Assembly (NCBI GenBank): GCA_016927695.1
Contig: JAFGME010000237.1
Coordinates: 1 to 42,796 of the forward strand
Direction of reading: 5' to 3'
Length of the DNA: 42,796 nucleotides
Source: Bacteroidales bacterium
GTDB lineage: Bacteria; Bacteroidota; Bacteroidia; Bacteroidales; JAFGHD01
Each line of letters opens with the position of its first letter. Positions within the stretch are counted from its first letter, which is position 1. The notes beneath the pieces are model-generated. The model ran no database searches, was not told the DNA's origin, and saw only the letters and a list, made by a program, of their open reading frames with translations. The position numbers and the translations under genes are program-made. Positions 1-42,796 of this stretch are shown here, one piece after another.

Positions 1-59
1 ACCAGTCAATCCCCCAAACAGGGTATTTTTGGGTAGTTTGATGTTTGAAGTTTGGAATT

Positions 60-420
60 CGAAGTTGAGGAAAAGGTGTGTTTTATCACCTAAATGGGGG
101 AGGAAAACTGTTCTCGGTTCTCAGTTCACAGTTTTTTCAATTCAACCTTACGGGAAAAGTTCAAGGTTGTTTTAAGTTTCTGGTTTCATGTGTCAGGTTT
201 GGTAGTCAGCATAATGATTTCAGGATGTTCTTTGTTCTGAATTCAGTTCTCGGTTTAAAGTTCACAGTTTGAGTTCTCTCTTCACAGTTTACAGTTATTT
301 TCTTTCTAAACCGGAATACAGAAAAGATAAAATAGCTCAGAAAACAGATAACAGCCAACAGAGAACAGAGAACAGAGAGAACAGAAATCAGTCAACTGAT
401 TACTGAGAACTGTCAAAAGC
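60..420. repeat. Degenerate AGTTC/GAAC-rich low-complexity region
   Basis: No convincing gene lies in the first 426 bases. The segment is built from imperfect repeats of a short unit: TTCACAGTTT occurs near 123, 259 and 281, variants of GTTCTCGGTTCTCAG near 110 and 248, and the complementary sense (AACAGAGAACAGAGAACAG) fills 352-385. The left part is therefore T-rich and the right part A/G-rich, so the halves could pair imperfectly. Such decayed repeats are common between Bacteroidota genes. Function is unknown. Confidence 0.55.
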
Positions 421-426
421 TTCTCG

Positions 427-1143
427 TTAGTCCAGCCCGCACTCCGCCGCAAACCGCCCCAGCGCGCCGGTATTGTGGATATTCAGCTTGGAGAACAGGT
501 TCTTGCGGTGGGAGTTCACGGTGTGGCAACTGATATTGAAAGCTTCGGCAATCTCGCGGTTGCTTTTTCCGGAGGCAACCATCTGCAGTATTTCCTTTTC
601 GCGGGGTGTAAGGCTGGCAATGAGTTTACAGTTGCGCTGCCGGTGGTTTTCGCGGTAGAATTCGTCGAATGCGGTTTCTGTTTTAAAACTCCTGGCAAAG
701 TCAATACAAATCCCGATGATATGTTCGGGTTTGCCTTCTTCGTCCCGCTTAAATACGGTGCTGTTACTGTAAATCCAAACCCAGTGCCCTTGCTTGTGCT
801 TTGCACGGTAAATGCCGGAATAAGTGTCCCCCTTATTTTCCCTGAAATACTCGATTCGCTCCTTCAGGATGTGAAAGTCGTCGGGGTGGTAGTTGTCTTT
901 CGCCCACTCGGGTCCAAAGGACTTTATCTCACTGTCGGTGTAGCCCAAAATGTTTATGTAGTTGTTGTTTGTCCAGATGTGGTGCAGCAATTTCAGGTCG
1001 TGGATAAAGATGGCGATGTTCAGCCTGCCGACAATGCTCCTGAAAAACTTAAGCTGGTTAAGAATTTGCTCATTTGTTCGGGCAGAACTTCGGATGAGCC
1101 GCAGTAATGATAGCTCCTCCAGCGGGTTGACGATGGTTTCCAT
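427..1143 (-). CDS. PAS domain LuxR-type transcriptional regulator
   Basis: Predicted cytoplasmic DNA-binding regulator of 238 residues. Residues about 45-150 form a PAS fold of the PAS_3 type (WTNNNYINILGYTDSEI, later HWVWIYSNSTVFKRDEEG and HIIGICIDF), which normally senses a small ligand or mediates dimerisation. Residues about 175-235 are a GerE/LuxR helix-turn-helix with the family hallmarks LTPREKEILQMVASGKSNREIA and HTVNSHRKNLFSKLNI. There is no receiver domain and no membrane segment, so it is not a classical response regulator; the signal is unknown. It starts with ATG and is transcribed alone toward the repeat-rich window edge, with a long non-coding region upstream. The opposite strand is open for most of its length, but that frame has no recognisable protein. 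Confidence 0.9.
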   Translation of the reverse strand: METIVNPLEELSLLRLIRSSARTNEQILNQLKFFRSIVGRLNIAIFIHDLKLLHHIWTNNNYINILGYTDSEIKSFGPEWAKDNYHPDDFHILKERIEYFRENKGDTYSGIYRAKHKQGHWVWIYSNSTVFKRDEEGKPEHIIGICIDFARSFKTETAFDEFYRENHRQRNCKLIASLTPREKEILQMVASGKSNREIAEAFNISCHTVNSHRKNLFSKLNIHNTGALGRFAAECGLD

Positions 1144-1602
1144 ACCTAAATGTTTTGGTAGTTAATGAGATAAAGGTAGAAAAAATTATTAATAGATATG
1201 GATATTTTATACTGCTTCTTATTAAAAATGCGAAGCGTTTTTCTATTAGAAGCAGTTATGTAGCACAGTATTTTTCACAAACCCATTCAGTAATGGTATA
1301 AATGTCAGAAGTCAGGGAGTGAATTCTATGTGCCTATGTGTTAATTTTCCTGAGTTCTGATACTTTGTCAAAAATTATCATGACGCAGTTATTAATGTAA
1401 TGAAAATCTATAATTTGCTATTTATTGCCGGTGATTTTACCGCACTAAGGCTATTTTTTGCCGTGTTAAAAAACAACGCTTTCAATCAAAAATCACAATT
1501 CAATATTCGCAATTCAAGGACAATCTCCTTCCGCACTTAATGTCAGAAGTCAGAAATGATAATTGCCGGATCGGATTGAAATGGCCTTCCTGCCCTTACC
1601 GG
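1144..1602. other. Intergenic region with dispersed short repeats
   Basis: About 460 AT-rich bases without a credible gene. They hold two copies of GTCAGAAGTCAG (1304-1315 and 1542-1553) and an imperfect inverted copy (CCTGAGTTCTGA, 1349-1360). The second copy is preceded by CCGCACTTAA at 1531-1540; the same combination recurs in reverse orientation at 14177-14199. I see no clear Bacteroidota promoter for the regulator at 1143. Confidence 0.5.
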
Positions 1603-3234
1603 TTACCAGAAAAGCAGGTACAGAACTCCAACGATGGCGCAGATACCAATGGCCCCGATATTGAATGAGGTTCCCGTCACAAACATCTTCCTGTCCAGGT
1701 GCAATGCTTTTTCTTCAGGCACGGGCTTACCGGCATAACTTACCGCCACGGCCACCAGCGCCAGCAAAAGGAATACCACGCCCATCCTGTCGAGAAAAGG
1801 CAACCCCGGCCATGCTATTTTCAGAAGGAATGAAAGCGGAATGGTCAGTACGGCCACTGTCAGGGCGGCATGGGCAGTGATCCTTTTCCAGAAAAGCCCG
1901 AAACAGAATATCACAACCACCCCCGGGGTGACAAAGCCGGTAAACTCCTGTATATACTGAAACGCCTGGTCGAGGTTACCCAGTAAAGGTTTTGCCGTCA
2001 GAACGGCAATCACAAGGGCGGTAAATCCGGTGATCCTTCCAACGGGGACCATACCTGTTTCGCTGATGTTCCTGTTGATGAACTTACGGTAAATATCCAT
2101 GGTAAAAATGGTTGCGGTGGAATTGAGCATGCTGGCCAGCGAAGACACTATGGCGGCGGCCAGGGCGGCAAAAGTAAGTCCCTTGAGGCCTGCGGGGACA
2201 AACTCATGCAACAGCCAGGGATAGGCCTTGTCCGAGGGTTCCAATGTTACAGAAGCATCGGAAGTGAGTACCCAGGCGGCAATGCCGGGGATGACCACGA
2301 TAAGGGGGATCAGGATTTTAAGATACCCGGCAAATATCACCCCTCTCTGCGCTTCACGGATGTTTTTTGCAGCAAGCCCGCGCTGGATGATATACTGGTT
2401 GAAGCCCCAGTAGGATATATTCGCGATCCACATCCCTCCCACCAGCACACTGATGCCCGGCAGGTCCATGTAAGCATCTTTCGTCCCCCCTGCCCCATCC
2501 GGGATGATGAGCTTCCCTTTCTCCAGTATCATATCGAACTTCTCCGGAGCCCTGGCCAATAACTCCCGCATGCCTTCAAAAATCCCTTCGCCCCCTGAAA
2601 TGGCATTCAGGGCCAGAAAGGTGGTGATCAGCCCCCCTCCTATCAGAAAAATCACCTGTACCACATCCGTCCAGGCCACCGCAGTCAATCCCCCGTAAAT
2701 GGAATATATGGCGGCAAAAAGAGCCAGCCCCAAAAGGCCGTATATCAACGGGATGCCCATGATGGTCTCCAGGGCAAGCGCGCCTAAGTACAAAACCGAG
2801 GTAAGGTTGACAAAAACGTAAACCAGCAGCCAGAAGGTGGCCATGGCAGTCCTGACACGCCCGTCATACCGCATCTCCAGGAACTGAGGCATGGTGTATA
2901 TCTTCTTTTCAAGGAATACGGGTAAAAAATATTTGCCCACAAGGATCAGTGTTATTGCCGCCATCCATTCATAGGAGGCAATGCCTAAACCGATGGCAAA
3001 GCCGGAGCCCGACATGCCTATCATCTGTTCGGCAGAAATATTGGCAGCAATCAGCGATGCGCCAATGGCCCACCATGGAAGCGATTTACTGGCAAGAAAA
3101 TAGTCCTGCGCCGTTTTCTTCTGCCCTTTTTTGGTACGGGAAACCCATAGCCCAATGCCGATAATGACCAGGCCGTAAATGACAAAAACAAGATAGTCGA
3201 TCCAGGAAAAACCGTTCTCCATAATATGAATCAT
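1603..3234 (-). CDS. Sodium/solute symporter, SSS family (SGLT-like)
   Basis: Inner-membrane secondary transporter of 543 residues, the usual SSS length, with about 13-14 hydrophobic segments. The N-terminus (IDYLVFVIYGLVIIGIGLW) and then KSLPWWAIGASLIAANISAEQ and GFAIGLGIASYEWMAA match the vSGLT-type sodium/sugar branch, in which the first of the two inverted five-helix repeats carries sodium and substrate contacts. Galactose, glucose or myo-inositol are plausible substrates, but this cannot be fixed by eye. ATG codons at 3234 and 3222 are both possible; the second (MENGFSW) fits family N-termini. It begins only 18 bases after the helicase stop on the same strand, so co-transcription is likely although the functions are unrelated. 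No sugar catabolic gene is adjacent. Confidence 0.9.
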   Translation of the reverse strand: MIHIMENGFSWIDYLVFVIYGLVIIGIGLWVSRTKKGQKKTAQDYFLASKSLPWWAIGASLIAANISAEQMIGMSGSGFAIGLGIASYEWMAAITLILVGKYFLPVFLEKKIYTMPQFLEMRYDGRVRTAMATFWLLVYVFVNLTSVLYLGALALETIMGIPLIYGLLGLALFAAIYSIYGGLTAVAWTDVVQVIFLIGGGLITTFLALNAISGGEGIFEGMRELLARAPEKFDMILEKGKLIIPDGAGGTKDAYMDLPGISVLVGGMWIANISYWGFNQYIIQRGLAAKNIREAQRGVIFAGYLKILIPLIVVIPGIAAWVLTSDASVTLEPSDKAYPWLLHEFVPAGLKGLTFAALAAAIVSSLASMLNSTATIFTMDIYRKFINRNISETGMVPVGRITGFTALVIAVLTAKPLLGNLDQAFQYIQEFTGFVTPGVVVIFCFGLFWKRITAHAALTVAVLTIPLSFLLKIAWPGLPFLDRMGVVFLLLALVAVAVSYAGKPVPEEKALHLDRKMFVTGTSFNIGAIGICAIVGVLYLLFW

Positions 3235-3252
3235 TTAGTTATAAGGCATACA

Positions 3253-5568
3253 CTACAACACTTTCAACCTGGCAAATTTTAGCAACAACTGTTTCTTGCC
3301 GACGGCCTGAAAAAAAACCGTAGCTTTTCTGTTTGAACCTGCCCCTTCCACGTTAAGGACCTTTCCCTTTCCAAAACGGTCATGCATCACCTCATCGCCT
3401 GCCCTTACCTCTGTTTCGTCAGAATAAGAGGCTTCCTTTCCCTTGGTTTCATTTTCAGGAAGGGCATTGATTTTTTTCAGGTTCTTATTCCTGATGGCCT
3501 TTTCGATGAAAGCCTCCGGCAGGCCCTGTTCATTATCCACAGCGTGAGCCGGTCCCCCTTTCCGTTTGCGCGATCCCGGGAACGACAGGTATCTTGCATC
3601 TACTTCATCAATGAACCTGCTGGGTTCGCAAAAGGTATGATTTCCCCAGCGGAACCTGGATTCGGCATAAGAGAGGTGCAGTTTCTTCTGAGCCCTGGTT
3701 ATGGCCACATAAAACAGCCTCCTCTCCTCCTCCAGATCTGATCTCGAGTTAAGCGACTGGATGGAAGGGAAAAGGTTTTCCTCTAACCCGGCTACATATA
3801 CGTAGGGAAATTCAAGTCCTTTGGCTGCATGTACCGTCATCAGCGAAACCCTGTCATTATTGCTTTTATCCTCTTTGTCAGCATCCGTTAAAAGCGCCAC
3901 TTCCTGCATAAATTCATTCAGTGTGCGGAAATCGGGAAGAGGGCTTCCGTTTCCGGATTCCATGACTGTATCACGCGGCCTTCCGGCAAAATCACTCAGC
4001 GCATTGATCAACTCCTCCACATTTTCATAACGCGCAATGCCCTCATACGAATTGTCCTCATACAGGGCTTTCAGGATGCCGGAGGAAGCTGAAATATGCT
4101 TTCCCAGCTCATAGGCGTTCTTTTTAAACAACTGAGCCGAAAAACTTTTAATCATGGTAACAAAATCGGTGATCCTGGAAATCACCGAAGAACCCAGACG
4201 CAGCCCGGCGAGGTCTTCGCTGTTGCTTATGATCTCCCATATCGCCTTTTTGGATGCTTCCGCTTCCACAGTGATCTTTTCCAGGGTAGTTTTCCCGATG
4301 CCCCTGGCCGGCAGATTGATCACCCTCTGCAATGCCTCCTCATCCTTATTGTTGACACACAACCTGAAGTAGGCCAGAACATCCTTTACCTCTTTACGGT
4401 TGTAAAATGAAGTTCCCCCATAAATACGGTAAGGGATATTCAGTTTTCTCAGCGCCTCTTCCAACGACCTCGACTGGGCATTTGTGCGGTACAATATGGC
4501 AAATTCGATATTCCTGACCTGAAAATTCATTTTGGTTTCAAAAATGGAATTTGCGATCATCTGCCCCTCTTCCGTATCTGTTTTTGCCGCCAGCACATCA
4601 ATGGCAGAGCCATCTTCGTTTTGTGTCCAGATTTTCTTGAATATCTGATCTTTATTATTGACAATTATACTGTTGGCGGCATTCACAATGGTTTTGGTCG
4701 ACCTGTAGTTCTGCTCCAGCTTAAAGACTTTCACATCCGGGTAATCTTTCTGAAAATTCAGGATGTTTTTAATATTGGCCCCCCTGAAAGCGTAAATGCT
4801 CTGCGCATCATCGCCCACCACACAGATATTTTCATTATTGGCGGCAAGCTTTTTCAGGATGCTGTATTGCACCTGGTTGGTATCCTGGTATTCATCCACC
4901 AGGATGTACTCAAATTTGCGCTGGTATTTCAGGAGCACATCCGGAAAGTCCCTCAGCAGAATATAAGTATTCAGCAAAAGGTCATCGAAATCCATGGCAG
5001 AAGCCCTGAAACACTTCTGGTGGTAGAGATTGTAAATATTGCCTAACTGCGGCTTGCCCGCAAGCTTGTCCTGCAAAAGGATGTCATCATCGCTGTTGTA
5101 GCGCTGTGCGGTGATCAGGTTGGTTTTGGCAGAGGATATCCTGTAAAGCACATAACCGGCGGCGTACACCTTATCATCCAGGTTCTGCTCCCTGACAATG
5201 CCTTTAATAAGGCGTTTTGAATCCTCATTATCATAGATGGTGAAGTTGGGGGAATAACCGAGCAGGTGCCCTTCCACCCGGAGTATCCGTGCAAAAACAG
5301 AATGAAAAGTGCCCATCCAGACATTGCGGGCATCCGCATTTCCCACCAGGTGGATGATCCGCTCTTTCATCTCCCGTGCCGCCTTGTTGGTAAAAGTAAG
5401 GGCAAGCACCCGGAATGGATCAACGCCTGAATTTAACAAATGGGCCACTTTATAGGTCAGCACCCTGGTTTTTCCCGAACCTGCGCCGGCTACCACCATC
5501 ACAGGGCCATCCAAAGCCTCAACGGAAACCCGTTGTTCATCATTCAAATCTAAAAAAATATCTCTCAA
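3253..5568 (-). CDS. pcrA: UvrD/PcrA-type superfamily 1 DNA helicase
   Basis: ATP-dependent 3'-5' helicase of nucleotide excision and replication-linked repair. Motifs in order: Walker A AGAGSGKT (residues 27-34), GTFHSVFARILR, Walker B DEYQDTN, GDDAQSIYAFRGA, QNYRST, TVHAAKGLEFPYVYVAGLEE and RRLFYVAITRAQKKL. The C-terminus (residues about 715-771: AGDEVMHDRFGKGKVL) is the Tudor-like RNA polymerase-binding tail of PcrA/UvrD. The frame is open upstream to 5601, but the TTG at 5568 gives a family-length N-terminus (MRDIFLDLNDEQR), and a good minus-strand -7 box (CAAAAATA on the plus strand, 5588-5595) would place transcription start just before it. The start is therefore probably non-ATG. The symporter follows 18 bases downstream. 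Function is certain; the exact start is not. Confidence 0.95.
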   Translation of the reverse strand: MRDIFLDLNDEQRVSVEALDGPVMVVAGAGSGKTRVLTYKVAHLLNSGVDPFRVLALTFTNKAAREMKERIIHLVGNADARNVWMGTFHSVFARILRVEGHLLGYSPNFTIYDNEDSKRLIKGIVREQNLDDKVYAAGYVLYRISSAKTNLITAQRYNSDDDILLQDKLAGKPQLGNIYNLYHQKCFRASAMDFDDLLLNTYILLRDFPDVLLKYQRKFEYILVDEYQDTNQVQYSILKKLAANNENICVVGDDAQSIYAFRGANIKNILNFQKDYPDVKVFKLEQNYRSTKTIVNAANSIIVNNKDQIFKKIWTQNEDGSAIDVLAAKTDTEEGQMIANSIFETKMNFQVRNIEFAILYRTNAQSRSLEEALRKLNIPYRIYGGTSFYNRKEVKDVLAYFRLCVNNKDEEALQRVINLPARGIGKTTLEKITVEAEASKKAIWEIISNSEDLAGLRLGSSVISRITDFVTMIKSFSAQLFKKNAYELGKHISASSGILKALYEDNSYEGIARYENVEELINALSDFAGRPRDTVMESGNGSPLPDFRTLNEFMQEVALLTDADKEDKSNNDRVSLMTVHAAKGLEFPYVYVAGLEENLFPSIQSLNSRSDLEEERRLFYVAITRAQKKLHLSYAESRFRWGNHTFCEPSRFIDEVDARYLSFPGSRKRKGGPAHAVDNEQGLPEAFIEKAIRNKNLKKINALPENETKGKEASYSDETEVRAGDEVMHDRFGKGKVLNVEGAGSNRKATVFFQAVGKKQLLLKFARLKVL

Positions 5569-5674
5569 ACCATTGCATTTTGTCACCCAAAAATAAAACA
5601 ATATTTAGTGACACGGCGACCGTGCATGCCCGGTATATTCTTTTTTTATTAACAAACGGGAGGCAGAAAGGGGC

Positions 5675-6118
5675 TCAGGCAATGGCAATTATCTCAGACT
5701 GAAATTTGACGCCCACCGTATCCTTGATGATCACCTTTAATGTTTTGGGAGAGAAGGCCTTTTTGTTTAAAAGCCTGATATATGATGTTATTTCAATGAT
5801 ACAGTCATATTCTTCGCCGGGTTTGATAATTTTCGGGAAAGATGTATTCACCCGGTCAGGCTTAACCTGAAACAGCTTTGAAAACCTGCCGTTTCTGAAT
5901 TTCACAAAGGGATAAACCACCTTTAATCCTTTTTTACCGATGTTAATTATTTCGACAGAAAGATTTCTGCTGTCAGAGGTTTCATTATGAATGAGGCTGG
6001 CAACCACCTTCAGTTGCTTTCCGGGTTTAAAAAAGAACGACAGGTAAAGAACCGCTAAAACAATTACAAGGGCAATTCCGCCGAAGATCAGGACCTGGGT
6101 TAATGTAATGGTATCCAT
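5675..6118 (-). CDS. Small single-pass membrane protein, unknown function
   Basis: I do not recognise the family. The 147 residues start with ATG. One hydrophobic segment lies at residues about 9-31 (VLIFGGIALVIVLAVLYLSFF) with a short N-terminal tail, followed by roughly 115 residues rich in alternating hydrophobic beta-strand patterns (LKVVASLIHNE, LSVEIINIG, YDCIIEITSYI, LKVIIKD) that suggest one immunoglobulin-like beta sandwich. There are no cysteines or obvious catalytic residues. The gene lies between mnmH and the helicase on the same strand with gaps of roughly 106-136 bases, so it may be its own transcription unit. Codon use looks like that of its neighbours. Confidence 0.75.
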   Translation of the reverse strand: MDTITLTQVLIFGGIALVIVLAVLYLSFFFKPGKQLKVVASLIHNETSDSRNLSVEIINIGKKGLKVVYPFVKFRNGRFSKLFQVKPDRVNTSFPKIIKPGEEYDCIIEITSYIRLLNKKAFSPKTLKVIIKDTVGVKFQSEIIAIA

Positions 6119-6254
6119 CCTAAAAAGTTTTGTCAGTTAATTGCTGCCGAATGTATGAAAAAAAATGCCACAATGCAAATTTTTCTTTTACAGGATATTA
6201 ACGATTGTCAGGTTAAGGAAATTGTTTTGACATTCAGAATAACATCTTCCCCTC

Positions 6255-7289
6255 TTAAAGGTCGGATTTCCGGTATGCATCGAGTATCCGGCGTGCATTC
6301 ATTTCAGCATTGTCATGTGCAAGTTCAAGATGGATCCATGATTGTGGCTTTCTTTCATTCAGGCCTTTGACATAGGTTTTGTCATAATACGACAATACCA
6401 GGCTTACTGCCTGAAGGACATCTCCCTTGGCAAGGGCATCGAGGCATAACCGGGTTTCATGGCCTCCCAGGCGTTTGCCAATCTTCATCACAGCGCTGCT
6501 GAGCCGGTCCCTGCCGTAACCGCCATACTCCCTGACAAGTCTCCGGTGGCGCAAATCAAAAGACAGTTCAATATTCAGCGCTGGGCTCTGCATCATTTTC
6601 AAAAACAACGGATCCGGGATGCTCACACTGCCAATGCTTCTGCTTTCATTTTCAATCCAGACAGGTCTCGTAAAATCAATCCTTCGCCAAACCTCAAACA
6701 GGTTATTTTCAAATTGCTCATTGGAAGGCTGACATTCCTGTCCTAAATGCCCGAACACCGACCCTTTGTGACGGGCAAGCCCCTCCAGATCAATCACCTG
6801 CTCTCCCATCCCTTCAAGGTGATGAAGTATTTCGGTCTTTCCTGAGCCTGTCTTGCCTGACAGCACTACTATTTTTGCCTCCTGCGCAAACCGGTTTCTG
6901 ATAAATTTCCTGTATGCCTTGTACCCTCCGTCAATGATCAGTGTGTCGTAGTCGGCCAGGGAGCAGAGAAAAGCCATGGCAGCGCTTCTGCGGCCACCCC
7001 TCCAGCAATGAAGAACCGCCTGTTTTCCGTGAATAGATCTTTTCAATGCCTTCAGAAAAAAAGACATCCTGGGTCCGGTGATGTCCAGACCAAGATAAAC
7101 TGCAGCCTCTTTACCTGAATTTTTGTAAAGTGTACCCACTTGTTTTCTCTCTTCATCCGAAAAAAGAGGAACATTGACCGCCCCGGGAATGTGGCCACTC
7201 AAATATTCTGAGGGCGATCTGACGTCAATAACCGGAATTCCGGGCGGCAGGTTATAAAAATCTTCGATGCTGAGTTTGCGGGGATTCAT
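6255..7289 (-). CDS. mnmH: tRNA 2-selenouridine synthase MnmH (SelU)
   Basis: Converts wobble 5-substituted 2-thiouridine in tRNA(Lys, Glu, Gln) to 2-selenouridine using selenophosphate, via a geranylated intermediate. The N-terminal rhodanese domain (residues about 5-120) has the catalytic Cys95 in HCWRGGRRS, the family signature. A P-loop (SGKTGSGKT, residues 144-152) opens the second domain. At 344 residues it is slightly shorter than the E. coli enzyme. The frame is open to a TTG at 7313, but the ATG at 7289 is preferred: a -7 box on the minus strand (CAAAATTA, plus strand 7311-7318) lies just upstream. It is divergent from the Omp28-like gene. No selD is in the window, so the selenium donor must be made elsewhere. 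Confidence 0.93.
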   Translation of the reverse strand: MNPRKLSIEDFYNLPPGIPVIDVRSPSEYLSGHIPGAVNVPLFSDEERKQVGTLYKNSGKEAAVYLGLDITGPRMSFFLKALKRSIHGKQAVLHCWRGGRRSAAMAFLCSLADYDTLIIDGGYKAYRKFIRNRFAQEAKIVVLSGKTGSGKTEILHHLEGMGEQVIDLEGLARHKGSVFGHLGQECQPSNEQFENNLFEVWRRIDFTRPVWIENESRSIGSVSIPDPLFLKMMQSPALNIELSFDLRHRRLVREYGGYGRDRLSSAVMKIGKRLGGHETRLCLDALAKGDVLQAVSLVLSYYDKTYVKGLNERKPQSWIHLELAHDNAEMNARRILDAYRKSDL

Positions 7290-7329
7290 TGAATTCTTCC
7301 AATCAGGCCTCAAAATTACCGATAAATAA

Positions 7330-7360
7330 TTGCTTTTTTAACCTCAATGAATTATGTTTG
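7330..7360 (+). promoter_or_regulatory. Promoter for the Omp28-like gene
   Basis: TTG at 7330-7332, 20 bases, then TATGTTTG at 7353-7360, matching the Bacteroidota -33/-7 consensus. The predicted start near 7364 lies downstream of the in-frame ATG at 7347, which supports 7389 as the true start codon. Confidence 0.6.
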
Positions 7361-7388
7361 TCGGTTCAAATCAAATCATTTTAATAAA

Positions 7389-8975
7389 ATGAAAAAAGTG
7401 TATGTTTTTCCGATTGCCATGCTGTTTGGGATGCTCTTCAGCAGCGGGCTTCTTTCCCAGACTTATGTCGGAACCCTGCCGGCCAATAAAAACGTGATCA
7501 TTGAGGAATTCACCGGAGTTCAATGCCCCAACTGCCCGCAGGGGCACCAGGTGGCACAGCAGATCCTTGATGCAAACCCCGGAAGAGTGTGGGTGATAGG
7601 TTTCCACCCTTACAACTCAAGCTATACAACGCCTTATCCGGGTGACCCTGATTTCAGGAGGCATCACCCCGATGCTTTATACACTACCCCCTATTGCGGA
7701 TCCTCACGGTTTATGCCAAGCGCCTTCATCAACCGAAGGATTTATGCCGGTGAAAGAATTCAAAGCCGCACAGTCTGGGCTTCTTACACCTCAACGCAAC
7801 TCACCGAAGCCTCCCCGGTAAACATCGGGTTATGCACCACCTACGATGAAATCACCGAAATGCTTGAAATGATTGTTGAAATCTATTTCACGCAAACCGT
7901 TTCCGATATCCATTCGCTCAATGTCACCCTCGCAGAAAACGGACTGGTTGCGCAGCAATCCGGAGGCAGCCCGAATTATGTGCACAAACATGTGTTCAGG
8001 GAAGTGTTTACCGCACAGTGGGGCAACCCCATCACAGAACCCACCGTGCAGGGCAGCTTCATTCAGAAAACCTTTTCTTTTCAGAATACAGGAGGTATGT
8101 ACAACATGGACGAGTGCGAAGTGACGGCTTATATTGTGAATGATAACTCCACAGAAGTGGTGACAGGAATAGGCGTTCATGTTGGCGAATTCACGGTGTT
8201 TTCCGCTCCCGAACCCGACTTTGAAGCCGATATTACCCTTGTGCCGGTTGCCGGCTCCGTGCAGTACACTGATTTATCGACAGGCGCGATCGACACATGG
8301 GAGTGGGCTTTCGAAGGGGGAACCCCGGCCACCTTCTCCGGACAAACGCCTCCCGCCATCCAGTACGCCGGTCCCGGCGCCTTTCAGGTTTCGCTTACGG
8401 TTTCCAACAGCGTTGGAAGCAACACGGAAACCAAATCCGGTTATATCACCGTGGATTACCCCCCTGTGGCTGACTTCAGTGATGACCACACCCTTTTCAC
8501 CGGGTATACTGAAGTGCAGTTCACCGATCTTTCCACCGGCAATCCGACTTCGTGGGAATGGACATTCGAACAGGGAACCCCTTCTTCTTCCACTGAGCAG
8601 AATCCGCTGGTCACTTACGTGACGCCAGGCGCTTACGAGGTTACCCTCACGGTAACCAATGACTTTGGACAGGATGTTAAAATAAAAACGGTGGATATCC
8701 AGGTGGTTTCCGGCATTTCCCAACCGGATGCAAACGGATTTAACGTCCACCCCAATCCCGTACAATCCACCCTGTTTATTGAAATGCCCGACAATATCAG
8801 TGTTGAAACCATCATCCTGTACGATTTGAAGGGATGCCAGGTCCTCCGCCATGAAGCCTCTGCTGCCGGAAAAGAAATTAAACTGGATGTTTCAGGACTT
8901 CAAAACGGGGCTTATATACTGAGTGTCATTTCCGGAAACCCGGTTTATACCCAAAAGATTTATATCGGAAAATAG
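7389..8975 (+). CDS. Omp28-like PKD-domain protein, T9SS cargo
   Basis: Predicted secreted or surface-bound protein of 528 residues. A signal peptide covers residues 1-23 (MKKVYVFPIAMLFGMLFSSG). The Omp28-type region (residues about 30-270) has a thioredoxin-like opening, VIIEEFTGVQCPNCPQGH, with a CxxC pair at Cys46 and Cys49. Two PKD domains follow (about 277-360 and 360-440), each with the SWEW/TWEW and VTLTVTN/VSLTVSN hallmarks. Residues about 450-528 are a T9SS type A sorting domain (VHPNPVQSTLFIEM to YTQKIYIGK) that directs outer-membrane translocation and anchoring. The ATG at 7389 is chosen because it opens the signal peptide and lies after the promoter. The partner or substrate is unknown; a surface thiol-redox or adhesion role is inference. 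A strong terminator follows. Confidence 0.88.
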   Translation: MKKVYVFPIAMLFGMLFSSGLLSQTYVGTLPANKNVIIEEFTGVQCPNCPQGHQVAQQILDANPGRVWVIGFHPYNSSYTTPYPGDPDFRRHHPDALYTTPYCGSSRFMPSAFINRRIYAGERIQSRTVWASYTSTQLTEASPVNIGLCTTYDEITEMLEMIVEIYFTQTVSDIHSLNVTLAENGLVAQQSGGSPNYVHKHVFREVFTAQWGNPITEPTVQGSFIQKTFSFQNTGGMYNMDECEVTAYIVNDNSTEVVTGIGVHVGEFTVFSAPEPDFEADITLVPVAGSVQYTDLSTGAIDTWEWAFEGGTPATFSGQTPPAIQYAGPGAFQVSLTVSNSVGSNTETKSGYITVDYPPVADFSDDHTLFTGYTEVQFTDLSTGNPTSWEWTFEQGTPSSSTEQNPLVTYVTPGAYEVTLTVTNDFGQDVKIKTVDIQVVSGISQPDANGFNVHPNPVQSTLFIEMPDNISVETIILYDLKGCQVLRHEASAAGKEIKLDVSGLQNGAYILSVISGNPVYTQKIYIGK

Positions 8976-9001
8976 CTTCTTTGTTTTGGATTTTATGAGG
9001 C

Positions 9002-9050
9002 AGAGCCATACGGGTTGCCATAAATCCGGAAAACCGTATGGCTCTTTTTT
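9002..9050. terminator. Intrinsic terminator between convergent genes
   Basis: A 12-bp perfect stem (AGAGCCATACGG at 9002-9013 with CCGTATGGCTCT at 9034-9045) is followed by a T-run. It ends the Omp28-like transcript. Its distal edge touches the stop codon of the minus-strand acyl-CoA reductase at 9049, so the hairpin may also act on that transcript. Confidence 0.8.
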
Positions 9051-10113
9051 ATTGACCTGCCTGACGTGGAAAAGCATTCAGAAGAAACTCAACCGTGTCG
9101 GTTCCGTCAGCATAATCCCATAATTCAGGGCGCTGGGAACGTCCGAACGGAACGGCTCTGGGAAAGAACTGCGGATCAGCCACAACACACTGAATTTCAT
9201 CTCTCCGGCTGTCAATGGTACTCTTCAGATGCGATTCATCCTCATAAAAATCGTAATATACCACAGCCACAGGCGATGCGATGGCGCTTTCACGTTTCAG
9301 GATCACAAAACCGCTGTCCAGATGTTCTTCCCCGTTGATGAGAAACACAGCTTTGTAATATTCGTAATTGTTCATATACTTATTATGCTCCTTCAAATGG
9401 CTGAACCCCTCCCAGCATTGCAGCAATTTTTCAGGTTTAAACCCGGCAGGCATCAGGATAGCGGACACATTCCGGCAACCTAAACCGAAATAGGTAAAAA
9501 CATCCTTTCCCAACATCGCCAGTTCATCCCCGGTTTCCTTTCCGGTGAGGATGGCAATGCTGTTTCTGTTTTTCCTGATGATATGAGGATATTTTGAGAA
9601 ATAATACCGGAAATACCTTGCACTGTTATCTGAACCTGTGGCAATCACCGCATCCATATTCACCAGGCGCGATCCGGTGAATTCCAGGAGATTCCTGAAA
9701 CGCGGATCAATAGAACAAAGGAGATCAGCCATCCAGGGCAGCAGTTTGTCATCCTTTGATGAAAGTTTTCCTGTAAACCTGTTTCCCGTGATCAGCACCG
9801 AGATCATGTCATGAAATCCCACCGCAGGGATATTCCCGGCCAACACCACACCGATGTTTCTTGCAGCGCCATGTTGTTGCAGCATGGGTAAATAGGCTGA
9901 GGTCCACTTTTTTAACTTTTCCTCTTTCAGCGATGTTCCAATGGATTCGAGCGCCAGGGCCACATTTGACGGGGTAAACCAGGGGTTGTAGGCGGAGCTT
10001 TCCGCAATGAGCTCTTCCAGGTTTTCTTTTCCGTGCAATGTCCTGCAATTGGCCGGATCCGTCAACTCGTTTCCTAACGTCACAAATGCTGTAAGAATAT
10101 CCTCAAAATTCAT
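9049..10113 (-). CDS. Acyl-CoA reductase (LuxC-like family)
   Basis: Protein of 354 residues resembling the short LuxC-type acyl-CoA reductases of Bacteroidota, members of the aldehyde dehydrogenase superfamily that reduce an acyl-CoA or acyl-enzyme to an aldehyde with NAD(P)H. Visible features are NIGVVLAGNIPAVGFHDMISVLITGN, typical of the nucleotide-binding half, VNMDAVIATGSDNSARYFRYYF, and FTYFGLGCRNVSAILMP, whose Cys in GLGCRNVS is the likely catalytic thiol. It starts with ATG and is divergent from serC with about 180 bases between the start codons. This pairing with serC is, to my knowledge, recurrent in the phylum, but the physiological substrate is not known. No lux-type fatty acid genes are adjacent. 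Confidence 0.8.
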   Translation of the reverse strand: MNFEDILTAFVTLGNELTDPANCRTLHGKENLEELIAESSAYNPWFTPSNVALALESIGTSLKEEKLKKWTSAYLPMLQQHGAARNIGVVLAGNIPAVGFHDMISVLITGNRFTGKLSSKDDKLLPWMADLLCSIDPRFRNLLEFTGSRLVNMDAVIATGSDNSARYFRYYFSKYPHIIRKNRNSIAILTGKETGDELAMLGKDVFTYFGLGCRNVSAILMPAGFKPEKLLQCWEGFSHLKEHNKYMNNYEYYKAVFLINGEEHLDSGFVILKRESAIASPVAVVYYDFYEDESHLKSTIDSRRDEIQCVVADPQFFPRAVPFGRSQRPELWDYADGTDTVEFLLNAFPRQAGQ

Positions 10114-10213
10114 TATAAATCAATTATTTACATATATTTCATTATGGCTATATCGTGCATTAGTCCGGCCATTTTTAGAAAGTTTCCAAATAAAAAAAGT
10201 AAACAAATCAATG

Positions 10214-10246
10214 TTGTGAAATTATAAATATTTTATAATACCTTTG
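10214..10246 (+). promoter_or_regulatory. Promoter of the serC operon
   Basis: TTG at 10214-10216, 22 bases, then TACCTTTG at 10239-10246, a close match to the Bacteroidota consensus. It supports the ATG at 10292 as the serC start rather than the upstream in-frame start at 10244. Confidence 0.65.
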
Positions 10247-10291
10247 CGCCGATTGGCTTGTAAAAGGAAGAAAAATTTTAAACACACATCT

Positions 10292-11362
10292 ATGAAAAAG
10301 CATAATTTTTACGCCGGCCCGTCTATTCTGCCGGATTATACGATTAAAAAAACTGCTGAGGCTGTACTGGACCTGAACGGCATTGGACTTTCGATTCTGG
10401 AAATATCGCATCGCGGTAAAGATTTCATGGCGATCATTGAAGAAGCCGAAAGCCTTTTTAAAGAATTACTTGCTATCCCTGAAGGGTATTCCGTTCTTTT
10501 CCTGGGTGGAGGAGCAAGTCTGCAGTTTGCCATGTTGCCTTATAATCTTTTAAATACCAAAGCAGCCTATCTTAATACAGGCGAATGGGCAACCAAGGCA
10601 ATCAAAGAAGCGAAGTTTTTCGGGGATGTAACTGTGGTTGCCTCTTCCGAAGACAGGAATTTTAATTACATTCCCACAGGATATACCATTCCTGCGGATG
10701 CCGATTATTTCCACATCACCACCAACAACACCATTTATGGCACGGAGATACTGGAAGACATCCAAAGCCCTGTGCCTCTGGTAGCGGATATGTCGTCCGA
10801 TGTTCTGAGCCGTCCTCTGGATATTTCAAAGTACGCACTCATATATGGCGGTGCACAAAAGAACCTGGCTCCTGCCGGACTCACCTTTGTGATCATCAGG
10901 CAGGATATCCTGGGTAAAGTCAGCCGCCCGATACCTACCATGCTGAATTACAAAACCCATATCGATAAAGGATCCATGTTCAACACCCCCCCCTGTCTGC
11001 CCATTTTCTCAGCGCTGCAAACCCTGAAATGGATTAAAGATATGGGTGGAGTGGCTGCAATGCAAAAAAAGAATATTGAAAAAGCAAACCTGCTCTACCA
11101 TGAAATCGACAGGAACAAACTTTTCAAAGGCACGGTTGAGAAAAAAGACCGCTCCCTGATGAATATATGTTTTGTTATGAATGAAGAGTACAAAGAACTC
11201 GAAAAAGAATTCCTGGATTTTGCCACTGCCGAAGGGATGATAGGGATCAAGGGCCACAGGTCGGTTGGCGGATTCAGGGCATCCACCTATAATGCTCTTC
11301 CCAAAGAAAGTGTGGAAGCGCTGGTGGCAGTGATGAAAGAATTTGAATCAAGGAAAATCTGA
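10292..11362 (+). CDS. serC: Phosphoserine aminotransferase SerC
   Basis: PLP enzyme of serine synthesis (3-phosphohydroxypyruvate plus glutamate to phosphoserine plus 2-oxoglutarate); it can also act in vitamin B6 synthesis. The protein has 356 residues, the normal length. Family marks: [22 protein letters not shown] at the N-terminus, [31 protein letters not shown], and the PLP lysine K190 in [17 protein letters not shown]. The C-terminus [19 protein letters not shown] is the conserved substrate-binding end. The ATG at 10292 matches family N-termini. The SerA gene follows after 23 bases in the same direction; serB is not in the window. Confidence 0.97.
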
Positions 11363-11385
11363 TCTCTAATTTAAAACAACCCACA

Positions 11386-12306
11386 ATGAAAAAAATACTT
11401 GTTGCCACCGAAAAACCTTTTGCACCTGTTGCTGTGGAAGGTATCCGAAAAATAATTACCGAAGCGGGGTACGAACTCATACTTCTGGAAAAGTATGCCG
11501 ATCCCGGCGATCTCCTGAGTGCCGTAAGGGATGTTGACGCCCTCATTATCAGAAGCGACAAGGTAACCCCGGCGGTGATCGATGCAGCCAAAAACCTGAA
11601 AATTGTAGTCAGGGCAGGCGCCGGATACGACAACATTGACCTGGCAGCCGCAACAGCAGCCGGGGTGGTTGCAATGAACACCCCGGGGCAAAACTCCAAT
11701 GCCGTGGCCGAACTCGCCTTCGGCATGATGGTGTATATGGCCCGTAACGGCTTTAACGGAACCTCAGGCTCCGAATTAAGGGGTAAAAAGCTGGGTATTC
11801 ATGCCTTTGGAAACGTTGGCAGACTGGTTGCCGAAATTGCCCTGGGCTTTGGGATGAAGGTATATGCATACGACCCGCTTATCGACAATGCAACCATTGA
11901 GAAATGCGGGATCAAAGCCCTGGATAAGGTGGAGGAACTGTATTCCACCTGCCGGTACATATCGCTGCATATCCCGGCCAATGAACAAACAAAAAAATCA
12001 ATCAATTACAAGCTTCTTACAATGATGCCGAAAGGGGCTACCCTGGTGAACACTGCAAGGAAAGAGGTGATACATGAGGATGACCTGCTGAAAGTATTTG
12101 AGGACAGACCGGATTTCAAATACCTTTCCGACATTGTTCCCGATTGTGCCGAAAAAATTAAAACCGCTTTTGAAGGAAGGTTTTTCTTTACCCCGAAAAA
12201 AATAGGGGCACAGACATCCGAGGCAAATATCAATGCAGGGCTTGCAGCCGCAAGGCAAATTGTCGGATTTTTCGAAAAGGGTGATACCACCTTTAAAGTG
12301 AACTGA
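11386..12306 (+). CDS. serA: D-3-phosphoglycerate dehydrogenase, short form
   Basis: NAD-dependent oxidation of 3-phosphoglycerate to 3-phosphohydroxypyruvate, the first step of serine synthesis, inferred from family and its place beside serC. The 306 residues have a D-isomer 2-hydroxyacid dehydrogenase fold: substrate-binding elements around VRAGAGYDNIDLAAA, the nucleotide-binding Rossmann motif LGIHAFGNVGRLVAEIA (residues about 133-149), and the later catalytic region ending near FFFTPKKIGAQTSEANIN. It lacks the C-terminal ACT regulatory domain of longer SerA proteins, so serine feedback by that route is not expected. A related hydroxyacid dehydrogenase is possible by sequence alone, but context favours SerA. 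Confidence 0.92.
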   Translation: MKKILVATEKPFAPVAVEGIRKIITEAGYELILLEKYADPGDLLSAVRDVDALIIRSDKVTPAVIDAAKNLKIVVRAGAGYDNIDLAAATAAGVVAMNTPGQNSNAVAELAFGMMVYMARNGFNGTSGSELRGKKLGIHAFGNVGRLVAEIALGFGMKVYAYDPLIDNATIEKCGIKALDKVEELYSTCRYISLHIPANEQTKKSINYKLLTMMPKGATLVNTARKEVIHEDDLLKVFEDRPDFKYLSDIVPDCAEKIKTAFEGRFFFTPKKIGAQTSEANINAGLAAARQIVGFFEKGDTTFKVN

Positions 12307-12419
12307 ACCAATCACGCCGGAATAAGAGAAGCGGAAATACCCTCATTTGAAAGTGGAATTGTCTGGCGACAAACTTAAACCGGTACAAATTAATAATTAA
12401 TCACTCTAAACATTAAGTT

Positions 12420-12854
12420 ATGGAACAGGACTTTGAAAAAACAATGTCATTTTTCAGATTTGAAGATCTCAGAATTTATGACAAATCCCTGGAATACATC
12501 GATTGGGTTCAAAATGCCACCAAGATGATTCCCGATGCCAACTGCGATTCATTTGCAGCCGCATTCAATCAATCGGCCAGGGCTATCGCAATGAAAATTG
12601 CCGAAGGTTCTGCACGGAATAAAAGCCAGTTCGTATTCCTCCTGAAAGAAGCCAAAAGCTCAGTCAGGGAATGTGTGGTGTTTACTGCCATTGCTGAACG
12701 TCAGGGCTTCTTTACGGGCACGATGGTAGAAACATCCAGAAACACTCTTATGGAACTTACAAAAATGATCGGGGCCCTGATCGGCTCCCTTCAAAGATCC
12801 AGTCATAACGGCAAAAAGAAAACTTACCACTCTGAAGTCGAAGTCGAATATTAA
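12420..12854 (+). CDS. Four-helix-bundle protein (S23/IVS family)
   Basis: A 144-residue, mostly helical protein of the four-helix-bundle family first seen in 23S rRNA intervening sequences and related to the Avd accessory protein of diversity-generating retroelements. Hallmarks are the N-terminal FEDLRIYDKSLEYIDWV, the central NQSARAIAMKIAEGSARNKSQF and the third helix LKEAKSSVRECVVFTAIAE. These proteins form pentameric bundles that can bind nucleic acids; the role of stand-alone copies is unknown. It sits between serA (113-base gap) and the DUF1015 gene (15-base gap), so it is probably co-transcribed with the latter. No reverse transcriptase, variable repeat or rRNA is nearby. Confidence 0.85.
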   Translation: MEQDFEKTMSFFRFEDLRIYDKSLEYIDWVQNATKMIPDANCDSFAAAFNQSARAIAMKIAEGSARNKSQFVFLLKEAKSSVRECVVFTAIAERQGFFTGTMVETSRNTLMELTKMIGALIGSLQRSSHNGKKKTYHSEVEVEY

Positions 12855-12869
12855 ACCTGTTTACACTCT

Positions 12870-14117
12870 ATGGCGAAACTTAAACCATTCAGAGGCTTAC
12901 GCCCTCCTGTATCCCTTGCTCAAAAAGTCGCTTCCCGGCCTTATGATGTGCTGAATTCAGACGAAGCCAGGGAAGAAGCTCATGGAAATCCTTATTCTTT
13001 GCTGCATATTATCAAACCCGAAATTGACCTCTCACGGGATGTGGATGTCCATGATGAATCCGTTTACCTGAAAGCTCGCGAAAACTTCATCTCGTTTCAG
13101 GAAAAGGGATGGCTTACTGAAGACGATGGGGATTTCCTTTACATCTATGCCCAGACCATGAACGGCAGAACACAATACGGGCTTGTTGGCTGTGCTTCTG
13201 TTGATGACTATATGAATGGCGTTATAAAAAAGCATGAACTTACCCGAAAAGACAAGGAAGAAGACAGGATGAAGCATGTAAGGATCAATAATGCAAATCT
13301 TGAACCCGTCTTTTTCAGTTATCCGGCAGTGAAGGAACTGGATGCCATCATCGGGGATTTTGTGAATAACAACGCTCCTGTTTACGATTTTACGGAGGTT
13401 GATGGAGTGGGCCACCATTTCTGGGTGATCAGAGACCAGATGTTGATTGAAACGCTGGTTGATCTTTTTGAAAAAATTCCGTCCACCTATGTTGCCGACG
13501 GGCATCACAGAACTGCCGCCGCCGCCCTCGTGGGAAATGAAAAGAGGCTGAACAATCCCAATCATAAAGGAAATGAAGAATATAACTATTTCCTCGCCGT
13601 CCATTTCCCTGACAACCAGCTCACCATCATCGATTACAACAGGCTGGTAAAAGACCTGAACGGCTTATCGAAAGATGAATTTCTGGCAAAACTCAGCGAT
13701 GTTTTTGTGGTGCAGGAAAGGGGAACTGAAATATATAAACCCGAAAGTCTGCACCGTTTCAGCATGTATCTTGAAGGAAAATGGTTTTCGCTGGATGCCA
13801 GGCCCGGTACTTACGACGATTCCGACCCCATCGGAGCGCTGGATGTAACCATTCTCTCAAAACATGTGCTGGATGGTATCCTCGACATTAAAGACCTGAG
13901 GACTTCCAACAGGATTGACTTTGTAGGTGGCATACGCGGGTTAAGTGAGCTAAAAAAACGGGTTGACAGCGGTGAGATGAAGGTAGCTTTTGCCCTCTTC
14001 CCTGTCAGCATGAAGCAACTGATCAATATCGCCGACAGCGGCAACATCATGCCGCCCAAAACCACCTGGTTCGAGCCCAAACTGAGGAGCGGGCTCGTTG
14101 TTCACAAACTCGATTAA
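12870..14117 (+). CDS. DUF1015 family protein
   Basis: A 415-residue soluble protein of the DUF1015 family, whose biochemical activity is not established. Recognisable family features are the N-terminal PFRGLRPPVSLAQKVASRPYDVL, the early segment NPYSLLHIIKPE, YIYAQTMNGRTQYGLVGCAS, and the central YVADGHHRTAAAALV, the most conserved motif, whose Asp-Gly-His-His suggests a metal or phosphate site. It is the last gene of the serC-serA group and is followed by a clear terminator. Recurrence beside serA/serC in Bacteroidota suggests a link to serine metabolism, but this is inference. Confidence 0.9.
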   Translation: MAKLKPFRGLRPPVSLAQKVASRPYDVLNSDEAREEAHGNPYSLLHIIKPEIDLSRDVDVHDESVYLKARENFISFQEKGWLTEDDGDFLYIYAQTMNGRTQYGLVGCASVDDYMNGVIKKHELTRKDKEEDRMKHVRINNANLEPVFFSYPAVKELDAIIGDFVNNNAPVYDFTEVDGVGHHFWVIRDQMLIETLVDLFEKIPSTYVADGHHRTAAAALVGNEKRLNNPNHKGNEEYNYFLAVHFPDNQLTIIDYNRLVKDLNGLSKDEFLAKLSDVFVVQERGTEIYKPESLHRFSMYLEGKWFSLDARPGTYDDSDPIGALDVTILSKHVLDGILDIKDLRTSNRIDFVGGIRGLSELKKRVDSGEMKVAFALFPVSMKQLINIADSGNIMPPKTTWFEPKLRSGLVVHKLD

Positions 14118-14141
14118 TCATTCATTTTTCGGATTATACAT

Positions 14142-14175
14142 AACGCCTGGACTCAGTTTCAGGCGTTTTTGTTTT
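14142..14175 (+). terminator. Intrinsic terminator of the serC-DUF1015 operon
   Basis: An 8-bp stem (AACGCCTG at 14142-14149 with CAGGCGTT at 14160-14167) is followed by a T-rich run. It lies 24 bases after the DUF1015 stop. A near-copy occurs at 14667-14694. Confidence 0.8.
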
Positions 14176-14176
14176 C

Positions 14177-14635
14177 CTGACTTTAGACTTTAAGTGCGGT
14201 TTAAGTTTCCGCCTTCGTCACGGCGGATTGGAAACCGATTGCCATTAGTCTATAATAAACTTTATTATTTTGTAAACCTTAGTAGAATATGTTAATATAT
14301 GGATTAGAACCTTATTCCCATATTTTGAGTTTCAGTTTATTCTGATATTCATGAAGAAACTCATTGCATTCTTCTTCAAATGAGTGTAAAGGTTGTTGTA
14401 TTCAATTTTCATTTTGACAATAATAAAGTAATAAGGTCGTGTAAATATAGGATTTCTCCCTGTTACTAAGGTTAGGGAGGCAAGATAAGGTTTGGTTGAC
14501 TTTTCTGATAGAAAACATGCTATAAAAATATCCGATAGTGCGGTAAAACTCAATAATTTCAATTTTATCTCACTAATAATCAACAATTTTAAAAGTAGTT
14601 CAGGTTAAAATTCCTAAATCGTCAGAAGTCAGGAT
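14177..14635. other. Intergenic segment, probable decayed mobile element
   Basis: About 460 AT-rich bases with no intact gene, lying between two copies of the same terminator-like hairpin. They contain an internally deleted IS200-like transposase relic, a CTCCCT/AGGGAG hairpin (14456-14461 with 14474-14479) just upstream of that relic on its own strand, and a GC-rich hairpin (CCGCC at 14209-14213 with GGCGG at 14222-14226, nested in GTTTCC/GGAAAC). The edges carry inverted copies of a short repeat: CTGACTTTAGAC at 14177-14188 and GTCAGAAGTCAG at 14621-14632. Confidence 0.5.
14312..14412 (-). pseudogene. Internally deleted IS200-like (Y1) transposase relic
   Basis: Read on the minus strand, ATG at 14412 opens MKIEYNNLYTH, the characteristic start of Bacteroidota IS200/REP-type single-tyrosine transposases. 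After the histidine, one base out of frame, the sequence continues SFEEECNEFLHEYQ and stops at TAA (14314-14312), matching the family C-terminus (usually a Thr/Ser-Phe-x-Glu-Glu-Tyr-x-x-Phe pattern). The central roughly 110 residues, including the HUH metal site and catalytic tyrosine, are missing. The whole remnant is 101 bases, with overlapping bases at the join that fit deletion through microhomology. Family assignment rests on recall of these ends, not on a search. Confidence 0.6.
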
Positions 14636-14666
14636 TGGATTAATCATTTTTCCTGACATCACATAT

Positions 14667-14694
14667 CGCCTGAACTTAGTTTCAGGTGTTTTCT
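14667..14694. terminator. Second copy of the terminator-like hairpin
   Basis: CGCCTGAA (14667-14674) pairs with TTCAGGTG (14681-14688) with one G-T wobble and is followed by T-rich sequence. It matches the hairpin at 14143-14166 at 19 of 22 positions, and the similarity extends upstream through a copy of the DUF1015 gene's last codon and stop. It follows no intact plus-strand gene here. Confidence 0.55.
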
Positions 14695-14723
14695 TATTTC
14701 AGAGATTAGATGTAGCCGGTGCA

Positions 14724-14757
14724 TAAAAAAAAGGCTGCCCGTTTGAGGCAGCCTTTT
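14724..14757 (-). terminator. Intrinsic terminator of the giant surface protein gene
   Basis: A perfect 9-bp stem (AAGGCTGCC at 14731-14739 with GGCAGCCTT at 14747-14755) is followed, on the minus strand, by a run of eight T. It lies about 20 bases after the stop codon at 14777. Confidence 0.88.
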
Positions 14758-14776
14758 AGAATTATTCCTGAAAGGA

Positions 14777-17700
14777 TTATTTGATGATCACCTTCTTGTC
14801 AACCCAACCCTTTTCGGTTTCCAGTTTCAGGTAATATACACCTGTCTGGAATGTGCCGGTGTTGATCTGATACCTGACATCGTTTACATCGTCTTTTTCA
14901 TAAACGATCTGTCCCTGACTGTTGATCACGATGATGCGCGACATGGGCAGGTCAGACTGGATATTCACGAGGTCTGTTGCCGGGTTCGGGTAAACCACAA
15001 TGCTGGAGACGGTAATTTCGTTAACAGCATCAATAAGATCAACTTCAATTACATTGGATGCTGGTGATTCACCATTGGTATAAACTGCAGTAACATAATA
15101 ACTGTACACCCCATAGTCAGGAGCAACATCTTCAAACTCCGGAACTGTTGGCTGTCCAACAACCTCATACGAACCTGAAGGCAGGTTTTTCCTGTATACA
15201 TTATAATTTTCAAAAACAAGCGTTGCTTTATATGCACTGCCGGGGGTAAAGTTAGGTGTGATCCTGTTGTTGATCGTTCCGGGGTTTTCGATGATCTCCA
15301 TGGTATTTACCATAGGTTGGGCCGGAGCGCCTTCTGCAACAGCGCTAACCATAGCCTCGATAGCCCAGTTGTAGCTGAGGCCATAGGCTATCGACATACT
15401 TTCCCAGGCTGTACCATTCATGGATAACATATCCCCCTTATTGGCAATGGCCGGGCCTAAGTCGGTTCCTGCCGGGTGTGTACCTGTGCCATGGGTCACT
15501 TTATAACCAAACCAGAGTTCGGCGGAAGCGTCAATCTGAACAGGCGTAGTGAGCGTCACTTCGTTGAATCCGCCCGGGGTGCCGCCTGTGACAGTTTGCA
15601 TGAGCAACTGTGTTCCTGCGTTGGGGCCTTTCCAGACATATATCTCGAAAGTAGCTTCCGGGGCATCGTCATTCCACCAGAAATTGATTTTCTTGAGGAA
15701 CTGTCCGCCGTACGGTGTAAGGTCTGCCGGGAGCCAGTGCGAAGCAATATAGAAGGATCCGGCAGCCGTCAGACCTATTCCGTTTCCACCAGCTGATGTC
15801 GGATCGAACCAGCCGATCCATTCGCCGCTTGCATTAGGCTCGTCCCAGAACAACGGTACTGTCAAGCCAGTGCCGGGATAAGTTTCATAAAGATTGGAAG
15901 GAGGCAGACAGAGCTCCGTGGTCACGGTGACACAGACAGATTGTGATTCACCTTCGTCGTAAACTGCAGTTACACAATATTCGTGCTGTCCGGGGGTCAC
16001 ATTGTTATCGGTATAGGATGTAGTGGCCGGTGAAGCAAGCAGGGTGCCGTCACGGTAAACCTTGTAGTTGTTCAGGTCGTCGCCTGCATCGCTGGAAGCC
16101 CAGCCGATGAAACCTGCCATGATGTCGGCCAGGTCAGCGGGGTCAACCACTGCTGCCAGTGAGATGGTAGTGAATATCGATTTAAAGTTGCTGCCTTCAT
16201 ACTGGCATGCTGCAATACCGGCAGGTGTAGGATTGGTTACCTGGAAGAGATCGTCGCCCAGATGGGTGATCTGGTCGATATAAAGGCCTTCCTTGGCTAC
16301 GGAATAGATATCCTGCATCTGGAATGATATCCCTGCTGCACATGAACCTGCTGCGCCATTTGCACTGCCTGGAGTGGTTTCGATAATCCAGAGATCCTGT
16401 GACACGGAAGTAAGTCCTAAGTAGTCACGCGGGAACTGACCGGCATTGAAGTTACCTGCACTCGGGTATTTGTCATACAGGTAATCCTGGCCCGACAATA
16501 TCAGCGATCCGCCGCCATTGAGGTAGGCTGCAAGATTGGCTTCATCGCCGCTGCCCATGGTCTGACCGCTCTGCCATCCTTCACCTGTGAACCAGATCAC
16601 AATGTCATAATCCTGAAGTGTGGTGAGAGGGGGTCCATTCTGGGTAAGATCTGTTACTTCGTGATAGTCGTAAGCATAACCATTGGCATCCAGCGCTGCT
16701 TTAATGGCAGTCCAGTCATCCGTATAGCCGGTAATGCTCGAACTACCGTCACGGTCAACGCAGAGGATGGTTCCGGGGCCTGCGCCGGGTGCGTCCCATT
16801 CCAGATTTACTGTGGTGCACTGTACTTCTGCCGTAAGGTTCGCCGGAGGCGTAACGGCATCTAAGCATGCATTGGCAGTGGTGGTCTGGCCGCCGTTCAC
16901 GACAACACCTGCCACCTGTCCGTCAAAGTAGCCACTGGCTACAATATCCAAGGTATAGGTTCCCGGGGGAACATTGCCGATGGTGTATGAGCCGTTGGCT
17001 GCAGTTGTGCCGGTATAATTACCCGGGGTTGTGGTAACAACAGCGCCCTGTATTCCGGCTCCACCGGTACAATTGGTAATTGTACCTGCAATGGTTCCGA
17101 CAGAAGGCGTCATCTGGAAGTTATAGGTAACGGTTTGCTGACAAACAACTGTGATGCCGGGCACTGTGAGCGGCTCAAACCCGGCTGCCGTAACATTGGC
17201 TGTGTAAGTGCCTGCTGCAATATCCAAAGTATATGCGCCGCCGGCAACTGTTGTCGTCTGAACCGAACCAATCTGTACGGTGGCCCCAACAATGGGTGCA
17301 CCCGAGGTAGAGCTGGTGACAACACCTTCCACCGTTCCGATGGGATCGGGAGTGAGTGAGAAGTTCTGTATCGTGGGAGCTCCCTGAACAATGGTCACCG
17401 AAACAGTCTGTGGAGTAAAACAGGGCGCCGATGCTGTGGCATCCCATGTTCCTGTGGGGGCAACGAGTGTGTATGAGCCGCCGCCCACAGTCTGAGTTGA
17501 AAAACCTGCCACTTCAACTGTAGCGCCAACGATACCCAGACCCGTATTGGCATTAAGCACAACCCCGGTGAGGGTTCCGCTTGTGTAAAGCGGGAAATTT
17601 AACAGATCGTTAATATAATTTCCTTCGTACAGGGGAGGAACACCGTATTTGGTTTCCATCGGGTGCCACTGGTCAACATAATACTGTCCGCCGTTCATCA

Positions 17701-19735
17701 GGCCAATTGTTCCAACAGAAGGTACAAAGGCAACACCGGCATTGTTGATATTGTCGCTGATTTTAATCTTGAACCTCATGAATCCCTGCCAGTCTGTGGT
17801 AACTTCATTCATGAAGTTCGGATCAGCAATAACAAAATTGGCTTCAAACACAATGGCAAACCTGGATGGGGTATTGTCGGTAGCATTGACAATGGCATAC
17901 TTGTCGGTTCCGGTAACATCCCCCTGCAACAATTGCAGTCTTTCGTAGGTAATTTTATTGTTTGCCTTAATACTCTGCCCAAAGGCATCGGTATTATAAT
18001 CAAAGTAAATCTGAGTGCTGGAGTGATATGTACCCGGTATGGAGCATTTTAACTGAACGTCAAAAACGAGGGAGTCATTCACTACATCATAATTGGCAAA
18101 CTGCCAGCTCAGTACAGGTAATGGCGGTACGAGAGGATAAAGTTCAATGTCCTGCTGTGTGGTTTGTCCGCAGGTCACCACCACTCCGGTTACTGTGTTG
18201 GTATTGTAATCGGGATGGGTTGCCGTTACATCGTAGGTTCCTTCATCCACGTTGTCCAATGAATAGAATCCACTGGCATTGGTGGTTGCGCTGAATGTTC
18301 CGAAGGTCACACTGGCATTTTCAATACCCAGTTGGGTTACTTCGTCCAGCACATAACCTTCGAGTGTACCCAGGGCCTGGGGATCAAGGGCAAAGTCAAC
18401 GGTAATAGTACCGCCCATTGGAACAACCACGCCAGGTTGCGTTGCCGGGGCATAGCAAAGGATGGTAGCGGACACATCGTAGGTTCCGGCAGGTAAATCA
18501 AATGAGTAGGTGCCGTCGGCCAGGGTCAGTGTGGAATAAGCGCCTGCCTGGATAAGCACATTCTCAATCGGGTTGTTAGTGGAGAGATCGGTCACGGTGC
18601 CGTCAATGGTACCAATGCTTGAAGTCGGAACCATGGTTACGTCAACCGTTGTGGTGGCGTTGCACACGATCATAACCCCGTTTACTGAAGCGTCCAGATA
18701 GTCAGGGTGTGTGAAATCGATGTCATAGGTTCCGGGCACAACATCCACGATCTGGTAGAAGCCTGTGGCGTTGGTGGTTGTAGAGTATGCACCCATGGTA
18801 ACGGTAGCGCCGTCGATGGGTAACAGGGTAATGGCATCGGTGACCGTACCTTCAACTATACCGAACTCTGAGCCGGTAAGCGCAAAATCCAGTGTGGTGG
18901 TGTTCCCTGCCGTAACCACAACGCCATTATGGGTGTAAGGATCGTGACAGTCTGCCGTGGCAGTAACATCATAGGTGCCGGCGTTAACCTGCAGCGTGTA
19001 AGTTCCGTCGGCAGCAGTGGTGGTTGAATAGGTACCTGTGGATACCGAAGCATTAGCTATTCCAAGCCCGGACACGAAATCGGTAACCGTTCCCGAAATG
19101 TTACCGGGCTGGATAAAAGCCCACGTCAGCAGGTCATTTTCATAAATACCCGCATAATCGGGAGGATTACCGTATTTTGTTTCGTTGGGATGAGTGGCAT
19201 CCACATAATACTGCCCGCCGTTCATCAATCCGACACCTCCGTCCTCATCGACAAATTCAATACCGGCAAGTTCGTTCATGTCGCTGATGGCGATAGTGTA
19301 CCTCATGTAGCCTTGCCAGTCGGTGGTGACCTCGTTCATAAACATAGAGTTGGCCACCGTAAATTGCGCTTCAATGATAATGGCAAAACGGTAGGGTTTG
19401 TTGTTTGCCGCATTCACTACATTGTATTTGGGGCTCCCAGCCACATCCCCGTTAAGTAATGCCAGTTTTTCCCACCTGATCTTGCGGTCGGCATAGGTGG
19501 GTGGCGTGCCTGCAATGTTTTCGCCAAAGGCAGCCGTGTTAAAGTTAAAATAAACCTGGGTACTGCTGTGGAATGTGCCAGGCATGTCACATTTTAATTC
19601 CACATCGAAACGGGCCGAGTCGCCCGGAATAACCTGTGCATTAGCAAAACGCCAGGATAAAACAGGGTTCTGCGCCATAGCGCCAAATGCCATAAACGCG
19701 AAAACCGCTAAAAACAGTAACTTTACGTTCTTCAT
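14777..19735 (-). CDS. Giant multidomain T9SS surface protein
   Basis: A 1652-residue secreted protein. Signal peptide 1-21 (ends AMA-QNP). Residues about 22-210 and 540-720 are two copies of a beta-rich module (VLSWRFANAQV/VLSWQFANYDV, then FHSSTQVYFNF/YHSSTQIYFDY and FMNEVTTDWQG). Each is followed by carboxypeptidase-like regulatory domains, four (about 210-538) and three (about 718-960), with repeating GTVTD...GTYDVTATADC patterns. Residues about 960-1275 are an FN3-like domain split by a roughly 230-residue insert with a Rossmann/GATase-like look (TILCVDRDG, DIVIWFTGEGW, GGGSLILSGQDYLYD). Residues about 1278-1565 are a second FN3-like fold, split by a beta-rich insert (KINFWWNDDAPEATFEIYVW). 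Residues about 1570-1652 are a T9SS type A sorting domain (VVYPNPATDLVNIQSD to WVDKKVIIK). It is probably an adhesin or surface scaffold; catalytic activity is unproven. It is transcribed alone, divergent from the XRE regulator. Confidence 0.9.
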   Translation of the reverse strand: MKNVKLLFLAVFAFMAFGAMAQNPVLSWRFANAQVIPGDSARFDVELKCDMPGTFHSSTQVYFNFNTAAFGENIAGTPPTYADRKIRWEKLALLNGDVAGSPKYNVVNAANNKPYRFAIIIEAQFTVANSMFMNEVTTDWQGYMRYTIAISDMNELAGIEFVDEDGGVGLMNGGQYYVDATHPNETKYGNPPDYAGIYENDLLTWAFIQPGNISGTVTDFVSGLGIANASVSTGTYSTTTAADGTYTLQVNAGTYDVTATADCHDPYTHNGVVVTAGNTTTLDFALTGSEFGIVEGTVTDAITLLPIDGATVTMGAYSTTTNATGFYQIVDVVPGTYDIDFTHPDYLDASVNGVMIVCNATTTVDVTMVPTSSIGTIDGTVTDLSTNNPIENVLIQAGAYSTLTLADGTYSFDLPAGTYDVSATILCYAPATQPGVVVPMGGTITVDFALDPQALGTLEGYVLDEVTQLGIENASVTFGTFSATTNASGFYSLDNVDEGTYDVTATHPDYNTNTVTGVVVTCGQTTQQDIELYPLVPPLPVLSWQFANYDVVNDSLVFDVQLKCSIPGTYHSSTQIYFDYNTDAFGQSIKANNKITYERLQLLQGDVTGTDKYAIVNATDNTPSRFAIVFEANFVIADPNFMNEVTTDWQGFMRFKIKISDNINNAGVAFVPSVGTIGLMNGGQYYVDQWHPMETKYGVPPLYEGNYINDLLNFPLYTSGTLTGVVLNANTGLGIVGATVEVAGFSTQTVGGGSYTLVAPTGTWDATASAPCFTPQTVSVTIVQGAPTIQNFSLTPDPIGTVEGVVTSSTSGAPIVGATVQIGSVQTTTVAGGAYTLDIAAGTYTANVTAAGFEPLTVPGITVVCQQTVTYNFQMTPSVGTIAGTITNCTGGAGIQGAVVTTTPGNYTGTTAANGSYTIGNVPPGTYTLDIVASGYFDGQVAGVVVNGGQTTTANACLDAVTPPANLTAEVQCTTVNLEWDAPGAGPGTILCVDRDGSSSITGYTDDWTAIKAALDANGYAYDYHEVTDLTQNGPPLTTLQDYDIVIWFTGEGWQSGQTMGSGDEANLAAYLNGGGSLILSGQDYLYDKYPSAGNFNAGQFPRDYLGLTSVSQDLWIIETTPGSANGAAGSCAAGISFQMQDIYSVAKEGLYIDQITHLGDDLFQVTNPTPAGIAACQYEGSNFKSIFTTISLAAVVDPADLADIMAGFIGWASSDAGDDLNNYKVYRDGTLLASPATTSYTDNNVTPGQHEYCVTAVYDEGESQSVCVTVTTELCLPPSNLYETYPGTGLTVPLFWDEPNASGEWIGWFDPTSAGGNGIGLTAAGSFYIASHWLPADLTPYGGQFLKKINFWWNDDAPEATFEIYVWKGPNAGTQLLMQTVTGGTPGGFNEVTLTTPVQIDASAELWFGYKVTHGTGTHPAGTDLGPAIANKGDMLSMNGTAWESMSIAYGLSYNWAIEAMVSAVAEGAPAQPMVNTMEIIENPGTINNRITPNFTPGSAYKATLVFENYNVYRKNLPSGSYEVVGQPTVPEFEDVAPDYGVYSYYVTAVYTNGESPASNVIEVDLIDAVNEITVSSIVVYPNPATDLVNIQSDLPMSRIIVINSQGQIVYEKDDVNDVRYQINTGTFQTGVYYLKLETEKGWVDKKVIIK

Positions 19736-19829
19736 AATTGCGAATTTTATTTGGTTACTTACTTATTTGGGTCGTTAAACCTAAATCATTAATTATTTAA
19801 ATAAAAAAACTTCTTTCTCAAATTTTCTC

Positions 19830-19860
19830 CAAAAATAAAGTATAATACTTCACCAACAAA
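19830..19860 (-). promoter_or_regulatory. Promoter of the giant surface protein gene
   Basis: On the minus strand, TTTG (plus-strand CAAA at 19857-19860), 19 bases, then TATTTTTG (plus-strand CAAAAATA at 19830-19837). This fits the Bacteroidota consensus. The predicted transcription start near 19826 gives an untranslated leader of about 90 bases. Confidence 0.65.
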
Positions 19861-20034
19861 ATTATTTCAATAATTTTTAAAATTATAATTGAATGTGAGG
19901 CATTATCAACATTTTTTTAACAAGACAAACATTCTCTGTTTAAAGTTGCAGACATTACTCTATATTTAAATGTATAATTCAATTTTTAATCAACACGCAA
20001 CTGTTCTTTTCATCTCAACCCACCTGTCACATAA

Positions 20035-20048
20035 TTTACATTTATTAA
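20035..20048. promoter_or_regulatory. Degenerate operator-like site (O4)
   Basis: TTTACA-TT-TATTAA matches the TTTACA-N2-TGTAAA palindrome at 10 of 12 arm positions. Alone it would be unremarkable in AT-rich DNA; its centre is exactly 47 bp from the next site, the same spacing as the promoter-proximal pair. Confidence 0.35.
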
Positions 20049-20081
20049 TACAACACATCAATAATTACAAAATGCTTTTAA

Positions 20082-20095
20082 ATTACAAATGTAAA
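20082..20095. promoter_or_regulatory. Operator-like palindrome (O3)
   Basis: ATTACA-AA-TGTAAA matches the palindrome at 11 of 12 arm positions. It lies between the two divergent genes, about 350 bp upstream of the surface protein start and 260 bp upstream of the regulator start. Confidence 0.5.
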
Positions 20096-20290
20096 TAATA
20101 CAAAATCATAAGTTTTTTTTATTTTATATTCCTTATAGACTTATTGTATTGTTTACCAGGCCTATATGTATTATTATTTAAATTTTAACTTTAATATTTG
20201 CCCTTTCCCGGGCCCGACTGATCCTGATTGCAATATACTGTATAAGAAACAGTTCTTTTAAGATAGCCATCCTGCCGGTTGAATTGCTTG

Positions 20291-20306
20291 GTTTACATTT
20301 GTAAAC
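20291..20306. promoter_or_regulatory. Operator-like palindrome (O1)
   Basis: GTTTACATTTGTAAAC contains TTTACA-TT-TGTAAA with all 12 arm positions symmetric, extended by G/C at the ends. It lies just upstream of the -33 element of the XRE regulator promoter, the expected place for an autoregulatory operator. Confidence 0.6.
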
Positions 20307-20316
20307 ATTTAATTGT

Positions 20317-20348
20317 TTTGGCGAAATCAATTTTTGTTTTTACTTTTG
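20317..20348 (+). promoter_or_regulatory. Promoter of the XRE regulator
   Basis: TTTG at 20317-20320, 20 bases, TACTTTTG at 20341-20348, an excellent consensus match. Transcription would begin around 20351-20355, almost at the ATG (20355), so the message is probably leaderless or nearly so. Confidence 0.7.
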
Positions 20349-20353
20349 TAAAC
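20338..20353. promoter_or_regulatory. Operator-like palindrome overlapping the -7 box (O2)
   Basis: TTTTACTTTTGTAAAC matches O1 at 14 of 16 positions. It covers the -7 element and ends one base before the start codon, so a protein bound here would block the regulator's own promoter. Its centre is 47 bp from that of O1. Confidence 0.6.
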
Positions 20354-20354
20354 T

Positions 20355-20741
20355 ATGATCGACCGGATAAAAACCATATTGGATAAATTCGGGATGACTG
20401 CTTCGGAATTTGCCGACCGGATAGAAGTCAGGAGGCCGAATGTTTCACACGTTCTTTCGGGCAGAAATAAACCCAGCCTGGACTTTGCCAGCAGAATACT
20501 TGCCTCCTTTCCTGAGATTGATACGGAATGGCTGATCACCGGTACAGGGAATATGATGAAAAACATTCAGGCAGATGATGGAAACCCGGGTAAAGAGGAA
20601 TACAGCCCCCCTCCTCCCAAAGAAAAAAACGGGAACGTCCCCTACCCTTTTATAACCGGTAAAAAGAAACCCTCAGCAGGGGTAAAAAAAATCATCTTCA
20701 TTTACGAAGATGATACGTTTGAAGAATTCCGTCCAAGGTGA
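20355..20741 (+). CDS. XRE-family helix-turn-helix regulator
   Basis: A 128-residue DNA-binding protein. Residues about 1-65 form a Cro/C1-type helix-turn-helix (IKTILDKFGMTASEFADRI, VRRPNVSHVLSGRNKPSLDF, then LASFPEIDTEWLITGTGNM), a form common among small Bacteroidota regulators. The rest is a low-complexity Pro/Lys linker (EEYSPPPPKEKNGN) and a short C-terminal beta element (VKKIIFIYEDDTFEEFRPR). It starts with ATG. Two palindromes flank its promoter, so self-repression is the simplest reading, and it may also control the divergent surface protein. It converges on ndk with a 7-base gap. No toxin or phage gene is adjacent. Confidence 0.88.
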   Translation: MIDRIKTILDKFGMTASEFADRIEVRRPNVSHVLSGRNKPSLDFASRILASFPEIDTEWLITGTGNMMKNIQADDGNPGKEEYSPPPPKEKNGNVPYPFITGKKKPSAGVKKIIFIYEDDTFEEFRPR

Positions 20742-20748
20742 TCCCGGG

Positions 20749-21168
20749 TCAGTGTCTTTCGAGCCGGGAAAAGAAAAAATCACTTTCGATGATGGCGTTT
20801 TCATCGCTGTCGGAGCCATGCACGGCATTTTTTTCGACACTGGTGCCGTATAACGCCCTGATGGTGCCCAATGCCGCTTTTGAAGGATCGGTTGAGCCTA
20901 TAAGTTTCCTGAATTCTTCCACAGCATTCTCCTTTTCAAGGATAGCCGCCATGATGGGGCCCGATGTCATAAACGCCACCAGATCCTTGTAAAAAGGACG
21001 TTCTTTATGCACCTCATAGAACTTTTTTGCCTGATCCTGAGTCAGGCGGGTCATCTTTAAAGCGGCTATCCTGAAACCTGCTTCATTGATTTTGGCCAGG
21101 ATGGGGCCGGCCAGCCCTTTCTCCACAGATAAAGGCTTGATCATTGTCAAAGTGATATTTCCTGCCAT
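20749..21168 (-). CDS. ndk: Nucleoside diphosphate kinase
   Basis: Transfers the gamma phosphate of ATP to other NDPs through a phosphohistidine and so balances NTP and dNTP pools. The 139-residue protein has the family course: [21 protein letters not shown], the [18 protein letters not shown] segment, the [18 protein letters not shown] turn and the active-site histidine in [20 protein letters not shown]. The ATG at 21168 is chosen because it aligns with family starts; the frame stays open to 21225. A -7 box on the minus strand (plus strand CAAAAATA, 21203-21210) supports this. It is divergent from nrnA. Confidence 0.97.
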
Positions 21169-21276
21169 ATTGTTGTTTTTTTGGTATTGTTTTTTTTGGA
21201 AGCAAAAATATACTTTTTGAAACAATTATCGCGATTAATACGGCCATTGTCATCTGTCCCCCTGAAAAATATTATG

Positions 21277-21284
21277 TAACTTTG
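21277..21284 (+). promoter_or_regulatory. -7 promoter element of nrnA
   Basis: TAACTTTG at 21277-21284 fits the Bacteroidota -7 consensus; no well-spaced -33 element is seen. The predicted start near 21288 leaves a leader of about 30 bases before the TTG start codon. Confidence 0.4.
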
Positions 21285-21318
21285 CCCCTCATTGGATAAT
21301 CCTCAAATAAGCTGATCA

Positions 21319-22332
21319 TTGCCCGATTTTAAAACATTGGAATCCTGTTTCACGCCAAAGGCTGGTATTTTGCTGACTTCCCATCAGAATCCTGACGGAG
21401 ATGCCCTGGGTTCAATGCTGGCGTTGTACCATTATTTCAACAGGTCGGGCCACAAAGTGTCCATGGTGCTTCCTAACGTTTTCCCCGCTTACCTGGCATG
21501 GCTTCCGGGAAGCGGTGATATACTGATTTTCGAAAGAAATCAGGCAGCTTGTGAAAAAGCTTTTCGCGATGCAGATATCCTTTTTGCCCTCGATTACAAC
21601 GCCCCGCACAGGTTAGGCGAGGCAGCCGCATTTTTCTCTGTTAACAAAACGGCAAAGAGAATACTCATCGACCATCATCCTGAGCCGGATACCGGCAGTT
21701 TCGACATGGTTTTTTCCACCACCCGTGTATCTTCCACTGCCGAGCTGGTGTTTAACCTGATCAAAAGCCTGGATTACTCTAAAATGGACAAAAATACAGC
21801 CGAATGTTTGTATGCAGGAATCGTTACCGACACAGGGTCATTCAGTTACTCATGCGACTACAGTGAAACATTTTTTGCCGTTTCCGAGCTTATCCGTTTT
21901 GGAGTGATCCCATCTGTTCTTAACAACAGGATTTACAGCGCCTATTCGGAAAACAGGATGAACCTGCTGGGGTACTGCCTTAGTGAAAAACTCCGGGTTT
22001 ACCGTGAATACTGCACTGCATACATTGCGCTCACCCTGGAAGAACTCCAAAGGTTTGGTTATAAAACGGGCGACACAGAGGGATTTGTCAATTATGCACT
22101 TTCGGTGGAGGGGATGAAATTTGCCGCCATATTTATTGAAAGAGAGAACAAAATCAGGGCATCCTTCAGATCAAAGGGAAATTTCCCTGTGAATGATTTT
22201 GCCCGCAGCCATTATGCAGGCGGAGGGCACAAAAATGCCGCCGGCGGCGACTCCTTTGAATCCATGCAGGATACGCTCACCCGTTTTGAAAATCTAATGA
22301 AGGAACACAAAGAATCGATTTGCAATGGCTGA
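21319..22332 (+). CDS. nrnA: DHH/DHHA1 phosphoesterase, NrnA-like
   Basis: Predicted nanoRNase/pAp phosphatase that degrades short oligoribonucleotides (and often cyclic dinucleotide breakdown products) and pAp. The 337 residues show TSHQNPDGDALGSMLALYHYF (first metal motif), the DALFALDYNAPHRLG region (residues about 86-100), the DHH motif in RILIDHHPEPD, and VTDTGSFSYS; the DHHA1 domain ends with the GGGHKNAAGG glycine motif. The only sensible start is TTG at 21319, since no ATG lies before the first conserved motif. The next gene overlaps its end by 8 bases, so nrnA, the two FKBP genes and sucC probably form one operon. The window also encodes the c-di-AMP synthase CdaA, for whose breakdown product NrnA-type enzymes are relevant. 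Confidence 0.92.
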   Translation: MPDFKTLESCFTPKAGILLTSHQNPDGDALGSMLALYHYFNRSGHKVSMVLPNVFPAYLAWLPGSGDILIFERNQAACEKAFRDADILFALDYNAPHRLGEAAAFFSVNKTAKRILIDHHPEPDTGSFDMVFSTTRVSSTAELVFNLIKSLDYSKMDKNTAECLYAGIVTDTGSFSYSCDYSETFFAVSELIRFGVIPSVLNNRIYSAYSENRMNLLGYCLSEKLRVYREYCTAYIALTLEELQRFGYKTGDTEGFVNYALSVEGMKFAAIFIERENKIRASFRSKGNFPVNDFARSHYAGGGHKNAAGGDSFESMQDTLTRFENLMKEHKESICNG

Positions 22333-22852
22333 TATAATAAAACCGGTATTGTTTTTCACAGCCATCTTCTTTCTGCTTTCCTGTGACAGTAAACCCGAAG
22401 AAGATAAAGAAAGTAAAACCGGGATCAGCCAAAACCAGCTTTTGGAGGTCAATGAAAAACTGGTAACGTCAGAAGACCGGCAAATCGAAAGTTACACCGG
22501 CCGTTACGGATGGAAAATGGAAGTCACGGGTTCGGGATTGAGATACATGATATACCGGAAGGGAAACGGCCCTGTGGCGCGTCCGGGAGGAACCGTGGCG
22601 GTAAATTACACCCTGAGCCTGCTTTCAGGTGACACACTGGAAACTTCACAGGATAACATGCCCAGAATCATTCGGTTAGGAAGCAGGGAAGTGGAAAAGG
22701 GGCTCGAAGAAGGAATTTTAATGCTACGGGTTGGAGACAGAGCAAAATTTATTATACCTTCGCACCTTGCTTTCGGGCTGCAGGGCGATGTGGGCAGGAT
22801 ACCTCCCAGGGCAACCCTGGTATATGATATTGAACTAACAGAATTAAAATAA
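22325..22852 (+). CDS. FKBP-type peptidyl-prolyl isomerase lipoprotein (GldI-like)
   Basis: A 175-residue envelope lipoprotein. The N-terminus ILKPV-like hydrophobic stretch ends in a lipobox, FFLLSC, with Cys20 as the predicted lipidated residue. The C-terminal two thirds (about 75-175) is an FKBP domain (VAVNYTLSLLSGDTLETS, GLEEGILMLRVGDRAKFIIPSHLAFG, IPPRATLVYDIELTEL) that catalyses proline isomerisation during protein folding. Length, lipidation and position after an nrnA-like gene resemble GldI of gliding and T9SS-bearing Bacteroidota; given T9SS cargo in the window this is plausible, but the name is not certain. It overlaps nrnA by 8 bases. Confidence 0.87.
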   Translation: MADIIKPVLFFTAIFFLLSCDSKPEEDKESKTGISQNQLLEVNEKLVTSEDRQIESYTGRYGWKMEVTGSGLRYMIYRKGNGPVARPGGTVAVNYTLSLLSGDTLETSQDNMPRIIRLGSREVEKGLEEGILMLRVGDRAKFIIPSHLAFGLQGDVGRIPPRATLVYDIELTELK

Positions 22853-22868
22853 TTTAACAACATTCATT

Positions 22869-23576
22869 ATGAAAAAAACGATCGTTTTAATGGTCATTGT
22901 TTCAGCAGCGCTGATCATCAGTTCGTGTACAAGCAACAATTCAGCAGGCGGCAACGCCAAAATCGAAACCACACTCGACAGTGTTTATTATTCATTGGGG
23001 GTTGACCTTGCCACCAACGTGCAAAAATCGGGTGGGGATGAATTTAAAACCGATGCGTTGCTGAAGGGCATACAGGATGTTTACAATGGTGAGAAACTGC
23101 TCATTGAACCGAACGAAGGACAGCTTATCCTGAGGAATTACTTTGAGAAGGCCCGCATGGTCAAATTTGAAAAAAATCTTAAGGAAGCCAATGAGTTTTT
23201 AGAGAAAAACGGTAATAAAAGCGGCGTCAATACTACGGAAAGCGGGTTGCAATATGAAATTATCACTGAAGGAACGGGGCCCGTGCCCGGTCTTACCGAT
23301 ATGGTGAAGGTAAATTATATTGGCACACTCATTGACGGCAGAGAGTTTGATCGCTCGAAGGACACTCCGGCATCCTTCAGGGTAAACGGGGTGATCAAAG
23401 GATGGACGGAGGCCTTACAGTTGATGCCGACAGGTTCCAAATGGAAACTTTTCGTTCCCCCGGATCTGGCTTACGGTGAAAACCCAAGGCCGGGCGGCAT
23501 CATTGAACCCAACCATGCCCTGATCTTTGAAATTGAGCTGCTGGAGATTGTCCCTCCCGCGAACCCGATGAAATAA
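22869..23576 (+). CDS. FKBP-type peptidyl-prolyl isomerase lipoprotein
   Basis: A 235-residue lipoprotein with signal MKKTIVLMVIVSAALIISSC (lipobox ISSC, Cys20). Residues about 33-120 form the helical FKBP N-terminal dimerisation domain typical of Mip/FkpA (DSVYYSLGVDLATNV to the ENAN-like KNLKEANEFLEKNG). Residues about 125-230 are the FKBP domain (VKVNYIGTLIDGREFDRSKD, ALQLMPTGSKWKLFVPPDLAYG, ALIFEIELLEI). It is probably a periplasmic or outer-membrane folding factor. It lies 16 bases after the preceding FKBP gene and 12 bases before sucC, so it is co-transcribed with both. Confidence 0.93.
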   Translation: MKKTIVLMVIVSAALIISSCTSNNSAGGNAKIETTLDSVYYSLGVDLATNVQKSGGDEFKTDALLKGIQDVYNGEKLLIEPNEGQLILRNYFEKARMVKFEKNLKEANEFLEKNGNKSGVNTTESGLQYEIITEGTGPVPGLTDMVKVNYIGTLIDGREFDRSKDTPASFRVNGVIKGWTEALQLMPTGSKWKLFVPPDLAYGENPRPGGIIEPNHALIFEIELLEIVPPANPMK

Positions 23577-23588
23577 AGTTCAACAGCC

Positions 23589-24776
23589 ATGAACCTACAT
23601 GAATATCAGGCAAAGGAGCTTCTCGCAAAGTTCGGGGTTGCCGTTCCCGAGGGAATGGTTGCCTTCACCCCGGATGAGGCGGTGGAGGTGGCCAAAAAAC
23701 TAAGGGATAGCACCGGCAGGAAAAGCTGGGTGGTTAAGGCCCAGATACATGCAGGCGGCAGGGGAAAAGGCGGCGGTGTTAAGCTGGCCAACAGTCTTGA
23801 TGAAGTCGTTGAGCATGCTTCCAGGATCATAGGCATGCAGCTCATCACCCCTCAAACGGGGCCTGAAGGTAAGAAGGTGCGAAAGGTGTTGCTTTCTGAA
23901 GACATCTATTATCCGGGCAACAGCGCTACCGAAGAGATATACATGAGCGTGCTGCTCAACCGGCAAAGCGGCCGCAATATGATCATGTATTCACCCGACG
24001 GAGGGATGGACATTGAAAAAGTGGCCGAAGAGTCGCCTGAACGGATATTCACCGAAGAGGTGGATCCCGGGATTGGGCTTCAGCCATTTCAGTGCAGAAA
24101 AATTGCGTTTAATCTGGGCCTCAGCGGCAAGGCATTCAAATCGATGGTGAAATTTGCCGGGGCGCTGTACAATGCCTATACGGGGACCGATGCCTCTCTC
24201 ATTGAGATCAATCCGGTGGTTAAAACCTCGGATGACAAGATATATGCTGCCGATGCGAAAATTGTCATCGACAACAACGGACTGATACGGCACCCCGAGA
24301 TCATGGCCATGCGCGACCTCGATGAAGAGGATCCCATGGAAGTGGAAGCCAGCAAGTTCGACCTGAGCTACATCAGGCTATCAGGCAACGTTGGCTGTAT
24401 GGTGAACGGGGCAGGTCTTGCCATGGCCACCATGGACATCATCAAACTATCGGGCGGCGAACCGGCCAACTTCCTTGATGTTGGCGGATCGGCCGATTCA
24501 AAGAGGGTGGAAGAAGCCTTCAGGATCATTCTCAAAGATCCTAACGTGAAAGCCATCCTGGTCAATATCTTCGGCGGCATTGTAAGGTGCGACAGCGTTG
24601 CACAGGGCATAGTGGATGCCTACCGTAACATCGGCGAAGTATCGGTCCCTATCATTGTAAGGTTGCAGGGAACCAATGCCGAAGAAGGAAAGAAACTCAT
24701 TGATGATGCCGGTCTCAAAGTATATTCCGCCATTCAGCTGAAAGAAGCCGCAGAACTGGTCACCCAGGTGATCTGA
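23589..24776 (+). CDS. sucC: Succinyl-CoA synthetase beta subunit
   Basis: Nucleotide-binding subunit of the TCA-cycle enzyme interconverting succinyl-CoA and succinate with ADP/ATP phosphorylation. The 395 residues have the normal length: ATP-grasp domain from [17 protein letters not shown] with [19 protein letters not shown], and the C-terminal CoA-ligase domain with [19 protein letters not shown] and [20 protein letters not shown]. The alpha subunit gene (sucD) is not next to it and is not in the window; separate loci are usual in this phylum. It is the last gene of the nrnA-FKBP-FKBP run and stops directly against the convergent lipid kinase stop codon, with no intergenic base. Confidence 0.96.
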
Positions 24777-25655
24777 TCAGGGCGCCAGGACTTTCAGGGA
24801 GGAGGGCCTGACTTTCACCAGGATCACTTTTCCGAGTTTCACGGCCTCGCCGTCAATGTTGCAGTAACGCTTTTTGTTCATGGTGATTTGAACTTCGGAC
24901 GCTTTTATAAAAGTGACCTTTGGAATAGACCGTGTGGCCACATGCCAGAACAGCAAGCCTGCAATCACAGGTAATTCAAGAAAAAATGGTTTTCTCACGA
25001 TGCACACATCCAGCAACCCGTCAGAAATATCGGCATCAGGAGCAATGGTGGTGTTGTATCCAAACTGGTCGGAATTGGCGAAAGCAATGAACAATGCCTT
25101 CACCTTCCTCCTCTCACCATGGATTTCCAGCATGTAATTTTTGGGTTTGTAACCGGGAAATTCCCTGATGAAATTAAGGAGATACCCCCAAAAACCCCTC
25201 GTTTTTCCCTGGGCAAACCTGCGTGCCATTCTTCCGTCAAAACCAACACCGGCAATGTTTACAAAGGGTATACCATTAATCAGTCCGGTGTCGATTTTCA
25301 TGTTTTTACCGGCCTTGATCACCTGAAGCGCTTTTTCCGGATTGACAGGAATTCTGAGGTGCCTTGCCAGTCCGTTGCCTGATCCCACGGGGATGATACC
25401 CATAGTGATATCCCTGCCGGCAATCCCTGCCACCGTTTCGTTCACCGTTCCATCGCCGCCAACGGCCACCACAATGCTCTTTTCCGGAATGTCCATGCAG
25501 ATTTCCTTTGAGTGACCGGGATACTTTGTTTGTTCGATCCTGACATTATACTTTGCCGGATCAAATTCAGCCCGGATCATCCGGATCAGGTCCGACTTAT
25601 CTTTTCCTCCCGCCAGGGGATTTATGATAAATACAATGTTTTGGGTGTTGTCCAT
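24777..25655 (-). CDS. Diacylglycerol kinase family lipid kinase (YegS/DgkB-like)
   Basis: A 292-residue soluble lipid kinase with a DAGK catalytic domain that phosphorylates diacylglycerol or a related lipid using ATP. Motifs: IVFIINPLAGGKDKSDL near the N-terminus, the nucleotide-binding VVAVGGDGTVNETVAGIAG, GIIPVGSGNGLARHLRIP, VNIAGVGFDGRMARRF, and the C-terminal beta-sandwich domain ending NIDGEAVKLGKVILVKVRPS. It starts with ATG. It likely recycles lipid headgroup or undecaprenyl-type intermediates; the substrate is not visible from sequence. The short lipoprotein gene lies 29 bases upstream on the same strand. Confidence 0.93.
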   Translation of the reverse strand: MDNTQNIVFIINPLAGGKDKSDLIRMIRAEFDPAKYNVRIEQTKYPGHSKEICMDIPEKSIVVAVGGDGTVNETVAGIAGRDITMGIIPVGSGNGLARHLRIPVNPEKALQVIKAGKNMKIDTGLINGIPFVNIAGVGFDGRMARRFAQGKTRGFWGYLLNFIREFPGYKPKNYMLEIHGERRKVKALFIAFANSDQFGYNTTIAPDADISDGLLDVCIVRKPFFLELPVIAGLLFWHVATRSIPKVTFIKASEVQITMNKKRYCNIDGEAVKLGKVILVKVRPSSLKVLAP

Positions 25656-25684
25656 CGGGGATTATGGTAAGGCTGCCATGCAAT

Positions 25685-26014
25685 CTATCTGCAATAAATC
25701 ACATGAACGGTCCGCTCCTTCTCAGCCACATTTCCGGCATTGTCTTTAACCGTATAAATCACCGGATATGTTCCGGTTTCTTCAGTGTTGACATTTATCG
25801 TGACATTGATTTTGTCCGTCAGGTCCCCGTCTTCATCATCGGTGGCCTTTGCCCCTGCATCCTCGTAAGGAACACCGACACAATGAGTATGCGGGTTATC
25901 TCCGAGTAATGTGATCACCGGAGGGGTATTGTCCTGATTACAGGCATTCAGAAGCATCCCTGCAAAAAGACAGGCAAAAACAATTTTCTTGTTATATTTC
26001 AGGTTGAAAAGCAT
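25685..26014 (-). CDS. Small lipoprotein with DUF5011-type Ig-like domain
   Basis: A 109-residue protein with a lipoprotein signal peptide (IVFACLFAGMLLNAC, predicted lipidated Cys25) and one DUF5011/HYR-like immunoglobulin fold: PPVITLLGDNPHTHCVGVPYEDAGAKATDDEDGDLTDKI, NVNTEETGTYPVIYTVKDNAGN and a final VHVIYC strand. Such domains usually occur as repeats in large surface proteins; a single domain on a lipid anchor is unusual and suggests a small binding or stalk protein. It starts with ATG. A minus-strand -7 box (plus-strand CAAAATTA, 26052-26059) lies upstream, back to back with the citDE promoter. No partner is evident beyond possible co-transcription with the lipid kinase. Confidence 0.8.
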   Translation of the reverse strand: MLFNLKYNKKIVFACLFAGMLLNACNQDNTPPVITLLGDNPHTHCVGVPYEDAGAKATDDEDGDLTDKINVTINVNTEETGTYPVIYTVKDNAGNVAEKERTVHVIYCR

Positions 26015-26078
26015 AATTTTTTCATTTCCAGGCGATATCCTGTTCCGGAAACAAAATTACACATTCTCCCTTAAATAT

Positions 26079-26111
26079 TTTGTTTCAGATCAGGCAAATA
26101 TACTAAATTTG
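26079..26111 (+). promoter_or_regulatory. Promoter of the citrate lyase operon
   Basis: TTTG at 26079-26082, 21 bases, TAAATTTG at 26104-26111. The predicted start near 26115 lies about 30 bases before the ATG of the CitD-CitE fusion. Confidence 0.6.
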
Positions 26112-26145
26112 GCCGTCAAATCGGAAAAAAACAACACATTATAAT

Positions 26146-27378
26146 ATGGATTTCGATCACAAAACAGCCACAGCAGGCAACAAGGGTGAAGGGGTACGGT
26201 CGGATTGTTATGTCAGCCTCGAACTGAAAGACAAAGGAGGGCTGAACATCATCGTAAACAGCAAGGTAAATGCATTGTATGGCAGAGACATACGCCAATT
26301 AGCCCAATCGGTTCTTACCTATTTTCATATTCAGCATGCGGAGTTGACCATCGATGACACCGGAGCGCTGCCCCTGATAATGATGGCAAGGATAGAAGCT
26401 GCCGTAAAGAAACTTATTAAGACGGAACTGGAGTACCTTCCTGACATTCCTGATTTCAACCTGTATCAGACCCCAAAAGACAGGTTCAGATTCTCCAGGC
26501 TGTACCTTCCGGGAAACACTCCACGCCTGATGATCAATGCAGGCATCCACAAACCCGACGGGATCATTCTCGACCTTGAGGATGCCGTGGCCCCCGAAAA
26601 AAAATACGAAGCATCCTTTGTGGTAAGAAATGCTTTACGCAGTATCAATTTTTACGGAGCCGAGAGGATGGTGAGGATAAACCAGATTCCGGCAGGATCA
26701 GCCGACCTGGAGCATATTGTCGGACACAATGTGAACCTTATCCTGGTTCCGAAAGTTGAGGATGCCGGACAGATACACGATGTAAACGAAAGGATCAATG
26801 CCCTCCTGCAGAAGAAGAACATCAACGACAATATCTGGCTGATGCCCATCATTGAAAGCGCCAGGGGTGTCATGAAATCGTTCGAAATCGCCGCTGCTGC
26901 CGGCAATGTGGTTGCATTGGCCATTGGGCTTGAGGATTACACAGCCGACATTGGCGCCATGAGGACGCAGGAAGGCACAGAATCGTTTTTTGCCAGGAGC
27001 ATGGTTGTTAATGCCGCAAAGGCGGCCCGTATCCAGGCCATTGATTCCGTTTATTCAGACATTTCAAATATGGAGGGGTTGAAGCAGAATGTACTGGCAT
27101 CCAAGTTATTGGGATTTGACGGGATGGGTTGTATCCACCCCAGGCAGATCAGGGTGATCCATGATTATTTTGCGCCGGAAGAAGCCGAAATTGAGAAAGC
27201 CAGGAAGATTGTCAACGCTTTTATTGAAGCCACAGAAAAGGGACTGGGCGTGGTGGCGCTCGGTTCAAAAATGATAGACCCGCCGGTGGTTAAAAGGGCA
27301 CAAAAAACCATCGATCTGGCCATAAAAACCGGAAAGCTTGACAGCCGATGGAGGGAAGAGATGACAGCAAAAATCTAA
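26146..27378 (+). CDS. citDE: Citrate lyase gamma-beta fusion (CitD-CitE)
   Basis: One 410-residue protein joins two citrate lyase subunits usually encoded separately. Residues 1 to about 95 match the acyl-carrier subunit CitD: GVRSDCYVSLELKDKGGLNI, the NSKVNALYGRDIRQLAQSVL helix and LTIDDTGALPLIMMARIEAA. Ser19 is the likely attachment site of the phosphoribosyl-dephospho-CoA arm. Residues about 110-400 are a CitE/HpcH-HpaI lyase barrel: RFRFSRLYLPGNTPRLM, DGIILDLEDAVAPEKK (metal-binding acidic motif), MVRINQI, NLILVPKVEDA, MPIIESARGVM, AIGLEDYTADIGA and GCIHPRQIRVI. It cleaves the citryl-carrier intermediate to oxaloacetate and acetyl carrier. ATG start; citF follows after 31 bases. Confidence 0.9.
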   Translation: MDFDHKTATAGNKGEGVRSDCYVSLELKDKGGLNIIVNSKVNALYGRDIRQLAQSVLTYFHIQHAELTIDDTGALPLIMMARIEAAVKKLIKTELEYLPDIPDFNLYQTPKDRFRFSRLYLPGNTPRLMINAGIHKPDGIILDLEDAVAPEKKYEASFVVRNALRSINFYGAERMVRINQIPAGSADLEHIVGHNVNLILVPKVEDAGQIHDVNERINALLQKKNINDNIWLMPIIESARGVMKSFEIAAAAGNVVALAIGLEDYTADIGAMRTQEGTESFFARSMVVNAAKAARIQAIDSVYSDISNMEGLKQNVLASKLLGFDGMGCIHPRQIRVIHDYFAPEEAEIEKARKIVNAFIEATEKGLGVVALGSKMIDPPVVKRAQKTIDLAIKTGKLDSRWREEMTAKI

Positions 27379-27409
27379 TTATTTATCTCATAATCACACT
27401 AAACCGAAT

Positions 27410-28975
27410 ATGATGACAAAATATAACAATCTGGTAAAGAATGCAGCGGGAAGAATGGTTCCTGAAGTGATCAACGGGGAAAAGCATATCCCTTTTATGG
27501 GAGTCGGCAAGTATATTCCTGAAGGGAGAAAATTTGCCCCAAGGATTTCGTCCTGTGCCAACTACCCGTCCGACGGGAACAAAACCGTTCCGTCGCTTCG
27601 TGAGGCATTGGTCCGGAGCGGGCTGAAAGACGGGATGACCATTTCAACCCACCATCATTTCAGGAATGGCGACCTGATCGCCAACCAGATATTTGATGTA
27701 GCCAAAGAACTTGGCGTTAAAGACCTGCGCTGGTTTCCATCGGCCTCTTTCCCCTGCCATGAGCACCTCATCCCCTATCTGCAGGACGGTACCATACACA
27801 GAATAGAGGGAAGCATGAACGGCCCTCTGGGCAAATTCACATCAGAAGGTAAAATGAGAGGGCTGGGCGTACTCAGGTCACATGGAGGAAGATACCAGGC
27901 CGTCCAGGACGGTGAGGTTCAGATTGACATTGCCGTGATTGCCGCACCCACATCGGATCCTTTCGGCAATGCCAACGGAGTGGAAGGCCCGACGGCCTGC
28001 GGGCTTCTCGGCTTTGCCCTGGCCGATTCGCAATATGCCGACAAAGTGATTGTGGTTACCGACAACCTCGTTCCATTCCCCTGTATCCCCTGGCAAATTC
28101 ATGGAAACTATGTGGATTATGTGGTAAAAGTTGACAAAGCAGGCATTCCGGAAAAGATCATCTCCGGAACCACGCAGATCACTAAAAGCCCGGATCGTCT
28201 TCTGATCGCTGAACTCACCTCACAATTTTGTGATGAGGCGGGGATCATCAGGGACGGCTTTTCATACCAGGCCGGCGCCGGCGGCACTGCCCTTTCGATC
28301 GGTATTTATTTCGGCGAGATACTCAGAAAAAGAGGCTGGAAAGCCAGGTTCATCAGGGCCGGAAGCAACAAATACCCTGTCGCAATGCTGGAAGAAGGCC
28401 TGGTGGATTATATTCTTGACGGACAGACTTTCGACCTTGAAGGTGTGAGATCGATGCGTGAAAACCCGGGCCATGTGAACACAAGTCCTTTTACAAGCTA
28501 TAACTACCACGGCAAGGGCAATTTCGCAGGCATGGTCGATGTGGTTATTTTAGGCGCTACGGAAGTGGATGTTAACTTCAATGCCAATGTGGTGACCCAC
28601 TCTGATGGTTACCTGCTTCACGGAATAGGAGGATGGCAGAACTGCCTCTTCTCCAAAACCACCATCCTGCCCATACCCTTGTTCAGAGACCGGATTCCGG
28701 TGATCAGGGATGAGGTGACCACGCTGTGCGGGCCGGGAGAGCTTATCGATGTTATTGTTACCGAAAGGGGAATTGCCGTCAATCCTGCGAGGACAGACCT
28801 CCTGGAAAGAATGAAAGGCTCCCCCCTCCCACTGAAAAGCATCGAAGAACTGAAGGATGAAGCAGAAAAAATATGCGGAAAACCCGACAAACCCGCCCTT
28901 GACGATGAGCTGGTTGCGGTGATCAAATGGGTTGACGGAACAGTGATCGATTCGGTGAAGAAGGTGGGTTCATGA
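27410..28975 (+). CDS. citF: Citrate lyase alpha subunit (citrate-ACP transferase)
   Basis: Exchanges acetyl for citrate on the carrier domain, the first half reaction of citrate lyase. The 521 residues match CitF in length and motifs: KNAAGRMVPEVINGEKHIPFMGVGKY, KTVPSLREALVRSGLKDGMTISTHHHFRNGD, LIPYLQDGTIHRIEGSMNG, VQIDIAVIAAPTSDPFGNANG, and the CoA-transferase-like GGTALSIGIYFGEI and LLHGIGGWQNCLFSKTTI segments. It is preceded by the CitD-CitE fusion. Accessory genes for ligase (citC) and prosthetic-group synthesis (citX, citG) are not in the window, so holoenzyme assembly depends on genes elsewhere. It converges on the C1 protease gene with a 23-base gap. Confidence 0.94.
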   Translation: MMTKYNNLVKNAAGRMVPEVINGEKHIPFMGVGKYIPEGRKFAPRISSCANYPSDGNKTVPSLREALVRSGLKDGMTISTHHHFRNGDLIANQIFDVAKELGVKDLRWFPSASFPCHEHLIPYLQDGTIHRIEGSMNGPLGKFTSEGKMRGLGVLRSHGGRYQAVQDGEVQIDIAVIAAPTSDPFGNANGVEGPTACGLLGFALADSQYADKVIVVTDNLVPFPCIPWQIHGNYVDYVVKVDKAGIPEKIISGTTQITKSPDRLLIAELTSQFCDEAGIIRDGFSYQAGAGGTALSIGIYFGEILRKRGWKARFIRAGSNKYPVAMLEEGLVDYILDGQTFDLEGVRSMRENPGHVNTSPFTSYNYHGKGNFAGMVDVVILGATEVDVNFNANVVTHSDGYLLHGIGGWQNCLFSKTTILPIPLFRDRIPVIRDEVTTLCGPGELIDVIVTERGIAVNPARTDLLERMKGSPLPLKSIEELKDEAEKICGKPDKPALDDELVAVIKWVDGTVIDSVKKVGS

Positions 28976-28998
28976 TCCGCCGGAAACGTGCAGCCCGT

Positions 28999-30318
28999 CT
29001 ATTCTTCTACAGGAAAACCATACACCCTGATGCAGATGTCGAAATTCAGATAGGGCCAGGGGCTGTTCCGGCCACATTCATACCATGCTTCAGGCCATTT
29101 TTCACTATCGGGATTAACCCAGCAGGTAGAGGCAGTGATGTGCGGATCACAGTAATCCCTGATAAAAACCTCAACAGGAACGGGCTTTTCCTGACCGGGA
29201 GAAACAAACCTCATCTCCACGAAAAAATCTTTCCGCCCTTTCATCCTTAGCTTCCCGTTCAGTTTGATGTTGTAATATCCCGGATACCGGAAGGTATGTC
29301 TTTCCGAGGAATAGACCTCCCCTTCCAACGTGCGGGTGGCTGTGTCAAATCGGGTATACACTTTAGCAATGACAGAAGTATTGGGATGGTTTACATAAAA
29401 ACCCAGCATGGTAAGATCCATATCCGTTTCGGAGGAAAACCTCACCAGACCACAGGCCACAGAATCGCGGAAACCATACGATTCAAAGGAGCCGCAGGTA
29501 TCGTAACAGAGTATTTCCATTTTGCGGTCAAAATCCATCCACTCCGTCCACAATGCATTATATTCCAAAATGTTAACATCACGATAGCAAATATAAAAGA
29601 ACCCTGAATCAGCATATTCCTCCCCCCTTGAGTTCTGCACAATCCATGCCCCCCGTCCTCCGGGCGCCGTCAGTGTGTCATTCCAGCCTGTGATATTTAC
29701 GACATGGTTGATCTTTTTGCTCATGGGCAGGCAATACATATAAGTACTGTCGTCAAAAAAACTTACGGTGTAGTTCATCATGGAATATACAGCGCCGCAA
29801 TGCATGACCGATTGTTTGATGACTTCCGGATCGGAGGGCAGATACATCGCTTCGGTGACCAGGAAAGGGATTTCAGGCCGGGCATTGTACAAAGTGTCCC
29901 AAATGCCGCCCCTGATCACCGGTCCGCTGCCGCGGGTAAAATATGCCGTAGCCATATAATGATTTCCGTTTCCTGTCCGGGTGGAATCAAATCCGTGAAA
30001 GGAATAGAGATTTTTTTCCGACAGGACAAAATCACCGTATCCGGATGAAAGAACCGTAGATTCAAGAGATGAAATGCTTGCTGCAGACCAGCAGCCTCTG
30101 GCGGGTTGTTTCTTCACCCTGCCCAGCCTGCCTGTGCCGCGCAAATCGAAAACCGCAGGCAGTGCGACATCTTTTTTAATGAGCGTGTCAAACCTGCCGA
30201 ATCCATAATAAACAAGGTCATTTACAGCCTTCTCGTTCTGGCAATGGCATGGCATCTCTGCAAAGACCACCAGGATAACAATGAGGCAAAGCGATAAAAA
30301 GCTGCTGCAGTTTTCCAT
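28999..30318 (-). CDS. Secreted papain-like (C1 family) cysteine peptidase
   Basis: A 439-residue secreted protein; signal peptide about 1-26 (SSFLSLCLIVILVVFAEMPC). The C1 catalytic apparatus is visible: Gln71, Cys76 in QPARGCWSAASISSLES, His205 in INHVVNITGWNDT and Asn229 in WIVQNSRGEEYADSGFFYI, in papain order. A beta-rich C-terminal region of about 150 residues (VRFSSETDMDLTMLGFYV, TFRYPGYYNIKLNGKLRM, DFFVEMRFVSPG) resembles the lectin-like domain seen after some bacterial C1 peptidases. No propeptide motif or T9SS sorting domain is evident, so it may be periplasmic or secreted in another way. It starts with ATG and has its own promoter. The substrate is unknown. Confidence 0.87.
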   Translation of the reverse strand: MENCSSFLSLCLIVILVVFAEMPCHCQNEKAVNDLVYYGFGRFDTLIKKDVALPAVFDLRGTGRLGRVKKQPARGCWSAASISSLESTVLSSGYGDFVLSEKNLYSFHGFDSTRTGNGNHYMATAYFTRGSGPVIRGGIWDTLYNARPEIPFLVTEAMYLPSDPEVIKQSVMHCGAVYSMMNYTVSFFDDSTYMYCLPMSKKINHVVNITGWNDTLTAPGGRGAWIVQNSRGEEYADSGFFYICYRDVNILEYNALWTEWMDFDRKMEILCYDTCGSFESYGFRDSVACGLVRFSSETDMDLTMLGFYVNHPNTSVIAKVYTRFDTATRTLEGEVYSSERHTFRYPGYYNIKLNGKLRMKGRKDFFVEMRFVSPGQEKPVPVEVFIRDYCDPHITASTCWVNPDSEKWPEAWYECGRNSPWPYLNFDICIRVYGFPVEE

Positions 30319-30345
30319 TTGAACAGGTTAAGACGAAATAAAGTC

Positions 30346-30373
30346 CAAATATATATTTTTCAATAATTTTCAA
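30346..30373 (-). promoter_or_regulatory. Promoter of the C1 peptidase gene
   Basis: On the minus strand, TTG (plus-strand CAA at 30371-30373), 17 bases, then TATATTTG (plus-strand CAAATATA at 30346-30353). The spacing is slightly short for the consensus. Confidence 0.45.
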
Positions 30374-30445
30374 CACTGTAAAATCCCCGTTTATTTTTAT
30401 ATATTTTTATGCCATTAAGATTCGAACCGGAATAATCAGACAAAA

Positions 30446-33400
30446 ATGCCCGATTTTACACATTTACACGTACATACACAATACTCGATACTGGATGGCG
30501 CCGCCAACATCGACAGGTTATTGGACAAAACTGCCGAGGCAGGGATGACATCCCTTGCGATAACCGATCATGGCAACATGTTCGGTGTGCTGAAATTCTT
30601 CAATGCAGCCCGGAAAAAAGGCATTAAACCCATCCTCGGATGCGAGATATATGTAGCCGAAGGCAGCCGGTTTGAAAAGAAGGGAAAGCAGGACCGCAGC
30701 GGGCATCATCTGATCCTTCTGGCAAAAAACAAAAAGGGTTACCACAATCTGGCCAGGCTCTCCTCTCTTGGGTTTTTGGAAGGGTTTTATTACACTCCCC
30801 GCATTGACAAAGAGATACTGCAGAAATACAGCGAGGGGCTGATATGCAGCACGGCCTGTCTGGGGGGTGAAATTCCGGGCATCATATTGAACAAAGGCAT
30901 TGAGGAAGCCCACGAGGCGTTGCAGTGGTATAAAGAGGTATTTGGTGACGACTTCTATCTTGAGCTTCAGAATCATGGTCTGGCCGAACAGGCGGAAGTG
31001 AACCGGGCTATGATAAAGCTTGCAGAAAGAAACAACATCAGGCTCATTGCCACCAACGATGTACATTTTATTGAGAAGGCCGATTTTGAAGCCCACAGGA
31101 TACTGATATGTCTGAACACCAACCAGGATATTGACGACACGGAAGGCATGCACTATTCGGGTCAGGAATATCTCAAGACGCCGGGCGAGATGGCTGCCCT
31201 TTTCCCGGAAACACCGGAAGCCATTACAAACACACAGGAAATTGTTGACAAGGTTGAAGATTATGATATTAACCAGGATGTGATCCTGCCGCGTTTTCCT
31301 TTACCGGAAGGATTTTACGATGAGAATGAGTACCTGCGCCACCTCACTTATAAAGGAGCCGAAAGACTTTACCCCGGCATGGACGAAGAAACCAGGAAAA
31401 GGATTGATTTTGAGCTTGAGGTGATCGGCAATATGGGCTTCCCGGGATATTTCCTGATTGTGCAGGATTTTATCAACAAAGCAAGGGAAATGGGCGTGAT
31501 TGTCGGACCCGGAAGAGGATCGGCGGCAGGATCCGCAGTGGCATACTGCACCGGCATCACCAGCGTTGATCCCATCCGTTACAACCTGCTTTTCGAGAGG
31601 TTTCTGAACCCCGACCGCGTAAGCATGCCTGATATAGATGTGGATTTCGATGATGAGGGGCGGGATAAAGTGCTCAAATATGTGGTAGGAAAATACGGAT
31701 CAAGCCGGGTGGCACAGATCATCACTTTCGGCACCATGGCCGCCAAACTTGCCATCAGGGATGTCGGGAGGGTACTCAAGCTGTCGCTTCCCGAAACCGA
31801 TCGCCTTGCAAAACTTGTACCCGAAAAACCGGGCATCACACTGAAAGGCGCATACAAAGAGGTTGGTGAATTGGCCGAGGTGTTGGAAAAAGGGACGGAA
31901 CTGGAAAAAAAGACCCTCACTTTTGCCGGAATACTGGAAGGATCGGCAAGACACACCGGCACCCATGCATGCGGAGTGATCATAGGCCCCGACGACCTCA
32001 TTGATCACATCCCTCTCAGCACGGCAAAAGATTCGACTTTACCCGTCACCCAGTATGAAGGGAAACTTGTGGAGAGTGTGGGCATGCTGAAAATGGATTT
32101 CCTGGGTCTCAAGACCCTCTCCATCATGAAAGACGCCGTAGAAAACATCTACAAGCGGCACAAGAAAAAAATTGATATTGAAAACCTTCCGCTTGACGAT
32201 CAGAAAACGTTTGAATTGTATCAAAGAGGCGACACGGTGGGCACTTTTCAGTTTGAGTCGGAAGGCATGAGAACCTACCTGAGGGATCTGAAACCCACCC
32301 ACATAGAAGACCTGATTGCCATGAATGCCCTGTACAGGCCGGGTCCGATGGATTTCATCCCGACTTATATCCAGCGAAAGCATGGCAGGGAAAAAGTGGA
32401 GTACCCCCATCCCCTGTTAGAGGAGATACTGAAGCCCACTTTCGGGATCATGGTTTACCAGGAACAGATCATGCATGCTGCACAGATACTCGGAGGCTTT
32501 TCCCTGGGAAAGGCAGATCTGCTCCGCCGCGCCATGGGCAAAAAGAACATGGATATCATGACCCAGCAGAAGAACCTTTTTATTGAAGGGGCTGCTGAAA
32601 AAAATATCGACAAGAAAAGGGCCGAGGAAATATTTAACATCATGATGGAGTTCGCCAAATACGGATTCAACAGATCGCACTCTGCCGCATATTCCATCAT
32701 CGCTTATCAAACGGCCTATCTGAAAGCGCATTATCCTGCCGAATACATGGCGGCTGTGTTAACACACAATCTGCGGGATATTAAGAAAATAACTTTTTTT
32801 ATTGATGAATGCAGAAGGCAGAACATCCAGGTTTTAGGTCCCGACATCAACGAGAGCGAACTGAACTTCACCGTTAATCCCAGGGGGGAAATACGTTTCG
32901 GGCTTGCCGCTGTGAAAAACGTCGGCGAATCTGCTGTAGAGAATATTGTGAAAGAGCGTAATGAAAACGGAAGCTATAAGAGTATCTTTGATTTTACCGG
33001 GAGGGTCAACCTGAGGAATGTCAACAAAAGAAGCCTGGAAGCGCTTGCGATGTCAGGGGCTTTCGACAGTTTTGAAAATGCCCACCGCGCGGTTTATTTC
33101 CACAGGGAAAATACCGACGACAGCATCTTTCTTGAAAAAGTGATCAAACACGCTTCCAGCGTACAATCCAGGAGAAATTCGGCACAGGTAAACCTGTTCG
33201 GCGACTTAGACAACCTGGAGATCAGGGATCCCGACCTGCCCGGGTGCCCACCCTGGACCAAGCTGGAACAACTCAGGAATGAGAAAGAGGTTACCGGGTT
33301 TTATATGAGCGGGCATCCATTGGAGGATTTCAAACTTGAGATGGACAGTTTCAGCAATGTTAATCTCACTGATATAAAACAAAACATCAAACAATACCTG

Positions 33401-33904
33401 AACAGGAACATCGCCTTTGCCGGGCTTGTTACGCAGGTAAACCACAGGTCAACCAAGTCAGGGTCTCCCTTTGCGTCATTCACCATTGAGGATTTCAACG
33501 ATTTCCTGCCCCTTATCCTTTTTAATGAAGACTATCTGAAATTCAAACACTTTCTTGTGGAAGGAACGGCCATATTCATCAAAGCGAGAGTGCAAAGAAA
33601 ATCCAAAGGCCCGGCTGAGTCATTGGAAGTGAAGATCAGCCAGGTATACCTCCTTTCGGAGTTATTAAATAAGCTCGCCGGTAAAATCACATTAAAAGTA
33701 CAACTCCGGGACATCACGAGGGAGTTGTCAGGGAAACTGAAACTTATTACCGAAAAGCAGAAAGGCAATGCTTCTTTAATTATACAGGTCATTGACAGCG
33801 ATAATAATGTTTCACTGGAGATGACATCACGCAGGAAAGTGGATCCGGAAAGCTTTATCAGGACGATATCGGGGATGAAGGAGGTGCAATTCAGGGTGGA
33901 ATGA
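30446..33904 (+). CDS. dnaE: DNA polymerase III alpha subunit
   Basis: Replicative C-family DNA polymerase of 1152 residues, full length for DnaE1. The N-terminal PHP domain begins FTHLHVHTQYSILDGAANID and contains LAITDHGNMFGVLKF and ILGCEIYVAEGSR. The polymerase catalytic aspartates are Asp396 and Asp398 in MPDIDVDFDDEGRD and Asp551 in MLKMDFLGLKTLS. It also has VGPGRGSAAGSAVAYC, TGTHACGVIIGP, MNALYRPGPMDFIPTYI and YGFNRSHSAAYSIIAYQTAY. A helix-hairpin-helix region follows, then an OB-fold around residues 985-1060 (IAFAGLVTQVNHRSTKSG). The separate proofreading subunit is not here. It starts with ATG, divergent from the C1 peptidase by about 130 bases; thioredoxin follows. Confidence 0.97.
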   Translation: MPDFTHLHVHTQYSILDGAANIDRLLDKTAEAGMTSLAITDHGNMFGVLKFFNAARKKGIKPILGCEIYVAEGSRFEKKGKQDRSGHHLILLAKNKKGYHNLARLSSLGFLEGFYYTPRIDKEILQKYSEGLICSTACLGGEIPGIILNKGIEEAHEALQWYKEVFGDDFYLELQNHGLAEQAEVNRAMIKLAERNNIRLIATNDVHFIEKADFEAHRILICLNTNQDIDDTEGMHYSGQEYLKTPGEMAALFPETPEAITNTQEIVDKVEDYDINQDVILPRFPLPEGFYDENEYLRHLTYKGAERLYPGMDEETRKRIDFELEVIGNMGFPGYFLIVQDFINKAREMGVIVGPGRGSAAGSAVAYCTGITSVDPIRYNLLFERFLNPDRVSMPDIDVDFDDEGRDKVLKYVVGKYGSSRVAQIITFGTMAAKLAIRDVGRVLKLSLPETDRLAKLVPEKPGITLKGAYKEVGELAEVLEKGTELEKKTLTFAGILEGSARHTGTHACGVIIGPDDLIDHIPLSTAKDSTLPVTQYEGKLVESVGMLKMDFLGLKTLSIMKDAVENIYKRHKKKIDIENLPLDDQKTFELYQRGDTVGTFQFESEGMRTYLRDLKPTHIEDLIAMNALYRPGPMDFIPTYIQRKHGREKVEYPHPLLEEILKPTFGIMVYQEQIMHAAQILGGFSLGKADLLRRAMGKKNMDIMTQQKNLFIEGAAEKNIDKKRAEEIFNIMMEFAKYGFNRSHSAAYSIIAYQTAYLKAHYPAEYMAAVLTHNLRDIKKITFFIDECRRQNIQVLGPDINESELNFTVNPRGEIRFGLAAVKNVGESAVENIVKERNENGSYKSIFDFTGRVNLRNVNKRSLEALAMSGAFDSFENAHRAVYFHRENTDDSIFLEKVIKHASSVQSRRNSAQVNLFGDLDNLEIRDPDLPGCPPWTKLEQLRNEKEVTGFYMSGHPLEDFKLEMDSFSNVNLTDIKQNIKQYLNRNIAFAGLVTQVNHRSTKSGSPFASFTIEDFNDFLPLILFNEDYLKFKHFLVEGTAIFIKARVQRKSKGPAESLEVKISQVYLLSELLNKLAGKITLKVQLRDITRELSGKLKLITEKQKGNASLIIQVIDSDNNVSLEMTSRRKVDPESFIRTISGMKEVQFRVE

Positions 33905-33922
33905 TTTTCACCTTAAAAAAAA

Positions 33923-33955
33923 TTGATGACCGGAAAATAAAAAAATATAATTTTG
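33923..33955 (+). promoter_or_regulatory. Promoter of the thioredoxin gene
   Basis: TTG at 33923-33925, 22 bases, TAATTTTG at 33948-33955. The predicted start near 33959 is downstream of the in-frame start at 33953 and upstream of ATG 33989, which supports the latter. Confidence 0.6.
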
Positions 33956-33988
33956 AACGTTCAATGGTTTAACGAAAAAACAACAAAT

Positions 33989-34306
33989 ATGGCATTAGAA
34001 ATCACGGATCATAATTTTGATGAGATCGTTTTGAAATCGGACAAACCGGTATTGGTTGACTTCTGGGCCGAGTGGTGCGGACCCTGCCGCATGGTGGGTC
34101 CCATTGTCCAGGAAATCGGACATGACTATGAAGGAAAAGTGGTGGTTGGAAAGCTTGATGTAGACAGCAACCCCGGAGTTTCGGTAAAGTTTGGCATACG
34201 AAACATCCCCACCATTTTGTTTTTCAAAAATGGCGAAGTGGTTGACAAACAGGTGGGCGCCGTTCCAAAACAGATTCTGGTAAACAAACTGGAAACGCTG
34301 TTATAA
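33989..34306 (+). CDS. trxA: Thioredoxin
   Basis: Cytoplasmic protein disulfide reductase of 105 residues, the standard thioredoxin length. Active site WAEWCGPCRMVGP with the CGPC dithiol, preceded by KPVLVDFW and followed by GKLDVDSNPGVSVKFGI, the cis-proline motif RNIPTILFFKNGE and a C-terminal helix. The ATG at 33989 (MALEITDHNF) is chosen over an earlier in-frame start because it gives the family N-terminus and lies after the promoter. A weak hairpin (CGGG...CCCG, about 34,317-34,332, then TTTT) may terminate it before the DUF58 gene. Confidence 0.96.
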   Translation: MALEITDHNFDEIVLKSDKPVLVDFWAEWCGPCRMVGPIVQEIGHDYEGKVVVGKLDVDSNPGVSVKFGIRNIPTILFFKNGEVVDKQVGAVPKQILVNKLETLL

Positions 34307-34385
34307 AGCGCCTTCGGGTGAAAACCCCCGTTTTCATTGCTGACTTATAATTTCTATCATTTAATCAAGTAATCAAGGGTTTTAA

Positions 34386-35321
34386 TTGAGCATCCAATTA
34401 GACCATAGCAGGTTGCAACCCTTCGGCGGGCTCGATTTTTTTGCCCGTCAGGTAGTGGAAGGCTTTATTGTGGGTTTGCACAGGAGTCCGTTCCACGGGT
34501 TTTCGGTAGAATTTGCCGAACACCGGTTATATAATGCGGGAGAATCCATCAAAAATATTGACTGGAAGCTTTACGGAAGAACAGACCGATTATATGTGAA
34601 AAAATATGAAGAGGAAACGAACCTTCGCTGCCAGATCATCCTGGACAATTCCTCATCCATGTATTTTCCCGTGGACAGGAAGATTTCTGTTGACCGGCCG
34701 GACAAAATCACTTTTTCGGTGTATGCCGCCGCTTCTATGATCTATCTCTTGAAAAAGCAAAGGGATGCTTTCGGTATCAGCATATTCAGCGATGAAATTG
34801 AGTTGCATACCGACTGCAAATCAAGTTCGGTGCACCAAAAGTATATTTACGGGCGCCTTGAAAACCTGTTGCAACCCGTTTCTCCTGAGGCCAAAAAGAA
34901 AACCAATGCCGTGGAGGCCATTCACGAGATTGCGGAGAAGATACATAAGCGGTCGCTGGTGGTTATTTTCAGTGATATGTTAGACAACAGCGCCGACGAG
35001 GCCCAGGTGTTTTCTGCTCTCCAGCACCTGAAACACAACAAGCATGAGGTCATCCTTTTTCATGTAAACGATAAAAGCAAAGAACTGGATTTTGATTATG
35101 AGAACAGGCCCTACAAGCTGATTGACCTTGAAAGCGGAGAACAATTAAAGATACTTCCCTCCGAGGTCAGGGAGCATTATGTTAAGGCTGCCGGCAGATA
35201 TAAGAACGAACTGAAGCTCAAATGCGGGCAGTACCATATTGATTTCATAGAGGCCGACATTAACAAAGGCTTCTCCCAGGTTTTGCTCCCCTATCTTCTG
35301 AAGAGGGAAAAACTCCATTAA
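34386..35321 (+). CDS. DUF58 domain protein (vWA-like)
   Basis: A 311-residue soluble protein of the DUF58 family, which shares a von Willebrand A-like fold and often works with MoxR ATPases and vWA membrane proteins. Family signature: RQVVEGFIVGLHRSPFHGFSVEFAEHRLYNAGESIKNIDWKLYGRT, then KKYEEETNLRCQIILDNSSSMYF, in which DNSSSM is the degenerate metal-ion-dependent adhesion site motif, and LVVIFSDMLDN. No ATG lies before the conserved start, so TTG at 34386 is the best start. The diadenylate cyclase follows after 28 bases, probably in the same transcript. No MoxR gene is in the window. The molecular role is unknown. Confidence 0.88.
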   Translation: MSIQLDHSRLQPFGGLDFFARQVVEGFIVGLHRSPFHGFSVEFAEHRLYNAGESIKNIDWKLYGRTDRLYVKKYEEETNLRCQIILDNSSSMYFPVDRKISVDRPDKITFSVYAAASMIYLLKKQRDAFGISIFSDEIELHTDCKSSSVHQKYIYGRLENLLQPVSPEAKKKTNAVEAIHEIAEKIHKRSLVVIFSDMLDNSADEAQVFSALQHLKHNKHEVILFHVNDKSKELDFDYENRPYKLIDLESGEQLKILPSEVREHYVKAAGRYKNELKLKCGQYHIDFIEADINKGFSQVLLPYLLKREKLH

Positions 35322-35349
35322 TTGCACCAAATTAACTACTTTTGGATTC

Positions 35350-36141
35350 ATGGTATCTTTCATTACCTTATTCATCGAATTCAACATCTGGGATGTGGTT
35401 GACATCCTGCTTGTAGCTTACCTTCTGTTTGAGTTATACAATCTGTTAAAGGGAACTGCAGCCATCAATATTCTTTTCGGCATTGTAGCCGTGTACTTAG
35501 CCTGGAAGCTGGTATCGGCCCTCGAAATGGAATTGCTGAGTGAAATATTCGGCGCCTTTATCAGCGTAGGGTTCATCGCATTGATTGTGGTATTTCAGCC
35601 TGAGATAAGAAAATTCCTTCTGATGGTTGGCACGCCCGGCTTCAGAAATGTGGGAAAAAAGAGGCGCTTCCTGTTGTGGAAACTGGATTTTGGCAAAACC
35701 AACGATATTAACGTTGACCCGGTGATCATGGCATGCAGTAAATTCAGCGAATCAAAAACCGGCGCCCTGATCGTTTTTGCCAATAAAATCGGTCTTGATC
35801 AATATGCCCAGACCGGTGAGAAAATGGATGCCGTTATCTCCGATCAGCTCCTGATGAACATTTTTTTTAAAAACAGCCCTCTTCACGATGGGGCCGTCAT
35901 CATACAAAACAACAAAATCAATGCTGCCAGGTGTCTTTTACCTGTGTCGGTAAGCCAGCGCATCCCTGCCCATCTGGGGTTAAGGCACAGGGCCGCGGCC
36001 GGAGTCACCGAAAACTCAGATGCACTGGCATTGATCGTTTCAGAAGAAACAGGGCATATTTCCTACGCATTTAAAGGCATTATCCATCCTCCGGTGAAGG
36101 CAAACGAGCTTAAAAACATCATCACATCCCATCTCCATTAG
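35350..36141 (+). CDS. cdaA: Diadenylate cyclase CdaA
   Basis: Membrane-bound synthase of the second messenger c-di-AMP from two ATP. The 263 residues show three N-terminal membrane segments (about 12-30, 35-55 and 62-82: DILLVAYLLFELYNLLKG, INILFGIVAVYLAWKLV, ISVGFIALIVVFQPEI), then the DAC domain with both catalytic signatures, the DGA motif in NSPLHDGAVIIQNNKI and the RHR motif in HLGLRHRAAAGVTEN. The ATG at 35350 matches CdaA N-termini. It lies 28 bases after the DUF58 gene and ends before a perfect 9-bp hairpin. A -7-like box (TACTTTTG, 35337-35344) sits almost at the start codon, but without a -33 element. Confidence 0.95.
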   Translation: MVSFITLFIEFNIWDVVDILLVAYLLFELYNLLKGTAAINILFGIVAVYLAWKLVSALEMELLSEIFGAFISVGFIALIVVFQPEIRKFLLMVGTPGFRNVGKKRRFLLWKLDFGKTNDINVDPVIMACSKFSESKTGALIVFANKIGLDQYAQTGEKMDAVISDQLLMNIFFKNSPLHDGAVIIQNNKINAARCLLPVSVSQRIPAHLGLRHRAAAGVTENSDALALIVSEETGHISYAFKGIIHPPVKANELKNIITSHLH

Positions 36142-36167
36142 CAAGCTTTTTTCACAATAAAGCTTGC
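36141..36167. terminator. Perfect inverted repeat after cdaA
   Basis: GCAAGCTTT (36141-36149) pairs perfectly with AAAGCTTGC (36159-36167) with a 9-base loop. No T-run follows on the plus strand, so it is a terminator-like or transcript-stabilising hairpin. Its distal arm overlaps the likely -33 element of purB. Confidence 0.5.
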
Positions 36168-36191
36168 AATCCAAATAATTTTCTATTTTTG
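36164..36191 (+). promoter_or_regulatory. Possible purB promoter
   Basis: TTG at 36164-36166, 17 bases, TATTTTTG at 36184-36191. The -7 element is good and the spacing short. The -33 element lies inside the distal arm of the hairpin after cdaA. Confidence 0.4.
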
Positions 36192-36208
36192 ATGTAAAAA
36201 CTTCTATT

Positions 36209-37558
36209 ATGGAATTCACAAAAGTAAGCGCCATATCCCCTATCGATGGCCGTTACCGTAAGATGGTGGAGGGCTTATCCTACTTTTTTTCGGAGGCCGC
36301 CTATATCAACTACAGGATTTTTGTTGAAGTGGAATACTTTATTGCCCTCTGCGAAATACCTCTGCCGCAGCTTGCCGGTTTCGATAAAACCAGGTTTGAT
36401 GATTTGCGTTCTATTTGCCGTAATTTTACTTTTAAACACGCCAAGGAGGTTAAAAAAATTGAAGAGATAACCAATCACGATGTGAAAGCGGCGGAGTATT
36501 ACCTGAAAAAAGAGTTTGAACGACTTGGGCTTGGCCAATATAAAGAGTTCCTGCATTTCGGACTCACTTCACAGGACATCAACAACACGGCCATTCCGTA
36601 TGCTTTAAAACTTGCATGCCACGACAGCCTTTTCCCACAGATGAACAAGGTGATCGGCAAAATGAACGAATTGTCCAAAGAATGGAAAAAGGTACCCATG
36701 CTTGCACGGACGCACGGGCAACCTGCCTCACCCACCACCCTTGGCAAAGAGCTTTATGTCTTCACCGAACGGTTAAAACACCAGCAGAAGTTATTGAAGA
36801 ATATCCCTTTCACTGCCAAATTCGGCGGGGCTACAGGCAACTTCAACGCCCATCATGCCGCATATCCTGACATCGACTGGAACAGGTTTGCCGATGAATT
36901 CATCAAAAAACTGGGACTTGAGCGCCAGAAAATAACCACCCAGGTGGAGAATTACGATTATCTGGCCGCTTTCTGTGATAACATCAGGCGGATAAATACC
37001 ATCCTCATTGATCTGAACAGGGATTTGTGGAGTTATATCTCGATGGAATATTTCAAACAAAGAATAAAAGCCACCGAGGTTGGCTCATCCACCATGCCCC
37101 ACAAGGTGAACCCCATTGATTTTGAAAACTCCGAAGGCAACCTGGGCATAGCCAATGCAGTGTTTGTCCACCTGGCCGATAAGCTTCCGGTTTCACGGTT
37201 GCAGAGAGACCTGACCGACTCCACGGTGGTGAGAAACCTGGGGGTACCTGTCGCTCATTCCCTGCTGGCATATAAAATGCTGATGCGGGGGCTTAACAAG
37301 CTCATTCTGAATCCATCCAAACTGGAAGAAGACCTTTCTAAAAACTGGGCCATAATATCAGAGGGGATTCAAACCATCCTGAGACGCGAAGGGGTGACAA
37401 AACCTTATGAAAAGCTCAAGGAACTGACACGGAAAAATGAACTGATCACAAAGGAAACGCTCCATAAATTCATCGACAGGCTCAAAATTTCACCCGAAGT
37501 CAAACAGGAGTTGAAAAACCTCAGTCCGGAGAATTATATTGGCATCATCAATTATTAG
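36209..37558 (+). CDS. purB: Adenylosuccinate lyase
   Basis: Catalyses two fumarate-releasing steps in purine synthesis: SAICAR to AICAR, and adenylosuccinate to AMP. The 449-residue protein matches the E. coli-like PurB class: AISPIDGRYRKMVEGLSYFFSE, NHDVKAAEYYLKKEF, HFGLTSQDINNTAIPY, LARTHGQPASPTTLGKELY, and the superfamily signature GSSTMPHKVNPIDFENSEGN, which carries the mobile catalytic serine loop. The C-terminus (KLKISPEVKQELKNLSPENYIG) is complete. It starts with ATG. The glycosyltransferase start codon lies 14 bases after its stop, so the two are probably co-transcribed. Confidence 0.97.
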   Translation: MEFTKVSAISPIDGRYRKMVEGLSYFFSEAAYINYRIFVEVEYFIALCEIPLPQLAGFDKTRFDDLRSICRNFTFKHAKEVKKIEEITNHDVKAAEYYLKKEFERLGLGQYKEFLHFGLTSQDINNTAIPYALKLACHDSLFPQMNKVIGKMNELSKEWKKVPMLARTHGQPASPTTLGKELYVFTERLKHQQKLLKNIPFTAKFGGATGNFNAHHAAYPDIDWNRFADEFIKKLGLERQKITTQVENYDYLAAFCDNIRRINTILIDLNRDLWSYISMEYFKQRIKATEVGSSTMPHKVNPIDFENSEGNLGIANAVFVHLADKLPVSRLQRDLTDSTVVRNLGVPVAHSLLAYKMLMRGLNKLILNPSKLEEDLSKNWAIISEGIQTILRREGVTKPYEKLKELTRKNELITKETLHKFIDRLKISPEVKQELKNLSPENYIGIINY

Positions 37559-37571
37559 CAAAGCATCCCGC

Positions 37572-38441
37572 ATGAGAGTCTGCGGTTTTTCATTTATCAG
37601 AAATGCAGTTAAGTTTGACTATCCTGTAAAAGAGGCCATTACCTCCATTCTGCCACTATGTGACGGGTTTGTGATCGCCCTGGGCCAATCGGAGGATGAA
37701 ACGGAAGCGCTCATCCGGTCCGTCGGCTCCGATAAAATCAGAATCATCCCCACGGTCTGGGATGAAAAACTCAGAACAGGAGGCAGGGTTCTTGCAGATG
37801 AAACCAACAAGGCATTCATGGAAATTGAGGACGATTACGACTGGGCCTTTTATATACAGGGGGATGAATGTGTACACGAAAAATATCTGCCTGCCATCCG
37901 TGATGCAATGGAGAAATGGCTTGATGTGCCGGAAGTTGAAGGTCTGCTTTTCAATTACCTCCATTTTTACGGATCGTATGATTATGTGGGCGATTCAAGA
38001 AAATGGTACAGGCGCGAAATCAGGATCATCCGGAACAACAAATCCATCCGGTCATATAAAGATGCCCAGGGGTTCAGAAAGGACGGAGCTATGCTCAGGG
38101 TAAAGCCTGTAGAGGCATACGTATATCATTACGGATGGGTTAAACCTCCTGAAATACAACAGGCAAAACAGCAGGAATTCAATAAACTGTGGCACGATGA
38201 AAGCTGGATTGGAAAAAATATCCCCGATGCAGACAAATTCGACTATTCGGCCATCGACTCACTGGCTCATTTTGAGGGAGCCCATCCTGCTGTGATGAAA
38301 AACAGGATAGAAAGTAAAAACTGGAAATTCAGCTTCGATCCCACCTGCAAAAAGCTCTCTTTAAAAACCCGGATTTCCAATCTCATCGAAAATAAAACGG
38401 GTTGGAGGCCGGGAGAGTACAAGAACTACAAAATCGTTTGA
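37572..38441 (+). CDS. Glycosyltransferase, family 2-like
   Basis: A 289-residue protein with a GT-A-type layout: RVCGFSFIRNAVKFDYPVKE at the N-terminus, as in glycosyltransferases acting at branch points of sugar chains, ILPLCDGFVIALGQSEDETE, and YDWAFYIQGDECVHEK, where QGDE replaces the DxD metal motif. It probably transfers a sugar to a cell-surface polysaccharide or lipid; donor and acceptor are unknown. No transmembrane segment is seen. The ATG at 37572 is preferred over in-frame upstream TTG 37539, which would lie inside purB. No other polysaccharide gene is adjacent, so it is an isolated member rather than part of a capsule locus. Confidence 0.8.
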   Translation: MRVCGFSFIRNAVKFDYPVKEAITSILPLCDGFVIALGQSEDETEALIRSVGSDKIRIIPTVWDEKLRTGGRVLADETNKAFMEIEDDYDWAFYIQGDECVHEKYLPAIRDAMEKWLDVPEVEGLLFNYLHFYGSYDYVGDSRKWYRREIRIIRNNKSIRSYKDAQGFRKDGAMLRVKPVEAYVYHYGWVKPPEIQQAKQQEFNKLWHDESWIGKNIPDADKFDYSAIDSLAHFEGAHPAVMKNRIESKNWKFSFDPTCKKLSLKTRISNLIENKTGWRPGEYKNYKIV

Positions 38442-38466
38442 AGTTAAAAATATATTGCTAATTTTG
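38437..38466 (+). promoter_or_regulatory. Promoter of the DUF5606-pyrK-pyrD operon
   Basis: TTTG at 38437-38440, 18 bases, TAATTTTG at 38459-38466. The predicted start near 38470 lies about 14 bases before the ATG at 38484. The -33 element overlaps the stop codon of the glycosyltransferase. Confidence 0.6.
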
Positions 38467-38483
38467 TTCAAAAATAAGGATGA

Positions 38484-38957
38484 ATGGATTTAACTAAAAT
38501 TATGGCCATCAGCGGACGGCCCGGGCTTTATAAAATGCTGACACAGACGAAAAACGGCCTTGTGGTCGAATCCATCGTGGATGGGAAAAGGCATACGGCT
38601 TTCAGCCACGAAAAAATAAGCTCACTCGAGGAGATCAGCGTTTACACCGACGAGGAAGACCTGCCACTGAGGGATGTATTAAAGGCCATTTTTGAGAAAC
38701 TTGAAGGCAAGGCGGCCCTTTCACATAAATCGGACAATGAGAAACTCAAGGCTTTTTTTGAAGAAGCTGTTCCTGCTTATGACAAGGAAAGGGTGTATGT
38801 TTCCGACATAAAAAAGATCGTTCACTGGTATAACCTCCTTCAGGAACACAATCTCCTGGACTTCACCGAAGAAGAGCAGGATGCCCGGGGCGGAGAAGAG
38901 GCATCAGAACAGGAAAAACCGACCGGTGCAGAAAAAGAAGAGTCAGTTGAAGAATAA
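38484..38957 (+). CDS. DUF5606 domain protein
   Basis: A 157-residue cytoplasmic protein of the Bacteroidota family DUF5606, of unknown function. The conserved part covers residues about 1-130: MDLTKIMAISGRPGLYKML, NGLVVESIVDGKRHTAFSHEKISSLEEISVYT, and VSDIKKIVHWYNLLQEHNLLDF, in which the beta-strand-rich start resembles a small SH3-like fold followed by helices. The last 25 residues are acidic and disordered (GGEEASEQEKPTGAEKEE). It has its own promoter and is followed after 21 bases by pyrK, so it is probably the first gene of a pyrimidine transcript; a link to that pathway is only positional. Confidence 0.85.
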   Translation: MDLTKIMAISGRPGLYKMLTQTKNGLVVESIVDGKRHTAFSHEKISSLEEISVYTDEEDLPLRDVLKAIFEKLEGKAALSHKSDNEKLKAFFEEAVPAYDKERVYVSDIKKIVHWYNLLQEHNLLDFTEEEQDARGGEEASEQEKPTGAEKEESVEE

Positions 38958-38978
38958 TCTCAGAACCGGCAAGTTGCC

Positions 38979-39770
38979 ATGAAACCTCCCGGTCAGAAAA
39001 TAGTGGCCGACCATGAAGTGGTTGCAACGGAGCACCCCGCTGCAGGGCATTGCATCATACATGTGAAGGCGCCGGGACCATTTCCTGAAATCCTTCCCGG
39101 GAATTTTGCCGAAATACTCCTTTATAATTCACCCAAAACCTTCCTGCGCAGGCCTTTTTCAGTATTCGATGTGAATGAGGAGCAGCAGACATTGAGCTTT
39201 TACATCAAAATAATCGGAGAGGGAACGCGAAAACTCAGTGAACATAAAAAAGGGGATATCCTGAACCTGATTTACCCTTTGGGAAACAGTTTTTCATTCC
39301 CGGCCCCGGGAAGCAAAGTCCTGATGGTGGGCGGCGGCTCCGGCATTGCCCCATTTCTTCTGTTGGGCAAACTGCTCCGGGAACTGGGCATTGAAAGCTC
39401 CTTCCTGTTTGGCGCAAGGTCAGCCAGCGACATCGTGCTGACGGAAATGTTCGAACCCTTCGGAAAGGTGCTTGTCACCACCGAAGATGGGATGAGAGGG
39501 CATCATGGCATAGTGACAGGCCATCCCGCTTTAAAGGATAACATTTCAGATTTCGACATGATATACACCTGCGGCCCCGAACCCATGATGAAAGCGGTGG
39601 CTGCCCTTTCGGCAGCAGCGGGAATCCCCTGTGAGGCATCGCTTGAAAACACCATGGCCTGTGGCTTCGGCGTGTGCCTTTCCTGTGTCACCGAAACCGT
39701 TGAGGGCAATAAATGCGTTTGCACCTCCGGCCCCGTTTTCAACACAAAACAATTGAAATGGCAGACCTGA
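38979..39770 (+). CDS. pyrK: Dihydroorotate dehydrogenase electron transfer subunit PyrK
   Basis: FAD and 2Fe-2S subunit that passes electrons from dihydroorotate oxidation by class 1B PyrD to NAD+. The 263 residues show a ferredoxin-reductase-like FAD domain ([29 protein letters not shown]), the NAD domain ([31 protein letters not shown]), and the C-terminal cysteine cluster [17 protein letters not shown], then CVC, which binds the 2Fe-2S centre. The start is ATG. The next gene, pyrD, begins 13 bases before its stop, so translation is coupled and 1:1 subunit production is expected. Confidence 0.95.
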
Positions 39771-40669
39771 GAGTGAACATAGGGGGCCTTGAGCTTAAAA
39801 ATCCGGTCACCACAGCCTCAGGCACTTACGGTTACGGAGAGGAATTCCTGCCGTTCATGGATGTGGGCAGGCTGGGCGGCGTATTCATCAAAGGGCTGAC
39901 ACCCGGAAACCGGGAAGGCAATCCCTACCCACGGATGGCGGAGACGCCCTCGGGTATGCTGAATGCCATCGGCCTGCAAAACAAGGGCATCGACCATTTC
40001 ATCTCTGAGATATATCCACGGATAAAAAATTTCGACACACATATCATCCCAAATGTGAACGGATCCACTGTGGAGGAATACATTGAAGTGGCCGAAAAGC
40101 TGAACGAATTGGACAGGATACCGGCCATTGAGCTGAATATATCATGTCCCAATGTCAAAGCCGGCGGGATGGAGTTCGGCATCTCCTGCCCTTCTGCATC
40201 GGCGGTTACACGTGCCATCCGTCAGGTGTACAAAAAAACACTCATAGTTAAGCTCTCTCCCAATGTAACCAGCATTACCGATGTGGCGAAGGTGGTCGAA
40301 GATGCCGGGGCAGATGCCCTGTCGCTGATCAACACACTGCTGGGTATGGCCATAGATGCAAAGCAAAGGAAACCCGTGCTTTACACAAAAACCGGCGGAT
40401 TGAGCGGGCCGGCCATAAAACCGGTAGCCCTCCGCATGGTATGGCAGGTTTATCAGGCCGTTAAAATCCCAATCATTGGAATCGGAGGCATTATGTGTGC
40501 CACGGATGCTTTGGAGTTTATACTTGCCGGCGCTGCAGCGGTACAAGTCGGCACAGCCAACTTCATTGATCCCCAGGTTTCCCTGAAAATCATTGACGGG
40601 ATCAATGCTTATCTTGACGAAAACGGATTTTCAGGCGCTCTGGAATTAACGGGCGCCCTGACCGGTTAA
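39758..40669 (+). CDS. pyrD: Dihydroorotate dehydrogenase, class 1B
   Basis: Catalytic FMN subunit oxidising dihydroorotate to orotate in pyrimidine synthesis. The 303 residues include [68 protein letters not shown] with the class 1B catalytic cysteine in [16 protein letters not shown], and the phosphate-binding [22 protein letters not shown]. The ATG at 39758 ([10 protein letters not shown]) is chosen from family alignment; an earlier frame start at 39713 would extend into pyrK. Its stop overlaps that of the convergent coiled-coil gene in a shared TTAA at 40666-40669. Confidence 0.96.
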
Positions 40670-40923
40670 TCCTTGTTTTTCCTGCTTTCTTCAAGCTTTT
40701 TTCTCAACGCCTCTGACTCCTTCCTGGCATCCTCCAGCAGCGTCTTCAACTCATCCATTTTGCGCTTTGCCGATGTAAGCTCATTTTCCTTTTGCTTCAC
40801 CGTATTTTTCAGATGATCCGTTTCCTTCTCCAATTCAGAAACCCTGTCCCTGAGGGTTTTGATATTGCCCAGATGATCAGTGATCCGTGTCCTGAGCAGT
40901 TGAATGTTCTCATTTTTCGCCAT
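40666..40923 (-). CDS. Small coiled-coil protein
   Basis: An 85-residue, highly charged protein that is almost entirely coiled coil: heptad-like hydrophobic positions run from about residue 8 to 80 ([59 protein letters not shown]). It has no cysteine, signal peptide or membrane segment, so it is cytoplasmic. I do not recognise a specific family. It follows the LysM/zinc-ribbon gene after 9 bases and is surely in the same transcript; since that protein has its own coiled coil, a direct partnership is plausible but unproven. It starts with ATG and converges on pyrD with four shared bases. Confidence 0.75.
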
Positions 40924-40932
40924 AACTCCGGA

Positions 40933-41436
40933 TTAATAAAGGATTTTTAGTTTCTGACCCACCACGATCTTATTGGGATCCGCGATATTGTTGGCTTCGG
41001 CGATTTCGGTGTACCTGAAGCCATTGCCGAATATTTTTCTCGCAATCGTAAAAAGGGACTCCCCTTCTTTGACGACATATCCGGTTTCTTTCTTTGCCTT
41101 CAGTTGGGTAATTTCGGCTGTCAGTTTCTCGTTGGCGGCGGCAAGGGCGGCATTTTCCGCCTTCAACTCTGACATAACCGTGGATTCGGTGATCAGTGCG
41201 TTTCCGGCGTCCACGGATTCTTTCGTTCCGTGACTGCTTCTGTTCAAACCGGTAAATATCCATGCGGCTGCCACAAGCAGGAGGGCTACGGCAAGGATGA
41301 CTGAAAGATAAAGCCTGTTTCTGTGGCTTTTATCAATCTTTTCGATCAGATGGAGCGATTGAAGATCGCTCTGGCATTCCGGGCAGGTGATTGCTTCTTC
41401 CGGAATACCGGATTTGTTACAAACAGGGCATTGCAT
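40933..41436 (-). CDS. Zinc-ribbon, transmembrane, LysM protein
   Basis: A 167-residue single-pass membrane protein with three clear parts. Residues 1-22 form a zinc ribbon with two CxxC pairs (Cys3/Cys6 and Cys18/Cys21 in MQCPVCNKSGIPEEAITCPEC). Residues about 42-63 are a membrane helix (LYLSVILAVALLLVAAAW). Residues about 85-118 are coiled coil (ELKAENAALAAANEKLTAEI). Residues about 120-167 are a LysM peptidoglycan-binding domain (YVVKEGESLFTIARKIFG, IAEANNIADPNKIVVGQKLK). The expected topology puts the ribbon in the cytoplasm and LysM on the wall, making it a candidate envelope link. ATG start; the coiled-coil gene follows. Confidence 0.87.
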   Translation of the reverse strand: MQCPVCNKSGIPEEAITCPECQSDLQSLHLIEKIDKSHRNRLYLSVILAVALLLVAAAWIFTGLNRSSHGTKESVDAGNALITESTVMSELKAENAALAAANEKLTAEITQLKAKKETGYVVKEGESLFTIARKIFGNGFRYTEIAEANNIADPNKIVVGQKLKILY

Positions 41437-41510
41437 ATCTATTTAGTTTTAAATCAACGAAATATACAACAAATACCTTTGATGACCAAATTTTTTTTAT
41501 ATTATTTGTG

Positions 41511-41518
41511 TAATTTTG
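41511..41518 (+). promoter_or_regulatory. -7 promoter element of the yciO-like gene
   Basis: TAATTTTG at 41511-41518 fits the Bacteroidota -7 consensus, with predicted start near 41522 and a leader of about 20 bases. No well-placed -33 element is visible. Confidence 0.4.
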
Positions 41519-41542
41519 CACCCTGTTTAATAAAAACACAAA

Positions 41543-42151
41543 ATGCTTTTAAAGATCCATCCTGATAATCCGGGCACAAGACAAGTAAAAACCGCCGTTG
41601 AAACCTTAGGTAAAGGGGGCCTGGTGATCATACCTACGGATACCATCTACGCTTTGGCATGCGATATAAGCAGTTCGAAGGCGATAGAACAGATCGCAAG
41701 AATAAAAGGGGTTAAAAAGGCAAAGGCAAATTTCTCCTTCCTGTTTTATGACCTGAGTCAACTTTCAGAGTATACCAAACCCATCCCCAACGAGGTTTTT
41801 AAGCTGATGAAAAGCACACTGCCCGGACCGTATACTTTCATCCTAAACGCCAACAATAACATACCAAAAATTTTCCAGAGCAATAAAAAAACCATCGGGA
41901 TAAGGATACCCGATAACAACATCGTTGCTTCGATCATAAAGGAACTGGGCAATCCCATCATGTCGACATCCATACATGATGAGGACGAGATCATTGAATA
42001 CACCACCGATCCGGGGTTGATATATGAAAAATACAAAAACCTGGTGGATGTTGTGATCGACGGAGGATTTGGGGACAATATACCTTCTACGATCATCGAC
42101 TGCACAGGTGAAACCATTGAGGTGATCAGGGAAGGAAAGGGAGAAATATAA
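41543..42151 (+). CDS. Sua5/YciO/YrdC family protein, YciO-like
   Basis: A 202-residue protein of the YrdC fold, which in TsaC/Sua5 makes threonylcarbamoyl-AMP for the t6A37 modification of tRNA. The start (LLKIHPDNPGTRQVKTAVE) and the pattern GGLVIIPTDTIYALACD, SFLFYDLSQLSEYTK, LPGPYTFILNA, KKTIGIRIPDN, MSTSIHDED and GFGDNIPSTIIDCTG resemble the E. coli YciO branch more than TsaC: the IHPDNP opening and the DLS motif are YciO-like. Whether it makes t6A in this organism or serves another role is open. ATG start; the cupin gene follows 21 bases later. Confidence 0.88.
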   Translation: MLLKIHPDNPGTRQVKTAVETLGKGGLVIIPTDTIYALACDISSSKAIEQIARIKGVKKAKANFSFLFYDLSQLSEYTKPIPNEVFKLMKSTLPGPYTFILNANNNIPKIFQSNKKTIGIRIPDNNIVASIIKELGNPIMSTSIHDEDEIIEYTTDPGLIYEKYKNLVDVVIDGGFGDNIPSTIIDCTGETIEVIREGKGEI

Positions 42152-42172
42152 TAGCTCATACTCCGGTTTATA

Positions 42173-42514
42173 ATGAACAGCAAAAACGGAAATTTTTTTT
42201 CATCCCCGGAAAACCCGGCCGGGGAGCAGGAAATTTTTGAAACACTCTTTAACGGAGGGGATTTTTCTCTGGAGAGGATATGTACAAAAAAAGATTATAA
42301 AGAGCCGGGAAGGTGGTACGATCAGGAAAAGGATGAGTGGGTGTTGCTATTGCAAGGCTCAGCGGCGCTTGAATTTGAGGATGGCAGGCAGATACGGCTT
42401 GAAACGGGGGATTACGTTTTTATCCCGGCCCGTCAAAAGCACAGGGTAGCGTACACCCGGGGCAACCCCGAATGCATCTGGCTTGCAATCCATGGTTATT
42501 TCAGGGTTACATGA
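42173..42514 (+). CDS. Small cupin-domain protein
   Basis: A 113-residue single-domain cupin. The beta-barrel motifs are visible: EWVLLLQGSAALEFEDGRQIRLETGDYVFIPARQKHRVA, with candidate metal ligands Glu (in DEWVLL) and His (in KHRVAYT), and the closing strand CIWLAIHGYF with a final His. The N-terminal 50 residues (IFETLFNGGDFSLERICTKKDY) are typical of small cupins annotated as phosphoglucose-isomerase-like. The reaction, if any, is unknown. The start is ATG at 42173, 21 bases after the YciO-like gene, so the two are probably co-transcribed. Confidence 0.85.
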   Translation: MNSKNGNFFSSPENPAGEQEIFETLFNGGDFSLERICTKKDYKEPGRWYDQEKDEWVLLLQGSAALEFEDGRQIRLETGDYVFIPARQKHRVAYTRGNPECIWLAIHGYFRVT

Positions 42515-42584
42515 GCAATGGTCAATTAACTGGAAAACTTCATGGCCGGAAAGAAAATAATATCAATTTTTGCACCCGTTTTAC

Positions 42585-42640
42585 GATTCCGTAGCTCAGC
42601 AGGTAGAGCATCCCGAGTACTCGGGAGGGTCCCGGGTTCG
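42585..42640 (+). pseudogene. Truncated tRNA-like sequence
   Basis: The first 27 bases are identical to the tRNA-Lys at 42760: acceptor 5' strand GATTCCG, TA, then a complete D arm. Next comes a perfect 16-base palindrome (TCCCGAGTACTCGGGA, 42611-42626), which leaves a 6-base rather than 7-base anticodon loop, then a GGGT variable region and the start of a T arm, CCCGGGTTCG (42631-42640). After that the 3' half of the T arm and the 3' acceptor strand are absent and the sequence becomes A-rich. It cannot fold into a mature tRNA. About 16 bases upstream (TTTGCACCC...) are shared with the real gene. Confidence 0.6.
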
Positions 42641-42739
42641 GCAAAAATCTTCCAAAAAATGCTAATGACATCATCGCCGGGTATTTTGGTAAAAGGTGAA
42701 TTTTTTCCGGCAAATTTATTCTCAAACTTAAAAAAAGTC

Positions 42740-42747
42740 TATCTTTG
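42740..42747 (+). promoter_or_regulatory. -7 promoter element of tRNA-Lys
   Basis: TATCTTTG at 42740-42747 fits the Bacteroidota -7 consensus, 12 bases before the tRNA. A clear -33 element is not seen. Confidence 0.4.
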
Positions 42748-42759
42748 CACCCTCTTTTC

Positions 42760-42796
42760 GATTCCGTAGCTCAGCAGGTAGAGCATATGCCTTTTA
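42760..42796 (+). tRNA. tRNA-Lys (TTT), 5' part, cut by window end
   Basis: Acceptor 5' strand GATTCCG (42760-42766), TA, D arm GCTC...GAGC (42769-42784), A, anticodon stem TATGC (42786-42790) and the loop starting CTTTTA, with anticodon TTT at 42793-42795. The 3' half lies beyond the window. The Lys identity follows from the anticodon alone. Confidence 0.85.

Follow-up and report, generated by a model that had tools for sequence, protein, structure and literature searches.

FN3 domains of a giant type IX-secreted Bacteroidales protein are split at the same loop by different, probably exchangeable, guest domains

FN3 domains on a secreted rod very probably serve as sockets for exchangeable guest domains; this is the explanation that best accounts for our observations on a 1652-residue protein encoded in the window (the whole 42,796-nucleotide stretch of Bacteroidales DNA analyzed here). 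In our computations, two FN3 folds of this protein are each split by an independent guest, sites of the same kind occur both empty and occupied, and guests have been exchanged in place in two cases, one in a syntenic orthologue and the other among paralogues in a different genome.

RESULTS

Layout of the protein

The gene consists of one open frame (Table 1). By eye, the protein starts with a signal-peptide-like stretch, and its C-terminal sorting tail scores above the cutoffs of both PF18962 (Por_Secre_tail; E 2.6e-12, 47.3 bits versus a cutoff of 27) and TIGR04183 (37.1 bits versus 23). PF13620 matches seven stretches across the protein (E 1.4e-89). The N-terminal beta module, neither copy of which is covered by a Pfam family, occurs twice here and defines a host protein family. 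Among the 393 genomes of the order, 17 have matches to the N-terminal host part (E ≤ 1e-20) and 146 to the tail of the window protein.

Table 1. Features of the gene and its product, in window coordinates
Feature	Residues	Window positions	Strand	Basis
Whole gene; secreted multidomain protein with type IX sorting tail	1652 aa	14777..19735	-	ORF and Pfam/TIGR profiles
N-terminal beta module, copy 1	24-210	19106..19666	-	By eye and landmark positions
Carboxypeptidase regulatory-like repeats, first block	211-535	18131..19105	-	Pfam PF13620
N-terminal beta module, copy 2	540-717	17585..18118	-	By eye and landmark positions
Carboxypeptidase regulatory-like repeats, second block	718-956	16868..17584	-	Pfam
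FN3-1 N-terminal half, strands A and B	963-983	16787..16849	-	N-half profile score 30.0; model strands 9-16 and 19-25
Guest 1, GATase/ThuA/GIFT-like alpha/beta domain, in BC loop	989-1214	16094..16771	-	Fold comparison
FN3-1 C-terminal half, strands C to G	1222-1274	15914..16072	-	C-half profile E 6.1e-23; model; FN3 2w1n
FN3-2 N-terminal half, strands A and B	1278-1300	15836..15904	-	N-half profile score 17.6; model strands 11-15 and 23-29
Guest 2, lectin-like jelly roll related to DUF4082, in BC loop	1302-1468	15332..15832	-	4ci7_B; PF13313 below cutoff
Connector from guest 2 to strand C, low confidence	1469-1508	15212..15331	-	pLDDT <50, model 196-236
FN3-2 C-terminal half, strands C to G	1509-1567	15035..15211	-	C-half profile E 2.8e-12; FN3 3uto_A
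Type IX secretion C-terminal sorting domain	1581-1651	14783..14995	-	PF18962, TIGR04183

Two FN3 folds are interrupted at the same loop

The original prediction was that two FN3-like folds in this protein are broken at the same point, in both cases after the LxWDxP strand. Sequence landmarks, structural models and a census of similar breaks all bear this out, and both breaks start within a few residues of that strand. FN3-1 is marked by PPANLTAE at 963, LEWDAP at 978-983, NNYKVYRD at 1222 and CVTVTTE at 1268, and FN3-2 by PPSNLYET at 1278, LFWDEP at 1295-1300, ENYNVYR at 1509 and NVIEVDL at 1561. The insert sizes, predicted to be about 230 and 200 residues, came to 240 and 210, respectively, as measured by the census script. 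We take the interrupted loop to be that between strands B and C (BC loop), with strand letters assigned after the general FN3 fold. Pfam fn3 (PF00041) covers residues 963-990 alone and remains below its cutoff (E 0.0056, 17.3 bits versus 25), and a fragment of the RGI_lyase beta domain matches residues 1209-1265 (E 0.00029). That PF00041 does not reach its cutoff as one domain is expected because the domain is split; by fold, it is recognizable as FN3.

The two units were modeled separately using AlphaFold, since a combined alignment had placed FN3-2 rows onto FN3-1. The model of unit 1 (residues 957-1284; 14 sequences) has a mean pLDDT of 89.4 and a pTM of 0.74; in it, two strands (9-16 and 19-25) precede an alpha/beta domain (34-258), which is followed by five strands (265-317). 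The FN3 domain of 2w1n, the sole FN3 among the 50 matches listed, aligns with it over 84 residues within model positions 1..318 (Z 13.9); because the C-half alone accounts for only ~60 residues, both halves of FN3-1 must lie within this match. The model of unit 2 (residues 1270-1575; 8 sequences) is weak (mean pLDDT 63.8, pTM 0.52), with pLDDT values below 50 at 153-187 and 196-236, i.e., in the guest region and the connector. Nearly all of the 50 fold matches listed for this unit are FN3 domains aligned across the guest over ~89-104 residues, including alignments of 92-98 residues within model 5..299 (rmsd 1.7-2.5, Z ~13) such as that of 3uto_A (Z 13.8, rmsd 1.7, 92 aligned residues). In both models, the two halves are predicted to form a seven-stranded FN3 sandwich together, and each unit is predicted to consist of an Ig-like domain into which an independently folding domain is inserted. 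Modeling, which had been proposed as the check on the original prediction, yielded two FN3 folds that are intact and whose inserts are domains of their own.

A census of FN3 sites separates empty from occupied loops

The half profiles, seeded with 33 C-half and 53 N-half sequences (some of the N-half seeds were of poor quality), were used in a census of 12 genomes, which comprised all of G000 (the window genome) and G001 (22 C-half matches) and, for ten genomes beyond the genus, stretches around most C-halves. The ten were picked for matching the tail of the window protein, which favors guests. Among 179 C-halves scoring at least 15, 117 were paired with an N-half, and the 62 lacking a recognized N-half were left unclassified. 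Gap lengths at the 117 paired sites fell into two groups, with 57 empty sites (6-30 residues, 51 of them at 6-15) and 60 occupied sites (121-400 residues); across the 12 genomes, no paired site had a gap of 31-120 residues. As controls for mispairing, we took the best N-half score within 45 residues ahead of the C-half, which was 10.8-37.0 for empty sites but did not exceed 3.6 for occupied ones; at the latter, the best C-half score within 80 residues past the N-half did not exceed 5.0. Because 60 of the 117 paired sites are broken alike and the gaps are cleanly bimodal, the two breaks in the window protein are beyond chance.

These data also bear on whether the halves belong to one domain at all. 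Conceivably, the beta hairpin could end one domain and an incomplete FN3 could follow the insert, and the weak Pfam fragments, which are all that Pfam returns here, and the low confidence of the unit 2 model would fit such an arrangement. However, the fold matches to FN3, with 84 and 92-98 residues aligned, extend over both halves, the FN3 is continuous at the empty sites (57 of 117 pairs), and the window genome itself encodes a paralogue with empty sites. We therefore consider separate halves hardly credible and treat each pair of halves as one FN3 fold.

A scan of the remaining FN3 loops yielded no guest: the chain was continuous in 181 C-halves, and none of 8 partial matches had a domain-sized break on inspection. 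At locus L232, however, inspection by eye suggests that an FN3 of a different type hosts a Cleaved_Adhesin domain in its C-C' loop, and the BC loop may therefore not be the sole possible insertion place.

Guest 1 has a GATase/ThuA/GIFT-like fold

The first insert had been described as a Rossmann/GATase-type domain, and fold comparison supports this, placing guest 1 in the GATase/ThuA/GIFT-like fold (Z 15-18). Matches included 5xb7_B (GH42 middle domain, Z 18.3), 3rht_A (GATase1-like, Z 16.3), 1t0b_A (ThuA, Z 15.9), 5fmr_C (IFT52, Z 15.1) and 7d54_A (Z 14.4). No Pfam family scored over its cutoff for guest 1, and sequence comparison with the PDB gave only lysozyme-like and designed-protein matches, to which we attach no weight. 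The same domain is found free-standing, as a signal peptide, the guest and a sorting tail, in proteins of ~345-357 residues (L046, L047, L050, L053 and L054), and the boundaries of guest 1 match those of these secreted copies. It also occurs in a different Ig-like host on four contigs of one Cloacimonadota genome (L096, L097, L098 and L104); relatives were present in records named Bacteroidales, Cloacimonadota and Chlorobiota.

Given the GATase-like fold, guest 1 could be a secreted enzyme, an amidotransferase or hydrolase, for which the FN3 insertion is a mere tether. In agreement with this possibility, D994, D996, E1052, S1081 and D1084 are invariant in 14/14 rows of the guest 1 alignment. 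Ser1081 takes the place where an amidotransferase would have Cys, at a probable sharp turn after the sheet (the elbow position was assigned by inspection), and from the strand order the invariant acids and Ser1081 probably lie at the usual active-site edge. However, the 14 rows contain no invariant Cys or His, i.e., no candidate for a catalytic Cys-His pair, and the nearest folds include the GH42 and IFT52 domains, which are non-catalytic. A working amidotransferase is unlikely because the usual Cys elbow is absent, and overall we regard an enzymatic guest 1 as the less plausible alternative to a guest presented by its FN3 host.

Guest 2 is a lectin-like jelly roll

The second insert, predicted to be a beta-rich domain of a different kind, is indeed beta-rich and by fold comparison a lectin-like jelly roll, its match being the lectin-like domain of Cwp84 (4ci7_B; Z 12.6, 147 aligned residues, model 32..197). 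DUF4082 (PF13313) matches guest 2 with an E value of 1e-5 and 26.0 bits, below the cutoff of 28.4, and reaches 30.0 bits, above that cutoff, for the guest of a same-genus orthologue. Approximately 40 poorly predicted residues (~1469-1508) join guest 2 to strand C.

An orthologue carries another guest at FN3-1

The genomes compared included one same-genus relative of the window genome. It encodes an orthologue of 1650 residues that lies between the same neighbors, in the same order and orientation, and is 60% identical to the window protein over 999 residues and 50% over 437. In this orthologue, an unrelated jelly roll stands in place of residues ~984-1221 of the window protein, where identity drops to 5-30% before recovering at strand C. 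The window FN3-1 halves are 62% identical to those of the orthologue and 32-51% identical to those of six other hosts compared. Guest 1 has no match in the sister genome at E ≤ 0.001; its nearest relative among those compared is a guest in another family, from G331 (63% identity), and it is 52% identical to the copy within the window genome. For the jelly roll in the orthologue, the closest relatives come from two window-genome proteins in which this domain is not nested (69% and 66% identity).

Occupancy also varies within the host family. FN3-1 is empty in four other members, but a homologue in G114 (C524), truncated by the contig end, has the GATase guest at site 1. Both FN3 sites are empty in the paralogue in the window genome (G000 C128), while site 1 is empty and site 2 contains guest 2 in the second gene of G001 C141, in G001 C89 and in G114 C254. 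One further member, G001 C64, is without FN3. Neither a near-identical donor of the guests among the loci compared nor a distinctive GC content was detected (0.504 in the window gene before the guest, 0.519 in guest 1 and 0.539 in guest 2). The longest DNA word shared by the FN3 halves compared is 15 bases, and no present-day recombination tract is therefore visible for the window gene.

Paralogues in one genome differ in their guest

Three giant paralogues of 2358, 2150 and 2453 aa (L219, L220 and L221) are encoded on a single 562-kb contig (C15) of G216. Up to one FN3 site, their identity is 76% (1170 residues) or 72% (1455 residues), and past that site it is 90% (637 residues) or 92% (504 residues). 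At the site itself, one paralogue has a guest of 282 residues that is propeller-like by the look of its sequence, and the other two have lectin-like guests of 220 residues that are 94% alike. DNA similarity ends ~15 bases past the N-half and resumes ~24 bases ahead of the C-half. One member of the propeller-like cluster had no Pfam match, and the best relative of the G216 propeller-like guest among the loci compared, at 41%, does not qualify as its donor.

Chimeric metagenome assembly could in principle mimic such exchanges, and the window genome is fragmented (317 contigs) with 5.78% contamination. Against this, the reading frames are uninterrupted, the orthologue retains the gene order on either side, the FN3 halves share no word beyond 15 bases, and all three G216 paralogues lie on one long contig. 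We consider an assembly artifact very improbable as the source of the guest exchange.

Host and guest are partly inherited together

The 60 guests of the census fall into seven BLAST clusters of 32, 10, 8, 5, 2, 2 and 1 members. The nearest host neighbor belonged to the same occupancy class at 65 of the 117 sites, compared to a mean of 37.1 and a maximum of 57 in 500 shuffles; because this agreement exceeds that of shuffled labels, host and guest appear to be partly inherited together. The same excess would be expected if FN3 and guest formed a fixed composite unit that duplicates and moves whole, without any exchange site, and composites do recur (FN3 plus GATase at 47% identity in contig C210 and FN3 plus jelly roll at 42% in C204). 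However, 52 of the 117 nearest-host neighbors are of another class, the syntenic orthologue and the G216 paralogues differ in the guest but are alike in both host halves and elsewhere in the protein, and guests are also seen free-standing or within another host fold. A fixed unit is therefore improbable as the general explanation, and the data favor FN3 sites at which guests can be exchanged.

A second Ig-like host and Cleaved_Adhesin domains

In a supporting scan of the same sequences plus L092-L104, with 2 C-half and 20 N-half seeds and on stretches that had been fetched for FN3, we found 46 C-halves of a HYDIN-like Ig host, one of which matched PF22544 (HYDIN-like) with an E value of 2e-9. 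Among the 40 that were paired, 36 were occupied (151-293 residues) and 4 were empty (7-20 residues), with none in between. Guests in this host include GEVED (PF20009, E 3.1e-25), propeller-like, GATase-like and guest 2-like domains. Split HYDIN-like loci are seen at L027:2172-6884, L104:3-8906, L025:810-3233 and L023:985-2916.

Cleaved_Adhesin (PF07675) was present in 44 of 119 genomes and, in 4 of 30 fetched loci (L231, L233, L241 and L254), was located between FN3 N- and C-halves with gaps of 173-234 residues; it had no match in the window genome (E ≤ 0.001) or its sister. In the PDB entry 9isp_A, a fragment of "Protease PrtH," an FN3 C-half is found at the end, after the adhesin domain (E 2.9e-5). 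This entry suggests that gingipain-type adhesin regions are built on the same plan, and the Cleaved_Adhesin/FN3 loci would be linked to gingipains through it.

DISCUSSION

The idea that the interrupted loop is a modular site is supported by the guest swap in the orthologue, the swap among the G216 paralogues, the empty sites in paralogues and the seven guest clusters. We propose that the protein would be a long secreted rod of beta-sandwich domains attached to the cell surface, in which the two FN3 domains near the C-terminus act as sockets, an entire guest that folds on its own taking the place of the B-C loop in each. The guest would project sideways and sit beside the rod, and the FN3 would close around it and hand the chain on. 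Since entry and exit would use one loop, a guest could be added, lost or exchanged, possibly by recombination, without altering the order of the rod domains. Evolution would have drawn repeatedly on a common set of guests, including lectin-like jelly rolls and GATase/ThuA-like, beta-propeller-like, CBM-like and other domains, some of which may bind ligands. By analogy with the split domains of RTX adhesins, presentation of binding domains is the likely role.

We also lean, if only slightly, toward a broader rule for giant secreted proteins of Bacteroidales and neighboring phyla, in which one fixed loop in each of two unrelated Ig-like rod domains (the BC loop of FN3 and a loop of the HYDIN-like Ig domain) may be empty or may hold a guest from a pool, with guests swapped in place and the rod kept. 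If this is true, surface recognition would be retooled through the exchange of domain cassettes. The naturally empty, occupied and exchanged versions of a fixed loop would provide a test set for the surface display and replacement of binding domains, and an FN3 that tolerates guests of 120-400 residues in its BC loop would be a ready scaffold for protein engineering. Annotation tools, here Pfam, split such FN3 domains and miss their guests; because they do so, many secreted Bacteroidales proteins are probably misparsed. The use of split domains as a criterion for finding ligand-binding domains would be extended from RTX adhesins to type IX-secreted proteins.

In a search of mostly open-access literature, we found no earlier report of such an architecture in FN3 proteins secreted by the type IX system. 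Host-guest domain insertion is a recognized class in the general survey of Schaeffer et al. 2026 (PMC13114784), as far as the available part of that survey goes; by word search, its main text lacks the words fibronectin, FN3, immunoglobulin, adhesin, jelly and Bacteroid. PMC11674741 was considered as a precedent and set aside, the FN3 in the available part of that paper being uninterrupted.

Several known systems resemble parts of the window protein. Guest 1 has the fold common to the GH42 middle domain, ThuA and the N-terminal domain of IFT52, yet unlike proteins of the GATase/ThuA/GIFT group, it has neither the Cys-His pair nor a Pfam family over cutoff, and it is secreted. Guest 2 would share its fold with DUF4082 and the lectin-like domain of Cwp84, with the window copy scoring below the DUF4082 cutoff. 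The haemagglutinins/gingipains of Bacteroidales resemble the window protein in that some loci have a PF07675 adhesin between FN3 halves, whereas the window guests belong to other families.

Companion split domains of RTX adhesins, which are reportedly also the subject of Graham et al. 2024, share with the window protein an Ig-like host split by an independent guest. In the available parts of Sherik et al. 2024 (PMC10865825) and Ye et al. 2025 (PMC12077191), an Ig-like domain of these adhesins is split by an entire ligand-binding domain that projects away from the rod axis, the guests include carbohydrate-binding modules, and the proteins are type I-secreted and come from Aeromonas, Vibrio and Marinomonas. 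Compared with the adhesins as portrayed there, the window protein comes from Bacteroidales, has a type IX tail (PF18962 and TIGR04183) and does not belong to the type I/RTX class; its host is an FN3 split at the BC loop, with many empty sites among its relatives and with exchange both in an orthologue and among recent paralogues. What our analysis adds to the split-domain plan is the FN3 host, its two-state occupancy, a pool of guests common to two hosts and exchange in place.

Follow-up and report, generated by a model that had tools for sequence, protein, structure and literature searches.

Four palindromes before an XRE regulator gene

Within the window, that is the whole 42,796-nucleotide stretch of DNA analysed here, four palindromes of the form TTTACA-N2-TGTAAA occupy a 622-bp intergenic stretch between a giant gene and a divergent gene for an XRE regulator. 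The question raised by this locus is which protein reads these sites and what their arrangement means. A sequence-only reading had proposed one pair at the regulator promoter and an equally spaced pair further upstream, bound cooperatively or through looping by the XRE regulator. The features concerned are as follows.

14777-19735, minus strand: giant gene, 1652 aa, divergent; repeated CarboxypepD_reg and T9SS sorting tail (Pfam, NCBIfam)
20035-20048, plus strand: operator-like site, weak, distal (TTTACATTTATTAA); 2 mismatches, score 7.2, next site 47 bp away
20082-20095, minus strand: putative operator, strong, distal (ATTACAAATGTAAA); 1 mismatch, weight-matrix score 18.7
20292-20305, plus strand: putative operator, strong, proximal, perfect (TTTACATTTGTAAA); 12 of 12 arm bases, score 20.9
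20339-20352, plus strand: putative operator, strong, proximal (TTTACTTTTGTAAA); 1 mismatch, score 16.7, -7 box TACTTTTG inside
20355-20741, plus strand: XRE regulator, 128 aa; HTH_3, E 1.8e-7
20749-21225, minus strand: ndk, convergent with the XRE gene; from profile search and gene order

On re-scanning, the four sites were recovered with 2, 1, 0 and 1 mismatches to the palindrome (sites at 20035, 20082, 20292 and 20339, respectively) and with start-to-start distances of 47, 210 and 47 bp, all in agreement with what had first been read. Dinucleotide shuffles of the 622-bp intergenic stretch contained on average 0.36 sites at up to 2 mismatches, and four or more such sites had a P of 6e-4; three or more sites at up to 1 mismatch, or the same spacing twice, never occurred in 10,000 shuffles. 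The site at 20035 carries an A in place of the near-invariant G, which 97% of sites in the family have at this position, and its score falls under the weight-matrix cut-off of 8. With this site so weak, the distal 'pair' amounts to one strong and one weak site.

The helix-turn-helix (HTH) assignment of the XRE protein was found to be sound, with HTH_3 at 31.6 bits vs the Pfam cut-off of 23. Its predicted structure consists of a five-helix HTH (pLDDT about 95), a disordered linker and a two-strand C-terminal beta-hairpin (pLDDT 87), and in alignments of orthologues the HTH and a C-terminal motif resembling IxKIIxFYxDxTFxxYxP are conserved and the linker varies in length.

A GC-rich patch (GCCCTTTCCCGGGCCC) lies in AT-rich surroundings at 20200-20215 of the window, between both operator clusters. 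An Rfam search found nothing in the region, this patch included, nor did a tRNA search of the region.

Conservation of the sites with the XRE gene

Recognisable XRE relatives were detected in 49 of 60 genomes, nearly all of the same order, and a scan of GTDB genomes provided at least 80 XRE loci, among them Bacteroidales, Flavobacteriia and Pontibacter; the family is spread across Bacteroidota. In many families of the order, the XRE gene has the convergent ndk next to it, with DHH phosphoesterase and FKBP genes after that. No description of this regulator was found in the literature searched, which took in few subscription journals.

The palindrome was recovered by a weight matrix that was seeded with the consensus TTTACATTTGTAAA and trained on orthologues, with neither the window nor the same-genus relative in the training set. 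At least one motif copy (WTTACATTTGTAAW) is present within 150 bp of the start codon in all 106 usable orthologues, and at least two copies in 100 of the 106; shuffled sequence yields about 0.02 sites per 50 bp. Site density is 14.4 per kb before the XRE gene; AT-rich DNA elsewhere in these loci has 0.44 sites per kb. In the same-genus relative there are strong sites at -75 (proximal, TTTACCTTTGTAAA) and at -317 (distal, TTTACATTTGTATC), but a 47-bp pair was not found in it; comparison with relatives therefore upholds the sites and not the exact pair, the spacing of which varies among orthologues.

The sites persist under differing upstream neighbours, such as the giant T9SS protein in the window, the M14 peptidase in Flavobacteriia and, elsewhere, others that include BipA, TrpS and a dicarboxylate transporter, these three being assigned by eye from their sequences. 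Since the sites are kept although the neighbours change, they are tied to the XRE gene. The palindromes are thus very probably binding sites of the XRE regulator encoded at 20355, with the XRE protein itself as the presumed binder, and their assignment as its operators receives strong support from this phylogenetic footprinting.

Helical phasing of operator spacing

The idea of an exactly duplicated 47-bp pair as a unit did not survive the comparison. Spacing in orthologues varies in steps of about 11 bp, which rules out a fixed, conserved pair, and the weakness of the 20035 site also speaks against it. Spacings between proximal sites peak at 13, 24, 35, 46, 57, 68, 79 and 90 bp, a lattice of 2+11n, such that neighbouring operators in the family follow the helical turn. 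For 275 proximal pairs the circular mean R is 0.52 at a period of 10.9-11.0 bp, lattice and matrix being drawn from the same loci and the matrix not selected for spacing. R remains at 0.49 when the set is restricted to 62 orthologues with <60% protein identity (187 pairs) and climbs with a stricter site cut-off, to 0.68 at score 14; none of 1,000 position-jittered controls reached the observed value (maximum R 0.18-0.23). Genomes of the order show the lattice when taken by themselves, as do the remaining orthologues, and 76% of pairs lie no more than 2 bp from 2+11n vs 45% expected. The 47-bp spacing of the window corresponds to the n = 4 step, 1.4 bp off the fitted lattice.

We read the phased spacing as a sign that dimers must sit in register on the helix, which would imply contact between dimers. 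Cooperative binding, as suggested from the sequence at the outset, is therefore supported by the family-wide 11-bp lattice. If dimers sat exactly on one face, the 2-bp centre offset would lack an explanation, although a zero-offset fit at 11.3-11.4 bp is nearly as good (R 0.46). In-vivo helical repeats fitted from lac loop repression data are 10.95-11.6 bp (PMC1762422), and the spacing period observed here is nearer to this in-vivo repeat than to that measured in vitro. Many short-range operator spacings have been tried in the evolution of this one family, and mainly those in one helical phase were kept, which makes the family a natural record of DNA phasing. The XRE operator arrays offer a ready system for studying cooperation of dimers across variable distances.

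Predicted promoter and probable autorepression

The -7 element of Bacteroides promoters is TAnnTTTG (PMC7366714), and this Bacteroidota box sits within many of the sites. Of 92 proximal sites in plus orientation that match TAnnTTTG exactly, 23 are preceded by TTTG at a spacer of 19 or 20, and the reversed word occurs at these spacers in none of the 92. Two corresponding elements can be placed in the window.

20317-20320, plus strand: TTTG, candidate -33 element, 20 bp before TACTTTTG; spacer 19-20 enriched in orthologues
20341-20348, plus strand: -7 box TACTTTTG, matching TAnnTTTG, inside the gene-nearest operator

About 6 bp separate the end of the predicted promoter, TTTG-N20-TACTTTTG (window 20317-20355), from the ATG, so that the XRE mRNA may have little or no leader. 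In B. thetaiotaomicron about 3.7% of 5' UTRs are under 10 nt (PMC7366714); a transcription start almost at the ATG is unusual, and lends some uncertainty to the predicted promoter.

As the proximal operators cover the -7 box, promoter occlusion is the simplest action, and repression would be the sign of regulation. The explanation that we favour, with a probability of roughly 0.8 from these sequence comparisons, is autorepression by helically phased, cooperatively bound XRE dimers at palindromic operators. An XRE homodimer would bind each TTTACATTTGTAAA, and, with operators that lie near-whole helical turns apart (2 + 11n bp), several dimers would bind next to one another and in register. Bound proximal operators, lying over the -7 box and gene start, would block RNA polymerase, and the XRE gene would thereby repress itself. 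The C-terminal beta-hairpin on its flexible linker would be the likely contact of neighbouring dimers, and a second cluster 200-350 bp upstream would either strengthen autorepression or control the divergent promoter.

A broader picture may be drawn more tentatively, at somewhat short of even odds: these could be phylum-wide, apparently undescribed small autorepressors that build a protein stack of variable length on their own promoter, in which only the helical phase is conserved, the operators change in number, position and spacing by 11-bp steps, and linker and hairpin join dimers across one to eight turns. For a Bacteroidota-wide regulator often found beside an ndk or M14 peptidase gene, the analysis provides a putative binding motif and a probable autorepressor role.

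The distal cluster and the divergent gene

Distal sites (-600 to -150) are present in 24 of 25 loci with a divergent upstream gene. An explanation with about even chances assigns the distal cluster to the divergent gene as its operator, with XRE controlling both genes from two separate clusters and no looping. It draws on 40 Flavobacteriia loci in which the neighbour is a divergent M14 peptidase gene; in most of them the distal sites nearly mirror the XRE side, at 13-17 and 37-41 bp from the M14 start codon on its upstream side. Being so near that start, the cluster there very likely serves the divergent promoter. In the same-genus relative the giant gene is present in the same divergent arrangement, and a distal site has been retained along with it. 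However, the distal sites of the window are 300-350 bp from the giant start codon, and of 20 loci where the upstream gene is codirectional, 18 have distal sites as well. On the minus strand the 20082 site reads TTTACATTTGTAAT and holds a -7-like box (TACATTTG) pointing to the giant gene, but without a TTTG at a spacer of 19-20 bp, as is the case for distal minus-strand boxes. Outside Flavobacteriia, a role of the distal cluster in the XRE promoter itself is possible. Position and analogy with Flavobacteriia make it possible that the giant surface gene is under XRE control, and any effect on it is presumed from these.

A DNA loop that joins the two clusters over 210-257 bp, as with Rco of pLS20 or lambda CI, appears somewhat less probable. 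Distal clusters do turn up repeatedly around -250 to -300, also at loci that lack a divergent gene, and looping by a 434-type HTH regulator has a precedent (PMC4207663). Against this, the distal-proximal distances lack clear phasing, with R falling from 0.39 in a looser set to 0.17 after removal of close relatives (n 157), and in view of this weak phasing looping is not claimed.

About 40 Flavobacteriia loci share a block of the XRE gene, a divergent M14 zinc carboxypeptidase gene and a gene for an Lrp/AsnC regulator. In the NCBIfam search the giant secreted protein of the window resembled Kustd1514, an anammox S-layer protein, at 230 of 1400 bits and far under the cut-off.

Comparison with known regulators

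The solved folds nearest to the XRE HTH are those of 434 repressor, SinR, CylR2 and HigA, although Foldseek against the PDB returned generic HTH matches only, none at E <= 0.001. With lambda CI and 434-type repressors the XRE protein shares an HTH fold of the 434/SinR/HigA kind and clustered palindromic operators over the repressor's own promoter; cooperative binding is a further likeness, which for the XRE protein is only expected. It differs in having a linker and a two-strand hairpin in place of an S24-like C-terminal domain, and in being chromosomal, at one locus across the phylum, with operator number and spacing that vary in 11-bp steps. The Xre-type regulator Rco of plasmid pLS20, with CAGTGAAA repeats, a 75-bp separation and a demonstrated tetramer (PMC4207663), is alike in its two operator clusters, one over its own promoter, its divergent gene and a possible loop. 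Its motif is different, however, and the predicted XRE clusters are 210-257 bp apart.

HigA antitoxins have a similar HTH and autoregulation by palindromes, but no toxin gene lies beside the XRE gene, next to which is the convergent ndk. A HigA antitoxin was rejected as a candidate, with TIGR02607 at 26.6 bits vs a cut-off of 47.7 and with ndk and the giant gene as neighbours.

Sites elsewhere in the genomes

Across genomes, sites away from the XRE gene are rare and scattered. The exact WTTACATTTGTAAW occurs four times in the 4.36-Mb genome to which the window belongs, two of them here (the 20082 site being one of the four); the remaining exact or near sites are single, some within genes, and only at this locus are exact sites clustered. 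A whole-genome scan with a loose pattern gave 30 matches vs 30 in the reversed control. A regulon of further targets was rejected, in view of this absence of enrichment and of the single, partly intragenic sites.

That the sites belong to a different regulator of global reach, such as a LexA-like S24 repressor of Bacteroidota (TTAC-N5-GTAA), is improbable. Another DNA-binding protein could in principle use them, and the SOS regulator of Elizabethkingia binds a similar half-site, TTAC-AAATT-GTAA (PMC8565304). The spacer differs, however, being TTAC-N4-GTAA here, and the sites cluster at the XRE gene and stay with it under changed neighbours. The LexA-like SOS regulators of Bacteroidota resemble the XRE protein in phylum, CI-like HTH and, in some, TTAC...GTAA half-sites (PMC8565304), but have an S24 peptidase domain and several SOS targets, whereas the XRE protein has neither that domain nor a visible SOS regulon. 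With 128 aa, no second Pfam domain and a hairpin only, it lacks the peptidase domain and so is not itself a LexA-like S24 repressor. Palindromes arisen by chance in AT-rich DNA, for which the weakness of the 20035 site and the equal genome-wide counts of the loose pattern may be cited, are scarcely credible and are refuted for three of the four sites by the shuffles and by site conservation in every usable orthologue.

In one relative from the order, with a 5.7-Mb genome, 22 exact WTTACATTTGTAAW were counted over many contigs vs 3 in the control. Several of these lie near contig ends, and they may reflect a repeat or mobile element that carries the site, or an enlarged regulon.
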